NCBI GenBank assembly: GCA_022564295.1 | Contig: JADFLR010000015.1 | Coordinates: forward strand, 1-64,000 | Direction: 5' to 3' | DNA length: 64,000 nucleotides | Source of the DNA: Bacteroidota bacterium | GTDB lineage: Bacteria > Bacteroidota > Ignavibacteria > Ignavibacteriales > Ignavibacteriaceae | Part shown: positions 1 through 64,000 of the stretch, one piece after another | Numbering within the stretch: the stretch's first letter is position 1 | Layout of the letters: each line of letters begins with the position of its first letter | Notes under the pieces: model-generated | What the model was told of the DNA's origin: nothing | Database searches by the model: none | What the model saw: the letters and a program-made list of their open reading frames with translations, nothing else | Position numbers and translations under genes: made by a program

Positions 1-436
1 TTAGTAGTTTATCACCAATTATATCTGCCAATAGAAATTTATAATCGGAATTACCCATCTTAAGTCTTATAACAAAGTAGTGCTTAAAAACTTCGAATTT
101 ATGAATTGGGTAGTTAAGCAGAGTATCTAAGATTAGCAGGGGCTTTGTAGGTTCCGCAATATCAAATATCTTTAGTCTGTAATCATCCCCAGATATTAAG
201 TAATTACGATGAATAAATAATAAACCTAAAGAATCCTGTATATTGTAGATATTTCCAAAGATGTTGTTGCTATCTCTTTCTAAAATATATAAACCAGTAT
301 TGGATGAAATGTAAGTATAGTATTCGTTTTCATCAACTCCCCAAAACCTTGTTGGTATGGTATCAATGTACGTCTGCTGTCCGTATACTGTGAGAGAGAA
401 GAGTAATGCGATTAGGTATATGTAAAATATTTTCAT
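1..436 (-). CDS. Secreted LVIVD-like repeat protein, 3' end outside the window
   Basis: An open reading frame on the reverse strand starts with ATG at 434-436 and stays open to base 1, so about 145 residues are visible and the C-terminus is missing. The N-terminus is a short Lys residue followed by a hydrophobic stretch ending in VYGQ, a plausible signal peptide. The segment RLKIFDIAEPTKP followed by LLILDTL looks like the LVIVD beta-propeller repeat found in secreted proteins of this phylum (family knowledge). The remaining sequence is aromatic-rich and beta-like. The role cannot be told. It lies just downstream of another propeller gene in the same orientation. Assignment to LVIVD rests on one visible repeat. 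Confidence 0.7.
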   Translation of the reverse strand, partial: MKIFYIYLIALLFSLTVYGQQTYIDTIPTRFWGVDENEYYTYISSNTGLYILERDSNNIFGNIYNIQDSLGLLFIHRNYLISGDDYRLKIFDIAEPTKPLLILDTLLNYPIHKFEVFKHYFVIRLKMGNSDYKFLLADIIGDKLL

Positions 437-554
437 CTTTTTAGCCTTAATTCGTTAATCTTTTCATTGTTATTCCATCAACATTTATCTGCCGTAGTTT
501 TAACGAAGGGGAACCATCCCTGCTTACCGGCAGACAGGTTCTTTGTTCCTAAAA

Positions 555-1874
555 CTATCTTAATAAAACCATCTTCTTTGTCACTATAAAATTACCAGCT
601 CTAAGTTGATAAAAATAAACGCCGCTTGGTAAATCCGTAGTGTTAAACTCAGCCTCATAACTCCCAATGGGTTTTTCTTCATTAACTAATACTGATACTT
701 CATTTCCTAATACATCGTAGAGTTTTAAAACAACATTACTTAATTCTGGAATTTTGTAGTTAATGGTTGTGGTTGGGTTGAATGGGTTGGGGTAGTTCTG
801 CGAGAGGGTGTAAGCCGTCGGGATGGCCCCCACGTCCGTAACTCCAACAGGCCCGATCGTTATGGCGATGCCTTCTGGGAACTCACCCACGCTAATTGTA
901 GCAACGACGGTGTTTGTGGCAATGTCGATCACCAAGACGGTGTTGGACCCGGGATTGGCCACGTAAGCAAAATCCCCATCAGGGGTAATGGCAACACCGA
1001 AAGGGCCCGCGCCCACGCCGACGGTGGCAACCACGCTGTTAGTAGCGGTTGCAATCACTGAGACGGTGCCCGACCCTGCATTGACCACGTAAGCGAAATT
1101 TCCATCAGGGGTGACTGCGACGTCTCTCGGTAAGGCGTCCACACCAACTGTGGCAACGACGGTGTTACTGGTAGTGGAAATCACTGAGACAGTGCCTGAA
1201 AAGTTATTGACTACATAAGCAAAAGCCCCATCAGGTGTAATCGCGACACCGAACGGCGAAGCACCCACACCAACAGTATCTACCACCGTATTGGTAGCGG
1301 TGTTGATTACGAAGACGTCATCACACCCGCTATTGGTCACGTAAGCAAAATTCCCATCAGGAGTAATCGCGACACCGAACGGCAAAGCACCCACACCAAC
1401 CGTGGCAACAACCGTATTTGTGGCTGTTGCAATCACCGAGACGTCGTTGGAAAAGAAATTCGGGATGTAAGCAAAAGCTCCGTCGGGAGTAATGGCGATG
1501 CCTCTGGCGATAGAGCCTACACCAATGGTATCAACAGCCGTGTTCGTGGCAATGTCGATCACAGTGACGGTGCCAGAGAACCCGCTATTGGCCACGTAGG
1601 CAAAAGCTCCATCAGGTGTAATAGCGACGTCCACGGGGGCAACATCTACGCTAATGGTGTCAACGACCGTATTGGTCACAGTGTTGATTACCGAGACGTC
1701 GTGGGAGTTAACATTAGTCACGTAGGCGAAGGCTTGGGCTCGGGCGGGGCGGGTCCCCATTGTAAGTGTGAAAAGCCCACTTAGTAACATAATGACACCC
1801 CTTCTGATAAAAGCAGCGAAGAGAGAGTTTGTCACAATCATAATTTTATTCTCCTTATTTTGTTGCATTCTCAT
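555..1874 (-). CDS. Secreted seven-repeat YVTN beta-propeller protein with T9SS C-terminal sorting domain
   Basis: 439 residues. A signal peptide ends near ARAQ (about residue 47). Seven consecutive repeats of about 42 residues follow, each of the form FAYV-N-(x)n-VSVI-TNTVV-T-VGV-(x)n-GVAITPDG, which is the YVTN repeat and enough for one seven-bladed propeller. After a linker the last 85 residues carry NYPNPFNPTT and end in GNFIVTKKMVLL, a Por-type sorting domain recognised by type IX secretion, so the protein is probably exported to the surface or medium. The start is supported by a strong AGGAGG directly upstream (around 1879-1884). The propeller part (about 830-1770) is clearly richer in G+C than the tail and the neighbours. 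Substrate or ligand is unknown. Confidence 0.9.
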   Translation of the reverse strand: MRMQQNKENKIMIVTNSLFAAFIRRGVIMLLSGLFTLTMGTRPARAQAFAYVTNVNSHDVSVINTVTNTVVDTISVDVAPVDVAITPDGAFAYVANSGFSGTVTVIDIATNTAVDTIGVGSIARGIAITPDGAFAYIPNFFSNDVSVIATATNTVVATVGVGALPFGVAITPDGNFAYVTNSGCDDVFVINTATNTVVDTVGVGASPFGVAITPDGAFAYVVNNFSGTVSVISTTSNTVVATVGVDALPRDVAVTPDGNFAYVVNAGSGTVSVIATATNSVVATVGVGAGPFGVAITPDGDFAYVANPGSNTVLVIDIATNTVVATISVGEFPEGIAITIGPVGVTDVGAIPTAYTLSQNYPNPFNPTTTINYKIPELSNVVLKLYDVLGNEVSVLVNEEKPIGSYEAEFNTTDLPSGVYFYQLRAGNFIVTKKMVLLR

Positions 1875-2286
1875 ATTTCCTCCTAAAAATTATTATGAAA
1901 TTAATTTTCATTAAAAGGGATCAGGAAGCACAGCAATTTTTCCTTTCAATGGGTTACGCTATACTCCACGTCTTGGGGAAAATAATAGGTTGGAATAATC
2001 TCGTTAAAACATAATCTTGGTCTACCACTTTCCCCAAAGTGTAGAATTCATATTCAATCAACAATGGTTAACTTGCAAAATTATTTGAACAATAGCAACA
2101 AAAATAAACTTAACTATTAGAAGCAATGGATTTTAAAAAATTTTTTAAATTATTTTTTTTGCAAAAAGGATAATAACCCAGTGCCATTTCTATTTTCATA
2201 AAGTAGATTGTCTGTGCACTTCACACCCACAAAGCCGACGTCCCTTTTGTGCCCCCATACCCCTTCAATCAGGTTGAAAATTCTCA
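1875..2286. other. Intergenic region with no gene seen
   Basis: About 410 bases of AT-rich sequence hold the upstream region of the YVTN gene and the downstream side of the first STAS gene. The right end, from about 2215, resembles the sequence around 4000-4060 next to the second STAS gene (a C-rich stretch around a run of CCCCATAC), so it belongs to the duplicated block. I see no convincing terminator or small gene. Confidence 0.5.
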
Positions 2287-2649
2287 TCAACTTTCAGGTT
2301 GAATATCTTCCTCAAAACTCTTGATAGCTTCTTCTCTTGTTTTATATATATCAAATAATCTGAGAGTATTTGGGGTAGTAAATATATCTTCTCTCTGGTT
2401 GACAGGTTCTACTACTTTCAACTTACCCCCTATAACAATCATCTTCTGCAATGCCAGAACAACTACTCCAAAGAATGTCGAGTCAATATAGTCACACTTG
2501 CTGAGATCAATTACTAATTTAGTGTGCCCGGAATTAATCTCCTCTTCTACTATCTTCCTAAATGCAACTGCTTCATTTAAAGTTGAACGAGTTAGGTTAA
2601 CCGATATAACAAATACACCGTCGACATATATTATTTCAAAATCTTCCAA
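2287..2649 (-). CDS. STAS-domain protein (anti-sigma factor antagonist type), copy 1
   Basis: 120 residues, a single STAS domain. The segment LVIDLSKCDYIDSTFFG (about 45-61) holds the conserved Asp-Ser motif; Ser57 is at the position phosphorylated in SpoIIAA/RsbV-type proteins (family knowledge). Such proteins act in partner switching, binding an anti-sigma or kinase when dephosphorylated. The start codon is TTG. The second copy at 4074-4436 is nearly identical at both ends but differs between residues 62 and 101. It lies divergently upstream of the housekeeping sigma gene. No RsbW-type kinase is seen nearby, so the partner is unknown; the SpoIIE phosphatase at 41997-43229 is a possible but unlinked regulator. 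Confidence 0.85.
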   Translation of the reverse strand: MEDFEIIYVDGVFVISVNLTRSTLNEAVAFRKIVEEEINSGHTKLVIDLSKCDYIDSTFFGVVVLALQKMIVIGGKLKVVEPVNQREDIFTTPNTLRLFDIYKTREEAIKSFEEDIQPES

Positions 2650-2879
2650 GTTAATTCCCTAATATGATTACTGCTTGCCTTTAAATTAAGTTGTCATCAG
2701 GTTAATAACAATCATTTGTCCCCATAATTAAAAACGATCAAGTTCTTCGATCCTTCTTATATAATAAATTCGCTATATTTTACGTAGTAAAATTTAGGTA
2801 GTTTGGAAGTCTTCTACCATTGAAAAATTACCTGGATAGTTCTCGTATTTATAAACCTTCAGAAAGGAGAGAGAGCAGC

Positions 2880-3740
2880 TTGATAATCACAAAGCAATTC
2901 ACTAATCGCGAAAGTAAATCTTTAGATCAGTATTTTCTGGAAATTGGAAAGGTAGATCTATTAACTCCCGATGAGGAGATATATTTAGCTATCAAGATAA
3001 AAAAAGGAGATACGTTAGCCCAGGAAAAACTTATTAAAGCTAACTTAAGATTCGTGGTTTCGGTTGCAAAGCACTTCCAGAATCAGGGTCTTTCGCTTGG
3101 CGATTTAATAAATGAAGGTAACCTTGGGTTGATTAAAGCTGCCCAGCGATTTGATGAATCAAGAGGATTCAAGTTTATCTCTTATGCCGTTTGGTGGATA
3201 AGGCAGGGTATAATGTCTGCACTTGCTGATCACCAAAGAGTGGTTCGTTTGCCATTAAACCGTGTGGGTGACTTAACAAGGATCAGCAAAGCTTCCAGAG
3301 ACCTGGAACAAGAATACGAACGAAAGCCAACCACCGAAGAGCTTGCAAAGACTCTTGAGTGGACAACTGAAGAAGTTGCATATACACTTCAGATTTCTGC
3401 CAGATATGTATCAATGGATGCGCCATTAAAAAGTGGTGATGAGAATAAAAACAGTTTGATGGATGTTCTTCCCAATGACAACCAGCCATTACCAGACAAT
3501 AGTTTGATGAAGGAATCTCTAAAGAATGAAATTACAAATGCTCTTTCTACCCTTAATGCAAGAGAAACAGAAGTAATAAGACTCTCTTTTGGAATTGGAA
3601 GAAATCAAAAAGCGACCTTAGCAGAGATAGGCGATAGATTTAATCTTACTAGAGAAAGAATAAGACAGATTAAGGAAAAAGCTTTAAGAAAATTGAGAGG
3701 TTCCAAAAGAGGCGATAGGCTAAAAGCTTACTTAGGATAA
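2880..3740 (+). CDS. rpoD: RNA polymerase primary sigma factor, RpoD/SigA type (short form)
   Basis: Sigma-70 factor that directs RNA polymerase to housekeeping promoters. Region 1.2 begins at [15 protein letters not shown]; region 2 includes [12 protein letters not shown], the core-binding [10 protein letters not shown] and the promoter-melting [13 protein letters not shown]; region 4 ends with the helix-turn-helix around [19 protein letters not shown]. Region 1.1 is absent, as in Bacteroidota RpoD. I choose the TTG at 2880 because an AGGAG lies at 2865-2869, ten bases upstream, and because the resulting 286 residues match the usual length of about 287. An in-frame TTG at 2820 would add 20 residues but lacks a clear ribosome binding site. 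It is flanked by two paralogous STAS genes on the opposite strand. Confidence 0.92.
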
Positions 3741-3781
3741 GTGTGAGAGAAGTTAATTAATAACAAGAAAGGATATACACT

Positions 3782-3895
3782 ATGGGAGACAAAGGCGGTA
3801 AGAAGGATAAGAATAAGGGGCAGAAACAGAAGAAAAGTAAACAGGAACAAAAGGCAAAAAAGAAGTTAGATAAGCAACCGAAAAGAACCCCGTAA
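3782..3895 (+). CDS. 37-residue lysine-rich small protein
   Basis: ATG at 3782 to TAA at 3893-3895 encodes 37 residues beginning MGDKGGKKDKNKGQ and ending KQPKRTP; about 40 per cent are Lys or Arg, with many Gln and no hydrophobic core. An AAAGGA ribosome binding site lies at about 3766-3771. It follows the sigma gene by 41 bases on the same strand and is probably cotranscribed. I believe similar small basic proteins occur annotated as hypothetical in other bacteria, but cannot verify that here. A nucleic-acid or ribosome-associated role is a guess from composition only. Confidence 0.7.
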   Translation: MGDKGGKKDKNKGQKQKKSKQEQKAKKKLDKQPKRTP

Positions 3896-4073
3896 TTGGA
3901 AGCTGGATTCTAATACCCCTCATCGCTTAATCCCAGGTCACTCTCAAGATTGCAGGAGAGGAACCTAGGATAGATTTTAAAAAATTCTTCTACAATGTAT
4001 GCGCCCTTCACACCAACAACCCGTCCCCCTTCGTTTTGGGGTGTATGGGGGTCAATTAGGTTGAAAATTCTCA

Positions 4074-4436
4074 TCAGCTTTCAGGTTGAATATCTTCCTC
4101 AAAACTCTTGATAGCTTCTTCCCTTGTTTTATATTTATCAAATACTTTGCGATAATCTGTATAAGTAAATATATATTCTTCTACAATGCCTGGTTTTACT
4201 ACTTTCAACTTATAGCCGATGTCAATCAACTTCCTCGATGCCACTATGAGCGCTCCAAAGAAAGTCGAGTCAATATAGTCACACTTGCTGAGATCAATTA
4301 CTAATTTAGTGTGACCGGAATTAATCTCCTCTTCTACTATCTTCCTAAATGCAACTGCTTCATTTAAAGTTGAACGAGTTAGGTTAACCGATATAACAAA
4401 TACACCGTCGACATATATTATTTCAAAATCTTTCAA
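4074..4436 (-). CDS. STAS-domain protein (anti-sigma factor antagonist type), copy 2
   Basis: 120 residues, paralogue of the protein at 2287-2649 with no length change. Residues 3-61, including the DYIDSTFFG motif with the candidate phospho-Ser57, and the last 20 residues are identical; the stretch from about 62 to 101 has many substitutions. The start codon is TTG with AAGGA just upstream. The flanking DNA is also shared with copy 1, so the whole block of about 450 bases has been duplicated around the sigma gene. Function as a partner-switching switch protein is inferred from the family. Confidence 0.85.
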   Translation of the reverse strand: MKDFEIIYVDGVFVISVNLTRSTLNEAVAFRKIVEEEINSGHTKLVIDLSKCDYIDSTFFGALIVASRKLIDIGYKLKVVKPGIVEEYIFTYTDYRKVFDKYKTREEAIKSFEEDIQPES

Positions 4437-4921
4437 GATAATTCCTTAATATGATTACTGCTTGCCTTTAAATTAAGTTGTCATCAGGTTAATAGCAATC
4501 ATTAATTACACCTTGTAAGAGCATTGTGGGGCGGTGGGAGGCACTTTGTTCAATAGAGTGATAGATTATATACCTTCTAATATGCACGAATGAATTAATT
4601 ACTTTAAATCTAAACGGTTAAAATTTATTTGTGCCTGTAACCTTTTTAAAATTAATGACTTACAAGGACGTGACAAATTGTCTGTTGACATTGCCACATA
4701 TAATTTTATTTTAATAGTAGGATTCGAAATGATGAAAGTAAACAATGTGAATGTATTTGAGAAAGCCTGAGAGGTTTTAATAAGGAATTCATCTTCCTTG
4801 AATCCGCCTATTGGGCTTTTCTCGTTATGTTCTTAAAGTAGTGTTAAGTAAAGTGTTCAGTAAAACACTTAACAAATACTGAACAGTGAAGATTTAGAGT
4901 AGGTATTTTCTTTGATTTCAG
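4437..4921. other. Intergenic region with a quasi-palindromic repeat cluster
   Basis: The first 65 bases match the upstream region of STAS copy 1 and are part of the duplication. Around 4837-4890 there are two direct units of the form AGTGTTNAGTAA followed by two inverted, slightly degenerate units (AACACTTAACA and AATACTGAACAGT). This could be a protein-binding array or a hairpin downstream of the tRNA. An ATG at 4728 opens only 13 codons. No gene is supported. Confidence 0.45.
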
Positions 4922-4994
4922 AGCCAACTGCCGGAATCGAACCGGCGACCTACTCATTACGAATGAGTTGCTCTACCAGCTGAGCTAAGTTGGC
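4922..4994 (-). tRNA. tRNA-Thr (anticodon CGT)
   Basis: Read on the reverse strand, the 7-bp acceptor GCCAACT pairs with AGTTGGC, the D arm is GCTC/GAGC, the anticodon stem ACTCA/TGAGT encloses the loop TTCGTAA with anticodon CGT, and the T arm GCCGG/CCGGC encloses TTCGATT. The discriminator base is T and CCA is not encoded. It would read ACG codons. Confidence 0.97.
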
Positions 4995-5086
4995 TTAAAC
5001 GCTTTGCAAAAATAAATATTTGCTGTAAAAAAGAAAATGGTAAATGAACATTTACCATTATAAACATTACCAGGCACAGAATAAAT

Positions 5087-5182
5087 TTATCTTACTTTCT
5101 TTTTATGTCTGTTCTTTCTCAGCCGTTTTTTTCTTTTATGAGTAGCCATTTTATGGCGTTTCCTTTTTTTACCACAAGGCAT
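5087..5182 (-). CDS. mS38-like (AURKAIP1/COX24 domain) small ribosomal protein
   Basis: 31 residues starting MPCGKKRKRHKMATHKRKKR, almost entirely Lys, Arg and His. The sequence matches what I recall of the tiny AURKAIP1/COX24-domain proteins of Bacteroidota, homologous to mitochondrial small-subunit protein mS38; they are thought to bind the small ribosomal subunit (established knowledge, recalled). The start at 5180-5182 is preceded by a good AAAGGAG. It sits between the zinc-ribbon/TPR gene, 15 bases upstream, and tRNA-Thr on the same strand, and is probably cotranscribed. Confidence 0.85.
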   Translation of the reverse strand: MPCGKKRKRHKMATHKRKKRLRKNRHKKKVR

Positions 5183-5197
5183 GTTCTGCTCCTTTAC

Positions 5198-6154
5198 TTA
5201 TAAATTATGCGAGTTTAATAATTCCTTTGCTCTCTTACCAACCTTAGTATCTGGTCCCAGATCAATCGCTTTCTGAAACCATCCTTTGGCTACACCAATG
5301 TTCCCGGCAGTTAAATTAACCACTCCTAAATTAAGATGTCCTATCTGATGTATTGGTTCGTACTCTAAAGCTTTTTTCATTTCTCTAATTGCATTATCGA
5401 AGTCACCTAAGTTGTACATACATACACCCATATCAATCCGTGCATCTGCATCTTCCGGAAATTTTTCCAGGTAACGTTGATATAATGGTATCGCTTTATC
5501 ATAGAATCCGCTGTCATTCTTTAAATGAGCTAATTCCAATAATGTTTCAGTATCATCGGGATTAACATTTAATTTTGCTTCAAGGTTATTTATGCTCTGC
5601 AGACTGCCTAAATCAATTCCTGAGCCGGTTGATTGATTAGGACTTACGTTAGTGTTAACCGTAGTTACACTCGTATCAAGTACACCCGAAGAAAATAAAA
5701 GAATGAGTGTAAATATACTAATAACCGCAACAATTAAATAGATTTTTTTTGTATCAAATTCTTTCTCTGCTTTTTTAGGTTCTGCCTTTTTGGTTGGTTT
5801 AGTTTTTTTCTTTTCTTTCTTCTTAACTTTTTGTAGTTCGGCAGGTTTTTGTAACTGTCGAGTTTCTACTCTCTCTGTTACGGGTTTCTTAATTTCAACT
5901 GTTTTATTGGTAACAGTTCCTTCTAACTTACTACCACATCCATCACACACTTCATTGTCTGAAGGATTTTCATCACCGCAATTTTCACAAATTATAATTT
6001 CAGCTGTTTTTTTATACGTAGGATCACTAAGAGTTGTCTGCTCTCTTCCGATAGTATCATTTTGATTTGATGAAATAATTTTTGCACCGCACTCAGGACA
6101 AAATTTAAAATTTTCGTTTAGATTTGAACCACATTCAGCGCAAAAATTTGCCAT
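5198..6154 (-). CDS. Zinc-ribbon, single-pass membrane, TPR protein
   Basis: 318 residues. Two zinc ribbons stand at the N-terminus: Cys5/8 with Cys19/22 and Cys56/59 with Cys70/73. A strongly basic Lys/Glu linker (about 85-135) leads to one membrane helix (about 138-157) and then TPR repeats (about 190-318) with the usual NPDDTETLLELAHL and DAIREMKKALEYEP pattern. By topology the ribbons are probably cytoplasmic and the TPRs periplasmic (inference). The ATG overlaps the stop of the HU gene in TAATG, suggesting translational coupling. Such combinations are common in this phylum but no specific function is known to me. Confidence 0.8.
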   Translation of the reverse strand: MANFCAECGSNLNENFKFCPECGAKIISSNQNDTIGREQTTLSDPTYKKTAEIIICENCGDENPSDNEVCDGCGSKLEGTVTNKTVEIKKPVTERVETRQLQKPAELQKVKKKEKKKTKPTKKAEPKKAEKEFDTKKIYLIVAVISIFTLILLFSSGVLDTSVTTVNTNVSPNQSTGSGIDLGSLQSINNLEAKLNVNPDDTETLLELAHLKNDSGFYDKAIPLYQRYLEKFPEDADARIDMGVCMYNLGDFDNAIREMKKALEYEPIHQIGHLNLGVVNLTAGNIGVAKGWFQKAIDLGPDTKVGKRAKELLNSHNL

Positions 6155-6462
6155 TAAGAAGCTGCCTCACTTTCTTTTTGCATCATCCCTATATTAACCA
6201 TTTCTTTAAATTCTTTAGAGAATTTAAAGGTGGGAACATAATGTTCGGGAACAAAAACCTGTTGCCCTGTTTTAGGGTTTCTGGCTTGACGTGAATTTTT
6301 CTTTTTAACCCTATAACTGCCAAAACCACGTATCTCAATACCTCTGCCATCTTTTAAAGATTCAATTACAGTTTTAAAAAATCCCTCAATAATAGCTTCG
6401 GTTTCCAGCTTGGTCAACCCGGTGCCCGCTGCAACTCTGTCAACAATATCAGCTTTGGTCAT
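6154..6462 (-). CDS. HU/IHF-family DNA-binding protein
   Basis: 102 residues. It begins MTKADIVDRVAAGTGLTK, carries the family signature GFGSYRVKKK (about 46-55) and the DNA-grasping arm motif ARNPKTGQ, so it is a histone-like nucleoid protein that bends DNA. The C-terminus (KEMVNIGMMQKESEAAS) extends some residues past the classical HU core. First gene of a likely operon with the zinc-ribbon/TPR gene, whose start overlaps its stop by one base. HU and IHF cannot be separated from sequence alone here. Confidence 0.93.
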   Translation of the reverse strand: MTKADIVDRVAAGTGLTKLETEAIIEGFFKTVIESLKDGRGIEIRGFGSYRVKKKNSRQARNPKTGQQVFVPEHYVPTFKFSKEFKEMVNIGMMQKESEAAS

Positions 6463-6775
6463 TAGAGTACCTCAGATTTAGTGAATACTAATTTATTTTC
6501 GACCCGCTTGCCGGCAGTTCGATAAATTAGCCGCTAAATTTATATATCTTTTCCCGCAAAGTCAATGCATACAATAACTTAGCGAAAGTGCGGCTATAAA
6601 AATAAAATGAATAAAAGTCTTATATTATTACATAGCAATAAACTATTATCTCTCATAATGATATTACATCTCAATATGAGTACTTTACTCTTAACAATTT
6701 TTATTGGATTAAAACTCAAAAGATGGTATAAATATTGAATTTATTAACCATAAAATCATTACAATTTGAGCAAAT
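6463..6775. other. Divergent intergenic region
   Basis: About 310 AT-rich bases between the HU gene and a forward-strand gene. It must hold promoters in both directions. A short GC-rich motif near 6502-6520 (CCCGCTTGCCGGCAG) resembles motifs near 520-535 and 58693-58715 and looks like a small dispersed repeat. No gene seen. Confidence 0.4.
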
Positions 6776-7174
6776 ATGGAATTAATAGATATAATTAAGT
6801 CGAGTATATTGCTGTTCAGTCTGCTACTATTAACTATAGTTTTTATTTCGTTTGGTTTATTCAAAATCAGAAATCAAGCCAAAGATAAAAGACTTACAGT
6901 AAAGAAATCTACAGAAAAGGAAATTTTACCGATAGATGTGGAGAGAGCTAAAGAATTAAATATCGAACAGGAAGAATTACATACCGGAGATAAGTATGTG
7001 GCTGGTAAAAAAAATATAGATGGGGAGAAATTTGTTATTATCAACGAAAACATAAAATCCGCACAGGTTCGTAATTTTCGTGTGAATTACCATCCAAATG
7101 TTTATAAATTTTATGGTGATTTGAACTGTAAAATTATGTTTAAAATAAAGCCTGGAACCAGCACTCACTCTTAA
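6776..7174 (+). CDS. Uncharacterised protein with one N-terminal membrane helix
   Basis: 132 residues. A hydrophobic helix (about 9-29, ILLFSLLLLTIVFISFGLF) is followed by a basic, then charged soluble domain containing GDKYVAGKKNIDGEKFV and NFRVNYHPNVYKFYGDL. I recognise no family. It stands alone, 127 bases upstream of the copper regulator on the same strand, and I see no sign it belongs to that system. Codon usage is like its neighbours. Confidence 0.55.
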   Translation: MELIDIIKSSILLFSLLLLTIVFISFGLFKIRNQAKDKRLTVKKSTEKEILPIDVERAKELNIEQEELHTGDKYVAGKKNIDGEKFVIINENIKSAQVRNFRVNYHPNVYKFYGDLNCKIMFKIKPGTSTHS

Positions 7175-7301
7175 AGAAACGAATTGATTTATAATCTATT
7201 CTGATAAACCTCGCAATTCCCCAATCTTATAACTCACAATTTCCACAAGCTAATTTATTTTGATCATATTTTTTTTTACATTAGGTTAAAACTATAAATT
7301 A

Positions 7302-7880
7302 ATGATGAGGAAAACATTACATATTAAAAACATGGTTTGTAACCGCTGCATAAAAGTTGTGCGCGAAGAGTTGGAAAAACTGGATTACACGGTCGAGAAA
7401 ATTGAACTTGGCGAAGTAGTTATAATGAGCGACAAAAAGAAATTTCAGCTCGATAAAATAAAAAAATCGTTTGAGGAAAACGGTTTTGAATTAATCGACA
7501 GCAGAAAGGCAAACATAATTGAACGTGTAAAAATTTTAATTATAAAACTTATTCATCATAATTCTACAGAAACTCAGTCTAATCTTAATCTACATGATGA
7601 AATAATTAAAGAAGCCGGGTTGAGTTATCAGTATGTTAGTTCGTTGTTCTCTTCTATGGAAGGAATTACAATAGAAAAATTTATTATACATCAGAAGATT
7701 GAAAAGGTGAAGGAATTAATTGTTTACGATGAACTGACATTGAGTGAGATTGCTTACAGACTTGAATACAGCAGCGTGCAGCATTTATCAAACCAATTTA
7801 AAAAAGTAACCGGGCTGTCTCCAAGTTATTTTAAAAAACTTAAATCGAAAAAAAGAAAACCCCTCGACACAATACTCTGA
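7302..7880 (+). CDS. Metal-sensing AraC-type regulator with N-terminal HMA domain
   Basis: 192 residues in two parts. Residues 1-70 are a heavy-metal-associated domain with the metal-binding Cys13-x-x-Cys16 (MVCNRC). Residues about 98-185 form an AraC-type double helix-turn-helix ending LSEIAYRLEYSSVQHLSNQFKKVTG, the conserved second helix-turn-helix. The usual AraC sensory domain is absent, so the HMA domain probably senses the metal, most likely Cu(I) because a CopZ-type chaperone and a CopA-type ATPase follow on the same strand. Whether it activates or represses them is not visible. Two adjacent ATGs (7302, 7305) could start it. Confidence 0.88.
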   Translation: MMRKTLHIKNMVCNRCIKVVREELEKLDYTVEKIELGEVVIMSDKKKFQLDKIKKSFEENGFELIDSRKANIIERVKILIIKLIHHNSTETQSNLNLHDEIIKEAGLSYQYVSSLFSSMEGITIEKFIIHQKIEKVKELIVYDELTLSEIAYRLEYSSVQHLSNQFKKVTGLSPSYFKKLKSKKRKPLDTIL

Positions 7881-7918
7881 TCTGAAAATTTTATAAAACT
7901 TTCCCTTTGTTTTGTAAC

Positions 7919-7966
7919 TAATAATTTTAATAAGGTTTTATATTTTATATGTAAATAAAATTATTA
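7919..7966. promoter_or_regulatory. Inverted repeat upstream of the copper chaperone gene
   Basis: Arms TAATAATTTTA (7919-7929) and TAAAATTATTA (7956-7966) are perfectly complementary and lie just ahead of the AGAGGAAG ribosome binding site of the copper chaperone gene. It could be the operator of the upstream HMA-AraC regulator or a leader hairpin. The region is very AT-rich, so chance pairing is possible. Confidence 0.3.
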
Positions 7967-7984
7967 ATAGCCAGAGGAAGAACA

Positions 7985-8182
7985 ATGGAAAAGGAATTTA
8001 AAATTGAAGGAATGAGCTGCGGTCATTGTGTGTTGGCTGTGGAAAAAGAGCTTAATAAATTAGATATTAAAAATAAGAAGGTGGAAATTGGTTCTGCTAA
8101 AATTGAATTCCATCCGGATAAAGTAAGCGAAGAAGATATTAAAAACTCAATTACTGAAGCCGGTTACACTGTAACTGAATAA
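7985..8182 (+). CDS. copZ: CopZ-like copper chaperone (HMA domain)
   Basis: 65 residues, one HMA domain with the metal site GMSCGHC (Cys12, Cys15) and the ferredoxin-like pattern through EAGYTV at the end. It is expected to carry Cu(I) in the cytoplasm and hand it to the P-type ATPase encoded 21 bases downstream. A clear AGAGGAAG precedes the ATG. The Gly-His before the second Cys differs from the ATPase's CASC but is normal for chaperones. Confidence 0.9.
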   Translation: MEKEFKIEGMSCGHCVLAVEKELNKLDIKNKKVEIGSAKIEFHPDKVSEEDIKNSITEAGYTVTE

Positions 8183-8203
8183 AGAGAAAACGATTTATAT
8201 AAA

Positions 8204-10465
8204 ATGACTGAGATTATAACACAAAAAATAAAAACGGAAAAAATCTCTCTGCCAGTTGAGGGAATGACTTGTGCAAGCTGTGTTGCAAGAGTTGAAAAAT
8301 CTATCAAGAAAATAGATGGTGTGGAATATGTGGCTGTAAATCTTGCTTCCGAAAAAGCAACGTTAAGCATAGATAAATCGAAAGTAAATAATGAGGATAT
8401 AAAAAATGCAGTGGAAGAAGCAGGATACAAAGTTGATCTGTCATCCTTTGAAAAAGATGAAAAGCATTCTTCCGCAGAAGAAGATTCCGGTAAAATTTCA
8501 GATTACGACTTAATTCTAAAAAAAGATTTTCTCTTAGCGCTGATCCTTACCATTCCTATTTTCATACTTAGTATGAGCCAATTGTTTAATGGAATAAGAG
8601 AAGTAATTCCATTGTCTGCCTCTCAGCTAAATAAAATTTTGCTGATACTGACAACACCAGTTATTTTTATTTCGGGTAAAAGATTTTATAAATTTTTCTG
8701 GAATAACTTAAAACACTTTACTGCCGATATGAACTCACTTGTTGCAGTAGGAACAGGTGCGGCATTTTCATTCAGTGTTCTTATAACTTTATTCCCGGAA
8801 CTGATTTTAAAAGCAGGAGAAATTCCGCATGTTTATTTCGATACGACTGTTGTTATTATCACTTTGATATTAATGGGCAAATGGCTGGAAGCGAGAGCAA
8901 AATCCAAAACCGGTTCGGCAATTAAAAAATTAATTGCGCTTAAACCAAAAACTGCTCTTATCAAAACCGCTGAAGGTGAAAAGGTTATCAATATTGATGA
9001 ATTAATAATCGGTGATATTGTAATTGTAAAACCGGGTGAAAAAATTCCTGCCGATGGAAAAATAATAAACGGATATTCAACTGTTGATGAATCAATGCTG
9101 ACAGGCGAAAGTTTTCCCGTTGAGAAAACTTCGGAATCGAAAATATTTGGCGGTTCGATAAACAGGTTCGGCACATTTGAATTTGAAGTTTCCGCAATCG
9201 GGAAGGCCTCTGTTCTCGGAAGGATAATCACTCTTGTTGAAGAAGCACAGGGCTCAAAAGCACCTATTCAAAAATTAGCCGATAAAGTAGCAGCAATCTT
9301 TGTTCCGATAGTTATAGTTATTTCTATTGTTACTTTTATACTCTGGATTATTTTGGGCGGTGAAAATTATTTTACTTTTGCTCTAATAAATTTTGTTGCA
9401 GTGCTTATAATTGCCTGCCCCTGCGCAATGGGTTTAGCTACTCCAACTGCATTAATAGTAGGAATTGGTAAAGGTGCCGAAAGCGGAATTTTAATTAAAG
9501 ATGGAGAGCATTTAGAATTAGCACATAAAATAAAAACAGTTTTATTCGATAAAACGGGAACAATTACGGAAGGCAAGCCCGTTGTAAGCAAAATAATCAC
9601 CAACGGTTATGATGAAAATGAATTGCTCAAACTTACAGCTTCACTCGAAAAAAGATCGGAACATCCCTTAGCAGAAGCCATAGTTAATTATGCTGATACA
9701 AAGGGAATTACAATTCCTATCCCAAAAGAATTTGAAAGTACAACAGGCTTTGGATTGATAGGAAAAGTCGAGGATAAAAAAATTATCATCGGCAGTAAAA
9801 ATTTTCTCTCGAATCACAATGTAACTTCAAACCATTTTGAAGGAAAAGCTTATGATCTTTCTTCCGAAGGAAAAACTGTTGTATATGTTGCAATAGCTGG
9901 TAAATCTGCAGGAATAATTGCAATTGAAGACCCGATTAAGAATACTTCGACTGATGCAATCCAAAAGCTGAAATCATTAAACATAAAAACAATTATGATT
10001 ACGGGCGATAACAAACGCAGTGCCGGGCATATAGCAAAACAATTAGGCTTAGATGATTATGAAGCGGAAGTACTGCCTGAGGATAAATCAAACATAGTTG
10101 CAAAGTATCAGAAGCAGGGTGAAATTATTGCGATGGTTGGCGACGGGATAAATGATGCTCCGGCACTTGCACAGGCAAATGTAGGTATTGCAATCGGTAC
10201 GGGCACAGATGTTGCGATTGAAACCGGAGATATTGTTTTAATGAAAGGTGATTTGATGGGTGTTGTCAACGCAATAAAGTTATCGAAGGCAACCATTAAA
10301 ACGATTAAACAAAATTTGTTCTGGGCATTTATTTATAATACAGTTGGGATTCCTTTAGCGGCAGTCGGTTTGCTTAATCCTATGTTTGCAGCATTAGCGA
10401 TGGCATTTAGTTCTGTGTCGGTAATTTCAAATTCGCTTCGATTAAAAAAAATCAAATTGCGATGA
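8204..10465 (+). CDS. copA: Copper-translocating P1B-type ATPase
   Basis: 753 residues. One N-terminal HMA domain (GMTCASC, Cys23 and Cys26) precedes eight predicted membrane helices. The transmembrane metal site is Cys-Pro-Cys at about 405-407; the phosphorylated Asp is in DKTGT at about 449; the TGES actuator loop, SEHP nucleotide-binding motif and GDGINDAP hinge are all intact. CPC and the chaperone context point to Cu(I) export from the cytoplasm to the periplasm. It ends three bases before a convergent gene. Part of it is duplicated as a pseudogene at about 11717-12187. Confidence 0.96.
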   Translation: MTEIITQKIKTEKISLPVEGMTCASCVARVEKSIKKIDGVEYVAVNLASEKATLSIDKSKVNNEDIKNAVEEAGYKVDLSSFEKDEKHSSAEEDSGKISDYDLILKKDFLLALILTIPIFILSMSQLFNGIREVIPLSASQLNKILLILTTPVIFISGKRFYKFFWNNLKHFTADMNSLVAVGTGAAFSFSVLITLFPELILKAGEIPHVYFDTTVVIITLILMGKWLEARAKSKTGSAIKKLIALKPKTALIKTAEGEKVINIDELIIGDIVIVKPGEKIPADGKIINGYSTVDESMLTGESFPVEKTSESKIFGGSINRFGTFEFEVSAIGKASVLGRIITLVEEAQGSKAPIQKLADKVAAIFVPIVIVISIVTFILWIILGGENYFTFALINFVAVLIIACPCAMGLATPTALIVGIGKGAESGILIKDGEHLELAHKIKTVLFDKTGTITEGKPVVSKIITNGYDENELLKLTASLEKRSEHPLAEAIVNYADTKGITIPIPKEFESTTGFGLIGKVEDKKIIIGSKNFLSNHNVTSNHFEGKAYDLSSEGKTVVYVAIAGKSAGIIAIEDPIKNTSTDAIQKLKSLNIKTIMITGDNKRSAGHIAKQLGLDDYEAEVLPEDKSNIVAKYQKQGEIIAMVGDGINDAPALAQANVGIAIGTGTDVAIETGDIVLMKGDLMGVVNAIKLSKATIKTIKQNLFWAFIYNTVGIPLAAVGLLNPMFAALAMAFSSVSVISNSLRLKKIKLR

Positions 10466-10468
10466 AAA

Positions 10469-11668
10469 TTATTTCAGCAAAACAAGTTTCTTGGATTGGG
10501 TCTTGCTTCCCTGAGAGAGCGTATAAAAATAAACTCCACTGCTTAATCCAGATGCATCAAATACAACTTCATAGGTTCCTGCTGGTTTAAATTCATTTAT
10601 AAGTGTCGAAACATTATTCCCAAGTAAATTGTAAACTATTAATTTTACTTTCTCTTTCATATCTCCTTTTGATGATCTTTCATCAATAGTAAAACTTATT
10701 TTAGTTGTTGGGTTAAATGGATTGGGGAAATTTTGATAAAGATAAAATCTTTGCGGTTGTGCACCATCAACATCTGAAACTGATGTTGGATTGTAAACAG
10801 GACCAAATACAATGCTGTTAGGTGCTTGCATTCCTCCACCACTCGAGAAGATTTGTATAAAAGCCCCGGATGAATCATATTGATTGATTCTATTCTGAGT
10901 CCAATCACATATATAAATATTCCCCGACTCATCAAATGTTACTCCTTCTGCATTTGTTAATCCGCTTATAAACTCACCTATAAATTTTCCATCAATGGAG
11001 TTAAATTTCAATACTTTCCCTAATGACCAATCAAGTACAAATAATGCCCCGCCATCAAACCATAAGTTAACCGCACCTTGCAGATGGCCCGTTTCTGTAA
11101 AAACACCAATATAAGTTCCGTTTGTATCAAATTTTTTAACATCGGCGGAACCAAAACTTGCAACATAAAGATTACCTGAGCTATCCCAAGCATGTCCACA
11201 TCCCTGGTTTAATCCAATTGAAGTAAACTCGTCAACAAATTCACCTGAAAGTGAATTAAATCTTACAACTTTATTTTGCTGGGATCCCCACTGACTGACA
11301 TATAAATTTCCATCAGATCCAAATGTCATTTTTGTAGGATTGTCCAGTTGATAACCAGTTGTAAAATTACCGATAAACTCACCGGTTGAACGATCGTATT
11401 TTAGTATCGTCGTATTCGCTCTTCCACTTACATATAAATGTCCGTCAGGACCGAACGCAACTTCTTGAGTTGAATTCAATCCCCCCAAGCCGGACTGGAC
11501 AAAATCGGCAATGTATGCTCCTTTTTCCCCATCAAAAACTTTAACTGAATTTGTGTTACGACTGCTAACATAAAGATCGCTATTACTTTGTTGTGCCTCA
11601 ATTTTATGAAATACATAAAAGATAAAAACTATGCAGAGTATTCTATAGAGCAATTTAAATATATACAT
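10469..11668 (-). CDS. Secreted NHL-type beta-propeller protein with T9SS C-terminal sorting domain
   Basis: 399 residues. A signal peptide (hydrophobic to about residue 24, ending IEAQ) is followed by about six repeats of the form LYVSxxxxNxVxKFDSxxGxFIGEF with GxVTFDESGNIYICDW, typical of NHL/SMP-30-like propellers. The last 90 residues contain NFPNPFNPTT and end in SKKLVLLK, a type IX secretion sorting domain. Exported, probably surface-bound; ligand unknown. It lies between intact copA (convergent, three bases apart) and a decayed copA fragment, so a duplication event included or flanked this gene. Confidence 0.88.
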   Translation of the reverse strand: MYIFKLLYRILCIVFIFYVFHKIEAQQSNSDLYVSSRNTNSVKVFDGEKGAYIADFVQSGLGGLNSTQEVAFGPDGHLYVSGRANTTILKYDRSTGEFIGNFTTGYQLDNPTKMTFGSDGNLYVSQWGSQQNKVVRFNSLSGEFVDEFTSIGLNQGCGHAWDSSGNLYVASFGSADVKKFDTNGTYIGVFTETGHLQGAVNLWFDGGALFVLDWSLGKVLKFNSIDGKFIGEFISGLTNAEGVTFDESGNIYICDWTQNRINQYDSSGAFIQIFSSGGGMQAPNSIVFGPVYNPTSVSDVDGAQPQRFYLYQNFPNPFNPTTKISFTIDERSSKGDMKEKVKLIVYNLLGNNVSTLINEFKPAGTYEVVFDASGLSSGVYFYTLSQGSKTQSKKLVLLK

Positions 11669-11716
11669 TTTTAATATACCTGAAAGTGTTTAACAGTTTC
11701 TTATTAAAATAGATAT

Positions 11717-12187
11717 CATTCATCAATAATATCAAACCAAAAATTGCTCTGATCAAAAGCAATAAAGGTAAAATAGTTATTAATATTAAAGAATTAATAA
11801 TCGGTGATATTGTAATTGTAAAACCGGTTGAAAAATTACCTGCCGATTGAATAGTAATAAACGGAGATTCAGCTATTGATGAATCGATGCTTACAGGTGA
11901 AAGATTTCCCGTTGAGAAAACTTCGGAATCGAAAAAATTTGGCTGGACGATAAAAAGATTCGGCACATATTAATTTGAAGTCACCGCAATTGGGAAAGTC
12001 TCAAATCTCGGAAAGAAAATCACTCTCGTTGAATAAGCATAGTGTCCAAAAGCACCTTTTCAATAATTAGCCAGCAAAGTAGCTCCAATCGACTGGCTTA
12101 ATCCTATTATTGCAGCATTAGCGAGGACATTAAGTTCTGTGTCGGTAATTTCAAATTCGCTTCGATAAAAAAAATTCAAGTTTTATA
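11717..12187 (+). pseudogene. Decayed internal-deletion copy of copA
   Basis: Forward-strand sequence aligns base for base with copA around 8935-9300 (GDIVIVKP, DESMLTGE, FPVEKTSESK are readable) and then, near 12090, jumps to the copA 3' end around 10370-10460 (LNP...AALA, SVSVISNSLR). About 1.07 kb of the middle is missing. In-frame stops are present, for example TGA in CCGATTGA and TAA in CATATTAAT, and several small substitutions occur, so it cannot make a pump. The DNA similarity remains high, which points to a fairly recent duplication. Confidence 0.85.
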
Positions 12188-12423
12188 GGACAGGACTAAT
12201 TGTCGACAGGAGAATATTCTATTAAAAAATTATATTTAGGATAACCTTGGGAAAATTCTTTCTTCGATTTTAAACATTTCTTTTTCAAATTAAAGAATAT
12301 TTGTTTTTTTTCGATAATTTAAAATGAATTATAATGTCTGAAAACAAAAAATAATATTATAATAAATGACATTATCGATAAACTATCTAATACGAAAATT
12401 TAATAATCAACTGAGGGAATAAA

Positions 12424-13302
12424 ATGTCTGAATACCTTAAGATGGATTCAACCAAAGCCGAAGTTACGGTCAAGAGATTACAGAATATCAGCCAGTTGCC
12501 TGCAATACCAAAGGTAATAACTGAAGTATCAAAATTATTTAGTAATCCTAACACTTCGATTACACAATTATCTGATATAATTGAAAAAGACCAGGCACTT
12601 ACACTAAAAGTCCTTTCTGTAGCTAACTCACCTTTATACGGTATTCAAAGGGAGATTAATTCACTACATGCAGCTATACTAATATTAGGTTTTCAGGAAT
12701 TGAGAAGTATTGTTACTGCGTTGGGAATGAAAATGTCTTTTAAAACTACATCCAGTGAATATTTTGATTTTCACGAATTTTGGTTACACTCGATGGTTGT
12801 GGGAATTGCTGCAAAAAGAATAACAAAGGAACTAGGCTTCCATTTTGATGGTGATTCGTTTACTGCAGGGATATTACATGATTTCGGATTGCTGGTATTA
12901 CACGAATATTTGCAGGATAGTTATGAGAAAATTCTACTCCATGCAACTGAAAATAATATCGATATTCTGGAAGCTGAATATAAAGTACTTGGTTTATCCC
13001 ATCAGGAAATTGGAAATTTCCTTGCCAAAAAATGGTCGCTGACTTCTACGCTAAATGATTCTCTTACATTTCATCATCGACCTGCTGAATCATTAAAAAA
13101 TAATTACCTCACCTCTATAATTCATATTGCTGATTATGCAACTCAAAAATTACAAATTGGAAATTTCTTTTGGGATAACAATTACAAGTTAGATTCATCA
13201 GTACTATCATTGTTAAATTTTGTTACCCGTGAGGAATTTGAGGATTTTATAGAAGCATATAGGGAAGATTTTGCATTAACTGCATCTACCGTGAAGTTAT
13301 AA
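12424..13302 (+). CDS. HDOD-domain signalling protein
   Basis: 292 residues, one HDOD domain covering about 15-215: LPAIPKVITEVSKL, the SPLYG segment, LGFQELRSIV, FWLHSMVVG and GILHDFGLLVL. HDOD proteins are relatives of HD phosphohydrolases that usually lack the full metal site and act in signalling, often with second messengers or kinases (family knowledge). Here HD occurs in GILHDFG, and the first conserved residue pattern of active HD enzymes is incomplete. No partner gene is adjacent; the hybrid kinases lie 22 kb away. Start ATG at 12424 is preceded by GAGGGAATAAA. Confidence 0.88.
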   Translation: MSEYLKMDSTKAEVTVKRLQNISQLPAIPKVITEVSKLFSNPNTSITQLSDIIEKDQALTLKVLSVANSPLYGIQREINSLHAAILILGFQELRSIVTALGMKMSFKTTSSEYFDFHEFWLHSMVVGIAAKRITKELGFHFDGDSFTAGILHDFGLLVLHEYLQDSYEKILLHATENNIDILEAEYKVLGLSHQEIGNFLAKKWSLTSTLNDSLTFHHRPAESLKNNYLTSIIHIADYATQKLQIGNFFWDNNYKLDSSVLSLLNFVTREEFEDFIEAYREDFALTASTVKL

Positions 13303-13420
13303 ATTAGAAGGCCCTACAAATAAATCCGATAGTTATTTTACCGCACATACATCTAATGGGGATCTAATCACTTTAACATTAATTTTGTTGATTTATACAA
13401 TGATTCTTATCTAATCACTT

Positions 13421-13663
13421 TTAGAATAAAGCGGCAAAGGCATAACTGTTTTCAGTTTTAGATCTGATTTGCGCGGGAGCGAATTCTAAACCAAGTGACG
13501 GCACTCCAATCCATACATTAAGATTTGGATCTTCATCATCATCTTTATGATGGCCTGTTCTTATCTTAGCCGGCGCTTCATCAATAATTTGGTTGATAGT
13601 TTCTTTATCATTATAACCACGAGATGGAAGTCGGCTAATCTTTGAACGATGAGAATTATTCAT
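13421..13663 (-). pseudogene. Deletion remnant of a pyridoxamine 5'-phosphate oxidase-family flavoprotein
   Basis: About 80 residues from ATG at 13661-13663. SRLPSRGYNDKETINQIIDEA looks like the extreme N-terminus of this split-barrel flavoprotein family, and the directly following AKIRTGHHKDDDEDPNLNVW matches the usual C-terminal AKVRTGPPKDDEEDYALPVW as I recall it. The roughly 130 residues between, which form the flavin-binding barrel, are missing. This looks like an in-frame deletion joining two similar E-A-(S/P)-A segments. A longer reading from 13720 would overlap the upstream gene and lacks support. A functional mini-protein cannot be excluded. Confidence 0.65.
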
Positions 13664-13710
13664 TTTATGGTGATTCCAATTATAGAATATTTGAGTGAAA
13701 ATTAAAAAAC

Positions 13711-14118
13711 TTATAAGCATTTATGAATCAATGGGTCAACTCCACGGGTTAATGAAAACGTATCAATTTCAGTATCGGTGTCTGTTATTACCAATATCAA
13801 AGTCATTTCATTCCCAACAATATGCCCTTTATATAATGCCGGGTGCTCATCCGGTGTTTCATCAATTCTGATTGCTCCTCCATGCTCAAATACATGAACT
13901 CCGCGAACTTCAAACTTACCGTCATCATCAGGAATTATTGGCTCATCAATGGTACCATGTGCGCAATCATATACAAGAGTTGCACTACTATCTGAAACAA
14001 CTATACCGATATGCTCCCCGCCCCACTTACCCGTTAAATCAATTTGTGAAATGCTACTGCATCCACAAAAAATCCAAATTATTAGTAACAGAGAAATGTT
14101 TAAAAATAATTTTTTCAT
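13711..14118 (-). CDS. Conserved small lipoprotein of unknown function
   Basis: 135 residues. The N-terminus MKKLFLNISLLLIIW is followed by the lipobox-like FCGC with Cys20, so it should be an outer- or inner-membrane lipoprotein. The mature part has TGKWGGEHIGIVV, YDCAHGTIDEPI and VFEHGGAIR, a pattern I recall from a widespread uncharacterised family with a lipocalin-like beta pattern. The gene is directly followed by the flavoprotein remnant on the same strand. No function can be assigned. Confidence 0.7.
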   Translation of the reverse strand: MKKLFLNISLLLIIWIFCGCSSISQIDLTGKWGGEHIGIVVSDSSATLVYDCAHGTIDEPIIPDDDGKFEVRGVHVFEHGGAIRIDETPDEHPALYKGHIVGNEMTLILVITDTDTEIDTFSLTRGVDPLIHKCL

Positions 14119-14316
14119 CAGTAATCCTTAATTATTATTGAAATAATTAACACTATTATTAAGAGGATATATCGTACTTTTTAAAATAATTTAACTAACT
14201 CTACTTTTTGTGATTGGTTTAATCTTGCTCCTTTCAATCGACTGAAATGCAAGATATTTTTTAATAAACTTTTTCATATTATTAGCCCAGTGCTAAACTA
14301 ATGGAATGGCTGAAAG

Positions 14317-15333
14317 CTATTTCTTGGGTAGTCTTTCCAAAAATGAACTGTTACTAAGAACTGTAAAAGAATTCTTTTCTCTTAATTCATTAAGATTTAA
14401 ACAATTCATATAGCTCATAGAACTTTTTAAACCGTCTGAAATTCCATCAATCACATTTTTAACAGCACCTTTATATGGCACCATAGTTTCTTCACCTTCG
14501 ATGAACTCATTTTTCATTTTTACACCAAAAGAAGCTGAACCACGATATTTTTTCCACAACTGATCATCATACTTTATTACCTCGCCAGGCGTTTCCTTTG
14601 TGCCTGCAAACATTCTTCCGAGCATAGCAGCATCTGCACCCAGTGCAATAGCTTTTAAAACATCTCCCGGGCTTTTTATCCCCCCATCTGCAATTATTTT
14701 TATATCCAGTTTTTTTTCATCACGAGCAAATAAAACATCGAGTAAAGAAGTTACCTGCCCGATACCAATTCCCGTTTGAATACTTGTAGTACAAACACTC
14801 CCGCTGCCAATTCCTACTCTTACCGCATCAGCACCTGCACTCTGCAGTTGATCTAAAGTTGCTCCGTGGGCGATGTTTCCGACAATTATTCTTACATTAA
14901 ATCTTTTTTTAATCTCTTCAGCTTTGTGCAGCACTTCGTGATTATTTGCATTTGCAGTATCGATACAAATTATATAATTATGGCTTACAAGTTTTTCTAT
15001 TACATCAATAGCTGTATTGAGCGCAATAGAAACTGCCTTTATTTCCTTTCCGTTGCTGTCATCTTCCAATATTTTTTTTAATGAAGAATCGAAGCGATTG
15101 AGGATACCGAGACAACCCAGGTTGGTAAGTTCCTTAGCCATATCTAATCCCGTAACAGATTCCATCGGACTTGATATAACGGGTTGCAGCAGTTCCTCTT
15201 GCAAAAATTCAGTAGATGTATCAACTTCTTTTCTGGATTTTATTCTACTTATTTCAGTCGGAATTAAACTTATATCATCGTAAGTGAGCGATTGATAGTA
15301 TTCGTTCAATTCATTTTTATCGTATATCTTCAT
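14317..15333 (-). CDS. IMP dehydrogenase/GMP reductase family enzyme without CBS domains
   Basis: 338 residues, a TIM-barrel purine nucleotide oxidoreductase. The catalytic loop is GIGSGSVCTTSIQTG with Cys181; the phosphate-binding IIADGGIKSPGDVLKAIALGA and the flap region around GSASFG are present. There is no CBS pair between strands, and the length is close to GMP reductase (about 347), so GMP to IMP reduction is likely, but IMP dehydrogenases lacking CBS domains exist. The canonical GPGSxCTTR loop is altered to GSGSVCTTS (Arg to Ser), which is unusual. It stands alone between lipoprotein and pepF genes. Confidence 0.82.
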   Translation of the reverse strand: MKIYDKNELNEYYQSLTYDDISLIPTEISRIKSRKEVDTSTEFLQEELLQPVISSPMESVTGLDMAKELTNLGCLGILNRFDSSLKKILEDDSNGKEIKAVSIALNTAIDVIEKLVSHNYIICIDTANANNHEVLHKAEEIKKRFNVRIIVGNIAHGATLDQLQSAGADAVRVGIGSGSVCTTSIQTGIGIGQVTSLLDVLFARDEKKLDIKIIADGGIKSPGDVLKAIALGADAAMLGRMFAGTKETPGEVIKYDDQLWKKYRGSASFGVKMKNEFIEGEETMVPYKGAVKNVIDGISDGLKSSMSYMNCLNLNELREKNSFTVLSNSSFLERLPKK

Positions 15334-15503
15334 TTTGTACTAAACTTTATTGATTTGGTTTTACAAATATTTGATTTTATCTGTTTATAAATTTTTATTT
15401 TTATCCCAATACGTTGGGAAACTCGTCCTGATTCATCGAGAATTGTTTCATAAAATACCCGGAACATTGCCGGTTGTAAATTAAAATAATATTTGGTTGA
15501 AGT

Positions 15504-17366
15504 TTATTTGGCTTCAAGTACATTTTCCATCTCGTCTAAAATTTCATTCATCTTTGCAGAAACTGCAAACACTGGCTCAGCGGAATTCATATCAACGCCG
15601 GCAGATTTCAAAATGTTAATTGGGTAATCGGAACTGCCTGCTTTCAGGAAATTCAAATATTTTACAACTGCAGGTTTACCTTCTGTTTTAATTTTTTTTG
15701 CCAAGACTTCAGAAGCGGCAAATCCTGTTGCGTATTGATAAACATAAAAGTTATAGTAAAAATGTGGAATTCTTGCCCAGGTATATTTTTCATCCTCAAT
15801 AACTGTCATCTCTGTCCCCCAATATTTTTGGTAAATATCTTTGTATAACTTGGATAACATTTCGGGAGTTAACGCTTCGCCGCTCTCCGTTTTATCATAA
15901 ACCATTTTTTCAAATTCTGCAAACATTACCTGGCGGTAAAATGTTGATGTTATATTGTTAAGATACTTTTCAAGTAAATAAAGCTTTTCGTCATCACTTT
16001 CAGCATTATTTGTAAGATAATCAAGCAGTAAAGATTCATTAAATGTTGAGGCAACTTCTGCTAAAAATATTGAATAGTTTGCATACGGAAATAGTTGTGT
16101 TTTTCCTGTGTAATAGGAATGCATGTTGTGTCCCATCTCGTGTACAAGTGTAAACACATCATTCAAAAGGTCAGTCCAGTTAAGAAGAACGTAAGGGTGC
16201 ACACCGTAAGTTGTTCCGGAAGAGTAGGCACCGCTCTTCTTTGCTTGTGTTTCATAAATATCAATCCATCTGTTATCGAAGGCAAGCTGTATGGAATTTA
16301 AATAATCATCTCCCAAAATTTTTAATGAGTCGATTACAATTTCTTTTGAATATTCGTAAGGATAAATCTTTTCACGTATATTATTAAAAACAGTAACGTA
16401 AACATCATAAGGTCTTAATTTTTCAACTCCCAAAAGATTTCTTTTTAACGCAGCCCATCTATGCAAAGGAGCGAGATTTTGATTAACCGAGTCGATTAAA
16501 TTATCATAAACCGAAAGCGGAATGTTATTTTTATCGAGTGCTGCATCGCGGGCAGATTTATATTTTCTCGCCGTAGCAAAAAAGATATTTGTTTTAAGGT
16601 TCCCGTTAAAAAGTGTTGCAAATGTATTTACATAATCTTCATACGGACTAAGATATGCTTTAAATGCTCTTTCCCTGTAATCACGGTCTTTAGAATACAT
16701 TGCTGCATAAAATCTTCCATGCGACATCTCAACATTGTTTCCATTATCATCCTTTACCATTGGAAATTTAAGATCCGCATTAGTGAACATTGAATAGCTG
16801 TTATAAGGAGTTTGAGCTATCTCACTTGCGAGTGCTAAAATTTGTTCTTCCTGCCTTGAAAGTGAATGAGCTTTTGTTCTCAAAAGATCATCAATATTAT
16901 GCTTGTAAATATTAAGCTCACTATTCGATTCTATCATCTTTAATAATTCATTAGTATCAATTTCAAGCAGTTCTGGTTTGATGAATGAACTGACTGCGGA
17001 AACTTTGGCGTATAACGATTTTATTCTGTCATCCATTGCCTGATAGATATTTTCCCGCAGATCGCTATCTTTGGCAAGCATAGCATACAGATAGAGCCGC
17101 TCAAGTTTCATTGCCATACTGTCATCAAATTTTAAACAAGCTAATAAAGTATCTGCTCCAGAATTTAACTTCCCTTTGAATTTATCATATCCATTCAGAT
17201 TTTTCTCAATCCACGAGAAGTCTTTTTCCCATTCCTCATTTTTGGAGTATATCTGGGTAAGATCCCATTTATACTTATCCTCAATTTCTTCGCGAATGGG
17301 AAGTGAAACCGTTTCTACTTCATTAAGAAGTTTAAAATTTTTCTCGATACCGGATAGCATAAGCAT
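15504..17366 (-). CDS. pepF: Oligoendopeptidase F (M3 family metallopeptidase)
   Basis: 620 residues. The zinc site HEMGH (about residue 408) followed by NMHSYYTG and the downstream Glu in FLAEVASTFNE are those of M3B peptidases. It cleaves short peptides in the cytoplasm; no signal peptide is visible. N-terminal helical region and the length are typical of PepF (about 600). Two nearby ATGs (17366 and 17360) could start it. No operon partner is evident. Confidence 0.95.
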   Translation of the reverse strand: MLMLSGIEKNFKLLNEVETVSLPIREEIEDKYKWDLTQIYSKNEEWEKDFSWIEKNLNGYDKFKGKLNSGADTLLACLKFDDSMAMKLERLYLYAMLAKDSDLRENIYQAMDDRIKSLYAKVSAVSSFIKPELLEIDTNELLKMIESNSELNIYKHNIDDLLRTKAHSLSRQEEQILALASEIAQTPYNSYSMFTNADLKFPMVKDDNGNNVEMSHGRFYAAMYSKDRDYRERAFKAYLSPYEDYVNTFATLFNGNLKTNIFFATARKYKSARDAALDKNNIPLSVYDNLIDSVNQNLAPLHRWAALKRNLLGVEKLRPYDVYVTVFNNIREKIYPYEYSKEIVIDSLKILGDDYLNSIQLAFDNRWIDIYETQAKKSGAYSSGTTYGVHPYVLLNWTDLLNDVFTLVHEMGHNMHSYYTGKTQLFPYANYSIFLAEVASTFNESLLLDYLTNNAESDDEKLYLLEKYLNNITSTFYRQVMFAEFEKMVYDKTESGEALTPEMLSKLYKDIYQKYWGTEMTVIEDEKYTWARIPHFYYNFYVYQYATGFAASEVLAKKIKTEGKPAVVKYLNFLKAGSSDYPINILKSAGVDMNSAEPVFAVSAKMNEILDEMENVLEAK

Positions 17367-17479
17367 TATCCCCCATCAAATAAGTGAAAATATGTAATAT
17401 TAATTAAAAAATTGTTCTAAAATAACAATTTTTCTCAATTATAAAAAAAACACAAATAAAAATCCTAAACATTAACGTA

Positions 17480-17780
17480 TCAAGATCATTTTTTTGTAAC
17501 AACAAAACTACCTGCTTTTAACTTATAAAAATATATACCGCTTGAAATTTCTGAAGCATCAAATGTAAATTCGTATTTACCGGCGGGTAATTCTTTATTA
17601 ATTAGAGTTATGATTTCGCTTCCTAACTTTAAGTGTAATTAACCTCTCCATCTGTTCCTCTCCTCGGTAAGGAGAGAGATTTAAGGATGAAGTTGGGATT
17701 GTAAATCTTATTTTTGTTAATTGGTTAAATGGATTGGGATAATTTTGAAATAAATTAAATTCAACTGGAACTCGTTTCAT
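17480..17780 (-). pseudogene. Orphan, frameshifted T9SS C-terminal sorting domain
   Basis: On the reverse strand FNLFQNYPNPFNQLTKIRFTIP is followed in another frame by LGSEIITLINKELPAGKYEF and ISSGIYFYKLKAGSFVVTKK, the two halves of a Por-type sorting domain. The frame breaks near 17630, where the usual VYDLLG segment is lost. Between them lies a short insertion containing the palindromic CCTCTCCTCGGTAAGGAGAG. No passenger domain is visible upstream, so this is the tail of a lost exported protein. Confidence 0.8.
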
Positions 17781-17868
17781 ATATACATTCGTTCTGATAA
17801 TTTATCTTATAAAATCTAATGTGTAAAAATACGGTTTAAATTGTGCTATTAAAAGTAGATAGCAGGCA

Positions 17869-18291
17869 TCAAAATGTTCTGTTCAATTGGATTTTTAATT
17901 TGCCGCTAAAATCAACCGCTTTAATTCCAACAGAGGCAGGTACATAACCATTAAGTGATTGAGTAAAAAAGTCTTCGTCATCGTTCCCAAAATAACTGAA
18001 CCTGGTATTAGATTGGTTATCTATTATCCTAACTCTTACATAACCGGAAGAGTAATCGACAATTGTAATTGAAATCCTTGACGTGTTTGCACTAAAATTG
18101 GTATTATTTATTACATTGATGGAAATATTTTGTGCATTAATAACAAATGAGTAAGAGTTAGATTCATTTATAAGAATAGGTTCATTAACATTAGTCGCAA
18201 AATTATCAGGTGCTATAATGTCTTCCCTGCAGGATATAAATAGAAGAATAACTGTAACAAAGAAATAAATGTAAATAAAAATCCGTTTCAC
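17869..18291 (-). CDS. Small lipoprotein of unknown function
   Basis: 140 residues. A hydrophobic N-terminus leads to LLFISC, a lipobox with Cys at about residue 21. The mature region is rich in Asn, Ser, Ile and Val with an alternating beta pattern and no motif I recognise. It may be a surface or periplasmic lipoprotein. It lies between the decayed T9SS tail and a transporter gene, all on the reverse strand, with 113 bases to the transporter. Confidence 0.6.
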   Translation of the reverse strand: MKRIFIYIYFFVTVILLFISCREDIIAPDNFATNVNEPILINESNSYSFVINAQNISINVINNTNFSANTSRISITIVDYSSGYVRVRIIDNQSNTRFSYFGNDDEDFFTQSLNGYVPASVGIKAVDFSGKLKIQLNRTF

Positions 18292-18404
18292 ATTAGCTAA
18301 TATCTTATTGCTTTAAAACTCACTAGTTTTTCCCTGTTGCTTATTTTATTAAAAAATATCTGTGAATGATAGGTATTTTTAAATACCTTATTATTCTAAA
18401 AAAA

Positions 18405-19904
18405 TTACCTGGCAACAGCCCAGTTGGGCATTGTACCGAGATCAAAGATCATAGTACCAAGGAAATATACTATAATACTAACTACAATTATGCCAATCAT
18501 ATTTAATGCTATGCCTGATTTTGCCATTTCAAAAATCTTTATCCTTCCGCTTGCAAAAATAATTGTATTCGGCGGAGTGGCCACCGGTAGCATAAACGCC
18601 ATAGATGCCGAAAGGGTTGCAGTAAGCATTAACAGCATTGGATTCATACCCATTGCTATTGAAACAGAAGCAAGTATGGGCAAAATCATCTGTGTTGTTG
18701 CGGTGTTGGATGTTAGTTCCGTTAGAAAACTGATTGTAGTCGCTACTATAATTATCATTATAAAATGAGGTAAAGACGATAATCCTGATAACTGTTCGCC
18801 TATGTATAGCGATAAACCGGTTACAGCAAAACCCTTGGCAAGTGCAAATCCGCCACCGAAAAGAAGAATTATTCCCCAGGGTATTTTTGCAAATACTTCA
18901 TTGGTCAAGAGTCTTGTTCTCTCATTCTTCGATGGGATCAGGAATAAAATAAATGCCATGGTTATTGCTACTGTTCCGTCATTAATAAAATTTGAGTATG
19001 AGAATATATTCGACCAGCCGTAAATATTAAATATTCCAAAATTAATATCGGTTCGTAAAATCCAAAGCAAAGCAGTTAAAGTAAAAACAATACTTACTGC
19101 TTTTTCTTCGAATGACATTTTACCGAGTTTTAGATATTCTTCTTTTATAAATTCACTATCTACTTTTAATGAACGATCGAACTTATAAATTACTTTAGTT
19201 AGAATAAGTGACATAACAAAAATCATAATCAATGTGATAGGCAATGCCATAATCATCCAATTGCCAAAGGATATTTCCGGCGCATCAGGAAACATGATAT
19301 TTAATGTCTTCACAAAAACTAAATTTGGGGGAGTACCAACAAGCGTTGCCATTCCGCCAAGCGTGCAAGCATAAGCAACACCAAGCAATAATGTTAAAGT
19401 GAAATTATGAGTGCTCTCTTTGCCGAATTGGTTTTCCATTCGTGATATTATTGCAATTGCAATTGGAAGCATCATAATTGCAGTGGCGGTATTCGATATC
19501 CACATAGAAAGGAAGCCGGCAGAAACCATAAAACCAAAAACAATTGAATGAGGGCTGCCGCCGAAGAGTGTAATTACTTTTAAAGCAATTCTTTTATGCA
19601 ATCCCCATCTTTCCATTGCCAAAGCAATCATAAACCCGCCAAGAAATAAGAAGATGATTGAATTGATATACGAGCTGGCAATTTCATCAGATTTAAGAAT
19701 TCCAAATACCGGAAAGAAAATTAATGGAATTAACGATGTTGCTGCTAATGGTATTGCTTCGGTTATCCACCAAACAGCCATCAAAACTGCAATAGCAGCC
19801 ATTCTTGTAATTTGAGGATTTGAAGGATCAAGGTCTGTGAAAAGTAAAATAAATGCGGCGGCAATAATTCCGAATATTAACCCGCTTTTTTTTGCTGCAT
19901 TCAT
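18405..19904 (-). CDS. DASS-family (SLC13) sodium:dicarboxylate/anion symporter
   Basis: 499 residues, about 11-12 membrane helices. Both copies of the Ser-Asn-Thr signature are present (SNTATAIMMLP and SNTATTQMILP), along with GTPPNLVF and ATPPNTIIF, which form the paired substrate and sodium sites in this family. It should import di- or tricarboxylates such as succinate, or sulfate in some members, with sodium. The substrate cannot be told from sequence. No regulator is adjacent. Confidence 0.92.
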   Translation of the reverse strand: MNAAKKSGLIFGIIAAAFILLFTDLDPSNPQITRMAAIAVLMAVWWITEAIPLAATSLIPLIFFPVFGILKSDEIASSYINSIIFLFLGGFMIALAMERWGLHKRIALKVITLFGGSPHSIVFGFMVSAGFLSMWISNTATAIMMLPIAIAIISRMENQFGKESTHNFTLTLLLGVAYACTLGGMATLVGTPPNLVFVKTLNIMFPDAPEISFGNWMIMALPITLIMIFVMSLILTKVIYKFDRSLKVDSEFIKEEYLKLGKMSFEEKAVSIVFTLTALLWILRTDINFGIFNIYGWSNIFSYSNFINDGTVAITMAFILFLIPSKNERTRLLTNEVFAKIPWGIILLFGGGFALAKGFAVTGLSLYIGEQLSGLSSLPHFIMIIIVATTISFLTELTSNTATTQMILPILASVSIAMGMNPMLLMLTATLSASMAFMLPVATPPNTIIFASGRIKIFEMAKSGIALNMIGIIVVSIIVYFLGTMIFDLGTMPNWAVAR

Positions 19905-20157
19905 AAAATGATTTGGTTTGCTTAAAAATGATGTTTTAAAATAATTATTTATGAACTAAGAAAAAATTATAATTTTTTAATTTACATTCGTGGAGTTCAA
20001 ATTTTTACCGCCATTGAAATCCTCATAAGATTAACTTAAATTAGCAACCAATATTTTTTTCGAAATCTAATAATAACGAACTATCATTAGAAAATACTCA
20101 TCAATATTTTTCAGGTTATTCTATCTGGCTTTATTCCTATTTCTTATATATATCTCA

Positions 20158-21360
20158 TTGAGAGGATTAATAGGTGCAAAACCTGAAATTATCACAGAAC
20201 TGAGGTCAATTCAACAACCAAAAGAAAATGTTTTCGGTTTTGTGGATGATTCTTTGAACCACTTTTCATTAACTGTAAAACGAAATGAAACTCTTTCGGA
20301 TATTTTGGAATCATATCATCTTTTGAATACTGATGTTTCCGAAATAGCAAAACGGTCAAAATCAATATTCGATGTTCGGAAGATAAGAACCGGTAAAAAA
20401 TATCATCTTTATACTGATTATGATAGTCTTAACACTATTAAATATTTAGTCTATGAAAAAAATAAGGTGAGTTTTATTGTTTACGATCTTTGTGATTCGA
20501 TAAATATTTACAGTGGTAAAAAAGAAGTTAAAATTGTTAAGAAAACAAAAAGCGCGGTTATAAAAAGTTCCTTGTACAAGGCATTGATAGAAAACAACGC
20601 AAGTATCGAACTTGTAATAAAGCTATCAAAAATCTTTGCATGGCAAATTGATTTCTACCATTTGCAGAAAGGTGATAACTTCAAAGTTATTTACGAAGAA
20701 GAATATGTTGACAGCCAAATGTTTGGCATTGGTAAAATATTGAGTGCATACTTCAAACATTATGATAAAGAATATTTCGCTATCCCATTTGTTCAGGATA
20801 GTGTGTTCCAATATTTTGATGAGAATGGCAACAGTTTGAGAAAAGAATTTTTAAAAACACCAATTGAGTTTGCAAGAATTTCTTCAAGATATAGTTCACG
20901 CAGATTGCATCCCATCTTAAAAGTTTACAGACCTCATACCGGTGTTGATTATGCTGCTCCAACCGGGACACCAATAAGAACAGTTGGCGACGGAGAAGTT
21001 ATTGCAGCATCTTATTCAAAATCAAACGGAAATTATCTTAAGATAAGACATAACTCTGTTTATACAACTGCTTATTTGCATATGTCACGATTCGGCAAGG
21101 GAATTAAAAAAGGGTCGTCAGTAAAACAAGGGCAGGTTATCGGCTATGTAGGAAGCACCGGTCTGGCAACAGGTCCGCATCTTCATTTTATGTTTTATAT
21201 GAATGGAAATTATGTCAATCCTCTCAAAATAGAAATTCCACCTTCACATCCTGTTAAAGAAGAGTTAAGAAAATATTTTGAGAGACAGAAAAAAATGGTA
21301 ATAGATGATCTGCAAAAGATAGACTTGATAGACACTAACAAAGACAATCCGCCTGCGTAA
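20158..21360 (+). CDS. M23 family peptidoglycan endopeptidase, MepM/YebA-like
   Basis: 400 residues from the TTG at 20158. An N-terminal LysM/OapA-like part (VKRNETLSDILESYHLL) is followed by a second helical domain and an M23 LytM domain (about 245-370) with the zinc ligands in RPHTGVDYAAP and GPHLHF and a GSTGLATGPH turn. It cleaves peptidoglycan crosslinks in the periplasm. In frame upstream of the TTG (20077-20157) lies RKYSSIFFRLFYLALFLFLIY, an obvious membrane anchor, without ATG, GTG or TTG; the true start may be ATT at 20086 or another rare codon. No ribosome binding site fits the TTG. Confidence 0.88.
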   Translation: MRGLIGAKPEIITELRSIQQPKENVFGFVDDSLNHFSLTVKRNETLSDILESYHLLNTDVSEIAKRSKSIFDVRKIRTGKKYHLYTDYDSLNTIKYLVYEKNKVSFIVYDLCDSINIYSGKKEVKIVKKTKSAVIKSSLYKALIENNASIELVIKLSKIFAWQIDFYHLQKGDNFKVIYEEEYVDSQMFGIGKILSAYFKHYDKEYFAIPFVQDSVFQYFDENGNSLRKEFLKTPIEFARISSRYSSRRLHPILKVYRPHTGVDYAAPTGTPIRTVGDGEVIAASYSKSNGNYLKIRHNSVYTTAYLHMSRFGKGIKKGSSVKQGQVIGYVGSTGLATGPHLHFMFYMNGNYVNPLKIEIPPSHPVKEELRKYFERQKKMVIDDLQKIDLIDTNKDNPPA

Positions 21361-21785
21361 AAAATATATTATTAATGTAAAAACTTATCGATCATCATTT
21401 TATCTTTTAAAACCCCTTTCAAAGATTAGATGATATTTTATATATTTGTTGACCAAAAATCTGAAGTTAACCGGTCATTTTGATAGATCGTTAAAGCGGT
21501 TAAAGAAAAACTTTTTTTCAGTAACCCACGACTTAAGTCTGCGATGCATAAATTGGAAATGTCATTCTGAATGGAGCATAGCGGAATGAAGAATCTCATC
21601 GTTTACTAAAATTGAGACACTTCATCCGGTAACTGCCGGATTCAGTATGACAAAAATTAGTTCTACAACAGTCTCTTAAGTCGGGGCAACTTAAAAATCT
21701 AACCGATTCAACGGTCTTTTTTAAAAAATAATCAGACAACTTGAATAATAATTCAATAAAATTAAATCTTCCGCATCGGAATTAA
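21361..21785. repeat. Intergenic region with dispersed TGTCATTCTGAA repeat
   Basis: A unit of about 95 bases at 21559-21653 begins TGTCATTCTGAAT and ends ATTCAGTATGACA, so its ends are inverted repeats with one mismatch. Related units start near 30371 and 58683. Flanking fragments such as ACTTAAGTCGGGGCAACTT (near 21676) recur near 50752-50780. A possible Bacteroidota-type minus-7 element TATATTTG is at 21441-21448. No gene seen. Confidence 0.6.
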
Positions 21786-22748
21786 ATGGAGAAGAAATTG
21801 CCCACAAAAGAAAGTATAAAAAAGTTTTTCTTAAAGAAAAAGAAACAACCGAAAAAACCCGAAACACCAAAAGAAAAGACAATTGAATTTTTTAGACAGT
21901 TATTTTTTGCAGCTATTGCTGCTTTTTTTATTATAACTTTTATAATACAAAACACCCGTATTCCTACAGGTTCTATGAAAGATACAATTCTTGTGGGAGA
22001 TTTTGTTTTGGTAAATAAATTTATTTTCGGTTCCTCTTCACCAAAGTATATTCCATTTACACAGGTTGAGTTACCATTTTTTGGATTGCCGGCTTTTAAA
22101 GATCCACAGCCAACAGATATCGTTGTTTTTGAATATCCGGGTGATAGAGATCAATTACGCGCAAATGAACTTGGTGTAAACTACGTAAAGCGATGTATTG
22201 GCACTCCTGGAGATACACTTGAAATTATAGATAAAGTTGTTTTTGTGAATGGAAAAGAATTTTGGCGTCCGCCTAATATAAAATATTATCAAGGGAGAAG
22301 CGGTAATTACTTAAAACCAAAACCACGGGGTTACGGTGATCCACGAATATTCCCAAAAGGAATGAACTGGAACGAAGATAACTATGGTCCGCTTGTTGTC
22401 CCTAAAGAAGGATCCACCATTCCTTTAAATAAATATAACGTTGAGCAATGGCGGACGATAATCGACCGGGAATACGGAAAAAGAGTTGTTGATATAAAAG
22501 ACGGTGTGGTTTCAATAAATAATATTCCTGTTTCATCATATACGTTTAAAAAAGATTATTACTTTATGATGGGCGACAACAGGGATGACAGCTTAGACAG
22601 CAGGTTCTGGGGATTTGTTGCAAGGGATATGGTTGTTGGACAGGCGTTCATCGTATTGTTTTCGTGGGATAGAGATATACCGTTTTCACAATTTTTCCGG
22701 CTGATTGGTTCTATAAGATTGGATAGGGTTTTAAAACTATTACATTAA
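21786..22748 (+). CDS. lepB: Signal peptidase I
   Basis: 320 residues. A Lys/Pro-rich cytoplasmic N-terminus (1-35) precedes one membrane helix (about 37-54). The catalytic Ser63 is in RIPTGSM and the general-base Lys135 in YVKRCIGTPGD; the S26 box MMGDNRDDSLDSRFWG is near residue 260. It removes signal peptides from exported proteins at the periplasmic face. There is a sizeable insertion between boxes (about 150-240) as in other Bacteroidota-type enzymes. A bidirectional terminator lies about 105 bases downstream. Confidence 0.95.
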   Translation: MEKKLPTKESIKKFFLKKKKQPKKPETPKEKTIEFFRQLFFAAIAAFFIITFIIQNTRIPTGSMKDTILVGDFVLVNKFIFGSSSPKYIPFTQVELPFFGLPAFKDPQPTDIVVFEYPGDRDQLRANELGVNYVKRCIGTPGDTLEIIDKVVFVNGKEFWRPPNIKYYQGRSGNYLKPKPRGYGDPRIFPKGMNWNEDNYGPLVVPKEGSTIPLNKYNVEQWRTIIDREYGKRVVDIKDGVVSINNIPVSSYTFKKDYYFMMGDNRDDSLDSRFWGFVARDMVVGQAFIVLFSWDRDIPFSQFFRLIGSIRLDRVLKLLH

Positions 22749-22853
22749 CCTATTTATTATACAAGCTAGTATATTTTTTATTTTTTACTTACCTCTATAC
22801 TAGTCATTTATACAATTTTTAAAGTTTACATAATTTGAACTGATAATAAAAAT

Positions 22854-22881
22854 AGCCCTTAGAAAAATCTAAGGGCTTTTT
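22854..22881. terminator. Bidirectional rho-independent terminator
   Basis: Stem AGCCCTTAGA (22854-22863) pairs with TCTAAGGGCT (22868-22877) around a four-base loop, followed by T residues on the forward strand and by ATTTTT on the reverse strand. It serves the convergent signal peptidase and TonB-receptor genes. Confidence 0.9.
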
Positions 22882-22910
22882 AGGTTTAGCTTAAGAACTA
22901 TAAATTATTC

Positions 22911-25900
22911 TTAGAAAAACCACCTTACACCAAATTGCATTGCCCATCTGGATGTAAGATCATCTGGATCCCAGGGAACATTGTTATCTCTACTGTTAAA
23001 ACTGTAAATAGGTCTTCCGGAAACGGGGTCAATATCGTCCCAATCAACTATTTCATAGTTCGGGAACTGAGTTGTTTCATTCCAACCTGACCCACTGTCG
23101 AGGAGGTTAATGACATTTAATATATCTAACGATAACTGAATGTGTCCAAATCCAAAAGTAGGAATATCTTGTATAATTTTTAAATCAAGAATATTTCGCC
23201 ATGGATTTCTAGCACCGTTACGTTCAGACATTTTACCCTTATTTTCACTCAAATAATCATTATTGTCAATAAAACTAAATAGTGCAGCATACTCACTTTG
23301 ATCAGCAGGCACATAAACTCCATTATCATCAAGTTCTCCTAACAAAATATCATCATCATTTGCTGGGATGAAAAATAGATCATTATTATCAAAACCATCA
23401 TTATTCAAGTCATTATCAACAGTAAAAGAGAAACGCTGACCTGATTGACCGTTATAGTAAATTGAAAACGTAGTTGGAGCATTTTTGAAGAATTCAGCTA
23501 TATATGAAATAGATATAAATATTCTATGCCCCGGATCGAAACGCGAATAACCTAAAGGCGGATTATTCGGATCATCTACAATTGGGTTTCTGCGTATTTG
23601 AGATCTGGCTTGAGAAGAAAGAACGCTGTTTACATCCTTTGACTGACCAAAAGTATAAGCAGTATTCACTGAAACTCCACGGGCAACAGTTCTTTGCAAT
23701 TGAAATGAAAGACTGTATTCATATCCTTCATCTGTATTTTTTAATAATAAGACATCAAAAAAGTTACCATTACCGCTATTTGTTCCTCCATAATGAGTTC
23801 TACCATCATCCACAATTGTTCCATCAGGATCTTCCAAATTTATCTTCTCATAAACTAAATCATTTACAGATTTTGAGTATAAAAATTCAACCGTACCAAT
23901 AATTCCTAAAGGCAGTTGACGATCTACTGCAGCGTTGAAACGAAGGACTTGAGGAAACTTGAAATCACCATCAACTAAATCAACTTCTGACTGTAACCTT
24001 GCACTACCAGTACCTGGATCACCAGGACCTGGCTGATCAAATGGATCTGGATGGAAGCCAACATTTTCGCCAGAAGCTTGTCTGACCTCAGCATATAATG
24101 TGCCTGTATTACCGTAATTATTAGACATCCAAACATAAGGTATTCTGCCGGTAAAAATACCAACTCCTCCACGGATTTGAGTAGTTCTATTTGCAGAAAC
24201 ATCCCAGTTAAAACCAACACGTGGCGAGAATAACAAATTCCCATCAGGAACAGTTGTAGTAGAAAAGCCCGGGAAATATACAGGGATAGAGTCATTTTCT
24301 TCCGGGGTATCTGGCAATAACGGGATATCAAGTCTAATGCCTGCATTTACTTTAAAATTAGGAGCTACAGACCATTCATCTTGTGCATACACACCAAACT
24401 GATTTACACTGAATTCTGCGGGTTGCTTTGGATCATCGGTTCTTGAAAATACTCTCTGAAAGAAACTTGGCGCAGCGTCATTTTCAAGATCATCTATACT
24501 ATCATATGTATAATATCCGAAAAATGAACGGATGAATAAATTTCTGAATGAAAAGAATTCGTTATGTGTTCCGAAAGTGAGCGCATGATCTCCTGTGATA
24601 TAAGTAAAGTTATCTGTTATCTCGAAGATATCCTGATCAAGTTCATTTGCAGATGAGAATCTGTCAGGTCCTACATGCATAGTAAGACTACCTTCATCAA
24701 CTTCAACTTCAGGTAACGGATCTTCGAGACCTGCACGGCGATCGCGTATAGTTGTAAATCCTATAATCAATTCGTTAGACATATTATTGCCAAATGTAGA
24801 ATTTAATTGTGCAGCCAAAGAGTTGGTTTCGCTATTAATACTATAATTGTAAGTTGTAAATGCTAACCGGCTGCTGCTTCCTCTGTTGTTCAAAAAGTCT
24901 CTACTTGCATTTACATAATTATTTCGCAATGATAATACGTGCTGCTGGGAAATATTCCAATCAAGTCTAACAAATAGCTTGTCACTGGGTTGTTCTGCAG
25001 TACGGGCTCCAAATCCACCGGAATTATATCCATATTGAGTATTTAAAACATCCATCAACCGATTAGCTGATGCAGTATTACTACTAATATCATCACCAGT
25101 TTGTAATGAACGGTTTGTAAATGGTTGATCGCGCGTAGTGAGTTCTCCGCTAAGGAAAAAGAATAGTTTATTTTCAACTAAAGGTCCGCCTATGCGCAAA
25201 CCATACTGATACCTCGTAAATTCCGGAAATTCTTTATTCTCATCTAAAAATCCGGCGTCACCAACATAATTTTGGTTCCTGCCAAAACCATAAACCGATC
25301 CATGAAATTTGTTGGTACCACTTCTTGTAATTGCATTTATACCACCACCCGTAAAACTCCCAAATCTTACATCGTAAGGGGCAATTACAACCTGGAATTC
25401 TTCTATTGCATCAAGACTTATTGGGGCTGTATTCACCTGTCCGCCCGGAGCTCCTGTAGCGCCTAAACCAAATAAATCATTGTGCTGGGTACCATCAATT
25501 TGAATATTATTATACCTGTTATTCCTACCGGCAGCTGATGAATTAGTTCCGGAAAATTGAGGTGATAGTTTCGAGAAATCCTGGAATTGTCTGTTGATCG
25601 TAGGAACTGTTGCAATATCCTGAGACGTTATGTTCTGAGTTGCACCCGTTCGCGACCCACTAAGGATAGAGCTTTTCTCAGCTACAACAGTAACACCGGA
25701 TATTTCAAATTCTGATTCCGTAAGCACAAACTGTAATTCTAAGTTCTGACTCAGTTGCAGCTTAATATTTTCTTCCGTTTGAGTATTGTATCCTACAAAA
25801 GAAACTGTTACAGTATATGGTCCACCAGGCCGTAATTTTAACAGGTTGAATCGACCATTAATCATAGTTGAAACGCCATATTGTGTACCCGAGGGTTCGT

Positions 25901-26063
25901 GAACGGCAATAACATTTGCATTGGGTAAAGGATCGCCGCTTGCGTCAGTAACAGTACCGTTCATAGCAGAAGTTGTTACACCCTGTGCAAACAGCGAGCC
26001 GGAACTTGTTACCAACAGTAGAATAAAAGCAAATATAAATTTGCTAAAGTAACTGTTCTTCAT
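22911..26063 (-). CDS. TonB-dependent outer-membrane receptor with carboxypeptidase-regulatory N-domain
   Basis: 1050 residues. Signal peptide to about residue 26 (SGSLFAQ), then a CarboxypepD_reg-like domain (GTVTDASGDPLPNANVIAV, VSFVGYNTQ), a plug domain (about 120-250; NNIQIDGTQHNDLFG, GGGINAITRSGTN) and a long barrel ending in the aromatic WFF that outer-membrane proteins need for assembly. The best fit is the OmpA-related/TonB-receptor family of Bacteroidota rather than a classical siderophore receptor. No SusD-like partner is adjacent, so the ligand (peptide, glycan or metal complex) is unknown. Confidence 0.92.
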   Translation of the reverse strand: MKNSYFSKFIFAFILLLVTSSGSLFAQGVTTSAMNGTVTDASGDPLPNANVIAVHEPSGTQYGVSTMINGRFNLLKLRPGGPYTVTVSFVGYNTQTEENIKLQLSQNLELQFVLTESEFEISGVTVVAEKSSILSGSRTGATQNITSQDIATVPTINRQFQDFSKLSPQFSGTNSSAAGRNNRYNNIQIDGTQHNDLFGLGATGAPGGQVNTAPISLDAIEEFQVVIAPYDVRFGSFTGGGINAITRSGTNKFHGSVYGFGRNQNYVGDAGFLDENKEFPEFTRYQYGLRIGGPLVENKLFFFLSGELTTRDQPFTNRSLQTGDDISSNTASANRLMDVLNTQYGYNSGGFGARTAEQPSDKLFVRLDWNISQQHVLSLRNNYVNASRDFLNNRGSSSRLAFTTYNYSINSETNSLAAQLNSTFGNNMSNELIIGFTTIRDRRAGLEDPLPEVEVDEGSLTMHVGPDRFSSANELDQDIFEITDNFTYITGDHALTFGTHNEFFSFRNLFIRSFFGYYTYDSIDDLENDAAPSFFQRVFSRTDDPKQPAEFSVNQFGVYAQDEWSVAPNFKVNAGIRLDIPLLPDTPEENDSIPVYFPGFSTTTVPDGNLLFSPRVGFNWDVSANRTTQIRGGVGIFTGRIPYVWMSNNYGNTGTLYAEVRQASGENVGFHPDPFDQPGPGDPGTGSARLQSEVDLVDGDFKFPQVLRFNAAVDRQLPLGIIGTVEFLYSKSVNDLVYEKINLEDPDGTIVDDGRTHYGGTNSGNGNFFDVLLLKNTDEGYEYSLSFQLQRTVARGVSVNTAYTFGQSKDVNSVLSSQARSQIRRNPIVDDPNNPPLGYSRFDPGHRIFISISYIAEFFKNAPTTFSIYYNGQSGQRFSFTVDNDLNNDGFDNNDLFFIPANDDDILLGELDDNGVYVPADQSEYAALFSFIDNNDYLSENKGKMSERNGARNPWRNILDLKIIQDIPTFGFGHIQLSLDILNVINLLDSGSGWNETTQFPNYEIVDWDDIDPVSGRPIYSFNSRDNNVPWDPDDLTSRWAMQFGVRWFF

Positions 26064-26434
26064 ATCATTTCCTCTTTTAGTGAGTTGTTAGGTTGATTAG
26101 ATATTTAGAGTTTAATAACTCATAACATAATTTTATTAAATCCACTCAAAGAATACTATTTACGCATTAAATATCATTCAATTTGCAAAGTAATTCAAGT
26201 AATTTTACAAAAAAAATAATAATAAATATTTGATAATTTTATGGGAAGTTGGGTATATTCCGCACAATTATGATCTTTAGGAAATATCCTGTACTTTTTC
26301 TTCAATTAAATAACTTTAACAATATTTTGCTTTTGCTAAGTTGAACTCGGCTAGTTTGGTATAATTGGTTATCAAATTACTCTTTAATAATTTTGAGTGC
26401 TAATTATTTCAATCATCTTACAACTTAATTTTTT
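26064..26434. other. Divergent intergenic region
   Basis: About 370 very AT-rich bases between the TonB-receptor and phosphodiesterase genes. It should carry both promoters, but I see no clear operator, terminator or small gene. Confidence 0.4.
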
Positions 26435-27682
26435 ATGAATTATCTTCTAAAACTTAAACAAGCCATATTAGCCGCACTCATTATAATTTTATTTGCTGCA
26501 CTATCATACTCACAATCACAACCCTACGTTATATTAATTTCATTTGATGGATATAGATGGGATTATGTTAACAGAGGAATTACTCCTAATATTAATTTAA
26601 TAATAAACGCAGGTGTAAAAGCTATTTCAATCAAACCTGTTTTTCCAACAAAAACTTTTCCTAATCATATATCCATCATCACAGGAATGTATCCTGAAAA
26701 TCATGGAATTATATTTAATGAATTTAAAGATCCATTTAACGACCGATATTATTATATAGGTGATTCTTTAGAGGTAAGAGAAAGCAGTTGGTACAGAGGC
26801 GAAGCCTTTTGGGAAACAGCAAGAAGACAAGGAATTATTACAGCAAGTTATTTCTGGCCCAGCTCAGATATGAATCGTGAGTATAGGCGCCCAGACTACT
26901 TCCTTCATTATGAACATGAAATACCGTATGACGTGCGGGTAAATAGTGTTTTAGATTGGTTACAACTTCCATATAATGAACGACCTCATTTCATTACAAT
27001 GTATTTTGATTTAACCGACGGCGTCGGTCATAGGTACGGACCGATTTCACCTGAAATTGATATTGCTATTTCCAGTCTTGACTCAACACTCGGTAATTTA
27101 CTTTCCGGTCTTGAAGAAATTCAAATGCGGGATAGTGTTAATATTATTCTGGTATCCGATCACGGAATGACCGAAGTAAATTTTGTAAAAATAATTAACG
27201 TAGAAGAAATGCTGAAGGGATATAAATTTGGTTCATCTAACAGTGGACCCGCAATGATGATTTCTACTGATGACGCTGATATTGAGAAAATCTATTCTCT
27301 ACTTAAAAAGAATGAAAACCATTATAAGGTTTACCTGAAAAATGATATTCCGCCTTACTATCATTTTTCAAAATCACCCCGGATATCTGAAATTCTGTTG
27401 GTTGCTGAGATGGGTTGGGCAGTTATAACAAATAAAGACTTGAAGTGGATGAAACCTGAGAACTATAATGGGAATCATGGTTATGATAATCATCACCTGG
27501 ATATGCACGGGGTTTTTATAGCAGGCGGACCTCATTTCAAAAATGGTTATGAAACAGGTACAATAAATTGTTTGGATATTTATCCTTTGCTTTGCAAAAT
27601 TTTTAATATCATCCCAAACAATAACATTGATGGAAAACTTGATCGAATTGAATTTATTTTAAACGAAGATTTAGGAAAGTAA
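26435..27682 (+). CDS. Alkaline phosphatase-superfamily nucleotide pyrophosphatase/phosphodiesterase (NPP type)
   Basis: 415 residues with a signal peptide (about 1-28). Metal and nucleophile motifs are intact: ISFDGYR with Asp38, the nucleophile Thr74 in FPTKTFPNH, and later VSDHGMTEV and the His in HGYDNHHLDMHG. It should hydrolyse phosphodiester or pyrophosphate bonds of nucleotides or lipids in the periplasm or outside. The gene heads an operon with two M16 peptidase genes, the next starting 11 bases downstream; a functional link is not obvious. Confidence 0.9.
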   Translation: MNYLLKLKQAILAALIIILFAALSYSQSQPYVILISFDGYRWDYVNRGITPNINLIINAGVKAISIKPVFPTKTFPNHISIITGMYPENHGIIFNEFKDPFNDRYYYIGDSLEVRESSWYRGEAFWETARRQGIITASYFWPSSDMNREYRRPDYFLHYEHEIPYDVRVNSVLDWLQLPYNERPHFITMYFDLTDGVGHRYGPISPEIDIAISSLDSTLGNLLSGLEEIQMRDSVNIILVSDHGMTEVNFVKIINVEEMLKGYKFGSSNSGPAMMISTDDADIEKIYSLLKKNENHYKVYLKNDIPPYYHFSKSPRISEILLVAEMGWAVITNKDLKWMKPENYNGNHGYDNHHLDMHGVFIAGGPHFKNGYETGTINCLDIYPLLCKIFNIIPNNNIDGKLDRIEFILNEDLGK

Positions 27683-27693
27683 AATTTATTATT

Positions 27694-28965
27694 ATGAAAT
27701 TGCTCAATATTAATTACCAAAAGTATAAGCTTGATAACGGACTTGAAGTGATTTTGCATCAAAACAAAAACCTTCCGGCTATTGCTGTTAATGTTTGGTA
27801 CAAGGTCGGTTCGGCACAGGAAACAAAAGGGAAAACCGGCATAGCTCATTTGTTTGAACATATGATGTTTCAGGGTTCGGAAAATGTAGAAAAAGAATTA
27901 CATTTTAAATATGTGCAGGAATCCGGCGGATCATTAAACGCTTCAACCAGCATCGACAGAACAAATTACTATGAGAAGTTACCTTCTAATTATTTGGAAC
28001 TTGCGCTATGGTTAGAGTCTGACAGAATGGGTTTTTTTCTCCCTGCTCTTAATCAGGCAAAATTGGATAATCAGAAAGATGTGGTTTTTAACGAGCGGCT
28101 TGAAAGATATGACAATCAACCTTATGGTTTGGCATGGGAATTATTAATGACAAATTTGTATGATAAAAATCATCCTTACAGCTGGCCCACTATTGGTTTT
28201 GCAAATGATATAAAAAATTATAATCTGGATGATGTTGTAAATTTTTTCAAAAAACACTATTCGCCAAATAATGCATCTTTGGTTGTAGCCGGTAATTTTG
28301 AAGTTGAGAAAACCAAATCGTTAATAGAAAAATACTTTGCATATATTGAAAGTGGAGAAGAGTTAAATCATATACAAGTAGTTAACAAAAAGTTAAGTGA
28401 GAAGAAGGTCATCACTCACGAAGACAACGTACATTTAGAGCGGCTATATCTATCCTGGTCAACAGGAATTGCTTACGGTGAGGATGAAGCAGCATTAGAT
28501 ATATTATCGGATTTACTTACGGGCTCAAAAAATTCGCGGTTATATAAAACTCTTGTTTTTCGAAAAGAGATTGCACAGGATATTTCAGCTTTTCAGTTTT
28601 CCGGTAAATATGCAGGGAATTTTACAATTGTTGCAACCGCAAAACCCGGTCATACTCTGGATGAAATAAAATCTGAGATATTTAAAGAGATAAATAATAT
28701 TAAAGCGAATGGAATTTCCTCCAAAGAATTACATAGATCAAAGATAGGTATAAAATCGAGTTTTGTTTTTTCGCTTCAAAATTTAGATTCAATCGCTGAT
28801 CATTTAAACTCGTATAACTTTTATTTGAATGAACCAAATTCATTCAGCTATGATTTGAACCGTTATGATAAAGTTACAACCGAAGAAATAAATAATGTTA
28901 GTGAAAAGTATCTTTCAAAACTATTTGTTGAATTAAGAATAATACCGAAGAGAAGCAAAACATGA
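27694..28965 (+). CDS. M16 family zinc peptidase, catalytic subunit
   Basis: 423 residues. The inverted zinc motif HLFEH (His52, Glu55, His56) and the distal Glu region NERLERYDNQPYG, about 76 residues on, mark the active M16 half. No signal peptide is seen. Its stop overlaps the start of the next gene by four bases (ATGA), so the two products are probably made together and form the two-part clamshell peptidase typical of M16B. Confidence 0.93.
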   Translation: MKLLNINYQKYKLDNGLEVILHQNKNLPAIAVNVWYKVGSAQETKGKTGIAHLFEHMMFQGSENVEKELHFKYVQESGGSLNASTSIDRTNYYEKLPSNYLELALWLESDRMGFFLPALNQAKLDNQKDVVFNERLERYDNQPYGLAWELLMTNLYDKNHPYSWPTIGFANDIKNYNLDDVVNFFKKHYSPNNASLVVAGNFEVEKTKSLIEKYFAYIESGEELNHIQVVNKKLSEKKVITHEDNVHLERLYLSWSTGIAYGEDEAALDILSDLLTGSKNSRLYKTLVFRKEIAQDISAFQFSGKYAGNFTIVATAKPGHTLDEIKSEIFKEINNIKANGISSKELHRSKIGIKSSFVFSLQNLDSIADHLNSYNFYLNEPNSFSYDLNRYDKVTTEEINNVSEKYLSKLFVELRIIPKRSKT

Positions 28966-30308
28966 AATATGACCGTAGTATAAAACCTTCGCCTTCCTCT
29001 GAAATATCTTTCAGGATGACGTCTCAAAGTAAATTCTCTTTAAATAACGAGTTGGATATTTATTTCGTAAAAAAGAACGATCTCCCGATTATACGATTGA
29101 ATGTTATTATTAATGCAGGAAGCAAATTCGATCCAATTAATAAAAAAGGCACTTCCAACTTACTTACAATGTGCATAGATGAGGGTGCCGGTAAATACAA
29201 TGCATTAGAATTAAGCGAACAGTTTGATTTACTCGGGGCACACTTCTCGCTAAACTGTAATAACGATACGATTCAAATATCACTTCAAACACTAAAAGAA
29301 AATTTTAGAGAAGCATTGGATCTTATAGGAAAGATTTTAACAGAACCTCATCTTGCAGAAAAAGATTTTGAAAGGGAAAAAAGTAAAATTCAAACACAGT
29401 TAAAACAACTTAGTGATGATCCAGATTACTTAGCCAACACTGCGTTCGATTCTATACTCTTTGGCGAAAGTCACCCTTACTCCTTCCCTGTCTTAGGACT
29501 CAATGATAATATTGCAAATATCAACAATGATGAAATAAACGATTACTACAGCAAATTTATTCTCCCGAACAATTCCTTCATTATTGCTGTCGGAGATATT
29601 ACAAAGGAAGAATTAAAGAAAAATTTAAATGGGGGTATTTCCGATTGGGAAAAAGGCAATGCAGATTTTCATGTTGGCAAAGTAAGCAGCCCGGATAAAA
29701 AAACTGTTTATATTGTTAATAAAAAAGATGCAGTTCAAACTGAAATAAGAGTCGGGCATCATTCAACTATGAAAAAATCAAAAGACTATTATAGCAAACA
29801 CTTACTTAATACTATTTTAGGCGGGCAGTTTACAAGCAGGATAAATCTCAATCTTCGCGAAAAACATGGTTACACCTACGGTGCGGGTTCAAGCTTTAAT
29901 TATTATAAAGATGATGCTTACTTTGGTGTTTCAACATCAGTCGGTATTGAAAACACAACCAACACATTAAATGAAATATTTTATGAGTTAAATAATATCC
30001 GCAACGGTGTTACTGAAGAAGAATTATCTTTTGCCAAGTCTTCAATCATTCGCAAATTCCCGTTAAACTTTGAGACTTTCAGACAGGTTGCTTCTCACAT
30101 TATTGGAAAAGTTATATATGATTTACCCGATGATTATTATGATAAGTATGTTGAAAATATTAATGCAGTTACTATTGATGAAGTAAACAAAGCTGCTGCG
30201 AAAAACATTTTTCCTGACTCTGCAATGACTGTTCTTGTTGGTGATAAGGATAAATTATTAAAGCAGTTAAAAGATGATAATTTTGGTGAGATAAAAGTTG
30301 TTGGTTAG
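28962..30308 (+). CDS. M16 family peptidase, non-catalytic partner subunit
   Basis: 448 residues. The HxxEH site is replaced (position occupied by LLTMCIDEG), so it cannot bind catalytic zinc, but the substrate-binding Arg/Tyr pair expected in the partner is present in INLNLREKHGYTYG. It should pair with the upstream catalytic subunit. Translationally coupled by ATGA overlap. Confidence 0.92.
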   Translation: MKYDRSIKPSPSSEISFRMTSQSKFSLNNELDIYFVKKNDLPIIRLNVIINAGSKFDPINKKGTSNLLTMCIDEGAGKYNALELSEQFDLLGAHFSLNCNNDTIQISLQTLKENFREALDLIGKILTEPHLAEKDFEREKSKIQTQLKQLSDDPDYLANTAFDSILFGESHPYSFPVLGLNDNIANINNDEINDYYSKFILPNNSFIIAVGDITKEELKKNLNGGISDWEKGNADFHVGKVSSPDKKTVYIVNKKDAVQTEIRVGHHSTMKKSKDYYSKHLLNTILGGQFTSRINLNLREKHGYTYGAGSSFNYYKDDAYFGVSTSVGIENTTNTLNEIFYELNNIRNGVTEEELSFAKSSIIRKFPLNFETFRQVASHIIGKVIYDLPDDYYDKYVENINAVTIDEVNKAAAKNIFPDSAMTVLVGDKDKLLKQLKDDNFGEIKVVG

Positions 30309-30361
30309 CTTACAGAAATTTCAGTTGACCACTTCAATTTAAAAAGTGTGTGTTGAATGAG

Positions 30362-30440
30362 TTTGAACTGTCATTCTGAATGAAGCGCAGCGGAGTTAAG
30401 AATCTCCACTTTACATCTTTGAGACTCTTTAGGCGATTGG
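30362..30440. repeat. Copy of the dispersed TGTCATTCTGAA repeat
   Basis: TGTCATTCTGAATGAAGCGCAG followed by AAGAATCTC, matching the left half of the unit at 21559-21653. It lies between convergent genes. Confidence 0.6.
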
Positions 30441-30472
30441 CTTGAGAACTATACAATGTATCAATCTATATA

Positions 30473-31474
30473 TCATTCAGGTAATGTTTCGGAAGGATGA
30501 ACAATTTTGTATCCTATTTTTCCATAACTCATTATTTCGGGTAATAAATGAATAAAGTTATCTGCACTTATCAAAAAAGTTATACTTTCCCCTTCTCGCG
30601 TATTTTTCATAAAAGTATCAAATGAACTTATCAATACATTAATTTCACTAAAGTCCAACTTCTGCAAGTTACTTAGCTTAAGAATTTTAATTTTTCTTTT
30701 AACCAACTCATCCTTCAGATAAGAAAATACTGATGAATTAAACAGATCAGATCTATCATCAATAAAGAAATATGTTGCAGAAGAGAAATCATTTATTATT
30801 GAAAGAAGCGAGCCCTTCAAACGATTTTGAGAATAACTATCTTTCAGTTTATACTTTAGTTCGGGAATATCATCATTAAGCAAAAGCGAAAAGGTTTTTT
30901 GTTTATCTATAATAAATTTGCAGAGTATTAAATTTTCCGTAGAAGGAATTAATAACGGCGAATAAGGTTCCGGAATGTCCAACAGCAATGAATCTTCAAA
31001 ACTTGATAATTCAAAATTTTCCAGAATAAATGCTGCTGTTCCGGCTGAACGGAAAATACTTTTATCATAATCAAAATCTGCTCTCAGCTTAATTTCATCT
31101 TTCGATTTTATTTCTAAAATTGTTCTTCCGGAAAATATTTTCTCCACCGAACTAATTGTAACTTCCGATTCCCAAAAATTTGAATTGATCTCAACTAATA
31201 TTACAGGAATTGAAAGGTCTTTGGGAATTTTAACCTTGTATGATTTATCTAATTTGGAACTTTTACTTTCTTTTATCCAATCATCAAGCAAACCGAAGCT
31301 ATGCAGTGATAAACGAAATAAACTATCGATCTCTGCACTACTCAACTCTGTTTTACTAGATATTGAATTATTTTTATTATCAATAATGTCTAAAACAAGA
31401 TTTGGAATTAATAAAATTAAAGCCGCACCAAACAATATCTGTAAGGATGATTTATTGTTAAAATTAAATTTCAT
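30473..31474 (-). CDS. Uncharacterised protein with N-terminal membrane anchor
   Basis: 333 residues. A hydrophobic segment at about 12-30 is followed by a soluble region of alternating helices and strands with LLLNDDIPELKYKL, YFFIDDRSDLF and YGKIGYKIVHPSE. The C-terminal half has the feel of a Rossmann-like or degenerate hydrolase fold but I recognise no catalytic motif, and I would not assign a family. Last gene of the reverse-strand cluster starting at truA, separated from the preceding gene by 137 bases that contain the palindrome TCCGGTAGCTACCGGA. Confidence 0.5.
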   Translation of the reverse strand: MKFNFNNKSSLQILFGAALILLIPNLVLDIIDNKNNSISSKTELSSAEIDSLFRLSLHSFGLLDDWIKESKSSKLDKSYKVKIPKDLSIPVILVEINSNFWESEVTISSVEKIFSGRTILEIKSKDEIKLRADFDYDKSIFRSAGTAAFILENFELSSFEDSLLLDIPEPYSPLLIPSTENLILCKFIIDKQKTFSLLLNDDIPELKYKLKDSYSQNRLKGSLLSIINDFSSATYFFIDDRSDLFNSSVFSYLKDELVKRKIKILKLSNLQKLDFSEINVLISSFDTFMKNTREGESITFLISADNFIHLLPEIMSYGKIGYKIVHPSETLPE

Positions 31475-31611
31475 CGGTTTATATTTTCAGTCTCTCCCGT
31501 TGCGGTGTATGAATGTTTGGCTGAATGCCTGCCCGGCTTTTGACGGGATTGTATGTGATCAATCCGGTAGCTACCGGAAAAGAACTTATTGATGTTCACT
31601 TTATTGAAAAG

Positions 31612-32394
31612 TTATTTGTTCTTAAACTCCGGTTTTCTTTTTTCGAGGAAAGCAGAAGTGCCTTCTTTAAAATCTTCCGTTCCGCAGCAAAGTGCAAAAA
31701 GACTTGCTTCTAAATTTTGTCCCTCATTTAAAGACATTTGATCTACAGCTTTAACTGCTTTAACTGCCAACCTTATTGCCTGTTGTCCTTTCCCGGTAAT
31801 TTTCTTAGCCATTTCAATTGCTTTATCCAATAGTTCGTTTAGAGGATAAACCTTGTTAACAAGCCCAATCCTGTAAGCTTCATCGGCACTAATCATATCA
31901 GCAGTTAAAATGTATTCCATTGCTCTTCCTGTATTGATCAGACGAGCTAACCTTTGAGATCCGCCGTATCCGGGAATAATTCCCAAATTAACTTCGGGCT
32001 GACCGAATTTTGCATTATCGCTTGCAAGACGTATGTGGCAAGCCAAAGCAAGTTCGCATCCGCCGCCAAGAGCAAAGCCATTAACGGCAGCAATTATGGG
32101 TTTGTCAAATTTTTCAATCTTATTAAAAACTTGCTGTCCTTTTTCAGCAAACTCTTTCGCACTTATAATATCAAGTTTGTTCAACTCTTTAATATCAGCG
32201 CCAGCAACAAATGCCTTTTCGCCGCTTCCTGTTAGAACAATAACATAAACCCCTTCATTCTCTTTAAGTTCATCAAAAACTGAATTTAAATCGTTAATGG
32301 TTTGTGTATTCAGTGCATTTAATTTATCGGGACGATTTAATGTAACAACTGCAATGTTGTCTTTTACATCTAACAATAATGTTTGATAACTCAT
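31612..32394 (-). CDS. Enoyl-CoA hydratase (crotonase family)
   Basis: 260 residues. The oxyanion-hole segments AFVAGADIKEL and NGFALGGGCELAL are present, with both catalytic Glu residues, Glu114 in GGGCEL and Glu134 in QPEVNLGIIPGYGG. It should hydrate trans-2-enoyl-CoA, crotonyl-CoA being the closest guess. It follows the outer-membrane barrel gene by 11 bases in an operon that also has an SDR reductase, but other beta-oxidation genes are absent here. Confidence 0.92.
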   Translation of the reverse strand: MSYQTLLLDVKDNIAVVTLNRPDKLNALNTQTINDLNSVFDELKENEGVYVIVLTGSGEKAFVAGADIKELNKLDIISAKEFAEKGQQVFNKIEKFDKPIIAAVNGFALGGGCELALACHIRLASDNAKFGQPEVNLGIIPGYGGSQRLARLINTGRAMEYILTADMISADEAYRIGLVNKVYPLNELLDKAIEMAKKITGKGQQAIRLAVKAVKAVDQMSLNEGQNLEASLFALCCGTEDFKEGTSAFLEKRKPEFKNK

Positions 32395-32405
32395 TTTTAT
32401 ATCTC

Positions 32406-32999
32406 TTAAAAATTAATAAATAAAGGTATGCGCACTTTAAGATCAATAGAGATAAACTGATTGGATTCCAGATAATGATAAGCAGCCATTATCTCCATCA
32501 TGAACATTGATAAACCGACTCCGCCGGTGACACCTAATTTTGTCATATCTTCTTTAAAATTAATACGATCTGAATCAACTTTAAACTCATGCAGTTTCTG
32601 AAAATAAGTAAAGGAAGCTGACAGCTCAACGATTGGAATTAACAAAACAATTTGTTCTAGCAAAGGACTGAAATAATATCGAATTCCAACATTAACAGGC
32701 AAAGCATTAGTTGATAAATTAGAATAATCTGTTTCCTGGTAAAAACTTTGTGAGCCGGGATATTGTTCGAATCCAACATTTACAAATAAGAAGAGTGGTA
32801 AATATTCATTGTCTGTATAAGATACTTCAATATTAAAACCATAACCGAGATCTGTTGAATTGGAAAGATCGCTGATGGGCAACCTTGGTCCTACACCAAA
32901 TGCAAGAAAAACACCTCTCGCTTTTGAAGTAGGAGGATCAATTGCAAATAAATTGACAGTAAATAGAATTACTATAAAAGGAATTAAATATTTTATCAT
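32406..32999 (-). CDS. Predicted outer-membrane beta-barrel protein
   Basis: 197 residues with a signal peptide ending around LFAIDPP. The rest alternates polar and aromatic residues (FNIEVSYTD, LFLFVNVGFEQ, VNVGIRYYFSP) and ends in a strand, VRIPLFINF, with a terminal Phe, as outer-membrane barrels do. Probably an eight-strand barrel. No function visible. Confidence 0.6.
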   Translation of the reverse strand: MIKYLIPFIVILFTVNLFAIDPPTSKARGVFLAFGVGPRLPISDLSNSTDLGYGFNIEVSYTDNEYLPLFLFVNVGFEQYPGSQSFYQETDYSNLSTNALPVNVGIRYYFSPLLEQIVLLIPIVELSASFTYFQKLHEFKVDSDRINFKEDMTKLGVTGGVGLSMFMMEIMAAYHYLESNQFISIDLKVRIPLFINF

Positions 33000-33043
33000 T
33001 TATTTAAAATAATGTTTTGCTAAAAATAGTAAAAAGCATTCTT

Positions 33044-33511
33044 TTAATCATTCGGTTCTGTAAGATTAAAATTAAGTTCTGTTCCCACACCAAACTTTTT
33101 AATAAGATCACCGCCATGCTCCGCTGTTTGGTAGACGAGATAACCACCAAATAAAGCAAGAACTAAAATGATGTGTCTATAAGATGATGAAAATTTTTTC
33201 TTCACAACAAGATAAGTACGTAACACAAGCATCCCGGTAAAATACCAAATAGTTAAATTTGCAAATGTTTGATGATCATTAAATAGATCACTGCTTGAAT
33301 CGTTCCAATACTCATAAGCAGTATATGCCTGGTTGCCTGTAAGCACAGCAAAAAATGCACCTATCACTCCTAAAAATAATAACAGATGCGCTGCTTTTTG
33401 GTAAAATTCTTTTCTAAACACTATCCCTATCAGCTCAAGTATTACGTAAGTTATTAATAAAGCAACCGGGAAATGAACAACCTTTGGATGCAGCTCTGCT
33501 AAGAATTCCAT
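33044..33511 (-). CDS. DUF2231-type membrane protein
   Basis: 155 residues, four predicted helices. LHPKVVHFPVALL at the start, HQTFANL in the middle and AEHGGDLIKKFGVG at the end are the conserved His-bearing segments of DUF2231, a small membrane domain often linked to haem or redox proteins (family knowledge, weak). The role is unknown. Sits 24 bases after the SDR gene on the same strand. Confidence 0.75.
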   Translation of the reverse strand: MEFLAELHPKVVHFPVALLITYVILELIGIVFRKEFYQKAAHLLLFLGVIGAFFAVLTGNQAYTAYEYWNDSSSDLFNDHQTFANLTIWYFTGMLVLRTYLVVKKKFSSSYRHIILVLALFGGYLVYQTAEHGGDLIKKFGVGTELNFNLTEPND

Positions 33512-33535
33512 GTTATTTCCTCTCGAAGAATAAAA

Positions 33536-34285
33536 TCATAAAACCGACCCACCGTTTACATTTATAACGCATCCAGTTATGTGTGAAGCAAGTTCGGAAG
33601 CAAGGAAAATTACCGTACCTGCAACATCCTCCGGAACTGCAATTTTTCTCAAGGGTATCTCTTTAATTATTTTTTCTTCCTCAGATTGATTTTCTAAAAC
33701 ATCCTTGGTCATATCAGTTTTAACCCATCCCGGGGCAACACTATTAACAGTAATATTATATTTCCCCAGTTCTCCGGCAAGCGATTTTGTAAATGCAATT
33801 ATTCCGCCTTTTGATGCAGCATAGTGTGAGTATAAAGCTTCTCCACGTTGTCCCGCAGTAGAAGAAATATTAATTATTCTTCCGAATTTATTTTTCTTCA
33901 TTATCGGAACAACGTACTTTGTAAGGAGGAAAGTCCCTGTTAAATTAATATTAATTGTCTTATTCCATTTATATAATGATAAATTTTCTATTTCACTTTT
34001 TTCCCAGATACCGGCATTGTTTACAAGAATATCAATTTTCCCAAAATCATTCTTAACCGAATTGATTACATCGTATATATCACTCTTATTATTTGTATTA
34101 ACTTTAAAGGATCTTACTTTATTTTTATCTGTAAATTCATCACATAATTTATTAGCAAGTTTTTTGTTTGAATTGTAAGTAAATGCTACATCAGCGCCTG
34201 CTTTGGATAGGAATCGTACGCATGCTCTTCCAATTCCGCGAGACCCACCTGTTATTAATGCTGTTTTATTTTTTAGATCTATCAT
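33536..34285 (-). CDS. Short-chain dehydrogenase, 3-oxoacyl-ACP reductase-like
   Basis: 249 residues. The NAD(P) motif TGGSRGIG (about 12-19), NNAG (89-92), Ser142 and YAASK with Tyr155 and Lys159 are all in place. It resembles FabG but that assignment is only by family; other acyl or sugar substrates are possible. Begins two bases after the truA stop. Confidence 0.85.
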   Translation of the reverse strand: MIDLKNKTALITGGSRGIGRACVRFLSKAGADVAFTYNSNKKLANKLCDEFTDKNKVRSFKVNTNNKSDIYDVINSVKNDFGKIDILVNNAGIWEKSEIENLSLYKWNKTININLTGTFLLTKYVVPIMKKNKFGRIINISSTAGQRGEALYSHYAASKGGIIAFTKSLAGELGKYNITVNSVAPGWVKTDMTKDVLENQSEEEKIIKEIPLRKIAVPEDVAGTVIFLASELASHITGCVINVNGGSVL

Positions 34286-34287
34286 CG

Positions 34288-35013
34288 CTAATATTTAACC
34301 CTGTACAAAAACAATCCTTTTGCGGGGACTGCCTCTCCGGCAGCTTTCCTCTCCTTTTCATTAATAATATTTTCAACATAACTTTTACTTTTTCCCAAAT
34401 CCAGAGCTCTTAACAGAGTACCGATTATAGTTCTCACCATTCCATGTAAAAATCTATCGGCTGAAATAAAAAATAAGTAAAAGTTTTTTATTTCTCTCCA
34501 TCTAATAAAATTTACATTACAGGTTTTATCTATTACCTTCGAGTTTTTTCTGCAGAAAGACGTGAAATCTTTTTTACCCAATAATGTGTTGCTCAACTCA
34601 TTCATTAAGCTGATGTCCAAATTCTTTTTTAACAAGGAATATTTATAATAGAAAGGATATTTTTCTTTTGAGATTAAATACAGGTAAGTTCTTTCTTTGG
34701 CATCAAAGCGGGCATGAAACGATTGACTTACTTTTTGAATATTGATTACTGAAATATCAATAGGTAAAATGGAATTTAAAGAATGTTGAAATCGATAAAT
34801 ATCAATCTCCTTTTCATAACGAAAGTTTACCACCTGCCCCAAAGCGTGAACTCCAGAATCTGTTCTGCCGGATGCAATTAGGTTAACTTCTTCTGTAATA
34901 ATTACCTTTATTGAATCAGAAATTGTTTCCTGAACAGTCCTTGCATTCTCCTGAATTTGCCAGCCAGCATAATCAGTACCATCATATTGAATCGTTAATT
35001 TATAGTTGCTCAT
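34288..35013 (-). CDS. truA: tRNA pseudouridine(38-40) synthase TruA
   Basis: 241 residues. The catalytic Asp52 lies in ASGRTDSGVHALGQ and the second conserved block RFLHGMVRTIIGTL near residue 195. It makes pseudouridine in the anticodon stem-loop of tRNAs. First gene of the reverse-strand cluster to about 30473. Confidence 0.96.
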   Translation of the reverse strand: MSNYKLTIQYDGTDYAGWQIQENARTVQETISDSIKVIITEEVNLIASGRTDSGVHALGQVVNFRYEKEIDIYRFQHSLNSILPIDISVINIQKVSQSFHARFDAKERTYLYLISKEKYPFYYKYSLLKKNLDISLMNELSNTLLGKKDFTSFCRKNSKVIDKTCNVNFIRWREIKNFYLFFISADRFLHGMVRTIIGTLLRALDLGKSKSYVENIINEKERKAAGEAVPAKGLFLYRVKY

Positions 35014-35345
35014 TTACTCTAAAAATAAAATCTATATCTAAATTATTAAATTCATACAAAATTATTGTTCAAAAGCGGGAAAGAATAATTATTACTCTTA
35101 TTGCCGACTTGAATGCCGAAAAATCATATTGATACAGTTTCAGCAAAGTATCAATTGGCTCCATTTTTGCAATTATTCTTTAATTAATCAATTGGAATTA
35201 AGTGATGCTCAGTTGTTTAAAAAAATTATGCTGTAAAATATAAAAGAAAACCGTAATCTGAATAATCATTTAAGAGTTAAATGTCTGATAATCTAGACAC
35301 AATTTGACCTGAATTGAAACAAAACTTGATAAATTTTAAACTCAA
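35014..35345. other. Divergent intergenic region ahead of the hybrid kinase gene
   Basis: About 330 bases between truA and the first hybrid kinase gene. It contains a sigma-54-like element (listed separately) and the short palindrome TGTCTGATAATCTAGACA near 35282-35299. No gene seen. Confidence 0.45.
35156..35171 (+). promoter_or_regulatory. Candidate sigma-54 (RpoN) promoter
   Basis: TGGCTC, five bases, TTGCA matches the minus-24/minus-12 consensus TGGCAC-N5-TTGCA with one mismatch and exact spacing. It points to the hybrid kinase gene starting at 35346. No enhancer-binding protein gene is in the window, so this is a sequence match only. Confidence 0.4.
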
Positions 35346-38300
35346 ATGAAAAATAAGTACCAACAGATTTTTGAAGATGCAATTGAACCACGAATTATTG
35401 TTGACACCAAATCTCTTAAAATATTAGACCTGAATAAAAGCGCCAAAAAGTTTTTTGGAACAAAAAAAATTATTCCTCAAAAAAGTGTTCTGCATAATAT
35501 CTTCACCGATGAACAGAAGAAAAACAGCGTTAGCAAATTTAATAAGGTAAAAAGAAAAAAATCAGCCGCTCTAGAAAATATAAAAGTTCTTAATTCAAAA
35601 GGTGGTGAGGATGTCGTTACCATCGAAACATTCAATCACAGAATGAATGGCAACGATTTTATTGAATGCAAAATAAAATTTGACAAATCTACCAAAGATG
35701 TTCAAACAAAATTCAAATCGCTCTATGAAAACTACCCGTTGATGAATTTTATTATTGACAGAAGTGGAAAAATTCTTCAGGTAAATCGAAGCGGTGCAAA
35801 GGAATTGGGTTACAAAGTTAATGAGTTAATAGGTCAATCTGTTACAAAAGTTTTCCTTAAAGATGATAGAGAAATAGTTAAGGAACGAATAGAAAAATGT
35901 TTTGCTTCTCCGGGTAAAATGTTCAAATGGAAAATGATGAAAGTAAAGAAAAATGGAGAACTGATATGGGTAAAAGAAAATGCCTGCACAATTGAGACCC
36001 CGGGTGAAGCTGATGAGTTACTTATAGTATGTGAAAATATTACACTAAGCGAAAATATACTTACTGCACTTGCACAAAGTGAATTGAAGTTTAAAACACT
36101 ATTCGAATCAGCAAATGATGCTATCTTTCTGATGAGTAAAGATATCTTCATCGATTGCAACAGGAAAACACTGGAAATGTTTGGATGCAAAAGAGAAGAG
36201 ATACTAAACACCCAGCTACATTTATTTTCTCCTTCAATTCAACCGGATGGTAGAAAATCAAAAGTAAAAGCTCTTGAAAAAATAAACGCTGCCTTAAAGG
36301 GTACGCCTCAATTCTTTGAGTGGCAGCATAAAAAACATAACGGAACCTTATTTGATGCAGAAGTAAGCTTGAACAGGATTCTGCTTGATGATAAGGTTAT
36401 TCTACAGGCGATTGTACGTGATATTACGGACAGCAAATCGAGAGAAGTAACAATTCGTGAACAGAGAAGACGAATTGATACTTTGATAAGCAATTTGCCG
36501 GGAATGGCGTACAGGTGTAAAGTAAATAAAACATGGACGATGGAATTAGTGAGTGGGGGCTGCTACTCTCTAACCGGCTATAAACCGGAAGATTTTATAA
36601 ACGGTGCTACAATTGATTTTAACGAAATAATTCATCCCGATGACAGAGACCGTTTATGGATTGAAATTAATTACGCAATTGAAAATAAGAAACCATTTAC
36701 TGTTCTTTACAGAATACGTACTGCGGGTGGATATGAAAAATGGCTGTGGGAAAAAGGAGAAGCAATTTATAATGAAGAGGAAGAAGCAATTGCCCTGGAA
36801 GGTTTTATAACAGACATTACCGAAAGAAAACTTGCCGAAGAAAAAATATCAATGCTTGCTCATGCTCTTAAAAGTATTTCAGAAAGTGTTTGTATTACTG
36901 ATATGAACGATATAATCACATTTGTTAATAATTCCTTCACATACACATACGGATACGAACCTGAGGAGATTATAGGCAAGCATGTTTCAATTATCCGGTC
37001 AGCAAAAAACCTTCAAATGAAAATAAATCAGATACAACCTAAAACTGTTGAGGGAGGGTGGACAGGAGAATTAATAAATGTTAAGAAAAATGGTGATGAG
37101 TTTCCAATATTACTTTCAACCTCAGTTATAAAAGATGATGCTGAAAAACCCGTTGCTTTATTAGGAATATCAACCGATATAACAGAAAGAAAAAAAGCAG
37201 AAGAAGCATTGAAACAAAGTGAAGAACGATTTAAATCATTGGTGGATAATATGCTTGAACCAGCTTTGATTTTAGATTATAGTGGAGTTATTCTCTTTGC
37301 AAATAACAGTGCTGCAAAATTAGTTGATATGATTTCTCCCGAACAAGTTTTGGGGATGAAGCTTTTTGATTTTCTGCATCCTGATTATAACCTGCCTGTA
37401 AAAAGAGCCCTGATAGAAGCTAGTAGAAACCCCGATAGGATTTTTGTTGAGTTCAAAATAATAACTGTAAATAAGAATGAAAAGTGGATCGAGAGTCTCG
37501 GTACAAAAATAATTTTTAACAGCAGCTCAAGCATTCTTATTACACTCCACGATATTTCGCAAAGGAAAAAAGCTGAGGAACAGCTTAAAGAAGCTAAAGA
37601 TTATGCCGAAGAAATGAATAAACTTAAATCTAACTTTCTAGCAAGTATGAGCCACGAACTGAGAACACCGCTCGTAGGAATACTCGGTTATTCAGAAATG
37701 CTTAAAGAGGAGCTGAAAAATCCTCAACAATTTGAAATGGCTGACAGAATTTTGTTGAGCGGCAAGAGATTAATGGAAACGCTTAACTCGGTGCTGGATC
37801 TTTCAAGGATTGAAGCTAACCAGGTTGAAGTTTATTTAGAACCTGTAAATGTAAAAAATATTGTTAACACCCACCTGCAGCTTTTTAAACCCGTTGCTGA
37901 AGAAAAAGGATTATACCTTAAGTGTGAGTTTTCTGAAGATGAGATAATTGCTCTTTTAGATGAAAGATTTTTAGGACAAATAATAAATAATCTTGTAAAC
38001 AACGCAGTTAAGTTCACGCACGATGGCGGTGTGATTGTAAAAGTTGATACATACGAGAAAGAGAAAGATAAATTTGTTAGAATTAAAATTAGCGATACTG
38101 GGATCGGAATTCCGAAAGATAATACAAAAACTATTTTTGAAGAATTCCGACAAGTAAGTGAGGGTTTTAACAGACATTTTGAGGGAACAGGTTTGGGTTT
38201 GACAATTACTAAAAGATTTATTGACCTAATGGAAGGAAAAATAGAGGTTAAGAGTGAAATTGGTAAAGGATCAGAATTTACTATTACATTTAAAACCCTT

Positions 38301-38759
38301 CCAATTGAAGAAGCGTTCGACATAATTGAGAAAAAATCAAAAGAAGATAAAAATGAAGATATCGAGTATAACATACCTCAAACAGAACTGCCAAAAGTGC
38401 TTATGGTTGAAGATGATGAATCAAGCAAAGATGTAACAAAAGTTTTTCTGAAGGGAATATGTAACTTAACATTTGCTGCAAGCGGCGAAGAAGCATTAAA
38501 TGCTGTTGAAAAAGAAAAGTTTGATGCAATATTAATGGATATTAATTTGGGTTCAGGTATGAGTGGCACAGAAGCCGTTGGTAAAATAAAAAAGTTTAAT
38601 GAATATAAAGATACACCAATTGTTGCAATAACGGCATTTGCAATGCAGGGCGATAAGGATGAGTTTTTAAATGCTGGCTGTACCCACTATATATCAAAAC
38701 CATTTAACCGTATTTCAATTAGCAGGTTAATGAAAGAAATACTTACCAATAATCATTGA
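35346..38759 (+). CDS. Hybrid sensor histidine kinase with multiple PAS domains and receiver
   Basis: 1137 residues. About six PAS/PAC units run from residue 1 to 740, recognisable by repeated [45 protein letters not shown] segments. A HisKA domain follows with the phospho-acceptor His770 in [12 protein letters not shown], then the HATPase with [17 protein letters not shown] and [10 protein letters not shown], and a C-terminal receiver with Asp1065 in ILMDIN. No membrane helices are visible, so it senses a cytoplasmic signal. The separate response protein is not in the window. Confidence 0.93.
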
Positions 38760-38994
38760 ATACTTCAAGATATTATTTACTAAGGCATAATTACACAAGC
38801 CTAAATAATTAGATTTGCAAATTAACAACTTGTAATAATTATGAAATCAATGAACCGATATTGGTTCAAGCAAAATTTTCCTGAAATTATTCGTTCCTAC
38901 ATATTATCAGATGAAATTCAGCTATTAAAAGCAATAATATATGGCATAATATTTACTGTAAGTATATACTGCGTGGAGGTAAACTAAATCTTAA

Positions 38995-41889
38995 TTGGTG
39001 AAAAAAATGTTTAAGCAGCACAACTCAAAAATAGAATCAGTAAACGACCTAAAGAAAATTAAGGGCAACCCGGTTAGTTTAAATTTCTTACATCACGAAT
39101 CAGATAAAGCATTCGAATGGCTTGCTAATAGCCTTCAAATAATCTTATTTAAAACAAAATTAGACGGCACAGTACTTTATGTGAATGACTACACGTCCAA
39201 AGTACTTGAGTTCGACTCTGTGGAAGAAATATATGCGAAAAATACATTAATCAAATATAAAGACAAGAACGACAAAAAATTATTTCTTCAAAAGCTTAAA
39301 GAATTTTCTAAAATTGAACAATTTGAAGCAGATTTCATAACTAAAACCGACAAGACTAAAAATGTTGTACTAAGTGCTATACTCAGCGGTGATTCTATTA
39401 CGGGTATGGCTATCGATATTACTGAAAATAAAAAAGCCGGGGAGGCACTCGATAATTCTCTCTCAATACTTCGCTCTATATTAGATTCCACTACAGATGG
39501 AATACTTGTAGTAAATAAAGACGGCAGTATAGAAGACTTTAACCACAACTTTATGCAGATGTGGAAAATCCCTTCAACGTTAACTGAAACGAGAGAAGAT
39601 GAAAAATTTCTTAACTTCGTTCTCGATCAGTTGAAAAAGCCAGATGTTTTTCTAAAGAAAGTAAAAGAATTATATAATAACCCTGAAGTGGAAAGTTTTG
39701 ATATACTTGAGTTTAAAGATGGAAGAATCTTTGAAAGAAATTCACGCCCGCAAATACAAGACAAAAAAATAATTGGAAGAATCTGGAGTTTTAGGGACGT
39801 AACAGAAAGTAAAACAGCTAAAAAAGAATTGAACGAAAACGTACTTAGATATAAAACTCTTTTTGATACTGCCAACGATGCAATCTTTCTTATGAAAGAA
39901 GAACAGTTTGTAGATTGTAATTCCAAAACTCTTGAAATGTTCGGATGTTCGCGTGATGAAATAATTGGTAAAACTCCCACCAAATTTTCACCTGAAAAAC
40001 AACCGGATGGGAGCAACTCAAAAGAGAAAGCTGTTGAGCTTATAAACAAAGCACTTTCAGGAGAACCAGTTTCTTTTGAATGGAGACATTGTAAGCTCGA
40101 CGGAACTTTGTTTGATACTGAAGTAAGTTTAAACATGTTCGAGTTAAATAACGATGTAATGCTCCAAGCAATTGTTAGAGATATAACCGAAAGGAAACGA
40201 TCAGCACTTTTGCAGGAAGCAGTTTATAAAATTTCTCAGGCAGCATATAAAGCAAGAGATTTAAATCATCTTTACTCCGAAATTCATAAAACAATCAGCG
40301 GATTTATAAATGCAAAAAACTTTTACATTGCCTTATTTAACGCGGAAAAAGATTTACTCAGCTTTCCATATTTTGTAGATGAATTTGACGAAACACCCGC
40401 ATCTAAAAAGCCCGGCAGAGGTTTAACCGAATATGTGATACGTGAAGGAGAACCTGTACTTGTTGATCCTGAAATGTTTGCTCATCTTAATAAAAAAGGA
40501 GAGGTTGAAAGAGTATTAACTGATTCAATTGACTGGTTAGGTGTTCCTTTAAAAACAGCGGAAAAAACAATCGGCGCTCTCGTTGTACAAACTTATTCAA
40601 AACAATTCAGATATAGTGAAGAAGACAAAGAATTTCTTTCCTTTGTTTCCGATCAAACCGCAATGGCAATTGAACGCGCACAATCAAAAGAAGAGCTTAT
40701 AAAAGCGAGAGACAAAGCAGAGGAGATGAACCGGTTAAAAAGTAGTTTCCTTTCAAATATGAGTCACGAATTAAGAACACCGATGGTTGGAATTTTAGGT
40801 TATACCGAAATTCTTAAAGAGGAAATCACAAAACCTGAATTGAAAGAAATGTCCGAAGAAATATACTTCAGCGCAAACAGATTATTGGAAACATTGAATC
40901 TGATTTTGGATTTATCAAAAATCGAATCGAACAAATCTGAAATTAATAAAATCGAATTGAATTTAGGAAGAATAACTGTAGATCAGGTAAAAGGCTTCGA
41001 AGAAAGAGCAAAAAAGAAAAATATTTTTCTAAAGATATCGATAAAAGATGAACAGGTTTACTCTTTACTCGATGAAAGAATATTCCGGCAAATTATTAAT
41101 AATTTGGTCAGCAATGCAATCAAATTTACAAACGTGGGCAGTGTAATAGTAAAAGTAGATAAGAAGTTAACCGGTGATGAGGAAAAAGCAACTCTAAGTG
41201 TAACCGATTCAGGAATAGGAATTCCAATCAACAGTCAGCAAATTATTTTTGAAGAATTCAGACAGGCAAGTGAAGGGTTAAATCGTATTTTTGAAGGTAG
41301 CGGTTTAGGTTTAAGTATTACCAAAAAGTTTGTAGAAATGATGGATGGTGAAATTTCAATTCACAGCAAAGTGGGTAAAGGATCTACATTTACAGTTAGT
41401 TTTCCATTGAGCAGAAAAGAGAGACAAATTGTTGTAACCAAACCAATTCCTAAAGCGGAAGAAGCTGCACTTATCGAGAAACAGAAAGAAAGTTACGATA
41501 ATGATCTTCCCTACGTTTTGCTTGTCGAAGATGATTTGTCCAATGCAGGAGTAATAAAATATTTATTGCGGGGAGTATGTAACCTTGATATGGTGAGAAC
41601 AGGTGAAGAAGCCTTGGATATGGTTACACATAAACAATATTCTGCTATTCTTATGGATATTGACCTTGGCAGAGGAATGAGTGGAATCGATGCAACAAAG
41701 CGAATAAGAAAAATAATAGGTTACAAAGATTTACCAATAATTGCAGTTACAGCTTTAGCAATGCAAGGGCAAAAAGAAATGTTTTTAGAAGCGGGCTGCT
41801 CTCATTATATTTCCAAACCTTATGATGGAGGAACTTTACTAAAACTAATAAAAGACTTGCTGCCAAACGGTAAATCGAATAAGCAATGA
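38995..41889 (+). CDS. Hybrid sensor histidine kinase with PAS, GAF and receiver domains
   Basis: 964 residues, related in architecture to the kinase upstream. PAS units occupy about 20-400 ([40 protein letters not shown]), a GAF domain about 405-560, HisKA with His591 in [12 protein letters not shown], HATPase with DSGIGIP and [10 protein letters not shown], and a receiver with Asp888 in ILMDIDLG. The start may be TTG 38995, GTG 38998 or ATG 39007; a GGAGG at about 38975 favours the first of these. No membrane segment is seen. Confidence 0.93.
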
Positions 41890-41996
41890 GTTATTTAACA
41901 TAAACAGCTTTTATATTTACAAATTATTTTATTAATTCGGCCGTTTAAAACTTGATTGTCCAAAGCATAACTTTACCAATATATTATAATTATTAC

Positions 41997-43229
41997 TTAA
42001 TATATTTTTTTGATGACAACCAAGGTTTTATCATCAGTGTATCTGCCATTCTTAGAATATTTTACAACATCCTCGAGTATAGCTAAGACGATATCTTTAG
42101 GAGAAAGAGAACTTACTTCCTTTAATTTATTTATCAGTTTTTCATCACCGTATTGATTAAACTCAGTATTGGCAGTTTCTATAATACCATCTGAGAACAA
42201 TAAAAGTATATCATTTTTTTGAAAATTAATACTTTCTATATAATATTGTGCATTTGGTACAGGGCCGAGCAGAGGACCCGTAGTATCAAGCAATTCGGTT
42301 TCATCTGGTTCTGCTTTATAATAAATTGGCGGATTGTGTCCTGCATTAGCGTAAAGGAACAAACCACTTTTGTGGCTTAAAAGTTCTCCATAAAACAAAG
42401 AAGCAAATTTATCATCTTCAAATATCTTATTTACGAGATTGTTCATTCTTCGCATCAGGGGCGTTATTTTTATTTCAAAGCCGATTGCCATTCTGAGTGC
42501 ACCGGAGATGTACATTGCTTCCGCTGCAGCTCCCACACCTTTGCTTGCAGCATCTCCGATAACAATACCAAGCCGTTCACCTTCCTTACCTGCTTCAATG
42601 TAATCGAAAAAATCTCCGCTTACTATTTCAGCAGGATCTGTAACGCCATAAATTTCATAATCACCAAAGTTATACTCGTGTTCGGGAAGAATACTTTTTT
42701 GCAGCTGTCTTGCTTTATCAATATCTGCTTTAAGATGAGATGCGCTTGCAGAATATCTTCTTTGCTTTATTTGAGATGTTAGTGCCGTTGCAATTATACT
42801 TAGATTTAACCCTAATTTATTGTCAATCTTGTCACTGTTCAAAGCAAGTAAATATTCGAAGTAACGATTATCATTTATTTTAATTTTAGAACCAACCCCG
42901 GAAGCTGAATATTTGAAAATTCCCTTTTCCAATAACACTTCGTTTGTCTCATCGCCTAAAATCGTTCGTTCTCGAGCAATGAGAGAAAACATAGGATAAT
43001 CTTTAACTTTTAATTCAAAGCCGGGATTTAGCTTTTCAAAATTTCCTGTTTGATAAAGAATTTTATAAGATTTCTTGTCTGTATCTAATTTCCATATTCT
43101 GCCGCCGGTTACTTTTATATCCTCATTCTCAATAATCTGATTGATAACTGAAATAAGGAGTTCCCTCTCGGAAGAGAAGTGCTTCGATGCGATTGATTCT
43201 ACTAATTTGTGTAATTTTTTTTGATCCAT
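41997..43229 (-). CDS. SpoIIE/RsbU-type serine phosphatase with N-terminal sensory region
   Basis: 410 residues. The C-terminal half (about 170-410) is a PP2C-like phosphatase: LQKSILPE, the metal Asp residues in VSGDFFDY (Asp206, Asp209), GDAASKGVGAA, ANAGHNPP and FSDGIIE. The first 150 residues look GAF-like. Such enzymes dephosphorylate STAS antagonists in partner switching, making the STAS proteins at 2287 and 4074 plausible but unlinked targets. It shares the strand with the M64 peptidase gene immediately upstream. Confidence 0.9.
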   Translation of the reverse strand: MDQKKLHKLVESIASKHFSSERELLISVINQIIENEDIKVTGGRIWKLDTDKKSYKILYQTGNFEKLNPGFELKVKDYPMFSLIARERTILGDETNEVLLEKGIFKYSASGVGSKIKINDNRYFEYLLALNSDKIDNKLGLNLSIIATALTSQIKQRRYSASASHLKADIDKARQLQKSILPEHEYNFGDYEIYGVTDPAEIVSGDFFDYIEAGKEGERLGIVIGDAASKGVGAAAEAMYISGALRMAIGFEIKITPLMRRMNNLVNKIFEDDKFASLFYGELLSHKSGLFLYANAGHNPPIYYKAEPDETELLDTTGPLLGPVPNAQYYIESINFQKNDILLLFSDGIIETANTEFNQYGDEKLINKLKEVSSLSPKDIVLAILEDVVKYSKNGRYTDDKTLVVIKKIY

Positions 43230-43247
43230 AATTAAATATTAAAATTA

Positions 43248-44516
43248 TTACTCTGTATAAAAGTCTATCATTTGTTGAATTGCCCTAGTACAAACCGGAC
43301 AAAAATTATCTATTGAATTTGATTTCATTGTACAATCTGCAAAGGGTCTATAAACTCCTTCTGCCACGTAGCCGCCTCCTTCAAAAGCACCAACTTTATC
43401 AGCATACTCTTCTGTATCAGGTGTTGGAATGGGAGTTGCTTCTTCTACCATATATTTCCACTTTGAATCAAAATCCACTAACGTTGTTAAGTTTGGATCG
43501 AGAGGTTCAACTTCAGCAGAATAAAAATCATTATACGCAACATCCGAAGTATAATATTCATCACCAAGCGAGGCAAAACCGTGACCAAACTCGTGAACAA
43601 AAACAAATTCAGAATTATTATTATCACTTATGCAAACCGAATAATGATTATAAATTGAACCGCCCCCGTACTTTTGTGAATTAACCAAGATATATATTTG
43701 ATCGTAGGGTGCATAAGAAGCAAGGGTTCTCAATTCTTTATTTGCTCTCGTCATCAAATATCTTTCCAGATCAAAAGTATAAAATCTACTGCTAACCACG
43801 GTGTTATTCCAAACATCTTCGGCAGGAATATCCGTACCCGAATCTTCGGACGGTGCATCAATTCCCCAAATATTAAATTTATCTTTATTCTCTTTAAAAG
43901 GCGAGCTGCCAAACAAGTATCCTGCGAACCTGTTACAATCCTCTTTAAACTTATCCATTTCATCAACAGTGTAACCATCCGGAATAATTACAATATCGAC
44001 TTTAGCAGATGACTCTCCTGAATTAACAACTTCAAACGAATTATATTTTTCGCTTCGTTCTGTTTTGATAAAATAATTTTCGGGATCAATTTTATATTCA
44101 AACTTTTTTATAAGTTCATTTTCTTTATTCCTGCTGTAAAACTCAATCATCACAGGTTTTTTCGGATAAGGAAATACAACTGTTTCACTGAATGATTTTG
44201 TTGTTTGTTTTGCTTCTTTTGTCGTCTGCCATTCGTTGAATAAAGTTGAGTAAGTGCTTGAATAAATTAATTTTCCGCTTATCTCATCATAAAGTTCAAC
44301 TTTATATTTTCCGTAATTAAAAATATCGATTAAGTTTTCTTTCGATCCTCCCCAATAAGGTTCTTCAATCAGTTCATCAAAAGAATATGTATCTTCTTTA
44401 TTATTGCCTGTGTGAAAATAATCCATCCGCAAGGTTTTTTCATAAAAGAATTCATCGAAATGCACCTGCGGATAGACGGAAGAGGTAATTAATAGAATAG
44501 AAAATATTGTATTCAT
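43248..44516 (-). CDS. IgA-peptidase M64-type secreted zinc peptidase
   Basis: 422 residues. A signal peptide (about 1-16) is followed by an N-terminal beta domain and a peptidase domain. The zinc site is HEFGHGFASLGDE with His308, Glu309, His312 and Asp319, and DIVIIPDGYT and the RYLMTRANKELRTLASYAP segment fit the M64 family (named for Clostridium ramosum IgA peptidase). It is exported; the natural substrate is unknown, and IgA cleavage should not be assumed. Confidence 0.88.
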   Translation of the reverse strand: MNTIFSILLITSSVYPQVHFDEFFYEKTLRMDYFHTGNNKEDTYSFDELIEEPYWGGSKENLIDIFNYGKYKVELYDEISGKLIYSSTYSTLFNEWQTTKEAKQTTKSFSETVVFPYPKKPVMIEFYSRNKENELIKKFEYKIDPENYFIKTERSEKYNSFEVVNSGESSAKVDIVIIPDGYTVDEMDKFKEDCNRFAGYLFGSSPFKENKDKFNIWGIDAPSEDSGTDIPAEDVWNNTVVSSRFYTFDLERYLMTRANKELRTLASYAPYDQIYILVNSQKYGGGSIYNHYSVCISDNNNSEFVFVHEFGHGFASLGDEYYTSDVAYNDFYSAEVEPLDPNLTTLVDFDSKWKYMVEEATPIPTPDTEEYADKVGAFEGGGYVAEGVYRPFADCTMKSNSIDNFCPVCTRAIQQMIDFYTE

Positions 44517-44639
44517 AATTAGCGTTTTATTTTTTATTGAGTTATAAATAATAAATTTATTAAAGCGGAATAATGAATATATATTTAAGAAAAGTTTGAG
44601 TTGCTTTGAGTGCCAACCTTATTTAAACCTCTTAAACTG

Positions 44640-45227
44640 TTAATCGGTTTTGATCTTCCTTGAACCTGGTTTAATCAGTTCTATACCTTGCACACAGATT
44701 GGACATTCTTCCTGCAAATATGATTTAACATCCAATTTTACAGTACTTAATTGTGTACAGCCGAAATCAACTTTGCCGTTGCTTCTATCAACTATAAAAC
44801 CAACACCCGAAACCTCAGCATTATTATCTTTAACAATATCCATTACTTCAAAAACCGAACCGCCTGTAGTTACTACATCTTCACATACTAAAACCTTTTC
44901 ACCTTCGCTTATGGAAAAACCTCTGCGGAGAGTTAGCTTTTTATCTTCTCGTTCGGCAAAGATGAATCTTTTGTGCAACTGACGTGCAACCTCCTGCCCA
45001 ACAACTAAACCACCGATTGCCGGAGCAATAACGGTATCAATTTTTTTATCGCAATATTCATCTGCAATAATTGAACATAACTCTTCGATATATTCCGGGT
45101 ATTGTAAAACCTTCGCACACTGAAAATAAACGTCGCTGTGTCTTCCCGAAGCAAGAAGAAAATGACCGTTAAATAATGCCCCGGTCTTTTCAAAGATTTC
45201 CAGAAATTCATTTTCACTTAAGCTCAT
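44640..45227 (-). CDS. pyrE: Orotate phosphoribosyltransferase
   Basis: 195 residues. The PRPP-binding motif VLVCEDVVTTGGSV (about 112-125) and the segment LRRGFSI are those of PyrE, which converts orotate to OMP in pyrimidine synthesis. Its start overlaps the TPR gene by 14 bases, indicating cotranscription with the pterin dehydratase and TPR genes. The C-terminal extension ending SYLQEECPICVQGIELIKPGS carries two Cys and is slightly longer than in some orthologues. Confidence 0.9.
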   Translation of the reverse strand: MSLSENEFLEIFEKTGALFNGHFLLASGRHSDVYFQCAKVLQYPEYIEELCSIIADEYCDKKIDTVIAPAIGGLVVGQEVARQLHKRFIFAEREDKKLTLRRGFSISEGEKVLVCEDVVTTGGSVFEVMDIVKDNNAEVSGVGFIVDRSNGKVDFGCTQLSTVKLDVKSYLQEECPICVQGIELIKPGSRKIKTD

Positions 45228-45525
45228 TTAAGAATTCCTCCATTTCCTCAGCAGCATGCGAGTCGTTGTTCTTTCGTGCAATTTCAATTCCGTCTTTATA
45301 AATATTCTTTGCCTTATCAATCATATTCAAATTTTCATAAACTTGCGCAAGTTGCATATAAGCAGGAACGTAATCCGGGTCTTTTTTTATTATTGACGAT
45401 AGATATCTTTCCGCTTCTTGGTAATTGCCCGTTGATATATGTTCCAGAGCAATTCCATACAAAAGGAATGAATCATCGGGGTCTTTTTCAAGGAGTTTTA
45501 AGAGCGAGTTTAATCTATCGCTCAT
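45214..45525 (-). CDS. Small TPR-repeat protein
   Basis: 103 residues, about two and a half tetratricopeptide repeats (LYGIALEHISTGNYQEAERYL, VPAYMQLAQVYENLNMIDKAKNIY). A protein-binding scaffold in the cytoplasm. Overlaps pyrE downstream and the pterin dehydratase gene upstream by about 11 bases each, so the three form one tight operon. The partner is unknown. Confidence 0.78.
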   Translation of the reverse strand: MSDRLNSLLKLLEKDPDDSFLLYGIALEHISTGNYQEAERYLSSIIKKDPDYVPAYMQLAQVYENLNMIDKAKNIYKDGIEIARKNNDSHAAEEMEEFLNELK

Positions 45526-45805
45526 CGTTTATTCTTTCAATTTGCTTTGCAAGTAAAAAATCTTTTTCAGTTACTCCGCCTTCGCTGTGCGTTGATACTG
45601 TGATCTTCACTTTATTCCATGAATGTATAAAAATATCGGGATGATGATTCATATTTTCCGCTGCTTCACCAATTTTAAATACAAAATCCAGCGCTTCTCT
45701 AAAATTACTCAATTCAAATAATTTCCCAATATGTTTATCTTTATAATTCCAACCCGGCAAACCTGAAAGTCTGCTGTCTATTTCCATTGATTTTAATAAA
45801 GGCAT
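45515..45805 (-). CDS. Pterin-4-alpha-carbinolamine dehydratase
   Basis: 96 residues. The signature ENMNHHPDIFIHSWNKVKITVSTHSEG with the paired His residues matches this dehydratase, which recycles 4a-hydroxytetrahydropterin. No aromatic amino acid hydroxylase is in the window, so its partner reaction is not shown. First gene of the pyrE operon, starting just after the ClpC terminator. Confidence 0.9.
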   Translation of the reverse strand: MPLLKSMEIDSRLSGLPGWNYKDKHIGKLFELSNFREALDFVFKIGEAAENMNHHPDIFIHSWNKVKITVSTHSEGGVTEKDFLLAKQIERINDER

Positions 45806-45852
45806 AATCGGCTTCTCGTGTTAGTGAAAAAAATAATTGCAAATTTAAATAA

Positions 45853-45883
45853 AAAAAAGCGTATTAATAAAATACGCTTTTTT
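45853..45883. terminator. Rho-independent terminator of clpC
   Basis: Stem AAAAAAGCGTATT (45853-45865) pairs with AATACGCTTTTTT (45871-45883) around AATAA. It lies 25 bases after the clpC stop and ends in a T run on the reverse strand (A run on the forward strand). Confidence 0.85.
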
Positions 45884-45907
45884 AATGAGGGAAAACTAAA
45901 TTAAAAG

Positions 45908-48406
45908 TTAATTTGTATCCGATTTTTCTGGTTCTTCGCTCGGACTTTCTTTTTCAAGTGATTCATCGTAAAAAACAAGTTCCTCTGCACTCTCAACATG
46001 CTTTGCTATAATCTTTGTACCATCTTTAAACGAACCTCTTAAAATTTCTTCGGCTAAAGGATCTTCAACAAATTTTTGGATAGCACGTTTAAGCGGTCTT
46101 GCTCCAAACTTATCATCAAATCCCTTATTAACTAAAAATTCTTTTGCGGTTTGATCTAGAAGAAGACTAAGTTTGTTTTCTTCAAGATTCTTGTAAAGAC
46201 CTTGAATCTCAATTTCAATTATCTGCATAATATCTTTTTTGGTAAGTTTCCTGAATACAATTGTATCGTCAATTCTGTTAAGGAATTCAGGATTGAACAG
46301 TTTCTTCATCGCATCTTCAACAGTATTTTTCAGTTGAGCATATTTGTCTTTTTCTTTTGTTTCATCACCAAAACCAAAGGAACCAACATCACGAATATCT
46401 CTCGTTCCTACGTTAGATGTCATAATTATAATTGTATTCCGGAAATCAACTTTTCTACCTAGACTGTCGGTAAGCCTACCATCATCCAAAACCTGAAGAA
46501 GTATGCTGAAAATATCGGGATGAGCTTTCTCAATTTCATCAAACAGCACAACTGAATATGGTTTTCTTCTGACTTTTTCGGTTAATTGCCCGCCTTCTTC
46601 ATAACCAACATATCCCGGAGGAGCACCAACTAATCTTGAGAGCGAGAATTTTTCCATGTACTCACTCATATCAATTCTAATAAGTGAATCTTCAGAATCG
46701 AAAAGATATCTTGCTAATGCTTTACATAATTCAGTTTTACCAACGCCGGTAGGACCAAGAAATATGAAACTGCCAATTGGTCTGTTCGGATTTTTAAGTC
46801 CTGCACGGGTTCTGCGGATTGCTTTTGTTAGTTTTATAATTGCCTCATCCTGACCAACAATTTGCTCTTTAAGAGAGTCTTCCATTTTAAGAAGTTTATC
46901 GGATTCGGTTTGTGCAATTCTGTTTACAGGAATGCCTGTCATCATAGCAACAACAGTTGCAATATCTTCCTCTGTAACATCGTGAACAATATCTTTTGTG
47001 CGGGCATCCCATTCCCTCTGAGCAATTTCGAGATCGGATTGCAGATTGCGCTCTTTATCTCTAAGCTTAGCAGCTTCTTCATAATCCTGCTGTTTAACAA
47101 CAGCGGCTTTTTCGCGCCTTACTTCTTCAATTTGCTCTTCAAGATCCAAAACTTCCTTCGGAACCTCGAAGTTTCCCATATGAACTCTCGAACCTGCTTC
47201 ATCAATCACATCAATAGCTTTATCTGGTAAATTTCTGTCGGTTATATATCTGTTACTAAGTTTAACAGCAGTATCAATCGCTTCTTTAGAGTATTTTACG
47301 TGATGATGTTCTTCATACTTAAATTTAATATTTGCGAGTATTTCTATAGTTTCATCGTAGGAAGGCGGATCAATCATTACTTTTTGGAATCGTCTATCCA
47401 AAGCACCATCGGTTTCAATATATTTTCTGTATTCATCCAAAGTGGTTGCGCCAATACATTGAATATCACCACGAGATAACGCCGGCTTGAACATATTTGA
47501 AGCGTCCAGCGAACCTGAAGCGCCACCTGCGCCAACAATAGTATGCAACTCATCTATAAAAAGAATAACATTTTTAGCTTTTTCAAGTTCGTTCATCAAC
47601 GCTTTCATTCTTTCTTCGAACTGTCCTCTGTACTTTGTTCCGGCAACTAATCCTGCGAGGTCTAAAGTTACTATTCTTTTATCCTGTAAAGTCCTTGGTA
47701 CTTTTTTCTGAACAATTCTAAGAGCCAATCCTTCAGCAATTGCAGTTTTACCAACGCCGGGTTCTCCAATTAAAACAGGATTGTTTTTCTTTCTTCTGCT
47801 TAATATTTGCGCTACACGCTCAATCTCTTTTTCTCTTCCAACAACCGGATCGAGTTTATCTTCCATTGCAAACTTTATTAGGTCGCGACCAAAGTTATCT
47901 AAAACCGGAGTTTTGGTTTTTTCAGCTTTTTTATCTTTCAAGATTGGTCTATTAGAACCCTTGGGATCTCTGCTGCTAAGCATATCATTCAACTCAGAGC
48001 GAGCTGTATCATAAGTAATATTAAACTGATGAAGAATTTGTGTTGCAATGTTATCTTCATCCCTTAATAGTGAAAGCATAAGATGTTCTGTGCCGATCAC
48101 ATCTGCCTTATAAATTTTAGATTCGATCTGTGTTATCTTTAATACTTTTTCCGCTTGCTTAGTTAGAGGAATGTTGCCGATAGTAAGAGTTCCGCCCGAT
48201 GTTTTAACAGTATCTTCAACAGCTTTTTTCAACTTCATCAAGTCGCAGTCAAGGTTCCTTAAAATCCTTACAGCAACACCCTGCCCTTCTCGGATAATAC
48301 CTAATAAAAGGTGTTCAGTTCCAATATAATCGTGCCCTAACCGTAAAGCTTCTTCACGACTTAATCTAATTACATCTTGTAATCTATCAGAAAAATTTCC
48401 ATCCAT
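45908..48406 (-). CDS. clpC: ClpC-type AAA+ unfoldase, Clp protease ATPase subunit
   Basis: 832 residues. A Clp N-domain repeat pair (about 3-140), first AAA+ module with Walker A GEPGVGKT (214-221) and Walker B region LFIDELHT, a UVR-like coiled-coil (about 415-455), and second AAA+ module with GPTGVGKT and VLFDEIEKAHP. The UVR linker separates ClpC from ClpB. It unfolds proteins for ClpP or acts as a chaperone. Ends in an acidic tail. Followed by a strong terminator. Confidence 0.95.
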   Translation of the reverse strand: MDGNFSDRLQDVIRLSREEALRLGHDYIGTEHLLLGIIREGQGVAVRILRNLDCDLMKLKKAVEDTVKTSGGTLTIGNIPLTKQAEKVLKITQIESKIYKADVIGTEHLMLSLLRDEDNIATQILHQFNITYDTARSELNDMLSSRDPKGSNRPILKDKKAEKTKTPVLDNFGRDLIKFAMEDKLDPVVGREKEIERVAQILSRRKKNNPVLIGEPGVGKTAIAEGLALRIVQKKVPRTLQDKRIVTLDLAGLVAGTKYRGQFEERMKALMNELEKAKNVILFIDELHTIVGAGGASGSLDASNMFKPALSRGDIQCIGATTLDEYRKYIETDGALDRRFQKVMIDPPSYDETIEILANIKFKYEEHHHVKYSKEAIDTAVKLSNRYITDRNLPDKAIDVIDEAGSRVHMGNFEVPKEVLDLEEQIEEVRREKAAVVKQQDYEEAAKLRDKERNLQSDLEIAQREWDARTKDIVHDVTEEDIATVVAMMTGIPVNRIAQTESDKLLKMEDSLKEQIVGQDEAIIKLTKAIRRTRAGLKNPNRPIGSFIFLGPTGVGKTELCKALARYLFDSEDSLIRIDMSEYMEKFSLSRLVGAPPGYVGYEEGGQLTEKVRRKPYSVVLFDEIEKAHPDIFSILLQVLDDGRLTDSLGRKVDFRNTIIIMTSNVGTRDIRDVGSFGFGDETKEKDKYAQLKNTVEDAMKKLFNPEFLNRIDDTIVFRKLTKKDIMQIIEIEIQGLYKNLEENKLSLLLDQTAKEFLVNKGFDDKFGARPLKRAIQKFVEDPLAEEILRGSFKDGTKIIAKHVESAEELVFYDESLEKESPSEEPEKSDTN

Positions 48407-48825
48407 TTTAGTTCCTTAATGTAATATTTTGTTTTTTCAATTCGGTGATTATTGCTATTAGTGATATATATTAAAATTCATAACAATTTCCTAATACCTA
48501 ATCAGTCATTTTTTATACGAAAATGTGACATATATCAATTTTTTGATACCTCAATTTAGCAAAATAAATGCCAATATAAACTCTAATAATTAGTTCATAT
48601 TCTGTTAAAATTATCATTAGCCCAAAAATAAAATCCTGAAAAGGATATTATGAATGAAGTTATTTACTCATATTGATATTTTTTTTACTTTGGAAGGAAT
48701 CAATTAGTTCCGTCGAATGTTAAGAATTTCGAAAGAAAATATCTAAATAAAGAGGTATATTGAAAGCTGACTTTAGAAAGTGTTTTTAATCACATCTTAT
48801 TAGAAATTAATTTATTGGAGAAATT
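48407..48825. other. Divergent intergenic region between clpC and floA
   Basis: About 420 very AT-rich bases; it should hold the promoters of clpC and floA. I see no clear CIRCE element, operator or small gene in it. Confidence 0.4.
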
Positions 48826-49818
48826 ATGGAAGCATTAACAGGTTTGTCACTTATAATAATTATTGCAATAGGATTTATAATAATTCTATTTTTATACTTT
48901 ATTCCTGTCCGCCTGTACATTGCAGCAATTGCATCAGGAGTAAAAATAAAAATCTTTCAGGATTTAATAGGAATGAGATTAAGAAGAGTTCCGACGAGTA
49001 TAATTGTTAACTCTATGATCGCTGCTGCCAAAGCAGGCGTTGCGGTAGAGATGGGAAAATTAGAAGCCCACTTTCTTGCAGGTGGAAACGTTCCTAACGT
49101 TATTAACGCTTTAATTTCTGCAGATAAAGCGAATTTAGGTTTAACTTTTGAGAGAGCTGCCGCTATTGATCTTGCCGGAAGAAACGTTCTCGAAGCAGTT
49201 AATATGTCTGTTCTGCCTAAAGTAATTGAAACTCCGGTGGTTTCTGCCGTTGCAAAAGATGGCATTCAGCTAAAAGCAATTGCACGGGTAACTGTTCGCA
49301 CAAATATTGAACGACTGGTTGGCGGTGCAGGTGAAGCGACTGTTTTAGCACGAGTTGGCGAAGGTATTGTTTCAACAATCGGATCGAGTGAGACACATAA
49401 ATTGGTTTTAGAAAACCCGGATAAAATATCTAAGAGCGTGTTGGCAAAAGGGTTGGATGCCGGAACAGCTTTCGAAATTCTATCGATTGATATTGCTGAT
49501 GTTGATATAGGACAGAACATCGGTGCTATTCTTCAAACCGATCAGGCAGAAGCAGATCTTAAAGTTGCACGTGCAAAAGCAGAAGAAAGACGTGCTGCAG
49601 CAGTAGCAACTGAACAGGAAAATATTGCCGAGGTAGCTAAGCAAAGAGCAAGAGTTGTAGAAGCCGAGGCAGAAATTCCAAAAGCTATTTCAGAAGCCTT
49701 CAGATCAGGAAACCTTGGTGTAATGGATTATTATAATTTGAGAAACGTTCAGGCAGATACACAAATGCGTGAGTCAATCTCTAAACCGGAAGATAAGAAG
49801 AAAAACGATAATGGATAA
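48826..49818 (+). CDS. floA: FloA flotillin-like membrane scaffold protein
   Basis: 330 residues. One N-terminal membrane helix (about 5-28), then a band-7-like domain ([28 protein letters not shown]) and the Ala/Glu-rich coiled region [38 protein letters not shown] cut here to its main features. Length and the [12 protein letters not shown] sequence match the FloA (YqfA) family, which organises membrane microdomains. Its stop overlaps the next start by eight bases. Confidence 0.93.
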
Positions 49819-50392
49819 TCTATTTGAATATCTTATCTATGGCTTTATAATTATAAGCTTTATCAGTTCATTTTTTAAAAAGAAGAAACGTCTTCAAAAA
49901 GAACCGGCTGATCAGACACTTCATCAGCGCACTGATATAACGGAAGATAAAATTATTGATATTCCGCCTTCACAAGAACCGAAGGCGGAAGAGTATGATA
50001 TTTTAAAGGGAATCGAAAGCTTCTTTGATGTAGAGAAACCAAAACAAGCAGAAACAAAGGTTCATACCGATAAAGAAATGTATGAAGGTGCTAAAGACCG
50101 GGAAAATTATATACCTGTTCCCGAAAAAAGTTTTCATACACTTACTGCATCGGAACATACTTTTACAGAAACGTGGGATGAAAAGAGAAAAGAACTTGAA
50201 AAGAGGGAAAAGAATTTAAGTCCAAAAATCGAGAAACAGGCATCTGTTTACGAGGAAAGCTTAATAAGAAAGGTATCAACTGCAACCGGGATAATCAAGG
50301 ATATTAAAGAACGATTGAAAAGCCCATCTACACTAAAGGAATATGTGATAATATCTGAAATTATGGGTAAGCCCAAAGCACTTAAAAGATGA
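49811..50392 (+). CDS. Uncharacterised membrane-anchored protein downstream of floA
   Basis: 193 residues from ATG 49811 (a longer reading from 49769 lies inside floA and is not preferred). A hydrophobic N-terminus ([19 protein letters not shown], about 4-22) is followed by a basic stop-transfer KKKKR and a charged Glu/Lys/Pro-rich soluble tail. No family is recognised. The eight-base overlap with floA suggests a role with the flotillin, perhaps as an NfeD-like partner in position, though it does not look like NfeD. Confidence 0.6.
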
Positions 50393-50809
50393 AACGAGTC
50401 CCGAGACGTCGTATGGACGTCAACTTAAGGAACATTTCCTTATAACTGACTTATAAAAAGTGTAACTATTGTTGAATTGCCACGCCATTTAGATCTTGTG
50501 TGAAAAATAACAAACTCACCCTAAATCCCTCTCTTACTAAGAGAGGGACTTTTAAAAAGATGAGAAAGCTACTTGTTTTAGCCCCTTCTCTTTTTAAGAG
50601 AAGGGGTTGGGGATGAGTTCTTAAATTTGACACATAATTTTCACACAGCCTCTTTATGACGTGGACTTAATTAACGAACCAATTCTTGGCTTTAGCCAAA
50701 AATGTAGGATTAGAAGTGGCTAAAGCCTTTATTTAAGTTGGATTACAAGGTCCCCGACTTAAAAGTCGGGGCAATTAAGTTGACACATATACAACACATC
50801 GGGACAAAA
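50393..50809. repeat. Cluster of palindromic repeats between floA operon and helicase gene
   Basis: At least four perfect hairpins occur here: CCCTCTCTTA-C-TAAGAGAGGG (near 50529), CCCCTTCTCTT-TTT-AAGAGAAGGGG (near 50583), GGCTTTAGCCA with TGGCTAAAGCC (50690-50728), and CCCCGACTT-AA-AAGTCGGGG (50752-50771). Two GACGTC sites sit near 50405. Similar short palindromes occur near 17660 and 21676. They look like dispersed REP-type elements. No gene seen. Confidence 0.6.
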
Positions 50810-52831
50810 ATGAGCAATTACAAACAGATGAACCAAAAAAAGTATAAGCTTAAAAGAATATACTCGCAAAATATTGCAAAGCAAGTTGATGAATCGAAGT
50901 TTGTAATTAATTATCAGCAGGAACTTAATCCTTCGCAGTACGAAGCGGTTGCAGCAACGGAAGGTGCTTATTTAATAATTGCTGGTGCGGGAACAGGTAA
51001 AACGAGAACGCTCGTCTATCGTGTTGCAAGGCTCATCGAATCCGGTTACGATCCAAATTCAATTCTTCTTTTAACTTTTACGCGTAAAGCCGCCAATGAA
51101 ATGATGCGGAGAGCGTCTCTGCTGCTTGATGACAGGTGTTCAAAAATAAGAGGTGGAACATTTCATTCGTTTGCGAATATTACTTTACGTAAATATGCAA
51201 AAGCAATTGGTTTAAATTCTTCCTTTTCAATCCTCGACCAAGGAGACAGTGCTGATATTATAAATCTTATAAGATCGCAGAACGGATTTATTGATAACAA
51301 AAAAAGGTTCCCTAAGAAAGATACGCTTAACAAAATTTTTAGCTTTAGTGTTAACACGGGAAAAAGAATAGAAGAAATAATTGAAGAAGATTATCCTCAC
51401 TTCATTCCGTTATTAGATAAAATTCTGGATATCCAAAAAGTTTATGTCCAGTATAAACGAAAAAATGATCTGCTTGATTATGATGACCTTCTTGTTTATC
51501 TGCGCGATTTTCTCTTCAGTGGTTCTGCTGCAGTTAATGCTCTGCTAGCCACAATAAAATTTATTTTGGTAGATGAATACCAGGATACAAATCACATTCA
51601 GGCAAAAATTGTAAAAGGATTAGCACAGTTCAGCGGAAACGTAATGGTTGTAGGCGATGATGCTCAATCCATTTATTCTTTCAGAGGTGCAAGCTTCAGG
51701 AATATAATGGATTTCCCGAAGCTGTTTGATAATGTTCAAGTAATAAAAATTGAGGAAAATTACCGAAGCGTTCAAACCATACTTGATTTTGCAAATCACA
51801 TTTATGACGGTGCAATTGAAAAATATACAAAAGTGCTTTACACCAGGAAGAAAGGCGGAGCGCTTCCTTACATAGTTGCAACTGCTAACGCTAATATGCA
51901 ATCCAAATTTATTGTTGAAAAAATTTTAGAATTAAGAGAAGAAGGAATAATATTAAATGATATTGCTGTTCTTTTCCGCTCATCTTTCTTTTCATTCGAT
52001 CTGGAAATTGAATTGGCAAAAGCAAACATTCCTTTTCAAAAATTTGGTGGGATGAAGTTCATTGAAACTGCTCATATAAAAGATGTTCTTGGATTTCTTC
52101 GTATCGCTTCTAATCCAAAAGATATAATTAGCTGGTATAGAGTTTTACTCTTGCACGAAGGAATAGGTCCGAAATCTGCACAAAGAGTTTTGGATGAACT
52201 TGCAACTGCACGAATAACAATTGAATCAACTCCGAGAAAGGGTGATAAAAGCTTCATTCACACAAAAAATCTAGTTGATCTGTTTATTCTTCTGTACAAA
52301 ATACACACAATTAAAATGCCCCCGACAGAAAAAGTGCAAATGGTTTACGATTATTACTATCCACTGTTCAAAGAAAAATACGATGATTTTAACAAACGAA
52401 AAAAAGACCTTGAAATATTCCTTAACATAAGTGAGAACTACCGTTCGCTGGATTCACTTCTTGCAGATATGGCAATTGAACCTATGATTGACAGTATGAT
52501 TGATATTGATGCAACTGATAAAGAAGATGAATATTTAACGCTATCTACGATACACTCCGCAAAAGGATTGGAATGGCATTCGGTTTTTATTATCCATGTA
52601 ATCGATGGCTACTTCCCTTCTGCCAGGTCTGCGGAAAAAATTGAAACTCTGGAAGAAGAGAGACGCCTAATGTATGTTGCATCAACAAGGGCAAAACAAA
52701 ATTTGTTTGTAACCTATCCTATGAATATGTATGACCGGGAAGCAGGAACTACTTTATCAAAACCTTCGAGATTCATCTCAGACATTTCCTCTGATAAAGC
52801 AGAGGGCTGGCTTGTGGAGGATGATTTTTAA
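50810..52831 (+). CDS. UvrD/PcrA-type ATP-dependent DNA helicase
   Basis: 673 residues from ATG 50810. Superfamily 1 motifs in order: Q-motif LNPSQYEAVAA, Walker A AGAGTGKT, Ia LTFTRKAANEM, II DEYQDTNHIQ, III GDDAQSIYSFRGA, IV, V STIHSAKGLEWHSVFI and VI EERRLMYVASTRAKQ. It should unwind DNA 3' to 5' in repair. An earlier in-frame start at 50738 would run through the CCCCGACTT hairpin repeat and is unlikely. Whether it is UvrD, PcrA or Rep cannot be decided. Confidence 0.92.
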   Translation: MSNYKQMNQKKYKLKRIYSQNIAKQVDESKFVINYQQELNPSQYEAVAATEGAYLIIAGAGTGKTRTLVYRVARLIESGYDPNSILLLTFTRKAANEMMRRASLLLDDRCSKIRGGTFHSFANITLRKYAKAIGLNSSFSILDQGDSADIINLIRSQNGFIDNKKRFPKKDTLNKIFSFSVNTGKRIEEIIEEDYPHFIPLLDKILDIQKVYVQYKRKNDLLDYDDLLVYLRDFLFSGSAAVNALLATIKFILVDEYQDTNHIQAKIVKGLAQFSGNVMVVGDDAQSIYSFRGASFRNIMDFPKLFDNVQVIKIEENYRSVQTILDFANHIYDGAIEKYTKVLYTRKKGGALPYIVATANANMQSKFIVEKILELREEGIILNDIAVLFRSSFFSFDLEIELAKANIPFQKFGGMKFIETAHIKDVLGFLRIASNPKDIISWYRVLLLHEGIGPKSAQRVLDELATARITIESTPRKGDKSFIHTKNLVDLFILLYKIHTIKMPPTEKVQMVYDYYYPLFKEKYDDFNKRKKDLEIFLNISENYRSLDSLLADMAIEPMIDSMIDIDATDKEDEYLTLSTIHSAKGLEWHSVFIIHVIDGYFPSARSAEKIETLEEERRLMYVASTRAKQNLFVTYPMNMYDREAGTTLSKPSRFISDISSDKAEGWLVEDDF

Positions 52832-52835
52832 CAAA

Positions 52836-52917
52836 GTGCCAGTCACTTCCAAAGTGACTGGCACACTATTACCTGCCCTTTTAGAACTGCCATATTTTTA
52901 AAATATGGCAGTTCTAA
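52836..52917. repeat. Two perfect hairpins, REP-like, downstream of the first giant gene
   Basis: GTGCCAGTCACTT-CCA-AAGTGACTGGCAC at 52836-52864 and a 17-base stem TTAGAACTGCCATATTT with AAATATGGCAGTTCTAA around TTA at 52881-52917. A degenerate copy of the first and an exact core of the second recur at 58895-58993 after the second giant gene. No T run follows, so they are not ordinary terminators. Confidence 0.75.
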
Positions 52918-53020
52918 TTCATAAATAAACCCGAATCCGGCAGTGATATTACTTACCATTTTACCGCAACACACAATCATTGATTTGATAGTGCCGGTAA
53001 CTGTATCATAGGCAGCAATT

Positions 53021-53893
53021 TCACTCCTTCTCTTTCTCCTTCTCCAGCGGCGGCAATTGTATCGTTGTTACGTAAAACGTTATCTCACAAGGAGGACACT
53101 CTTTATTTCCACAGATAGGTTGAATAATCAAAGTATAGTCTCCATACTTCGAAGCCCTAAAATTAACATTGATGTTCTTTCCACTTCCCCCCTTTATCAG
53201 AGCACCTAACGGATCGGTTAATTCCCATGTATATTCAGCTAAACAGTTTGCATCTCCTGTGCAAGTAAAGTCTCCGGTAAAATTGATAATACTGATCCTT
53301 TGGCCTTGAGTAAACAGCCTTACTGTTTCACCGCAAATTGCCGAACCAGGAAATATAGGTTTTCGAGGGCCGCCGATTATGTAATCAACTCGGAGAGGAT
53401 GCGTCCATTCGCCGCATTCGCAAATACCAGGTCTTACTGGCTTGCACTTGCCCAAACTGTCAGCATACCATATATCAAACACCTCATCTGGTGTAAGCAC
53501 AAGATTGAAGAGTTCGATTTCGTCAATACGGCCGTTGAAGAACCACCAGAAAAGGTCGTGCACTCCAGTGCGAGTCGCCCCGATTCGCAACTGTTCAGGA
53601 TTTGTGAGGCTACCTTGGCGGTCTGTGGGATCCAAGTCAGGACCGTGAGGTGCGCCATTGACGTAGAAACGCAGTCCTGTCGGGTCATCCCGGTCTACCG
53701 AGACCGCCACGTGAAGCCACCGACCGGTGGGCATGATAGGTCCAACAGGTGAGTGGTACCATGTGAAGGAGGGGAGGCCCACACCATTGGCCAGGACTAG
53801 GGCAAGATTCCCATCGTGGATGAAGAAGTAGTAGCCGACTTTTCCGTTCCACTTGGCCACGATGGGTGCATCGTGGCGGTCGAGATCATCCCA
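53021..53893 (-). CDS. C-terminal part of giant Cys-rich secreted protein A, after an in-frame TGA
   Basis: This frame is continuous with the gene at 53894-58609; only the TGA at 53894-53896 separates them. It completes a LamG/concanavalin A-like lectin domain (WFFNGRIDEIELFNLVL, RFYVNGAPHG, WLHVAVSVD), then ends in one Cys-rich module (CECGEWTHPLRVDY to CPPCEITFYV). A reading from GTG at 53858-53860 would give 279 residues without a signal peptide. The LamG part is visibly richer in G+C than the flanks. Either a recent nonsense mutation, a sequencing error, or a natural break. Confidence 0.7.
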   Translation of the reverse strand, partial: WDDLDRHDAPIVAKWNGKVGYYFFIHDGNLALVLANGVGLPSFTWYHSPVGPIMPTGRWLHVAVSVDRDDPTGLRFYVNGAPHGPDLDPTDRQGSLTNPEQLRIGATRTGVHDLFWWFFNGRIDEIELFNLVLTPDEVFDIWYADSLGKCKPVRPGICECGEWTHPLRVDYIIGGPRKPIFPGSAICGETVRLFTQGQRISIINFTGDFTCTGDANCLAEYTWELTDPLGALIKGGSGKNINVNFRASKYGDYTLIIQPICGNKECPPCEITFYVTTIQLPPLEKEKEKE

Positions 53894-56800
53894 TCATATC
53901 CAGGCGTCGATAGAGAAGTCCCCAACTCCGAAGTCTAACTCCGGATGGTCTGCAACTTCCACGTAATCAGTCGTGCCACCAAAGCTTAATCCTCCAGCCA
54001 CCTTGCCTGGTACAGGCATAGGATTGTCAACATGTTTGCCCACATTGTTGAACCCAGCAATATCATTAGCAGTTGTACCGGATTCATCCAACGACCACCA
54101 GGCAACCATATCCAACGGCGGAGGCAAACAGTCTGTTACCTCTGCTATTTCAAAAATTATCACGCAATTATCACACAATGTACTGCCGCAAAAAACCGTT
54201 ATTTGTACCTTATATTCGCCGGGAATTAAAGGGATAAAATCAATCGAAAGAACGCTGCCAGCATCTGTGTTACCGTTCGGATCGGTTATTAACCATTCGT
54301 ATGTAGGTGGGCAGTCTTCAGTTACACAATTATATTCTCCGGTAATATTGATTGTAGTGCCGACAGTAATATCACTTACTGTTTCACCGCAAGTTAAAGC
54401 TGTAGTATCAGTAGTGCCGTCAAGTGTGTAAACGACTTGGAGAGAATCCGTCCATTCACCGCATTCACAAGTATCTGCTACCTCAACTACCTCAACAATA
54501 CATACTTTATCAATATGCCCACCAGAGAGTGAATCATCTAATTCAAATTCATTTGTCACACTGATCGTTATAAAATTATAATCAGCATCTGCTGTCCAAG
54601 GCGGTAAAGTTACAGTAGTCCAGTTATCCGCATCAGTTATTTTCCCTGTTACACCTATTACTGCACAGCCTCCTGGGCAACTCTCATTACCTAACGGACC
54701 CATAGATGCGCGGACTTCAAATTGTACATAGTCTAGTCTCTGTCTGTTTCTTCTTACACATAGAGTTACTTCATACGTATTACCCTTTACAATAGGAATA
54801 GCAAGTTTTTGCCGGATTGCTTCACCTGTCGCTTTATTTCCCCACATAGATATCCAACCATTATCACAACACCCACCTTTGAGGCGTAACTGTGGAGTAC
54901 GATAAGCTGCGTGCCAACGACCAACTTGGCCATTATAATCCATTGATCCATCACCACTCACAACATTCCCATCAATAAAACTCCAATTATCAATAATATT
55001 ATTCTCACACAAGATATCACATGGAGAGATCTCATAACAAATCAGAGTATCACAGGTTACACAATTTTCATCAGTAAACTCATACCGGATGCAAAATTCT
55101 ATAGTTTGCTCGCAACAAGATATTGGGGATGGAGGTGGAAATTTAAGCAGAATTTCCGGTGAAAATCCTCCTGTTAGATCAACCGAACCATCATCTTCCA
55201 AATCTTGCCATATTACCTCACGGCTCCAATTAATATTTAAGTTTGTAGGACCTGTAAGAACAGGAGTTAGTGTTGTGCCGCCTTCGGTAAATACCTGTTC
55301 GGTATCAACAGAAAGATTACCATATTGTTCACTATTCTCCGCACAAACTTCACATTCCGGATTATTGTAAGAAATGTTTACGTATTCAAGGGTTGCTGAA
55401 AATTTTGTGATATTGTTTGGTCCAACAATCAATTCAGGTATTATTTGATATATCCCATCACCAAGATCGCTGATCTCGTCCTGAGTCACATTTATATCAA
55501 ATTCATCACAGCATTCACCACCGGGGGAAATACATTCCACAAAGAATTCAATAACGATAGAATCACAAAGTTCACCGCACCAGCCAAACAAAGTAAGAGT
55601 GTAGATGCCGCTTTGTACCGGAATAAACGAAAAGGGAACGTTATCAACTGTTAGGTCTCCTAATGGATCTACCAAATTATAGGTAACAGGTTCGTTGCAA
55701 TCTTGCGGTTGACAATTATAAGTAGAATTGATGGTATAGGTCTGGTTGCAGTCGAGTGTATCCTGTGTATCAGGGTTCATCAACAGTATTGGTGAATTTA
55801 GTTGAGTGATATTCCGGATAGTATTTTCTCCCCATCTGCTTTCTATACAGTCGCAGGTATCTCCTAATAGTGAATCGATCGGGCCAACGCGGAATATGTA
55901 ATACTCCCTCGATTCATCGGCGGGAAATCTTGGGTGGTACATTCCTGTCTCAAATGGTATCGTAATGTTGTCTGGTGGATCGGGTTTAGGATTATACCAC
56001 ATCCACTGAGCTGCGGGGGTAATACCGTCAACGACCGGGAAGGGAGTTCCAGGAATTCCAGGAAAGTTGTCGGGACCGAAAACCAACACTCCAACACGAT
56101 TATCAGGATCATGGGTAGTGTTTACCCATCCTCTACTTGTAGTAGAGGGGTTTCCGCCATTTGAATTTGCTATATCAATTTGATTATTAATAGCGTTAAC
56201 AGGTAAGGGACCATCAAGGAGTGGAGCATTGGAGTTACCTCTCGGTTCCCAGCCATTTGAGGATGACGGCTCCTGATCACTTGTCGTCGGGTATAAATTT
56301 TCGCCCGTAGCATATACTTCCCAATTAACATCAGGATCGGGAAGTGTAGGACTAGTCAGTACTGTTGTATTTCCATCAGTGAACTCCGCAATTACGCCTT
56401 GCCATGCACTTTCATCACTCCATGCGGCTATATAAATATATCCGCCTGTAAAATTTGCAGGTATAGTATAAGTCTCTGTCCCGCTATTTGCGTTTAAAAT
56501 TTCACCAGGGGATAGATTACAAACACCCGGATATTTATAATCGTTAATTCCATTAATGTCTCCAAAGCCATATACGTAAGCGTTATCCGACGTTATAGTA
56601 ACGGTTACATGTGATGAAGGTGGAGGAATTAAAAATCCTACATCACCAGCATCGGTTTCCGGTAGTATTCCATCCGGTGAGTCTGAATCAAATTGTCCGC
56701 TCCATCCACCATTGTAAGCGAGGAGTGATGTCGAGCGTAATCTCGCGCCACCTGATAGATCTGTGCTATTTCCTGTGGGCACGATTACGCTATAGGTGGG

Positions 56801-58609
56801 ATAATCAGTAGTCTTTCCTAAATTTAATCCAAATTCATCTAGTGCCGACCCTGTCAACTCGCCGAACCATGAATTATCCGTATCGGTCGTACCCATTGCC
56901 AGCAAAACGTTGCGTATTCCTAAGTTATTTTCGTACAAGTCGCGCAATGTGTTGGATACAATAGTGACATTGTCGCTTGTACGCTCAATTGTAATGCATA
57001 CAAGCGTATCGCATGTTACACACAAACTATCGGTAAAGGAAAAACGAATGCACAACTCTATTGTGTCCGGACAGCACCAAAGAGTTGAAGCAGGTCGGAG
57101 TCCTAATTGCATATTCAATTCTGCACCACCTGATAAGTCACTTCCGTCCGCCGACGTAGACAACCACGTAACCTCGCGGCTGCATTGGCCTAGTTCCGGT
57201 AGCGTTGTAAACACCGGTGCGTCAAAACCAGGTAGATTATTTGCCACACAGAAGTTGCCCCATTGCTCGCTCTCCTTAACGCAGGTTTTGCAATCTGGAT
57301 TGCCGGGAGTGACAGAGAAGTATACCAGCTCAGCAGTAACTTTTATGATCGGATTTGGACCGGCAGTAATGTTAGTTGTTAAAAAACCGGTTGAGTCATA
57401 AGAAAAGAGATCCACTTCCCGTGTGAAGCCACCGCAGCAGGTGCAAGCTGGAAGTTCATTTACATATTCTGTGGTCTTGGAATCGTGGTCATCGGGGTTA
57501 CCCTGATCCCGCATTGAAACGCGGAACTTGAGTGGGGGGAGGATAGCGTCGGTGTAACAAACGGTTCCCGTTATCGTCATTTGATCGCCGTATAGGAGGT
57601 CGACTGGAAGTAATGGGAAAACGTTGGTAACCGTACCGGGGGGATCCACTCCCAGCAGGTAAACCTCTCCAACACTTCCTATCCCATTGGGAGGATCGGG
57701 AGCCATATTGTTGCTAACCCAAACTATGAAGTCATAACAAATGCCAACGCTATCACTGCACGTTACCTTAACCGAATCGATCGTGGGAGTATACTCTACA
57801 CCAACAGAAAACAGCCACACCTCACTTTCACCTATTTGATCTCCTGAGGGATTGTACGCTATAACTTGCCATGCGTACTTTCCTTTTGAAAATTCTATGG
57901 CAGAGACAGGAATCTGGAACACTGTAGTATTTATATTACCTTGTTCAAACACGATAAGATTATTTCGCATTGCAATGTATGGATCTTCACGATCGTTTAT
58001 CTGAACTATCTCTATTTTATAATTGACACCAGTGCCAGGTGTTCCAGCAAGCATCCAGGTAAACACCGTTGTTTTATTCACTGAAGTCGCTCCTTCAAGC
58101 GGTGAAATGAGTTCTAGTGCCGACACAAGCTCAATACTTTGCTCTTTACAATCAGAAGCAATTTCTTCATTGTTAGTAACCAGCCGGACGTAAACGCAAT
58201 ACGTATAATACCCATCAGGAAACACGCCTGTTCTCAATATGCCATCTTTATACCTCGGATCTGGATTTATATAATCAATCTGCGGAACTAACCACCCGTA
58301 GTCTGCACCAGTTAATTTTCTTACTCCGGGGGTTAATTCAAATGCAGTGGAAGTTCCGTTTGCTATCGGACCATCTTCTCTTTCCTCTAGTGTAGCATAT
58401 AAATAAACCAATAGTGTTTCCTGTGTTGTATTATTTATATTTAAACTCCAGAGATTTTGCATATAAAGTTGATTATATGCAGCAGGATCAAGATTAACCT
58501 GAACCTGCTGAGCAAATATTTGATTTATGAGTAGAGTTTGAATTACTAAAACACAAAAAACCAGGAAGGGTTTGTACCACTTGATCTTATGTAAAAATAT
58601 TGTTTGCAT
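53894..58609 (-). CDS. Giant Cys-rich modular secreted protein A (N-terminal 1571 residues)
   Basis: Signal peptide to about residue 33 (LINQIFAQ). An N-terminal domain (about 35-165, NLDPAAYNQLYMQN to YYTYCVYVRL) resembles the TANFOR-type surface domain, followed by an Fn3-like domain (about 170-270). A Cys-rich module with CVTCDTLVC follows, then a Gly/Pro/Asn-rich region, a Cys-rich beta module (CDCIESRWGENTI), a second CVTCDTL module, a CBM-like segment (NNIIDNWSFIDG), another Cys-rich beta module (CECGEWTDSLQV) and the start of a LamG domain. Probably surface-exposed or secreted; no sorting domain is seen. Ends at an in-frame TGA, see the entry for 53021-53893. Paralogue of the gene at 59106. 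Confidence 0.82.
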   Translation of the reverse strand: MQTIFLHKIKWYKPFLVFCVLVIQTLLINQIFAQQVQVNLDPAAYNQLYMQNLWSLNINNTTQETLLVYLYATLEEREDGPIANGTSTAFELTPGVRKLTGADYGWLVPQIDYINPDPRYKDGILRTGVFPDGYYTYCVYVRLVTNNEEIASDCKEQSIELVSALELISPLEGATSVNKTTVFTWMLAGTPGTGVNYKIEIVQINDREDPYIAMRNNLIVFEQGNINTTVFQIPVSAIEFSKGKYAWQVIAYNPSGDQIGESEVWLFSVGVEYTPTIDSVKVTCSDSVGICYDFIVWVSNNMAPDPPNGIGSVGEVYLLGVDPPGTVTNVFPLLPVDLLYGDQMTITGTVCYTDAILPPLKFRVSMRDQGNPDDHDSKTTEYVNELPACTCCGGFTREVDLFSYDSTGFLTTNITAGPNPIIKVTAELVYFSVTPGNPDCKTCVKESEQWGNFCVANNLPGFDAPVFTTLPELGQCSREVTWLSTSADGSDLSGGAELNMQLGLRPASTLWCCPDTIELCIRFSFTDSLCVTCDTLVCITIERTSDNVTIVSNTLRDLYENNLGIRNVLLAMGTTDTDNSWFGELTGSALDEFGLNLGKTTDYPTYSVIVPTGNSTDLSGGARLRSTSLLAYNGGWSGQFDSDSPDGILPETDAGDVGFLIPPPSSHVTVTITSDNAYVYGFGDINGINDYKYPGVCNLSPGEILNANSGTETYTIPANFTGGYIYIAAWSDESAWQGVIAEFTDGNTTVLTSPTLPDPDVNWEVYATGENLYPTTSDQEPSSSNGWEPRGNSNAPLLDGPLPVNAINNQIDIANSNGGNPSTTSRGWVNTTHDPDNRVGVLVFGPDNFPGIPGTPFPVVDGITPAAQWMWYNPKPDPPDNITIPFETGMYHPRFPADESREYYIFRVGPIDSLLGDTCDCIESRWGENTIRNITQLNSPILLMNPDTQDTLDCNQTYTINSTYNCQPQDCNEPVTYNLVDPLGDLTVDNVPFSFIPVQSGIYTLTLFGWCGELCDSIVIEFFVECISPGGECCDEFDINVTQDEISDLGDGIYQIIPELIVGPNNITKFSATLEYVNISYNNPECEVCAENSEQYGNLSVDTEQVFTEGGTTLTPVLTGPTNLNINWSREVIWQDLEDDGSVDLTGGFSPEILLKFPPPSPISCCEQTIEFCIRYEFTDENCVTCDTLICYEISPCDILCENNIIDNWSFIDGNVVSGDGSMDYNGQVGRWHAAYRTPQLRLKGGCCDNGWISMWGNKATGEAIRQKLAIPIVKGNTYEVTLCVRRNRQRLDYVQFEVRASMGPLGNESCPGGCAVIGVTGKITDADNWTTVTLPPWTADADYNFITISVTNEFELDDSLSGGHIDKVCIVEVVEVADTCECGEWTDSLQVVYTLDGTTDTTALTCGETVSDITVGTTINITGEYNCVTEDCPPTYEWLITDPNGNTDAGSVLSIDFIPLIPGEYKVQITVFCGSTLCDNCVIIFEIAEVTDCLPPPLDMVAWWSLDESGTTANDIAGFNNVGKHVDNPMPVPGKVAGGLSFGGTTDYVEVADHPELDFGVGDFSIDAWI

Positions 58610-59105
58610 TGTGAATCAACTCCTATATTATTTTTAAGTACTTTCTAATGGAGACTTCTGAGGAATAACATTTTGACAATTCTGTCATTTTGAACCTGCC
58701 CGTCCGGCAGGCGGGTTTATTTCAAAATCTCACAAAAGATGCTGAAATGAATTCAGCATGACTAAGATGATTGAATTTAATCTTAAAACCTTCTACATCT
58801 CTTCTTATTCCCGGAGCACCAAGTGATACATAGCCCGGTCCCGCCAAATGCGGGCAAAGGCTTTCCTCTTTCGAGGAGAAATTATTTAATCCGTACCAGG
58901 TGCTAGTCACTTTGGAAGTGACTGGGACTTGGTGAATGGCACATTATATACTGCCCTTTTAGAACTGCCATATTTTTAAAATATGGCAGTTCTTATACTT
59001 AAAAAAACTCCGAATGCGCCAGTGATATCACTTACCATTACATCACAGTCCACAATCATTTATTTGATAGTGCCGGTAACGGTATCATAGGCAACATTTT
59101 CAATC
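58610..59105. repeat. Repeat-rich region between the two giant paralogues
   Basis: It holds the upstream region of giant gene A, a unit related to the dispersed repeat (GTCATTTTGAA near 58684 with TTCAGCATGAC near 58751) containing the GC palindrome CCTGCCCGTCCGGCAGGCGGG, and duplicates of the two hairpins after gene A (58895-58933 and 58961-58993). From about 58935 to 59100 it aligns with 52860-53020. No gene seen. Confidence 0.65.
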
Positions 59106-62100
59106 CTAGCGTGGCAACCCTCGCTTTAATACGTCAAACGTTATCACACAGGGAGGACACTCTTCACTTCCACAGATAGGTTGAATAATCAAAGTATAGT
59201 CTCCAGTCATCGAAGCCCTAAAAGCAGCATTGATGTTCTTTCCATTTCCCGTTTCTATCAGATTACCTTCCGGATCGAGAATACGCCACACGTATTCAGC
59301 TATACAACTTCCAGTTCCTGTGCAAATAAAGTCTCCAATAAAAATGTCAATATTGATAGTAGTACCGAAAGGAATGTCCTTTACCGTTTCTCCACAAGTT
59401 GCAAAACCAGTAGTGGGGGGGCCAACGCCGCTTAGTTCGTAATCAACTTGGGAAGGATCCGTCCATTCGCCGCATTCGCACAAGCTATCGCATGGCGGTA
59501 GCGGCAGACAGTAGACTATCTCACACATTTTAGTTCCTTGCCTGCAAATGATCCGCAGACAGAACGGATCGTTTGCCGGAACCCAGTCCGACAACTGTCC
59601 CGTTACTACGGTCGTCCCCGGCGGCAGCGATAAGGGTGACACACCGGATATGTTCCCGGAGCTAGGGATTTGCGGCACGATCTGCAGGTTACATTGCTGA
59701 CCGGTCAGGTTGTTCAGCTCGAACGTAAACCTATATCTCTTGTTCTGTCCTTGGGGCTCCAGGCATATCACCGAAGCCTGTAACACGGTAACACAGGGTT
59801 GGGTTGCTGCCGAATCCACCTCGACAAAGATCCGGACTGAATCGCACCACATCGTCCCACACCATCCCAGCACTGTGACTGTGTACGTTCCTGCTTTAGT
59901 AGGCGTGATCTCGATCGGAATCGACGTCCCCCAACCCGAAGTAGGACCAGTGTATCTCCAATCATATTCAGGTGGGCAGTCTTCAGGTACGCATTTCAGG
60001 TTTGGAGTTATGGTGATAGTCTGTGGAGCTATCACTCCCGTCACCGTCCCGTCGTCCCACACTTTGATGGTCGTAGCGTCAAATGTTACTTTGGTTGAAT
60101 CCCACGTGCTGCACTGGCATGTACCGCTGGGAGTGCACCTTATGACAGTGATGTCGCGCGTCGCCGTACAGCTGTCATTGGATACTGTGATCGTGTACGT
60201 GCACGGTGGTGTGATGCCAGAGTTTGAGATACTGATGAAGCCCGGTGAAGCACTAAAATTTCCTGCGTAGTCCGGACAGCCTGTTTGTCCTGAGGTTAGC
60301 TGCCACGTGTAGGGACCATTCCCGGGGAAGCCGCTTAATACGATGTTGTCGATAGTCAGGTTGTTCAGTGAATCGAGACACACTGTATCCGGGGCAGCAA
60401 TGCTGCAGGTATCATCTGGAGGAACGATCTCATAACAAATCAGAGTATCGCAGGTTACACAATTTTCATCTGTAAATTCATACCGGATGCAAAATTCTAT
60501 AGTTTGCACGCAACAGGATATTGGGGATGGAGGTGGAAATTTAAGCTGAATTTCCGGTGAAAATCCTCCTGTTAGATCAACCGAACCATCATCTCCCCAA
60601 TCTTGCCATATTACCTCACGGCTCCAATTAATATCTAAGTTTGGAGGACCTGTAAGAGCAGGTGTTAGTGTTGTGCCTCCTTCGGTAAATACCTGTCCGG
60701 GATCTACAGAAAGATTACCAAATTGATCGCTATTATCCGCACAAACTTCACACTCCGGATCATTGTAAGATACATGAACGTATTCAAGTGTTGCTGAAAT
60801 TTTTGTGATTTTGTTTGGTCCCGCAATCAATTCGGGTATTATTTGATATATCCCACCACCAAGATCGGTGATCTCGTCCTGAGTCACATTTATATCAAAT
60901 TCATCACAGCATTCACCGTCAGGGGAAATACATTCCACTAAGAATTCAACAACGATAGAATCACAAAGTTCTTCGGTACCGCACCAGCCAAACAAAGTAA
61001 GAGTGTAGGTGCCGCTTTGTACTGGAGTAAACGAAAAGGGCACATTACCATTTGCTGTTATTGGTCCTACCAAAGTATATTTAACAGGTACGTTGCAATC
61101 TGGAGGTTGACAATTATAAGTAGAGTTAATGGTATAGGTCTGGTTGCATTCAAGTGTGTCCTGTGTATCAGGGTTCATCAACAGTATGGGTGAATTGAGT
61201 TGAGTGATATTCTGGATCGTATTTTCTCCCCAGCTGCTTCCTTTACAGTTGCAGGTATCTACAACACAGCACTTAATGAAAAATTTGGGGCCATAATACC
61301 AGCATGATTTATTTACATCTTCTACATAGAATTGCCACTCCTCCATCGGATTACAAGGAATGTCAGAAGGTATTACCCAGTCATAGCTGCCCGTATTCGG
61401 AATATTTGGAGCGAACTGTTGATATGTTGTCCAGTTACTTATTCTGATTAAACTTAAATTAACGTAGTCGCTGGGAACAGTTCCTGTCCACGTTATAGTC
61501 ACCTGCGCACCAGCACATAAAGTATCACCAGTTTGAGGACCACCAGTTATTATGTAATCACAAGGACACGATACAACATCTACATAAGTATCAGCCGTAC
61601 AACCTCCTCTTGATACTCTTAAAATATAACGGCACGGGGGTGTGACAATGAAACTAGATATACTTATGAACCCCAATGGAATATCGAAAGTACCAGCCCC
61701 ACCCGGACAGACGGATGGAGATTGATTGACCGGATCGGGAATCAATTCCCATGAATATGATCCGCTTCCAGGAAAACCATTCGCTATTATGTTATCAATT
61801 ATTAATCTATCATAAGCACCCATGCATACGGAGTCAGGTGCATCTATGGAACAGGTATCTAGAACAGCATAAATACAAACCTTGGGACCGTATGTGTACT
61901 CCTCTTTTGGGTTGTCTTTGTTGTAGATGTAAAGATTGAACTCACAATCTTCGTCGAAGGGAAGGGTCGAGGGGATGGTCCAAAAGATTGTTTGTACACT
62001 ATTATTGTGTTCTATCGCTATGGGGGGATTTACATTTCTCCAGGTTGGAGTTAACTTTTGCAAGTTGAGATTAACCAGCCAACTTGGTAAGCCGCCTGTC

Positions 62101-64000
62101 CACGAAATCTCCATCACATCTCCGGCATACCAAACTGACCCGGGAGCAGGTAATGTAAACACGAACGGTCCAGCCATCATATTTGAATTCGAAATTTCAT
62201 ACCTGGATTGTTCAACTGAACTGAAGTTAGCGAATCGGAATACGCTTTCGGTGTCGTTAGCACCTCCTCCGGCGTTCTTGCTCAAGGTAAAAAATTCAAC
62301 GGGATCAGACTGAGTTTCCGATCGTATTCCGTCCGGTGAGTCTGAAACAATTGGTCCGCTCCATCCACCATTGTATTCGAAGAGTGGTGTCGAGCGTAAT
62401 CTCGAACCACCCGATAGATCTGTGCTATTTCCTTTGGGTACGTTTACACTATAGGTGGTATAATCAGTAGTCTTTCCTAAATTTAATCCAAATTCATTTA
62501 GTGCCGACCCTGTCAGCTCGCCGAACCATGAATTATCCGTATCAGTCGTACCCATTGCCAGCAAAACGTTGCGCACTCCTAAGTTATTTTCGTACAAGTC
62601 GTGCAATGTGTTGGATACAATATTGACTGCGTCGCTTGTTCGCTCAATTGTAATGCATACAAGCGTATCGCACGTTACACACAAATTATCGGTAAAGGAA
62701 ATACGAATGCACAACCGTATTGTGTCCGGACAGCACCAAAGAGTTGAAGCCGGTGGAAACCCTGTTTGCATATTCAATTCTGCACCCATTGATAAGTCAC
62801 TTCCGTCCGTGGATGTAGATAACCACGTAACCTCTCGGCTGCATTGGCTTAGCCCCGGTAACGTTGTAAACACCGGGGCGTCAAAACCAGGTATATTATC
62901 TGCCGCACAGAAGTTGCCCCACTGCTCGCTCTCCTTAACGCAGGTATTGCAATCTGGATTGCCGCGAATGACAGAGAAGTAAACCAGCTCAGCAGTAACT
63001 TTTATGATCGGATTTGGACCGGCAGTAATGTTAGTTGTTAAAAAACCGGTTGAGTCATAAGAAAAGAGATCCACTTCCCGTGTGAAGCCACCGCAGCAGG
63101 TGCAAGCTGGAAGTTCATTTACATATTCTGTGGTCTTGGAATCGTGGTCATCGGGGTTACCCTGATCCCGCATTGAAACGCGGAACTTGAGTGGGGGGAG
63201 GATAGCGTCGGTGTAACAAACGGTTCCCGTTATCGTCATTTGATCGCCGTATAGGAGGTCGACTGGAAGTAATGGGAAAACGTTGGTAACCGTACCGGGG
63301 GGATCCACTCCCAGCAGGTAAACCTCTCCAACACTTCCTATCCCATTGGGAGGATCGGGAGCCATGTTGTTGCTAACCCAAACTATGAAGTCATAACAAA
63401 TGCCAACGCTATCACTGCACGTTACCTTAACCGAATCGATCGTGGGAGTATACTCTACACCAACAGAAAAACTCCACACATCACTTTCACCTAACTTATT
63501 TCCTGAGGGATCGTACGCTATAACTTGCCATGCGTACTTTCCTTCTAAAAATTCTATGGCAGAGACAGGAATCTGGAACACTGTAGTATTTATATTACCT
63601 TGTTCAAACACGATAAGATTATTTCGCATTGCAATGTATGGATCTTCACGATCGTTTATCTGAACTATCTCTATTTTATAATTGACACCAGTGCCAGGTG
63701 TTACAGCATGCATCCAGGTAAACACCGGAGTTTTATTCACTAAAGTAGCTCCATTATATGGTGCAATGAGTTCTGGTGCCGCCATCATCTCAATAGTTTG
63801 ATCCATGCAATCATCACCAATATCAATATTGTTACTCATCAGCCGGACGTAAACGCAATACGTATAATCCCCTGCAGGAAATACGCCCGTTCTCATTATG
63901 CCATCTTTATATCTCGGATCTGAACTTATATAATCAATCTCCGGATTTAACCACGAGTAGTCTGCACCAGTAAATGTTCTTAATCCGGGGAGTAATTGAA
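59106..64000 (-). CDS. Giant Cys-rich modular secreted protein B, 5' end outside the window
   Basis: The frame stays open to base 64000 and matches the N-terminal domain of protein A upstream of an internal Met at 63896, so the true start lies outside. Visible order: end of the N-terminal domain, Fn3-like domain, CVTCDTLVC module, a Ser/Thr-rich stretch, GPI-anchored-type beta modules (GSVWYAGDVMEISWTG, GAQVTITWTGTVP), Cys-rich beta module (CNCKGSSWGENTI), second CVTCDTL module, Cys-rich modules CQCSTWDSTKVTF and CECGEWTDPSQVDY. It lacks LamG. Exported function and ligand unknown. Confidence 0.82.
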   Translation of the reverse strand, partial: QLLPGLRTFTGADYSWLNPEIDYISSDPRYKDGIMRTGVFPAGDYTYCVYVRLMSNNIDIGDDCMDQTIEMMAAPELIAPYNGATLVNKTPVFTWMHAVTPGTGVNYKIEIVQINDREDPYIAMRNNLIVFEQGNINTTVFQIPVSAIEFLEGKYAWQVIAYDPSGNKLGESDVWSFSVGVEYTPTIDSVKVTCSDSVGICYDFIVWVSNNMAPDPPNGIGSVGEVYLLGVDPPGTVTNVFPLLPVDLLYGDQMTITGTVCYTDAILPPLKFRVSMRDQGNPDDHDSKTTEYVNELPACTCCGGFTREVDLFSYDSTGFLTTNITAGPNPIIKVTAELVYFSVIRGNPDCNTCVKESEQWGNFCAADNIPGFDAPVFTTLPGLSQCSREVTWLSTSTDGSDLSMGAELNMQTGFPPASTLWCCPDTIRLCIRISFTDNLCVTCDTLVCITIERTSDAVNIVSNTLHDLYENNLGVRNVLLAMGTTDTDNSWFGELTGSALNEFGLNLGKTTDYTTYSVNVPKGNSTDLSGGSRLRSTPLFEYNGGWSGPIVSDSPDGIRSETQSDPVEFFTLSKNAGGGANDTESVFRFANFSSVEQSRYEISNSNMMAGPFVFTLPAPGSVWYAGDVMEISWTGGLPSWLVNLNLQKLTPTWRNVNPPIAIEHNNSVQTIFWTIPSTLPFDEDCEFNLYIYNKDNPKEEYTYGPKVCIYAVLDTCSIDAPDSVCMGAYDRLIIDNIIANGFPGSGSYSWELIPDPVNQSPSVCPGGAGTFDIPLGFISISSFIVTPPCRYILRVSRGGCTADTYVDVVSCPCDYIITGGPQTGDTLCAGAQVTITWTGTVPSDYVNLSLIRISNWTTYQQFAPNIPNTGSYDWVIPSDIPCNPMEEWQFYVEDVNKSCWYYGPKFFIKCCVVDTCNCKGSSWGENTIQNITQLNSPILLMNPDTQDTLECNQTYTINSTYNCQPPDCNVPVKYTLVGPITANGNVPFSFTPVQSGTYTLTLFGWCGTEELCDSIVVEFLVECISPDGECCDEFDINVTQDEITDLGGGIYQIIPELIAGPNKITKISATLEYVHVSYNDPECEVCADNSDQFGNLSVDPGQVFTEGGTTLTPALTGPPNLDINWSREVIWQDWGDDGSVDLTGGFSPEIQLKFPPPSPISCCVQTIEFCIRYEFTDENCVTCDTLICYEIVPPDDTCSIAAPDTVCLDSLNNLTIDNIVLSGFPGNGPYTWQLTSGQTGCPDYAGNFSASPGFISISNSGITPPCTYTITVSNDSCTATRDITVIRCTPSGTCQCSTWDSTKVTFDATTIKVWDDGTVTGVIAPQTITITPNLKCVPEDCPPEYDWRYTGPTSGWGTSIPIEITPTKAGTYTVTVLGWCGTMWCDSVRIFVEVDSAATQPCVTVLQASVICLEPQGQNKRYRFTFELNNLTGQQCNLQIVPQIPSSGNISGVSPLSLPPGTTVVTGQLSDWVPANDPFCLRIICRQGTKMCEIVYCLPLPPCDSLCECGEWTDPSQVDYELSGVGPPTTGFATCGETVKDIPFGTTINIDIFIGDFICTGTGSCIAEYVWRILDPEGNLIETGNGKNINAAFRASMTGDYTLIIQPICGSEECPPCVITFDVLKRGLPR

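Follow-up and report, generated by a model that had tools for sequence, protein, structure and literature searches.

The window analysed here (64,000 nucleotides of DNA from a Bacteroidota bacterium of the Ignavibacteriaceae, assembly GCA_022564295.1, contig JADFLR010000015.1, positions 1-64,000 of the forward strand) carries an intact copA gene and, downstream of it, the remains of a second copy. The relic is an ordinary duplicate pseudogene of copA: it has similarity to a functional paralogue, its reading frame is disrupted and it has lost purifying selection, three of the features that mark that class. We think it very probable that it began as a tandem duplicate of copA, that an NHL gene ended up between the copies, and that the downstream copy decayed and suffered a repeat-mediated deletion.

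The parent gene, copA (8204-10465, plus strand), encodes a P1B-type ATPase of 753 aa with an HMA domain (Pfam HMA, E1-E2_ATPase and Hydrolase), and its orthologues in the related genomes G004 and G003 have 80% and 67% protein identity respectively. The relic consists of two blocks, both colinear with copA and in the same orientation, that align to it without gaps. Block 1 (11734-12090, plus strand) corresponds to copA 8942-9298, with 301 of 357 nucleotides identical (84%, E 1e-108), and block 2 (12080-12182, plus strand) to copA 10356-10458, with 89 of 103 identical (86%, E 1e-29), so that what is left represents parental codons 247-365 and 718-752. Read in the copA frame there are six stops, five in block 1 (TGA at 11848, TAA at 11971, 12034 and 12064, and TAG at 12040) and one in block 2 (TAA at 12166). 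The initial annotation had described a copA pseudogene with an internal deletion, in which high similarity goes with in-frame stops, placing the matches at copA 8935-9300 and 10370-10460 and the junction near 12090, and had said that the absence of an alignment in a formal comparison would count against it. Those coordinates are correct to within about 15 nt, and the two alignments, the stops and a direct repeat at the junction all support that description. When 11717-12187 was searched against the whole genome, the only hits were the relic itself and the two copA blocks.

As the two blocks overlap at 12080-12090 (plus strand), a single copy of an imperfect 11-nt direct repeat was retained, and the deletion took the other copy and everything between the two (copA 9288-9298 and 10356-10366), a loss of 1068 nt, which is a multiple of three. 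The initial annotation had pointed to the junction as a place to look for short direct repeats, and when breakpoint pairs were drawn at random in copA, 33 of 20,000 had a repeat as good as this one. At the protein level the two repeats give hydrophobic stretches that resemble each other, VAAI and LAAV. Deletions at short repeats are common in bacterial pseudogenes. The CPC metal site and the DKTG phosphorylation site are the defining motifs of a functional CopA, and both regions are within copA 9299-10355, the part deleted from the relic, which also lacks the HMA domain and could not encode the pump. PMC10292909 was searched for terms on repeats and has none of them, and the literature, as far as it was accessible, gave nothing directly on point.

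The changes in the relic were polarised with the orthologous copA of G004, sites with a third base in G004 being dropped. There are 45 polarised changes on the relic branch, of which 33 are nonsynonymous, 6 are stops and 6 are synonymous (39 of 45 nonsynonymous or stop), and 17 on the functional copA branch, 8 nonsynonymous and 9 synonymous, with the proviso that the polarising relative is near saturation at synonymous sites, so that synonymous changes are undercounted. The relic-branch changes are distributed over codon positions 1, 2 and 3 as 22, 13 and 10, and the raw differences between relic and copA (over copA 8934-9297 and 10356-10458) likewise fall at all three positions, as 30, 19 and 27. 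The relic is under relaxed selection.

These data also bear on the ORF of 103 aa on the opposite strand (11655-11966, minus strand), which the initial annotation took to be merely the antisense of the relic. We agree, and reject it as a real gene: it has no Pfam match, copA has a counterpart to it, an open antisense frame at 8833-9231 (minus strand) from which it is inherited, and the relic-branch changes show no third-position enrichment (22/13/10), sense position 3 being also antisense position 3 in this ORF.

With regard to age, comparison over 450 sites gives the relic 84.7% identity with the neighbouring copA, 73.3% with that of G004 and 66.9% with that of G003, the copA genes of the window and G004 being 79.6% identical. 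At fourfold sites relic and copA differ at 7 of 57, against 129 of 214 for copA and the copA of G004, and the copy thus arose well after the split from G004, and relatively recently. Against a simple picture of decay, there are no small indels among the 67 differences over the 449 nt of the relic blocks; freely decaying DNA usually gains small indels too. Taken together, the three longest runs of identity (37, 34 and 31 nt) were equalled in length in only 1.2% of 5,000 permutations (P 0.012), but the longest alone is unremarkable (P 0.13). The runs could reflect patchy gene conversion or constraint, and gene conversion is not needed to account for the relic. The relic and copA differ by 30 transitions and 37 transversions, and the fourfold sites of four orthologue pairs by 84 and 198 (Fisher P 0.02), a contrast that we leave uninterpreted because the orthologue fourfold sites are about 60% different and near saturation.

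In G003 (L030) and G004 (L029) the order is HU - AraC - HMA - copA ... GMP-reductase-like - pepF, and neither locus has the NHL gene, the relic or the HDOD gene that follows it in the window. A wider set, which leaves out the window's own locus, takes one copA locus from each of 29 other family genomes (L033-L061). A gene of the IMPDH/GMP-reductase family is convergent with copA in 18 of these, with 12-1304 nt between the matches, and in the remaining 11 there is no GMP-reductase-like match within the 2-1527 nt covered downstream; G004 is one of the 11, and there the gene is visible in the longer stretch, L029. Within the DNA covered at each locus, NHL matches and second copA fragments are lacking in all 29, and both relic and NHL gene are therefore additions in this lineage. 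The spacer has gained several genes in one lineage and stayed short in many relatives. With a single copA in the relatives over the DNA covered, a duplicate nearby and a copy younger than the split, the situation is that expected of a tandem duplication.

The gene between the copies (10469-11668, minus strand) encodes an NHL/SMP-30-type beta-propeller with a T9SS sorting tail (Pfam SGL, NHL and Por_Secre_tail). The 289-aa C-terminal part of the protein was used to query 60 other sampled genomes of the family and matched none of them at E<=1e-60; the gene has thus either come from outside or diverged strongly. The same protein has 151 matches in its own genome, mostly via the T9SS C-terminal tail, and the set of sorting-tail proteins is very large.

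We infer from the DNA that a tandem duplication of copA, or of its 3' two thirds, took place once this lineage had parted from its nearest sequenced relative, and that the T9SS-tagged NHL gene was placed between the copies before, with or after this step. The downstream copy, being redundant, would have lost its function and accumulated point substitutions without selection, and the 1068 nt would have been lost by recombination or replication slippage between the two short repeats; the relic probably has no present function. It resembles other tandem-duplicate pseudogenes of bacteria in being near a paralogue of the same orientation, in its multiple stops, in its relaxed selection and in a deletion at a short direct repeat, but differs in having a gene without close relatives between parent and relic, and in the lack of small indels. 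We see it as a further clean case of duplication followed by decay via short-repeat deletion.

A fair rival for the origin, which we consider possible but unlikely, is a single-crossover integration, in which recombination between the resident copA and incoming DNA that bore both NHL and copA sequence gave copA, NHL and a partial copA, after which the spare copy decayed. This one step alone yields the observed gene order, and the lack of a close homologue of NHL in the 60 genomes is in keeping with it. However the ORFs between the copies include no obvious plasmid, phage or insertion-sequence gene, and as the relic is closer to the resident copA than to that of G004 (84.7% against 73.3%) any donor would need to be closely related. 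Even under such an integration the relic is still a copA pseudogene.

Some features of the locus do not favour the preferred origin: the flanks of the relic are not alignable, and there is no mark of how the NHL gene arrived. The 5' end of the relic is abrupt, near 11725-11734 and without extension, and copA similarity 5' of about 11725 is not demonstrable, the gapped score of 11669-11733 being reached by 89 of 300 shuffles. The 3' end is at the copA end. The sequence that follows was compared with the spacer of G004, in which the ancestral downstream flank of copA was sought (score 12, reached by 300 of 300 shuffles), and with the tail of the NHL gene (score 16, reached by 246 of 300), and there was no similarity in either case.

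The DNA upstream of the NHL gene, from 11669, runs into the relic, and there is a sigma-70-like site at 11735-11706 on the minus strand that matches at 9 of 12 positions. Both would suit retention of the relic to serve the NHL gene, for example as a minus-strand promoter and leader, but we regard this as very unlikely, as there are 10 promoter-like sites in 10400-12500 where shuffles lead one to expect 9.3, the substitutions in the relic are spread over all positions, and there is no Rfam match in 7000-14500. On the last of these grounds an RNA element at the locus was also rejected.

The initial annotation had proposed either duplication of a copA-NHL gene pair or an insertion between two copies of copA. 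An NHL gene between two copA copies fits the data, but duplication of the two genes as a unit, followed by loss of the second NHL gene, is highly improbable: it is compatible with the order copA-NHL-relic, but the sequence after the relic is unlike the NHL tail and NHL is beside copA in none of the 29 related loci over the DNA covered. An artefact of assembly or binning, for which one could cite a draft genome in 59 contigs, is scarcely credible given that the copies are 15% different with stops only in the relic, far beyond what a collapsed or mis-joined repeat would give, and that the contig carries the syntenic genes present in G003 and G004.

Tandem duplication is our preferred origin for the relic, and there are further changes in the same spacer. 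The HDOD gene (12424-13302, plus strand; Pfam HDOD) is missing from the equivalent spacer of G003 and of G004, and its protein has matches within the genus of 36% identity or less but of about 50% in other genera. It is probably a further lineage-specific insertion. At 13421-13720 (minus strand), 1.2 kb from the copA relic, is the remnant of a pyridoxamine-oxidase-like gene, two DNA blocks of which match an intact gene of G004 (L029:5260-5907, Pfam Pyridox_ox_2) around an in-frame internal deletion of 384 nt; the remnant itself has no Pyridox_ox_2 match. The junction has a near-repeat equalled by 61 of 20,000 random pairs, the repeat being read from the gene of a relative and not from the true ancestor, and this pattern of repeat-bounded, in-frame deletion resembles that of the copA relic. 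We suggest that in annotation neither the minus-strand ORF at 11655-11966 nor the ORF at 13421-13720 (99 aa if miscalled) be called an intact gene.

The spacer that runs from copA to the GMP-reductase-like gene may, though this is unlikely, be a small hotspot of turnover, which would have gained NHL, HDOD and the copA duplicate and have had two remnants cut by in-frame, repeat-bounded deletions of 1068 and 384 nt. If it is, a path of decay in which a frame-preserving deletion precedes the stops may apply, or alternatively the intact copA may, by partial gene conversion, keep short tracts of the relic identical.

On the other side of copA is a gene for an AraC-type regulator (7302-7880, plus strand), which is beside copA here and in many members of the family. 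Its N-terminus has a CxxC stretch like that of heavy-metal-associated domains, to which Pfam gives no score, and there is a weak tblastn match of the HMA protein within the G003 orthologue. It is possibly a metal-sensing regulator of copA.

What the first reader, a model, noticed from the sequence alone, without database searches (positions are those of the whole stretch)
53021..64000. Tandem giant Cys-rich surface proteins with shuffled modules
Two paralogues of more than 1,600 residues sit in tandem. They share the N-terminal domain, an Fn3-like domain and two module types, but their middles differ: copy A has a CBM-like segment and LamG, copy B has beta modules with the pattern WYAGD...ISWTG. 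This is modular exchange in a surface protein family. I know no named system with this combination.
Basis: partly seen in the sequence, partly recalled or inferred. Interest (0 to 1): 0.7.

Follow-up and report, generated by a model that had tools for sequence, protein, structure and literature searches.

The report
TANFOR-type giant surface proteins beside barrel
Two giant, cysteine-rich, probably surface-displayed proteins of an Ignavibacteria-type bacterium have swapped modules between tandem copies, and they belong to a wider unit in which such proteins are encoded next to a large outer-membrane barrel that carries the same start domain, which makes that barrel a candidate anchor or exit for a class of bacterial proteins whose route out of the cell is unknown.

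Summary
Genes A (53021-58609) and B (59106 to contig position 64265, past the window edge) are paralogues: collinear blocks of about 90% nucleotide identity alternate with unrelated segments. Two corrections: A contains an in-frame TGA inside its LamG domain, and B is 1719 aa. A 79-nt piece of the upstream gene C lies between B and A, so a C+giant cassette was probably duplicated and then lost its second C. The shared N-terminal domain is homologous to TANFOR (profile-profile probability 99.2, E 2e-19), the N-terminal domain of Bacteroidetes polymorphic toxins; it is followed by Fn3. C has the same TANFOR-Fn3 start fused to a predicted ~26-strand outer-membrane barrel without a Pfam or NCBIfam family. 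Barrel-plus-TANFOR-cargo units recur across Ignavibacteria. Barrel homologues also lie near 12 of 20 TANFOR genes elsewhere in the phylum (0 of 8 control windows). No toxin domain was found in A or B; they carry LamG, Kre9-type and Cys-rich beta modules. Most likely they are adhesin/receptor-type TANFOR cargo displayed by, or through, the barrel. The barrel's role is inferred. New variant of a known kind; the barrel link appears unreported in the papers I could search.

The parts
53021..58609 (-). Gene A: giant Cys-rich protein, 1862 codons read through one in-frame TGA
53894..53896 (-). In-frame TGA (ATA TGA TGG) inside the LamG domain of A; the frame stays open for 290 further codons
58130..58507 (-). 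A: N-terminal domain, TANFOR superfamily (after a signal peptide, aa 1-34)
   Evidence: predicted Ig-like beta-sandwich, high pLDDT
57794..58129 (-). A: Fn3-like domain
   Evidence: fold match Z 11.1 over 102 residues
57446..57793 (-). A: linker module X, 100% protein and 99.7% nucleotide identity to B (gene-conversion-like tract)
56987..57445 (-). A: Cys module M1, first copy
55856..56662 (-). A-specific middle segment, no family found
55532..55855 (-). A: Cys module M2, first copy
55028..55513 (-). A: Cys module M1, second copy
54470..55027 (-). A-specific CBM_4_9-like segment (sub-threshold)
   Evidence: PF02018 E 0.15; the same family above its cut-off in cargo of other loci
54146..54469 (-). 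A: Cys module M2, second copy
53495..54112 (-). A: LamG (Laminin_G_3) domain interrupted by the TGA; partly GC-rich (GC3 up to 68% against 28% for local genes)
53069..53422 (-). A: Cys module M2, third (C-terminal) copy, downstream of the TGA
59106..64000 (-). Gene B: giant Cys-rich protein (1719 aa; its start lies 265 nt beyond the window)
62646..63104 (-). B: Cys module M1, first copy
61884..62150 (-). B: Kre9_KNH Ig-like domain 1 (WYAGD...ISWTG)
   Evidence: PF10342 3.5e-5
61281..61538 (-). B: Kre9_KNH Ig-like domain 2
   Evidence: PF10342 4.1e-9
60930..61253 (-). B: Cys module M2, first copy
60426..60911 (-). B: Cys module M1, second copy
59817..60119 (-). B: Cys module M2, second copy
59130..59480 (-). 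B: Cys module M2, third (C-terminal) copy
58768..58846 (-). 79-nt remnant of barrel gene C (97.5% identical to C nt 2081-2159) between B and A
52854..52930 (.). Hairpin-containing sequence after A, 88% identical to the one after B
58932..59008 (.). Hairpin-containing sequence after B

Best explanation
A and B are Sec-exported, surface-displayed adhesin/receptor-type proteins of the TANFOR superfamily. They are the cargo of a two-part unit whose other part is C, the gene just upstream: the same TANFOR-Fn3 pair fused to a predicted ~26-strand outer-membrane beta-barrel. Shown by sequence: homology, gene adjacency, recurrence of the unit, duplication with barrel remnant, segmental replacement. 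Inferred: TANFOR-Fn3 of cargo and barrel dock to each other or to one common partner in the periplasm; the wide barrel then anchors, or lets through, the train of compact disulphide-stabilised Ig-like modules; the variable modules (LamG, CBM-like, Kre9/Ig, Cys-rich) bind glycans or surfaces. Tandem duplication, module replacement and gene conversion then vary the exposed part while the docking end is kept.
For: TANFOR homology: hhalign 99.2%, E 2e-19 over 157 columns; unrelated controls near 1%. NTD+Fn3 query matches in 46 of 146 related genomes (a few of these are matches to other parts of B). NTD-Fn3-barrel proteins beside same-strand NTD proteins in most of the 24 named Ignavibacteria-group loci, including Cys-rich ones with M1 or M2 (L121, L124, L125, L134, L137). 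All M1 hits in 146 genomes lie at such loci. Barrel HMM hits within 19-kb windows around 12 of 20 TANFOR genes across the phylum, and a second, Fn3-rich partner (cl1) at 17 of 20; 0 of 8 control windows. Barrel NTDs and cargo NTDs form two groups with correlated distances (Mantel r 0.68, 0 of 5000 permutations), so the pair is inherited together. Barrel model: ~26 strands; best match MtrB, 26 strands, Z 18.7 over 440 residues; ushers FimD/PapC Z 14-15. SprA present; three T9SS-CTD proteins directly upstream. Precedent: SprF-SprB and PorP-PG1035, barrels that hold surface proteins (PMC9143113).
Against: No direct evidence of export, surface location or binding. Barrel and cargo NTDs in one locus are no closer to each other than those of different loci (0.70 v 0.70), so homotypic docking is not specially supported. 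The correlated distances can follow from linkage alone. The barrel model is of moderate confidence (pLDDT 72, pTM 0.50) and was made on a 58%-identical relative. The companion cl1 is absent here as a full-length gene. A has a premature stop, and dN is about equal to dS in the N-terminal region (0.115 v 0.091), which could mean relaxed constraint.
Confidence: 0.5

Rival explanations
1. A and B are T9SS substrates in the ordinary way: SprA exports them, and the barrel is only a PorP/SprF-like surface anchor, or unrelated.
For: SprA in the genome, T9SS-CTD neighbours, PMC7073777 proposes T9SS export of TANFOR proteins, PorP/SprF precedent.
Against: No type A sorting domain or other T9SS sorting model hits A or B. 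The barrel has no meaningful NCBIfam hit, so none to the PorP/SprF models there.
Confidence: 0.35
2. A and B are polymorphic toxins, as TANFOR proteins were proposed to be, with an unrecognised toxin module.
For: TANFOR homology; TANFOR proteins often end in toxin domains (PMC7073777); other loci of the family carry a Peptidase C13-like neighbour.
Against: No toxin domain found. Both end in the repeated M2 module, not in a variable tip. No immunity-like gene downstream: the next gene on that side is a UvrD-type helicase on the other strand (from its sequence).
Confidence: 0.08
3. The barrel is an MtrB-like electron conduit and the Cys-rich proteins are redox partners.
For: MtrB is the best fold match (Z 18.7).
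Against: No CXXCH haem motif in A or B, and no ORF with two or more on the whole 85.7-kb contig. Ushers and other large barrels score well too.
Confidence: 0.03
4. A is a decaying pseudogene and the pair is a relic of duplication; only B works.
For: In-frame TGA; weaker conservation of the module after it (aa identity 0.61, dN about equal to dS).
Against: No other stop or frameshift in 1862 codons; a base-call error or recent mutation fits as well. The truncated product still keeps all modules up to LamG.
Confidence: 0.2

Closest known systems
TANFOR-domain polymorphic toxins of Bacteroidetes (TIGR02542; Jana, Salomon, Bosis 2020, PMC7073777)
   Same: Signal peptide, homologous N-terminal domain followed by Fn3, very long proteins, T9SS-bearing genome, T9SS-CTD neighbours
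   Different: Below the TIGR02542 cut-off, no toxin domain or immunity gene, Cys-rich and LamG/Kre9/CBM-like modules instead, and a barrel partner with the same N-terminal domain
SprB-SprF and type B CTD proteins with PorP-like barrels (PMC9143113)
   Same: Adhesin-like surface protein that goes with an outer-membrane barrel
   Different: No recognised T9SS sorting domain in A or B; the barrel is larger, unrelated by NCBIfam models, and carries its own TANFOR-Fn3
Chaperone-usher pilus ushers (FimD, PapC)
   Same: Very wide outer-membrane barrel beside Ig-like cargo
   Different: No chaperone gene seen, no pilin signature seen, no sequence similarity
MtrB of the MtrCAB complex
   Same: Best fold match of the barrel, 26 strands (PMC7198977)
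   Different: No multihaem cytochrome genes on the contig

Membership tests
TANFOR-domain proteins | N-terminal TANFOR domain | tested here: met
   Homology by profile-profile comparison, 99.2%, E 2e-19, whole domain. The curated TIGR02542 cut-off is not reached in this genome, nor by any of the Flavobacterium hits used.
TANFOR-domain proteins | Sec signal peptide | tested here: met
   Hydrophobic N-terminus ending IFAQ/VFAQ by reading; helix at residues 12-31 in the model. No signal-peptide program was available.
TANFOR polymorphic toxins | C-terminal (or downstream) toxin domain | tested here: not met
   None in Pfam or NCBIfam scans of A, B and their segments
TANFOR polymorphic toxins | Downstream immunity gene | tested here: not met
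   Next gene after A is on the opposite strand and UvrD-type by its sequence; after B comes A
T9SS substrates (type A CTD) | C-terminal sorting domain TIGR04183 | tested here: not met
   Absent in A and B, present in three upstream neighbours
PorP/SprF barrels (for gene C) | Match to the NCBIfam models | tested here: not met
   No such hit for C or for related barrels
MtrB porin-cytochrome | Companion multihaem cytochromes | tested here: not met
   No ORF with two or more CXXCH on the contig
Fimbrial ushers (for gene C) | Usher fold with plug and usher sequence family | tested here: inconclusive
   Fold match Z 14-15 over 347-385 residues; no Pfam usher hit

The most novel reading that the evidence does not exclude
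TANFOR proteins throughout Bacteroidota have a dedicated outer-membrane partner, a ~26-strand barrel (in Ignavibacteria itself TANFOR-tagged), that exports or displays them independently of, or as an extension of, the type IX system; the Cys-rich pair is an adhesin branch of this two-partner system.
Probability: 0.3. Interest if true: 0.85.

Novelty: new variant of a known kind. Interest (0 to 1): 0.55.

Why it matters
How TANFOR proteins leave the cell is open; the 2020 study could only hypothesise T9SS export. A conserved barrel beside them, and fused to the same domain in one lineage, gives a single gene to delete or co-purify, so the question becomes testable. It also shows that TANFOR carries adhesin-like cargo as well as toxins, and gives a clear case of surface-protein diversification by duplication, module replacement and gene conversion.

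Tried and rejected
Sequence search of PDB with C, B and the family profiles: no usable hit. Pfam/NCBIfam for the barrel and for the N-terminal domain: nothing above cut-off. TIGR02542 in the own genome: none; its curated cut-off was not reached in any genome searched, so it is a poor detector here. Haem motifs: none. Canonical unit with cl1 in the own genome: only partial Fn3 matches. LamG donor among plasmids: no match. Fold search of the A model gave only Ig/Fn3 matches; the fold of M1 was not searched alone, so nothing is claimed about its novelty. Literature searches for a barrel linked to TANFOR found only PMC7073777; only open-licence PMC papers are held.

Full report
OBSERVATION. On the minus strand lie gene A (53021-58609) and gene B (59106 to 64265 of the contig, 265 nt beyond the window). 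A is 1571 aa, then a TGA at 53894-53896 in the middle of a LamG domain, then 290 more open codons in the same frame. It is a nonsense codon, not a frameshift; sequencing error, recent mutation and read-through cannot be told apart here. At DNA level A and B alternate between blocks of about 90-92% identity and unrelated segments, with sharp edges. Within the first block 383 nt are identical, far beyond what the spread of mismatches allows (0 of 2000 random placements), which is what gene conversion leaves. LamG is PF13385 and the WYAGD...ISWTG modules are PF10342 (Kre9_KNH) domains. M1 (about 155-160 aa, CC...C..C core) occurs twice, and M2 (about 110 aa) three times, in each protein.

ORIGIN OF THE PAIR. 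Upstream of B lies gene C (947 aa, contig 64635-67478), which starts with the same signal-peptide region, N-terminal domain and Fn3 as A and B and continues as a beta-barrel. A 79-nt piece of C, 97.5% identical, lies in the B-A intergenic region (58768-58846; E 2e-35), and the 35 nt just before the A and B start codons match at 94%. The simplest reading is duplication of a C+giant cassette followed by loss of the second C. The A and B region has higher GC (about 44%) than neighbouring genes (35.6 +/- 3.5%); part of A's LamG and B aa 1300-1580 reach GC3 of 50-72% against 28% for local genes, which suggests that some modules are of foreign origin.

WHAT THE N-TERMINAL DOMAIN IS. A profile built on relatives finds the domain at the N-terminus of proteins of 260-4070 aa throughout the related families. 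One relative matches TIGR02542, TANFOR, below cut-off. Compared with an alignment of TIGR02542-detected domains from other classes of the phylum, the profile gives 99.2% probability, E 2e-19, over 157 columns, while two unrelated alignments give about 1%. TANFOR is the N-terminal domain of a class of polymorphic toxins of Bacteroidetes, often followed by Fn3, and proposed but not shown to be exported by T9SS (PMC7073777). The structure model shows an Ig-like sandwich followed by Fn3, both with high confidence.

THE UNIT. In 24 named loci of Ignavibacteria and related MAGs, including the isolate Stygiobacter electus, NTD-Fn3-barrel proteins of about 850-1400 aa sit beside same-strand NTD proteins at most loci. 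Two broad kinds of cargo occur: Cys-poor giants of about 1600 aa together with a ~720-aa Fn3-rich protein (cl1), and Cys-rich proteins, some with M1 or M2 (L121, L124, L125, L134, L137). A and B are of the second kind. In 146 related genomes M1 occurs in four, always at such a locus; M2 is rarer and in one genome lies on another contig. Outside this lineage, at 20 loci found by TIGR02542 alone, the barrel HMM hits in 12 and the cl1 HMM in 17; 8 control windows of the same size from some of the same genomes have neither. Some loci share a genome and some windows are cut by flank length, so these are counts, not rates. A tree of the N-terminal domains puts barrels in one group and cargo in another (the one exception is a barrel gene cut by a contig end), with correlated distances (Mantel r 0.68). 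This shows that the pair is inherited together; linkage alone can produce it.

THE BARREL. No Pfam or NCBIfam family. The model of a 58%-identical relative has about 26 strands, with a long helical insertion after strand 4. The best fold match is MtrB (Z 18.7, 440 residues), then a broad group that includes the ushers FimD and PapC. MtrB itself has 26 strands and the size of LptD and FimD (PMC7198977). There are no multihaem ORFs on the contig, so the common denominator is a very wide barrel, not electron transfer. An even strand number would put both ends, and so C's TANFOR-Fn3, in the periplasm (inference).

MECHANISM. Best supported: A and B are exported by Sec and displayed on the surface as adhesin- or receptor-type TANFOR cargo, with the barrel as anchor or exit. 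Homology, adjacency, recurrence and rearrangement history are shown; export, docking and ligand binding are inferred. The rival that T9SS exports them and the barrel only anchors them, as SprF does for SprB (PMC9143113), is nearly as likely: SprA is present and three neighbours carry T9SS sorting domains, but A and B have none that can be recognised.

NOVELTY. TANFOR proteins and modular adhesins are known kinds. New, as far as the searched literature goes, are the Cys-rich adhesin-like branch, the fusion of TANFOR-Fn3 to an outer-membrane barrel, and the barrel as a neighbour of TANFOR genes in several classes of the phylum.

Noticed in passing
window 58768-58846: 79-nt remnant of the upstream barrel gene between B and A, a footprint of cassette duplication and loss.
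   Followed up: yes
window 53495-54112 and B aa 1300-1580 (about 59526-60368): GC3 of 50-72% in these module stretches against about 28% in local genes; possible horizontally acquired modules. A plasmid search for the LamG gave no donor.
   Followed up: partly
window 52854-52930 and 58932-59008: Near-identical perfect hairpins (AGAACTGCCATATTTTTAAAATATGGCAGTTCT) after both genes, each near a second hairpin (AGTCACTTCCAAAGTGACT); terminator-like or a small repeat element.
   Followed up: no
L120:6991-9135 and L136:6198-8639: Peptidase C13 / caspase-like proteins (PF01650, 7e-7 and 4e-8) next to a short TANFOR-like protein and the barrel; a different kind of partner for the same unit.
   Followed up: no
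L138:6689-12880 (same region as L069): Tandem partial duplication of cl1 and barrel: a 711-aa barrel copy that breaks off, followed by an intact 953-aa copy with the same N-terminus.
   Followed up: no
L131:2528-7741, L135:1122-7106, L078:3532-5490: Cargo proteins with two or three tandem TANFOR-like domains.
   Followed up: no
window 57794-58609 (A aa 1-272, against B aa 1-271): dN (0.115) is slightly above dS (0.091) in the shared N-terminal region, while the next 116 codons are almost identical; diversification or a conversion artefact.
   Followed up: partly
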